Shown here piece by piece: positions 1-7,144 of a DNA stretch of 7,144 nt. This stretch comes from Sphingobium sp. (GTDB lineage: Bacteria; Pseudomonadota; Alphaproteobacteria; Sphingomonadales; Sphingomonadaceae). Below the pieces are notes generated by a model. The model saw only the letters and a list, made by a program, of their open reading frames with translations, ran no database searches and was not told the DNA's origin. Positions within the stretch are counted from its first letter, which is position 1; every line of letters starts with the position of its first letter. Made by a program: the position numbers and the translations under genes. The DNA lies in assembly GCA_030148625.1 (NCBI GenBank), contig JASBTC010000228.1, forward strand, positions 1 through 7,144, given 5' to 3'.

Positions 1-1
1 C

Positions 2-589
2 TCCAACTTCCTGGTCGAACAGGGGGTGGGCGAGGCAACCGATGTGCTGCTGATCGACGAGAATCTCTGCGTGGGTTGCGACAATTGCGAAAAGGCGTGT
101 GCCGACAGCCATGAGGGCCTGTCCCGGCTCGATCGCGAGGCAGGCCGGACCTATGCGCATCTTCACGTGCCGACGAGCTGCCGGCATTGCGAGCATCCGC
201 ATTGCATGTCCGATTGCCCGCCCAATGCCATCCATCGCGGGCCCGATGGCGAAGTGTTCATCGACGACAGCTGCATCGGTTGCGGCAATTGCCAGCGCAA
301 CTGCCCCTATGGCGTGATCCGCATGGATGCGGTGCCGCCGAAGAAACCGAGCCTGCTGAGCTGGCTGTTCTTCGGCGCGGGGCCGGGCCCGGGGGAACCG
401 GGCAAGGCTTGGTCCTACGCCCATGCCGAGCCGGGAGTGGAGAAGCCCAAAAAAGCGATCAAATGCGATATGTGCGCGGGAATCGACGGCGGGCCGGCTT
501 GTGTGCGGGCATGTCCCACCGGGGCGGCGATCCGTGTTGCGCCTGAGGATTTCCTGAGCGTTGCCCGGCTGGAGCGGGGGGAAGCGTGA
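2..589 (+). CDS. Four-cluster [4Fe-4S] ferredoxin-type electron-transfer protein, C-terminal part (5' end outside window)
   Basis: The frame is open from base 2, so the gene starts upstream; the GTG at 26 is internal. Counting from the first visible codon, four cysteine groups are complete: C23-C26-C29-C33 (CVGCDNCEKAC), C60-C63-C68-C72, C91-C94-C97-C101 (CIGCGNCQRNC) and C155-C158-C167-C171. This is the four-cluster layout of the DmsB/HybA/NrfC-like ferredoxin superfamily, which passes electrons between a catalytic subunit and a membrane quinone or haem partner. No membrane helix or export signal is visible, so a cytoplasmic location is inferred. A Gly/Pro-rich stretch with a hydrophobic patch (LLSWLFF, about residues 118-124) sits between clusters three and four and could be a docking loop. 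From memory, proteins with this sequence style carry N-terminal cyclic-nucleotide-binding and flavin oxidoreductase domains; that part is not in the window. The next gene on this strand is a membrane cytochrome b, a likely electron partner. Confidence 0.88.
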   Translation, partial: SNFLVEQGVGEATDVLLIDENLCVGCDNCEKACADSHEGLSRLDREAGRTYAHLHVPTSCRHCEHPHCMSDCPPNAIHRGPDGEVFIDDSCIGCGNCQRNCPYGVIRMDAVPPKKPSLLSWLFFGAGPGPGEPGKAWSYAHAEPGVEKPKKAIKCDMCAGIDGGPACVRACPTGAAIRVAPEDFLSVARLERGEA

Positions 590-618
590 AGGGTTCCAGA
601 TCTCCTGCCCACCGAGCG

Positions 619-794
619 CTCCCCACTCCGTTCATGTCGAGCGAAGTCGAGACACTCCTTCGAGCGAAGTCGAGAAGAGGGGCCTCGGCTGCGCTCGGCC
701 GAGTGTCTCGACTTCTCCGCTTAGCGGAGAAGCCTGTCCTGAGCGCCTGCCTTGGCAGGCAGTCGAAGGGCTCGACACGAACGGAGGTGGGGAG
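619..794. repeat. Sphingomonad-type composite intergenic repeat with nested hairpins
   Basis: This element fills most of the 247-bp gap at 590-836. Outer arms at 619-641 and 771-794 are reverse complements apart from one gap and one mismatch. Inside, GAAGTCGAGACACTC (643-657) pairs perfectly with 701-715. Two tight hairpins follow: 712-732 (9-bp arms, TTA loop) and 745-760 (GCCTGCC/GGCAGGC, TT loop). The block GAGCGAAGTCGAGA occurs directly repeated (640-653 and 662-675). The composition is typical of dispersed intergenic repeats I associate with sphingomonad genomes. It probably folds in the mRNA and may attenuate transcription or protect an upstream transcript end. The remaining bases, 590-618 and 795-836, show no gene, and no strong ribosome-binding site precedes the ATG at 837. 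Confidence 0.8.
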
Positions 795-836
795 ATCGTC
801 TCTGCCTGACTTAACCCTATCCAGGCCCACCCACTA

Positions 837-1709
837 ATGGCCACACGCGTCGCATCCCGCCGCGTAAAGGGCGAGACGCTGCATGACGGTTTCCTGCGTC
901 ATCGCGATTTCCGCTGGCTGAAGATCTGCACCGCCGTCTCGCTGGTGACGATCGTCGCCTATTGCCTGATCGACGTGACGCCGCGGCACAATGGCGGCAG
1001 CTGGCTGGGCTATGCGCTGGGAACCATCGGCGCGCTCCAGATCCTCTGGCTGACCGCATTGGGCCTCAGGAAGCGTGCGATGACACGGGGGCGCTGGTCG
1101 CTGAAGGCGTGGACCTCGGCGCATGTCTATATCGGGCTCAGCCTGATCGTGATCGGGACGCTGCACACCGGATTCCAGTTCGGGCTCAACGTCCATACCC
1201 TCGCCTATGCGCTGATGATGATCGTCATCCTGTCCGGCATGGTCGGAGTCGCGTTCTACGCGATGCTGCCAGCCGCGCTCAGCAATAATCGCGAGGAAAT
1301 GACGCAGCCGCAGATGATCGATGCGCTGCGCTCGATCGACCGGCAGCTCCACGATGCGGCACAGCCGATCGATCATCATCTCGCCGCCCTGGTGCGCAGC
1401 TCGCTCGAGCAAAATCCGTTCGGCGGCGGGCTCGTACGGCGCCTGTCGGGCCGTTATCCCAATTGCGCGACACGTGCGGCGCAGGCCGCGATCCGCCGCG
1501 AGACGGCCTACAAGCCCAATCTGGGCGATGATCCGATCGAGAAGGTCGATGCCTTGCTGGTGCGCAAGGAAGCGATCCTGGCGCGTGTCCGCCGCCATCT
1601 GCGGATCAAGGCGCTGCTGGAGGTGTGGCTGTACGTCCATGTGCCCGTCACCTTCGCGCTGATCGCGGCGCTCTCGGCACATATCGTCTCCGTGTTCTTC
1701 TACTGGTGA
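837..1709 (+). CDS. Integral-membrane di-haem cytochrome b-type protein
   Basis: This 290-aa protein has five clear hydrophobic segments at about residues 28-47, 56-77, 92-115, 119-147 and 263-289. Two of them carry paired histidines: H96 and H110 in helix three, H268 and H282 in helix five. Each pair is separated by 13 residues, the spacing that stacks two b haems across a membrane in cytochrome b families. A further histidine, H120, lies at the start of helix four. A charged soluble segment of about 115 residues (148-262), rich in Arg, Gln and Ala, separates helices four and five. The likely role is moving electrons across the inner membrane between the upstream Fe-S protein and the downstream multihaem cytochrome. 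The ATG at 837 is chosen because little coding-like sequence precedes it, but its ribosome-binding site is poor. The exact family is not recognised. Confidence 0.82.
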   Translation: MATRVASRRVKGETLHDGFLRHRDFRWLKICTAVSLVTIVAYCLIDVTPRHNGGSWLGYALGTIGALQILWLTALGLRKRAMTRGRWSLKAWTSAHVYIGLSLIVIGTLHTGFQFGLNVHTLAYALMMIVILSGMVGVAFYAMLPAALSNNREEMTQPQMIDALRSIDRQLHDAAQPIDHHLAALVRSSLEQNPFGGGLVRRLSGRYPNCATRAAQAAIRRETAYKPNLGDDPIEKVDALLVRKEAILARVRRHLRIKALLEVWLYVHVPVTFALIAALSAHIVSVFFYW

Positions 1710-1719
1710 GGGTGCGCGC

Positions 1720-3549
1720 ATGACGTTCCTCATCCGCCAGATCTCGCATACGGCCGACGGGCGGGAGATTGTGCGGCCGGTGAAGGTGGATCGCTCCGTC
1801 ATCACCATCGGCCGCCTGGCGGAGAACGACATCCATCTCGCCGATCTGGCGGTGACGCTGCGCCATGCCGAGATCGGCCGGGTCGATGCGCGCCGGATTA
1901 CGGTGCGCGCACTCGACACGCTGGGGTTCGAACTCGACGGCCGCACCGTCATGTCGACCGAGATCGATGCCGCAAAGGGGGCCGAACTCAGGTTCGGCGG
2001 ACACCGGCTGACCGTCGGGCTCGACGGCGATGCGGTGACCATCGCGGTCGAACGGGTCGGGGCGTTGTCCGATGCGACCGGAGACAAGGACGAACAGAGG
2101 GTTTTCTCGCTGCGCGGCCTGCTGCCGGGCAAGCGGATCAGTGCCTGGGCGTTTGCGGGGCTGGTGCTTGCCGCATTCCTCGTTGCGCCGATCATGACTT
2201 GGGCGACCTATCGCAGCGTCGAACAGCGGCCGGTGAGCTTCCATGCCGACAGCCTGTGGTCGAGCGGCTCGCTCAGCCAGGCGCACAAGAGCCTCCAGAA
2301 TAATTGCCAGGCCTGTCACAAGGACGCATTCGTCGCGGTGACCGATCACGCGTGCGCGACCTGCCACAAGGGCACGCACGATCATGCCGATCCGATGCGG
2401 CTGGCGGCGGCCAAGGCGCCGCCGGGGCTGGGCGGGCGCGTCGGGCTGATGGTTGCCGCCGCCTTCAATCGGCCGCCGGGGCGCTGCGTCGAATGTCATA
2501 GCGAGCATGAAGGGGCGGGGCGGATGCAGCCCGCAGCCCAGCGCTTCTGCGCCGACTGTCACGGCGGGATGAAGGAGCGGCTGGGGGACACGCAATTGCT
2601 CGACGCGGCGGATTTCGGCGTCGCGCATCCTGAATTCCGGCCGGCGGTGATCGTCCGGCCCGACGGGGATCGTCCGATGTTGCGCCGCATCTCGTTCACG
2701 GCGCGGCCGCGCGAGGAGAATGGGCTGAAATTCCCGCATGCCTTGCATCTGTCGAAGGCGGGCGGGGTGGCGCGAATGGCGCAGACCATGGCGGCCGAGC
2801 AGGGGTTCGGCCAGAGTCTGGCGTGCAAGGACTGTCATACGCCCGATCCGTCGGGCACGCGTTTCCAGCCGATCGACATGGAGCGCGATTGCGCCATGTG
2901 CCACAGCCTCGCCTTCGACCAGGTGGGCGGAACGATCCGGACATTGCGTCACGGCGATCCGGCGCAGGTGGTGGCGGATCTGCGTGCCTATTATCGCGGT
3001 ACCGGCCCGGCGCGGCCGCCCAGCCTGGGCGGCATGGCGCGACGGCGACCGGGGGATTATGCGCAGGGGCAGACCTATTATGCCTATTTCGGTGCGGCTG
3101 CGTCGCGCGGTGGCCAGGCGGAACAGGCGGTGCGCGCGGTCTTCTCGCCCGGCGGTGCCTGTTTCGATTGCCATGCCATCGATCGACAGGGAAATGCAGC
3201 GAGCGCGGGATTCCGCGTCCAGCCGGTCAGCCAGAATCCCCGCTATTTCCGCAAGGGCTGGTTCGATCATGACGCGCACCGCACCGAGACCTGCGAGAGT
3301 TGTCATGCCGCACCCACGTCCAATTCGGCCGGCGATCTGTTGATCCCCGATCTGGCGTCGTGCCGGACCTGCCATGTCGGCGAAGGGGGCGCGGCGTTGA
3401 AGCGGGTCGCGGAGCCGGTGGCGTCGGGCTGTGCGCTATGTCACAGCTATCACATGGACGACGGCGCACCATGGTCCACGCGACAGCGAGTCGCGCGGAT
3501 CAAGGGTGGAACGAATGCCGGAGCCGCCGCGGGTGGAGGACGCCGTTGA
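1720..3549 (+). CDS. FHA domain-transmembrane-decahaem cytochrome c fusion protein
   Basis: This 609-aa protein has three parts. Residues 1-105 resemble a forkhead-associated (FHA) domain: IGR at 30-32, then NDIHLAD and T46-x-x-H49-A, and DG at 73-74 where many FHA domains have NG. One hydrophobic helix spans about 141-164; the preceding PGKR suggests the N-terminus is cytoplasmic and the rest periplasmic. Ten CXXCH haem c motifs begin at residues 196, 212, 256, 277, 369, 391, 481, 525, 548 and 571. FPHALH (338-343) and FDHDAH (515-520) match the F-x-H-x-x-H pattern that supplies distal ligands in cytochrome c3/c7-like and NrfH-like proteins. It starts 10 bp after the cytochrome b gene, with a GAGGG ribosome-binding site overlapping that gene's stop, so the two are probably cotranscribed. 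The likely role is to carry electrons in the periplasm, with the FHA part binding a phosphothreonine protein or acting as a scaffold inside the cell. Confidence 0.92.
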   Translation: MTFLIRQISHTADGREIVRPVKVDRSVITIGRLAENDIHLADLAVTLRHAEIGRVDARRITVRALDTLGFELDGRTVMSTEIDAAKGAELRFGGHRLTVGLDGDAVTIAVERVGALSDATGDKDEQRVFSLRGLLPGKRISAWAFAGLVLAAFLVAPIMTWATYRSVEQRPVSFHADSLWSSGSLSQAHKSLQNNCQACHKDAFVAVTDHACATCHKGTHDHADPMRLAAAKAPPGLGGRVGLMVAAAFNRPPGRCVECHSEHEGAGRMQPAAQRFCADCHGGMKERLGDTQLLDAADFGVAHPEFRPAVIVRPDGDRPMLRRISFTARPREENGLKFPHALHLSKAGGVARMAQTMAAEQGFGQSLACKDCHTPDPSGTRFQPIDMERDCAMCHSLAFDQVGGTIRTLRHGDPAQVVADLRAYYRGTGPARPPSLGGMARRRPGDYAQGQTYYAYFGAAASRGGQAEQAVRAVFSPGGACFDCHAIDRQGNAASAGFRVQPVSQNPRYFRKGWFDHDAHRTETCESCHAAPTSNSAGDLLIPDLASCRTCHVGEGGAALKRVAEPVASGCALCHSYHMDDGAPWSTRQRVARIKGGTNAGAAAGGGRR

Positions 3550-3568
3550 GCCAGGCGAGTACGGATCC

Positions 3569-4420
3569 ATGCTGATCGGGCAGATCACCGACGTCCATCT
3601 GGGATTCGAGCCCGACAATCCGGCCGAATTCAATCGCAGGCGGCTCGATCAGGTGATCGCCTATCTCGCTCGCCCCGGCCATCGTCCCGACATGCTGCTC
3701 GCGACCGGCGATCTCGTCGATCGCGGCGATGGCGACAGCTATCGCCGCCTCCGCAATGCATTGAGCCTCTGTCCATTTCCGGTCTGGCCCTGTGTCGGCA
3801 ATCATGACCTCCGCGAGAATTTCGCGGCCTGTTTCCCCGAAATCCCGCTGGCCGACGGTTTCGTCCAATATGAGATCCCGGATACGGGCAATCTCCGGAT
3901 TCTGGTGATCGATACGCTGGAGGAGGGGCGCCATGGCGGCGCCTTCTGCGAGGTGCGCGCCGCCTGGCTTTCGGCGCGTCTCGCCGAAGCCCCCGAGGTG
4001 CCGACGGTCATCGTCATGCATCATCCGCCGCTGGAGATGGGGATAGACTGGATGGATGGCGGCCTCGACGAGCCCTGGACGCGACTCTTCGCCGCGACGA
4101 TCGCGCCGCATCCGCAGGTGCGCACGCTGATCTGCGGTCACCTCCACCGCTCGATCTCGGCTGCCTGGAATGGCCGGACGGTGACGATCTGCTCGTCGAC
4201 CGCCCCGCAACTTGCGCTCGACCTTTCGCCGATCGATCCCGACCGGCCCGACAATCGCCCAATGATCATTGCCGATCCGCCGGCCTATGCGATGCATCGT
4301 TGGAATGGCCGCGAACTCGTCAGCCATTTCGATACGGCCGACGAGCATGTCATGCTCGCCAAATTCGATCCCTCGATGCAGGCGCTGGTGCGCGAACTGG
4401 TGGGCGAACGCGGGCCTTGA
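3569..4420 (+). CDS. Calcineurin-like metallophosphoesterase, class III cyclic-nucleotide phosphodiesterase (CpdA/Icc) type
   Basis: This 283-aa protein carries the complete dinuclear metal-site signature: D8-x-H10, G47-D48-x-x-D51-R-G, G77-N78-H79-D80, H151-H152 and G190-H191-x-H193. Length and motif order fit CpdA-like enzymes, which hydrolyse 3',5'-cAMP to AMP in the cytoplasm, but related proteins act on other phosphodiesters, so the substrate is inferred. No signal peptide is visible. The start at 3569 gives MLIGQITDVHLG, the usual beginning of the family, 19 bp after the cytochrome gene. An in-frame ATG at 3515, overlapping that gene by 35 bp, has a better ribosome-binding site (AAGGG at 3502-3506) and would add 18 residues. 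The spacing suggests cotranscription with the redox genes. The 34-bp inverted repeat downstream probably ends the transcript. Confidence 0.9.
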   Translation: MLIGQITDVHLGFEPDNPAEFNRRRLDQVIAYLARPGHRPDMLLATGDLVDRGDGDSYRRLRNALSLCPFPVWPCVGNHDLRENFAACFPEIPLADGFVQYEIPDTGNLRILVIDTLEEGRHGGAFCEVRAAWLSARLAEAPEVPTVIVMHHPPLEMGIDWMDGGLDEPWTRLFAATIAPHPQVRTLICGHLHRSISAAWNGRTVTICSSTAPQLALDLSPIDPDRPDNRPMIIADPPAYAMHRWNGRELVSHFDTADEHVMLAKFDPSMQALVRELVGERGP

Positions 4421-4443
4421 AGTCACTCGCCAACGATTGAGCC

Positions 4444-4535
4444 CACCATGTCATTCCCGCGAACGCGGGAATCCAGAAGATGCCGGCATCGCACTTGTGA
4501 CTCTGGATTCCCGCGTTCGCGGGAATGACATGGTG
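4444..4535. repeat. 34-bp perfect inverted repeat (REP-like element, probable bidirectional terminator)
   Basis: Arms at 4444-4477 and 4502-4535 are exact reverse complements over 34 bp, with a 24-bp spacer. Each arm contains its own palindrome (TTCCCGCG-AA-CGCGGGAA at 4454-4471 in the left arm), and the spacer contains the 12-bp palindrome GATGCCGGCATC (4479-4490). The GGATTCCCGCG/CGCGGGAATGAC core is a dispersed repeat type I know from many proteobacterial genomes. It sits between the converging phosphoesterase and 64-aa genes, 24 bp after the first stop and 15 bp beyond the second. A terminator role on both strands is inferred; no T-tract follows either arm. Confidence 0.9.
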
Positions 4536-4549
4536 AAACCACCGTCAAT

Positions 4550-4744
4550 TCAGCCCTTGGCGTGCGACTTGCCTTCCGCCTCGGCGCGTTCGAGCTCCTG
4601 GGCTTCGTCGCCGTCAAGCGCGTTCTCCGCATCCTTTGCCGCCTTTTCGACGCGATTTTCGTCCTTGGCAAAGGCGCTTGTCGCTTCGTCATAATCGCGC
4701 GCGGCCTTGTAATTGCCTTCGCCCTGTATCTTGTCGGTGGTCAT
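4550..4744 (-). CDS. Small charged hypothetical protein (64 aa)
   Basis: The protein begins MTTDKIQGEGNY and is dominated by Ala, Glu, Lys and Asp, with no hydrophobic segment, signal peptide or cysteine. It is therefore predicted to be soluble, cytoplasmic and largely helical or disordered. I recognise the style from conserved uncharacterised proteobacterial proteins, often sharing the opening KIxGEGNY, but know no assigned function. A strong ribosome-binding site, GGGAGG (minus strand, bases 4750-4755), lies 5 nt before the ATG and touches the stop codon of the entericidin-like gene upstream. The two genes are 10 bp apart and almost certainly form one transcript. A stress-related role is inferred only from that neighbour and the possible promoter at 4927-4952. 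Confidence 0.85.
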   Translation of the reverse strand: MTTDKIQGEGNYKAARDYDEATSAFAKDENRVEKAAKDAENALDGDEAQELERAEAEGKSHAKG

Positions 4745-4754
4745 CGCGGCCTCC

Positions 4755-4880
4755 CTATTTCGCGGTGTCTTCGACCGCGTCGCCCGCGGACTTCAGATCC
4801 TTGCCTGCGCCTTCGACGGTGTTGCAGGCGGCGACAGCGAGGCTGCCGAGCAGCGCGAATGAAAGAATGAGCTTCTTCAT
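4755..4880 (-). CDS. Entericidin A/B-family small lipoprotein (41 aa)
   Basis: The reading frame encodes 41 residues starting MKKLILSFALLGSLAVAAC. It has a short positive start, a hydrophobic core and a lipobox V16-A17-A18-C19, giving a lipidated mature peptide of 23 residues. Residue +2 is Asn, not Asp, so sorting to the outer membrane is expected. The mature part, CNTVEGAGKDLKSAGDAV, matches the entericidin EcnA/EcnB pattern of a Cys-Asn-Thr start followed by a Gly/Ala/Lys/Asp-rich amphipathic tail. In Escherichia coli the pair forms a stationary-phase antidote/toxin system; in alphaproteobacteria single copies are common and their role is less clear. The ribosome-binding site AAGGAG (minus strand, 4887-4892) is 6 nt from the ATG. 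Whether this is the toxin-like or antidote-like form cannot be decided. Confidence 0.9.
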   Translation of the reverse strand: MKKLILSFALLGSLAVAACNTVEGAGKDLKSAGDAVEDTAK

Positions 4881-4894
4881 GATGATCTCCTTCG

Positions 4895-4915
4895 GACACC
4901 TCTCCGGGAGGTGTC
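4895..4915. other. Palindromic hairpin in the leader of the entericidin-like gene
   Basis: GACACCTC (4895-4902) and GAGGTGTC (4908-4915) are perfect 8-bp inverted arms around a 5-base loop. On the minus-strand transcript the hairpin ends 2 nt before the AAGGAG ribosome-binding site. It could affect translation or message stability, or be a DNA operator. There is no T-tract, so it is not a typical intrinsic terminator for the cytochrome gene upstream. Confidence 0.55.
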
Positions 4916-4926
4916 GGTGAAGGGGC

Positions 4927-4952
4927 AACGCGGGAGCAGTGCTTTAAGGTCC
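4927..4952 (-). promoter_or_regulatory. Possible EcfG-type general stress response promoter
   Basis: Read on the minus strand, GGACC (4948-4952) is followed after 17 bases by CGTT (4927-4930). The alphaproteobacterial EcfG consensus is GGAAC-N16/17-CGTT, so this has one mismatch. Transcription would start near 4920, just before the leader hairpin, and read the entericidin-like and 64-aa genes. The site lies in the 83-bp gap after the cytochrome stop. With one mismatch in nine bases, a chance match remains possible. Confidence 0.4.
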
Positions 4953-4963
4953 GGTTTTATCGA

Positions 4964-7144
4964 TCAGCCGCCAGGAATCAGCGCCGGAAGCCAATCCTCC
5001 AACGTGACCGTGTCGCGAACCTTGTAGGGAACGCCGCGGCGGTTGAGGAATAGCCGCTCCATTTCAGGCCGGGTGAAAGGGCGCGAGCCGAGCCGGCCGA
5101 ACACCGCGATCTGCCCGCCGGTCTCGTCGACCGCGCGATCGCGATCGAGCCCCTTGGAGAGCGCGCGGGCAGGTGAGGGCGTGCGTGCCCATGCGATCAG
5201 CTCGGGCATCGGCGCGGGCGAGAAACCGTAGAAATTGGGCTGGCTGTCGGGCGAAGTGAGCTGGATCACCTTCAATCCGTTCCGTCCATCGGCGACATAG
5301 GCGAAGAGCGAGGCGTTGGTGGTGCCGACGATCACATCCTGCGCGTCGTTCATCGCGCCGCCGAAACTTTCCATGCGGTAGACGCGCGGACGAGCGGGGG
5401 TCTTCACATCGACGATCGCCAGCCCGTCGCGGCCCGCGGCGACATAGGCATAGGTGCGCGCGAGATAGAGGCGACGGGCATCTGCGAGCGGGATCGTGCC
5501 CGACGGGATCGCCACGGGCGTATCGAGCCGGGTGACGTCGAACAGTTTCACGCCTTCGGCATCGGTCACCCAGAGATAGCGGAACTGGATGGCCGAGGCG
5601 CGCGCGTCGCGCAGGGGAAGCGTGACGACGAGGCGGGGCTTCAGCGGATCGTCGAGGTCGACGACGACCAGCCCGGCATCGGCGGCGATATAGGCGATAT
5701 GGCCCGCCAGCGTGACGTGGCGTGCACCCTTCAGTGCGTTGCCGGGGTTCCAGGTGGCGGCGCGCTTCAGGAAATTGTTGCGGAACTCGCCATCGGCCAG
5801 CGTGGTCACATCGACGAGGATCAATCCTTCGGCACCGTCGGTGACGACCGCATAATTATAGATCGGGTGGAAGGGCTGCTCCTGGTTCATTTCGCGCATC
5901 TCTGCGGTGTTGCGCAGCGGATTGATCGGCTGGTTGGTGGCGAGCGCCATGCAGGTGGCGTCGGTTGATTTCACCTGCATATCCTGGCCGAGCGCTGAGA
6001 AGGGCGCGGTCACGATCCGTTCGGAGAAACCCTTGTTGCCGATCGAGGCGACGTCATAGACGCGGAAACCGCCGCGCCCTTCCGCCACGAACATATATTC
6101 GCCGCGCAGTTGCAGGCAGCCGACCGCGCCCGCCGTGCCCTGGGTGATGTTGCGGAATTCCTCGAGCGCGTGGGTCTCGCCTGACAGGCGCTTGTCGAAG
6201 GTCTTGCCGCGTGTCCAATCCTTCAATTCGCGGTTGTTGCGCTCGACATGGAGTTTCCACCAGTCGGGATAGGCATAGCGCTGGAGATAGGAGCCGATCA
6301 CCGCCTGGGGTTCGTCCCATTCGGTGACGCGCACCGCTTCGAAGCCATTGTCCAGACCCGTCCAGGCGTGGAGCCCGACGAAATTGACGAAATTGGTGCC
6401 GAGCAGCATCAGCTGCGACATGATCGCGTTATTGTCGTCGTCCGCGCTCAGATGGCAGTCGCTGCAGGTCTTGGTCTCGGTCTTGCGCACCGTGTGCGGG
6501 AAATGCGGCGCGAACGCCTGGGACGAGAAACCCGCCGACGAGATTGGCGGCTGCTGGATATAGATGCGTTCGCGATTGATGTTGGTCGAGGACAGGATCA
6601 GCGCCGAGGTCGAGCGGACCGGGGAGACGATATTGCCCTTGGTGGTCTGGTGCCGGCCAAGCTGGAACATGTCGTCGCGCGCCACCTGTGGGTTGTAGGT
6701 GGCGAAATTGCGCGTCTCCGTGCCCTCATATTTATGCTCGGTGGTTTTCCAGTTCGCCTCGATCGGCAAATGGCAGCCGCCGCATGAGGTGGTCCAGGAG
6801 AGATGGCAGGTGAAGCACGCCATGGTGTCGTCGCCATGCGCGCGATCCGCCTTGGCGACGCCGGGGCCGAAACCATATTTGCCGTCGTCGGCACCGGTGC
6901 GGCCCATCAGCTTGGCGCGCGCGGCCTTGGCGTTGAAGTGCGGATTGCCCCTGGTCACCGCATCTTTGACCAACGACACTTGCCATTCGAGCGCCGGATC
7001 GACGATCGAGCGCTGGATCAGCACGCGGTTTCCGGCCGCGTCCTGAGACCATTCGAAACGGCGCTTGCCATCGGCATTGCGCAGCAGCGCGAGATTGCTG
7101 CCCTGCGGCCGCGCGGCGGGGCCGGAGGTCAGCAAGGTCGGATA
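4964..7144 (-). CDS. Multihaem cytochrome c with C-terminal LVIVD propeller repeats (N-terminus outside window)
   Basis: The frame is open to the right edge, so the TTG at 7135 is probably internal; 726 residues are visible. Counting from the edge, haem c motifs are CFTCH (residue 110), CGGCH (121) and CSDCH (227). Extra histidines such as those in TEHKYEG, GRHQTT and PHFPHTV could be distal ligands. From about residue 350 come propeller-type repeats with the LVIVD signature: GFRVYDV (about 357), GLILVDV (438), GLVVVDLDDPLKPR (490), GVKLFDV (531), GLAIVDVKTPARPR (571) and GLKVIQL (621). Both modules need an extracytoplasmic location, so an export signal is expected beyond the edge. LVIVD repeats are known from bacterial and archaeal surface proteins of uncertain function. 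It is on the opposite strand from the redox operon and ends 83 bp before the small lipoprotein gene. An electron-transfer or surface role is inferred; no catalytic residues are recognised. Confidence 0.88.
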   Translation of the reverse strand, partial: YPTLLTSGPAARPQGSNLALLRNADGKRRFEWSQDAAGNRVLIQRSIVDPALEWQVSLVKDAVTRGNPHFNAKAARAKLMGRTGADDGKYGFGPGVAKADRAHGDDTMACFTCHLSWTTSCGGCHLPIEANWKTTEHKYEGTETRNFATYNPQVARDDMFQLGRHQTTKGNIVSPVRSTSALILSSTNINRERIYIQQPPISSAGFSSQAFAPHFPHTVRKTETKTCSDCHLSADDDNNAIMSQLMLLGTNFVNFVGLHAWTGLDNGFEAVRVTEWDEPQAVIGSYLQRYAYPDWWKLHVERNNRELKDWTRGKTFDKRLSGETHALEEFRNITQGTAGAVGCLQLRGEYMFVAEGRGGFRVYDVASIGNKGFSERIVTAPFSALGQDMQVKSTDATCMALATNQPINPLRNTAEMREMNQEQPFHPIYNYAVVTDGAEGLILVDVTTLADGEFRNNFLKRAATWNPGNALKGARHVTLAGHIAYIAADAGLVVVDLDDPLKPRLVVTLPLRDARASAIQFRYLWVTDAEGVKLFDVTRLDTPVAIPSGTIPLADARRLYLARTYAYVAAGRDGLAIVDVKTPARPRVYRMESFGGAMNDAQDVIVGTTNASLFAYVADGRNGLKVIQLTSPDSQPNFYGFSPAPMPELIAWARTPSPARALSKGLDRDRAVDETGGQIAVFGRLGSRPFTRPEMERLFLNRRGVPYKVRDTVTLEDWLPALIPGG

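Follow-up and report, generated by a model that had tools for sequence, protein, structure and literature searches.

Introduction

In Hmc/Tmc/Qrc-type complexes and MtrA-type decahaems, periplasmic multihaem c-type cytochromes are joined to redox subunits of the inner membrane and the cytoplasm. Two putative porin-cytochrome c systems of iron oxidisers, PCC3 and PCC4, are described in the main text of PMC5566968. PCC3 comprises a porin and very large extracellular and periplasmic multihaem cytochromes (MHCs, with medians of 34 and 21 haems); PCC4 comprises a porin, MHCs of 4, 5 and 10 haems, an inner membrane protein (IMP) and an Fe-S gene. The IMP of both systems, with five helices, about 300 amino acids, two WX3HX13H motifs and an SGXXG motif, is interpreted there as a cytochrome b with two haems, possibly in electron exchange with quinones. 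In the published models it connects the quinone pool with the wire in the periplasm. An Fe-S gene beside the IMP gene was noted only for PCC4 subgroup II, where it lies directly upstream and a 10-haem MHC also occurs.

Decahaem cytochromes with a forkhead-associated (FHA) domain may have left a single trace in the open-licence literature that we searched (preprints excluded). Table 1 of PMC10734462 (2023) names a ten-haem 'Forkhead-associated protein', cluster 403, in 27 of 87 iron-oxidising Gallionellaceae. In the main text of that paper the term 'Forkhead-associated' occurs once, in the table, and the section on it names no neighbours and no role. Judged by its table entry, this protein has the same name and haem count as the one studied here. 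Titles and abstract starts on LVIVD cytochromes, on Sphingomonadales multihaem/EET systems and on PCC3/PCC4 yielded no paper on the cassette described below, and none linking FHA, cNMP and the PCC inner membrane protein was found in titles, abstract starts and passages of the open-licence literature (preprints excluded).

Already known, as far as these sources go, are the table entry (PMC10734462) and the PCC3/PCC4 IMP (PMC5566968); the new result is the cassette in which the FHA-decahaem protein is encoded. We analysed a stretch of 7,144 nucleotides of Sphingobium DNA, hereafter the window. Like PCC3 and PCC4, its cassette combines a membrane protein bearing the IMP signature with multihaem c partners. 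Unlike them, it has an LVIVD cytochrome nearby and no 20-80-haem MHC, and the main text of PMC5566968 mentions neither FHA nor cNMP nor cyclic nucleotides. To the PCC-type IMP the cassette adds, in the cytoplasm, a concrete partner in the form of a conserved protein with NAD(P)H, FAD, cNMP and four [4Fe-4S] parts, and it supplies a cytochrome with a cytoplasmic domain of its own to which that partner could dock.

Results and Discussion

A conserved three-gene cassette

In each of 26 loci (L001-L012 and L028-L041), genes for an FeS protein, a membrane protein and the FHA-decahaem cytochrome follow one another in this order on one strand. The exception in spacing is L038, where 816 bases separate genes 2 and 3; between genes 1 and 2 the gap is -1 to 305 bases in the relatives. 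In the window this gap measures 247 bases (590-836) and by eye contains repeated and inverted CGAAGTCGAG-type pieces with the look of a repeat element.

Table 1. Features located in the window, in order of position
Feature	Position	Strand	Details
C-terminal four-[4Fe-4S] ferredoxin part of FAD/NAD(P)H-2xcNMP-FeS protein	2..589	+	5' part outside the window; full-length relative L001:6318-8861
Candidate di-haem cytochrome b (inner membrane protein, 290 aa)	837..1709	+	H96-x13-H110, H268-x13-H282
FHA-TM-decahaem cytochrome c	1720..3549	+	609 aa
FHA fold, residues 1-112	1720..2055	+	Gly31-Arg32 and His49 conserved; Thr46 at the Ser position and Gly69 at the Asn position
Single membrane helix, residues 139-163	2134..2208	+	Pro157 invariant (262/262)
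Ten CXXCH haem-attachment motifs, residues 196-575	2305..3444	+	
Calcineurin-like metallophosphoesterase, 283 aa from ATG 3569	3569..4420	+	PF00149, 67.4 bits
LVIVD-repeat multihaem cytochrome, 3' part	4964..7144	-	three CXXCH in the window; ten in full-length relative L001:13252-17271

The product of gene 1 measures about 830-910 amino acids in four ORF tables (848, 833, 833 and 909). Pfam recognises Pyr_redox, cNMP-binding (two stretches, PF00027, 103.9 bits) and ferredoxin domains in the L001 relative. All 16 cluster cysteines are present in 26/26 proteins, the FAD motif GxGxxG in all 24 rows that reach it, and the glycines of the NAD(P) motif in 26, 26 and 23 of 26. The hallmark of PF00027 is a phosphate-binding cassette with a Glu and an Arg. 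Both residues are kept in both domains in 26/26, and the relatives are members of this family; in the window's own copy this part falls beyond the window's edge. The two cyclic-nucleotide pockets look intact, which suggests that this protein may be under cyclic-nucleotide control.

The second gene encodes the IMP-like protein. Two WX3HX13H motifs occur in 26/26 sequences (the window and 25 loci), as do the invariant histidines 96, 110, 120, 268 and 282; SGXXG is present in 23 and replaced by TGXXG in the other three. By these motifs the 290-aa protein belongs with the PCC3/PCC4 IMPs. By Pfam it falls outside the ferric reductase and b561-type di-haem b families: PF01292 reaches 13.2 of the required 30.1 bits and PF01794 is absent at E values up to 1. 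Its AlphaFold2 model has a pLDDT of 80, and Foldseek returned nothing significant for it (best E 0.22), a negative that does not count against a b-type fold. Searched against the sequences of solved structures, the membrane-protein profile gave hits at chance level only (best E 0.09). With neither a fold match nor a Pfam b-type family, the assignment as di-haem b rests on the motif, and haem b would be expected at these histidines.

How tightly do genes 2 and 3 travel together? In 398 phylum-drawn genomes, a profile search with up to three candidates scored per genome found the whole FHA-decahaem architecture in 15. The remaining 71 of the 86 profile-matching genomes were rejected as carriers, their matches being short, partial and in other proteins. 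Strong matches to the membrane protein (up to six candidates scored per genome) occur in the same 15 genomes and in no other of the 398. As the membrane-protein profile was built partly from these 15 genomes, their matching is by construction; the lack of strong matches elsewhere is not. Ten further genomes gave weak matches (E 8e-14 to 2e-5), to which we return below.

The FHA-decahaem protein

An FHA-like module, one hydrophobic helix and ten CXXCH motifs had been proposed in an earlier note to lie in one reading frame, with the suggestion that the architecture be sought elsewhere. The single open reading frame bears this out, and the search returned 2001 matching database proteins (7997 candidates scored), besides the 15 of 398 genomes with the whole architecture; query coverage is at least 96% in the 120 database matches listed. 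We aligned 262 members, namely the window's protein, 240 database proteins and 21 proteins from the loci, some of which may come from one organism. Exactly ten CXXCH motifs are found in 258 of them, nine in three and eight in one. Named carriers among the database matches are Sphingomonas, Sphingobium, Novosphingobium, Croceibacterium and Erythrobacter, and also Tahibacter, Dokdonella and Rudaea. Twelve plasmid records, all from Sphingobium, carry the gene (tblastn, E limit 1e-20). In Sphingobium herbicidovorans the whole locus is found on pMSHV. The combination of FHA domain, helix and decahaem part is an old family, and some of the named genera are easily cultured.

The ten CXXCH motifs take up all 20 cysteines of the 609-aa protein. 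Ten further histidines (189, 222, 263, 303, 340, 343, 411, 517, 520 and 578), which lie within or just outside residues 196-575, are each kept in 261-262 of 262 sequences, as would be the case if every haem were bis-His ligated and none served catalysis. With a candidate distal ligand for each of its motifs the protein is a multihaem cytochrome c, and its haem part looks like a wire of candidate bis-His haems. The AlphaFold2 model, built without haems, is too weak in this part for a haem chain to be read from it. Unlike Hmc/Tmc/Qrc and DmsE-type decahaems, the FHA-decahaem protein scores far below the corresponding NCBIfam cut-offs (HmcA 18.2 of 400, TmcA 13.7 of 114 and QrcA 13 of 180 bits; DmsE-type decahaem 13.4 of 192.2 bits), and it belongs to none of these families.

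Related cassettes with a different N-terminal domain

The ten weak membrane-protein matches correspond to loci L067-L076, whose membrane proteins are all clearly homologous to that of the FHA cassette (tblastn, E 1e-7 to 2e-4). In eight (L067, L069-L071 and L073-L076) a membrane-anchored cytochrome with ten CXXCH motifs adjoins the WX3HX13H protein; in L068 the cytochrome shows six before the contig ends. Two WX3HX13H motifs are present in nine of the ten membrane proteins and one in L076. A four-cluster FeS gene lies upstream in 8/9 of these sister loci, with clear homology to that of the FHA cassette in eight loci (E 3e-39 to 2e-26); the fetched stretch of L069 contains no such gene. Homology of the cytochromes is weak, with 3/10 below 1e-3. 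Among named organisms, relatives of the sister cytochrome come chiefly from Magnetococcales; Azospirillum, Pirellulales and others follow with lower coverage or identity. In the two sister FeS proteins scanned with Pfam, cNMP domains are present and the flavin domain is absent. Together with the FeS-free stretch of L069, this indicates that not every cassette of the wider group has NAD(P)H input.

In place of the FHA domain, the sister cytochromes begin with a Cys-rich domain of about 85-90 residues, with eight shared cysteines in eight aligned sequences (L067 by eye). It has no Pfam match in the two sequences scanned and possibly binds metal. This domain stands ahead of the decahaem helix in L067-L071 and L073-L076 and constitutes an unnamed domain family. 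If the docking arm is interchangeable, a Cys-rich domain at the FHA position is to be expected; independent fusion of each domain to a common cytochrome would give the same picture as such a domain swap.

Three sister loci resemble PCC4 in part. L067, L075 and L076 have 4-haem, Fe-S, IMP and 10-haem genes, with no 5-haem ORF seen in the stretches fetched, and their 4-haem gene, as well as the Fe-S gene upstream of the IMP gene, fits the description of PCC4 subgroup II. In the FHA loci L001, L002, L004 and L005 we found no 4- or 5-haem ORF, one cytochrome being cut by the locus end. The same four loci contain no ORF with more than ten CXXCH within about 10 kb, which sets them apart from PCC3; the annotation of L077 contains no further large MHC. 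L072, the tenth locus found by the membrane-protein profile, is like PCC3 in having 24- and 27-haem ORFs beside its WX3HX13H protein. About 4 kb away on the other strand, L072 also has an ORF bearing motifs for FAD and 4Fe-4S and encodes a CcmH-type TPR protein.

A proposed docking role for the FHA domain

Why should a cytoplasmic FHA domain be covalently attached to a periplasmic electron wire? Our answer is that the FHA-decahaem protein is probably the periplasmic-output subunit of a three-protein electron-transfer complex of the inner membrane, in which the FHA domain acts as a phospho-independent dock. We read the cassette as the inner-membrane half of an electron conduit. Electrons would pass from NAD(P)H to FAD and four [4Fe-4S] clusters in the cytoplasmic protein with its two cyclic-nucleotide-binding domains, from the clusters to a pair of b haems in the membrane protein, where they might also be exchanged with the quinone pool, and from there to ten bis-His c haems of the FHA-decahaem protein. 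Where they are present, an LVIVD multihaem cytochrome and an outer-membrane barrel would take over from the decahaem part. Flow could run outward as reduction or inward as uptake. The FHA domain would stay in the cytoplasm and keep the flavo-FeS protein, or the ferredoxin end of it, in place at the b subunit. We infer both the physical complex and the partner of the FHA domain.

The fold itself is confidently that of an FHA domain. Where a non-FHA fold had been named as the finding that would overturn the earlier assignment, the AlphaFold2 model and a fold search place residues 1-112 in the FHA beta-sandwich fold of PF00498, with OdhI and GarA among the best matches by sequence and by fold. 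These two (2kb3, 8p5x, 6i2q) have the same fold, use it to hold a metabolic dehydrogenase and so provide a precedent, by analogy, for docking without phosphate; according to PMC9769921, unphosphorylated OdhI inhibits 2-oxoglutarate dehydrogenase. Unlike the FHA-decahaem protein, OdhI and GarA retain the canonical Ser and Asn in our alignment and carry no haem. Both are soluble proteins.

Could the domain instead serve assembly or oligomerisation alone, with no flavo-FeS protein docked to it? The cytoplasmic FHA-fold domain of the type III secretion protein YscD offers a model: YscD also consists of an FHA domain, one helix and a periplasmic domain, so that the topology is shared. The match of our protein to PF16697 (Yop-YscD_cpl) is weak, however, at 17.1 bits against a cut-off of 33.2, and the strict three-gene cassette favours a partner for the FHA domain inside the cassette. 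We consider a pure assembly module unlikely.

Docking without phosphate also agrees with the residues that line the FHA loops. Phosphothreonine readers among FHA domains use Gly-Arg, Ser, His and Asn in these loops. With the register set by HMMER alignment to OdhI and GarA, in which the full set is seen, Gly31 and Arg32 are invariant (262/262) and His49 is kept in 259/262, which leaves some anion binding possible. The Ser position holds Ser in 3/262 and Thr in 17/262; Ala (125), Glu (80) and Asp (21) account for most of the others. The Asn of the NG turn, residue 69, is Asn in 2/262 and Gly in the window, and the nine commonest residues of the preceding column 68 do not include Asn. By its sequence this is not a canonical phosphate reader. 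The rival view, that kinase signalling acts on the periplasmic wire, to switch it or to place it, through phosphothreonine read by the domain, can point to the conserved Gly-Arg and His, to the Thr at the Ser position in the window and 16 other members (Thr46 being the mildest substitution there), and to the presence of at least one PF00069 kinase in 12 of 19 carrier genomes. Against it stand the near-complete loss of Ser and Asn, the lack of any PF00069 match in the other seven genomes, and the Cys-rich domain that replaces FHA in related cassettes. The kinase search covered 19 of 26 available carrier genomes, of unstated completeness. Residue counts and kinase search together lower the standing of phospho-reading, which we hold to be improbable. 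Of the two roles first suggested for the domain in the earlier note, phospho-signalling or scaffolding, the scaffolding half survives; the reading of phosphate finds no support in the residue counts or in the seven genomes without a PF00069 match, and the sister cytochromes speak against it. An FHA fold is retained in this redox machine even though its canonical phosphate contacts have been lost.

Inspection by eye shows no signal peptide at the N-terminus, and the Arg139 with which the helix begins is the same in 129/129 sequences, which fits an N-in/C-out orientation; this topology, with the FHA domain in the cytoplasm and the haems in the periplasm as had been proposed, is the most likely one. 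Could the helix be an internal signal peptide whose cleavage releases the decahaem part and leaves the FHA domain as a mere leader? The invariant Pro157, a small residue (Ser, Thr, Gly or Ala) at position 160 in 259/262 and Ala162 in the window do fit the c-region of a signal-peptidase site. At the candidate -1 position, however, Ala is found in only 103/262 members, other residues there including Phe (83), Val (24) and Tyr (17; these three together 124), and Phe, Tyr, Val, Leu, Ile or Glu occupies it in 143/262. Moreover, 112 ordered residues precede the helix in the model. The -3 and -1 positions thus give no conserved signal-peptidase site, the cleaved signal that the earlier note had named as a second refuting finding is not borne out, and release of the cytochrome is very improbable. 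Fold, single helix, decahaem part and likely topology together support the covalent link from a cytoplasmic domain to a periplasmic wire that was originally proposed. Pro157 lies inside the helix and is invariant (262/262). Finally, that the decahaem part reports the periplasmic redox state inward through the helix to the FHA domain is likewise very improbable: only the topology speaks for it, and the conserved neighbours found are redox proteins and a phosphoesterase.

Putative outer module and neighbouring genes

The phosphoesterase downstream is SpdA/CpdA-like, below both NCBIfam cut-offs (SpdA 135.7 of 400 and CpdA 87 of 225 bits). It is encoded on the same strand within 700 bases after the decahaem gene in 18/26 loci; of the eight loci without it, L012 stops 269 bases past the decahaem match.

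In relatives the LVIVD cytochrome gene is followed by genes for a putative outer-membrane barrel and an HbpS-like protein. The barrel candidate has 614 amino acids, ends in Phe and has no Pfam match. LVIVD and barrel matches each occur in 13/26 loci, and among 12 whole genomes searched the LVIVD protein was found in eight and the barrel in nine. Both are missing in G040, G007 and G159, and the LVIVD protein alone in G160; the genomes that lack the outer module are among the most distant. The LVIVD/barrel module, which we would place at the outer membrane, is therefore a usual companion of the cassette and not an obligatory one.

A bolder scheme brings these parts together. Binding of cAMP or cGMP to the flavo-FeS subunit would gate NAD(P)H-linked flow through the di-haem b protein to the FHA-docked decahaem and on to the outer membrane, the phosphoesterase would reset the signal, and FHA and Cys-rich domains would be interchangeable docking arms in two lineages of one widespread machine. 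We offer this as speculation that may well prove wrong. The cassette makes cyclic-nucleotide control of bacterial electron export or uptake open to test.

Several smaller features accompany these genes. Upstream of the cassette, on the opposite strand, a CcmH/CycH-like TPR protein is encoded in 19/26 loci (L001-L012, L028, L029, L031-L034 and L036); it is possibly a haem-ligation helper. One copy of the LVIVD cytochrome (G405:C5:214549-218496) is reported with one internal TAG. After the phosphoesterase gene, at 4446-4545 of the window, two inverted copies of CACCATGTCATTCCCGCGAACGCGGGAATCCAGA surround a short loop and by eye have the look of a REP/MITE-type palindrome. A charged ORF of 64 amino acids (4550-4744) lies beside a 41-codon ORF on the minus strand (4755-4880), which by eye is lipoprotein-like, MKKLILSFALLGSLAVAACNTVEGAGKDLKSAGDAVEDTAK, and which we take to resemble entericidin.
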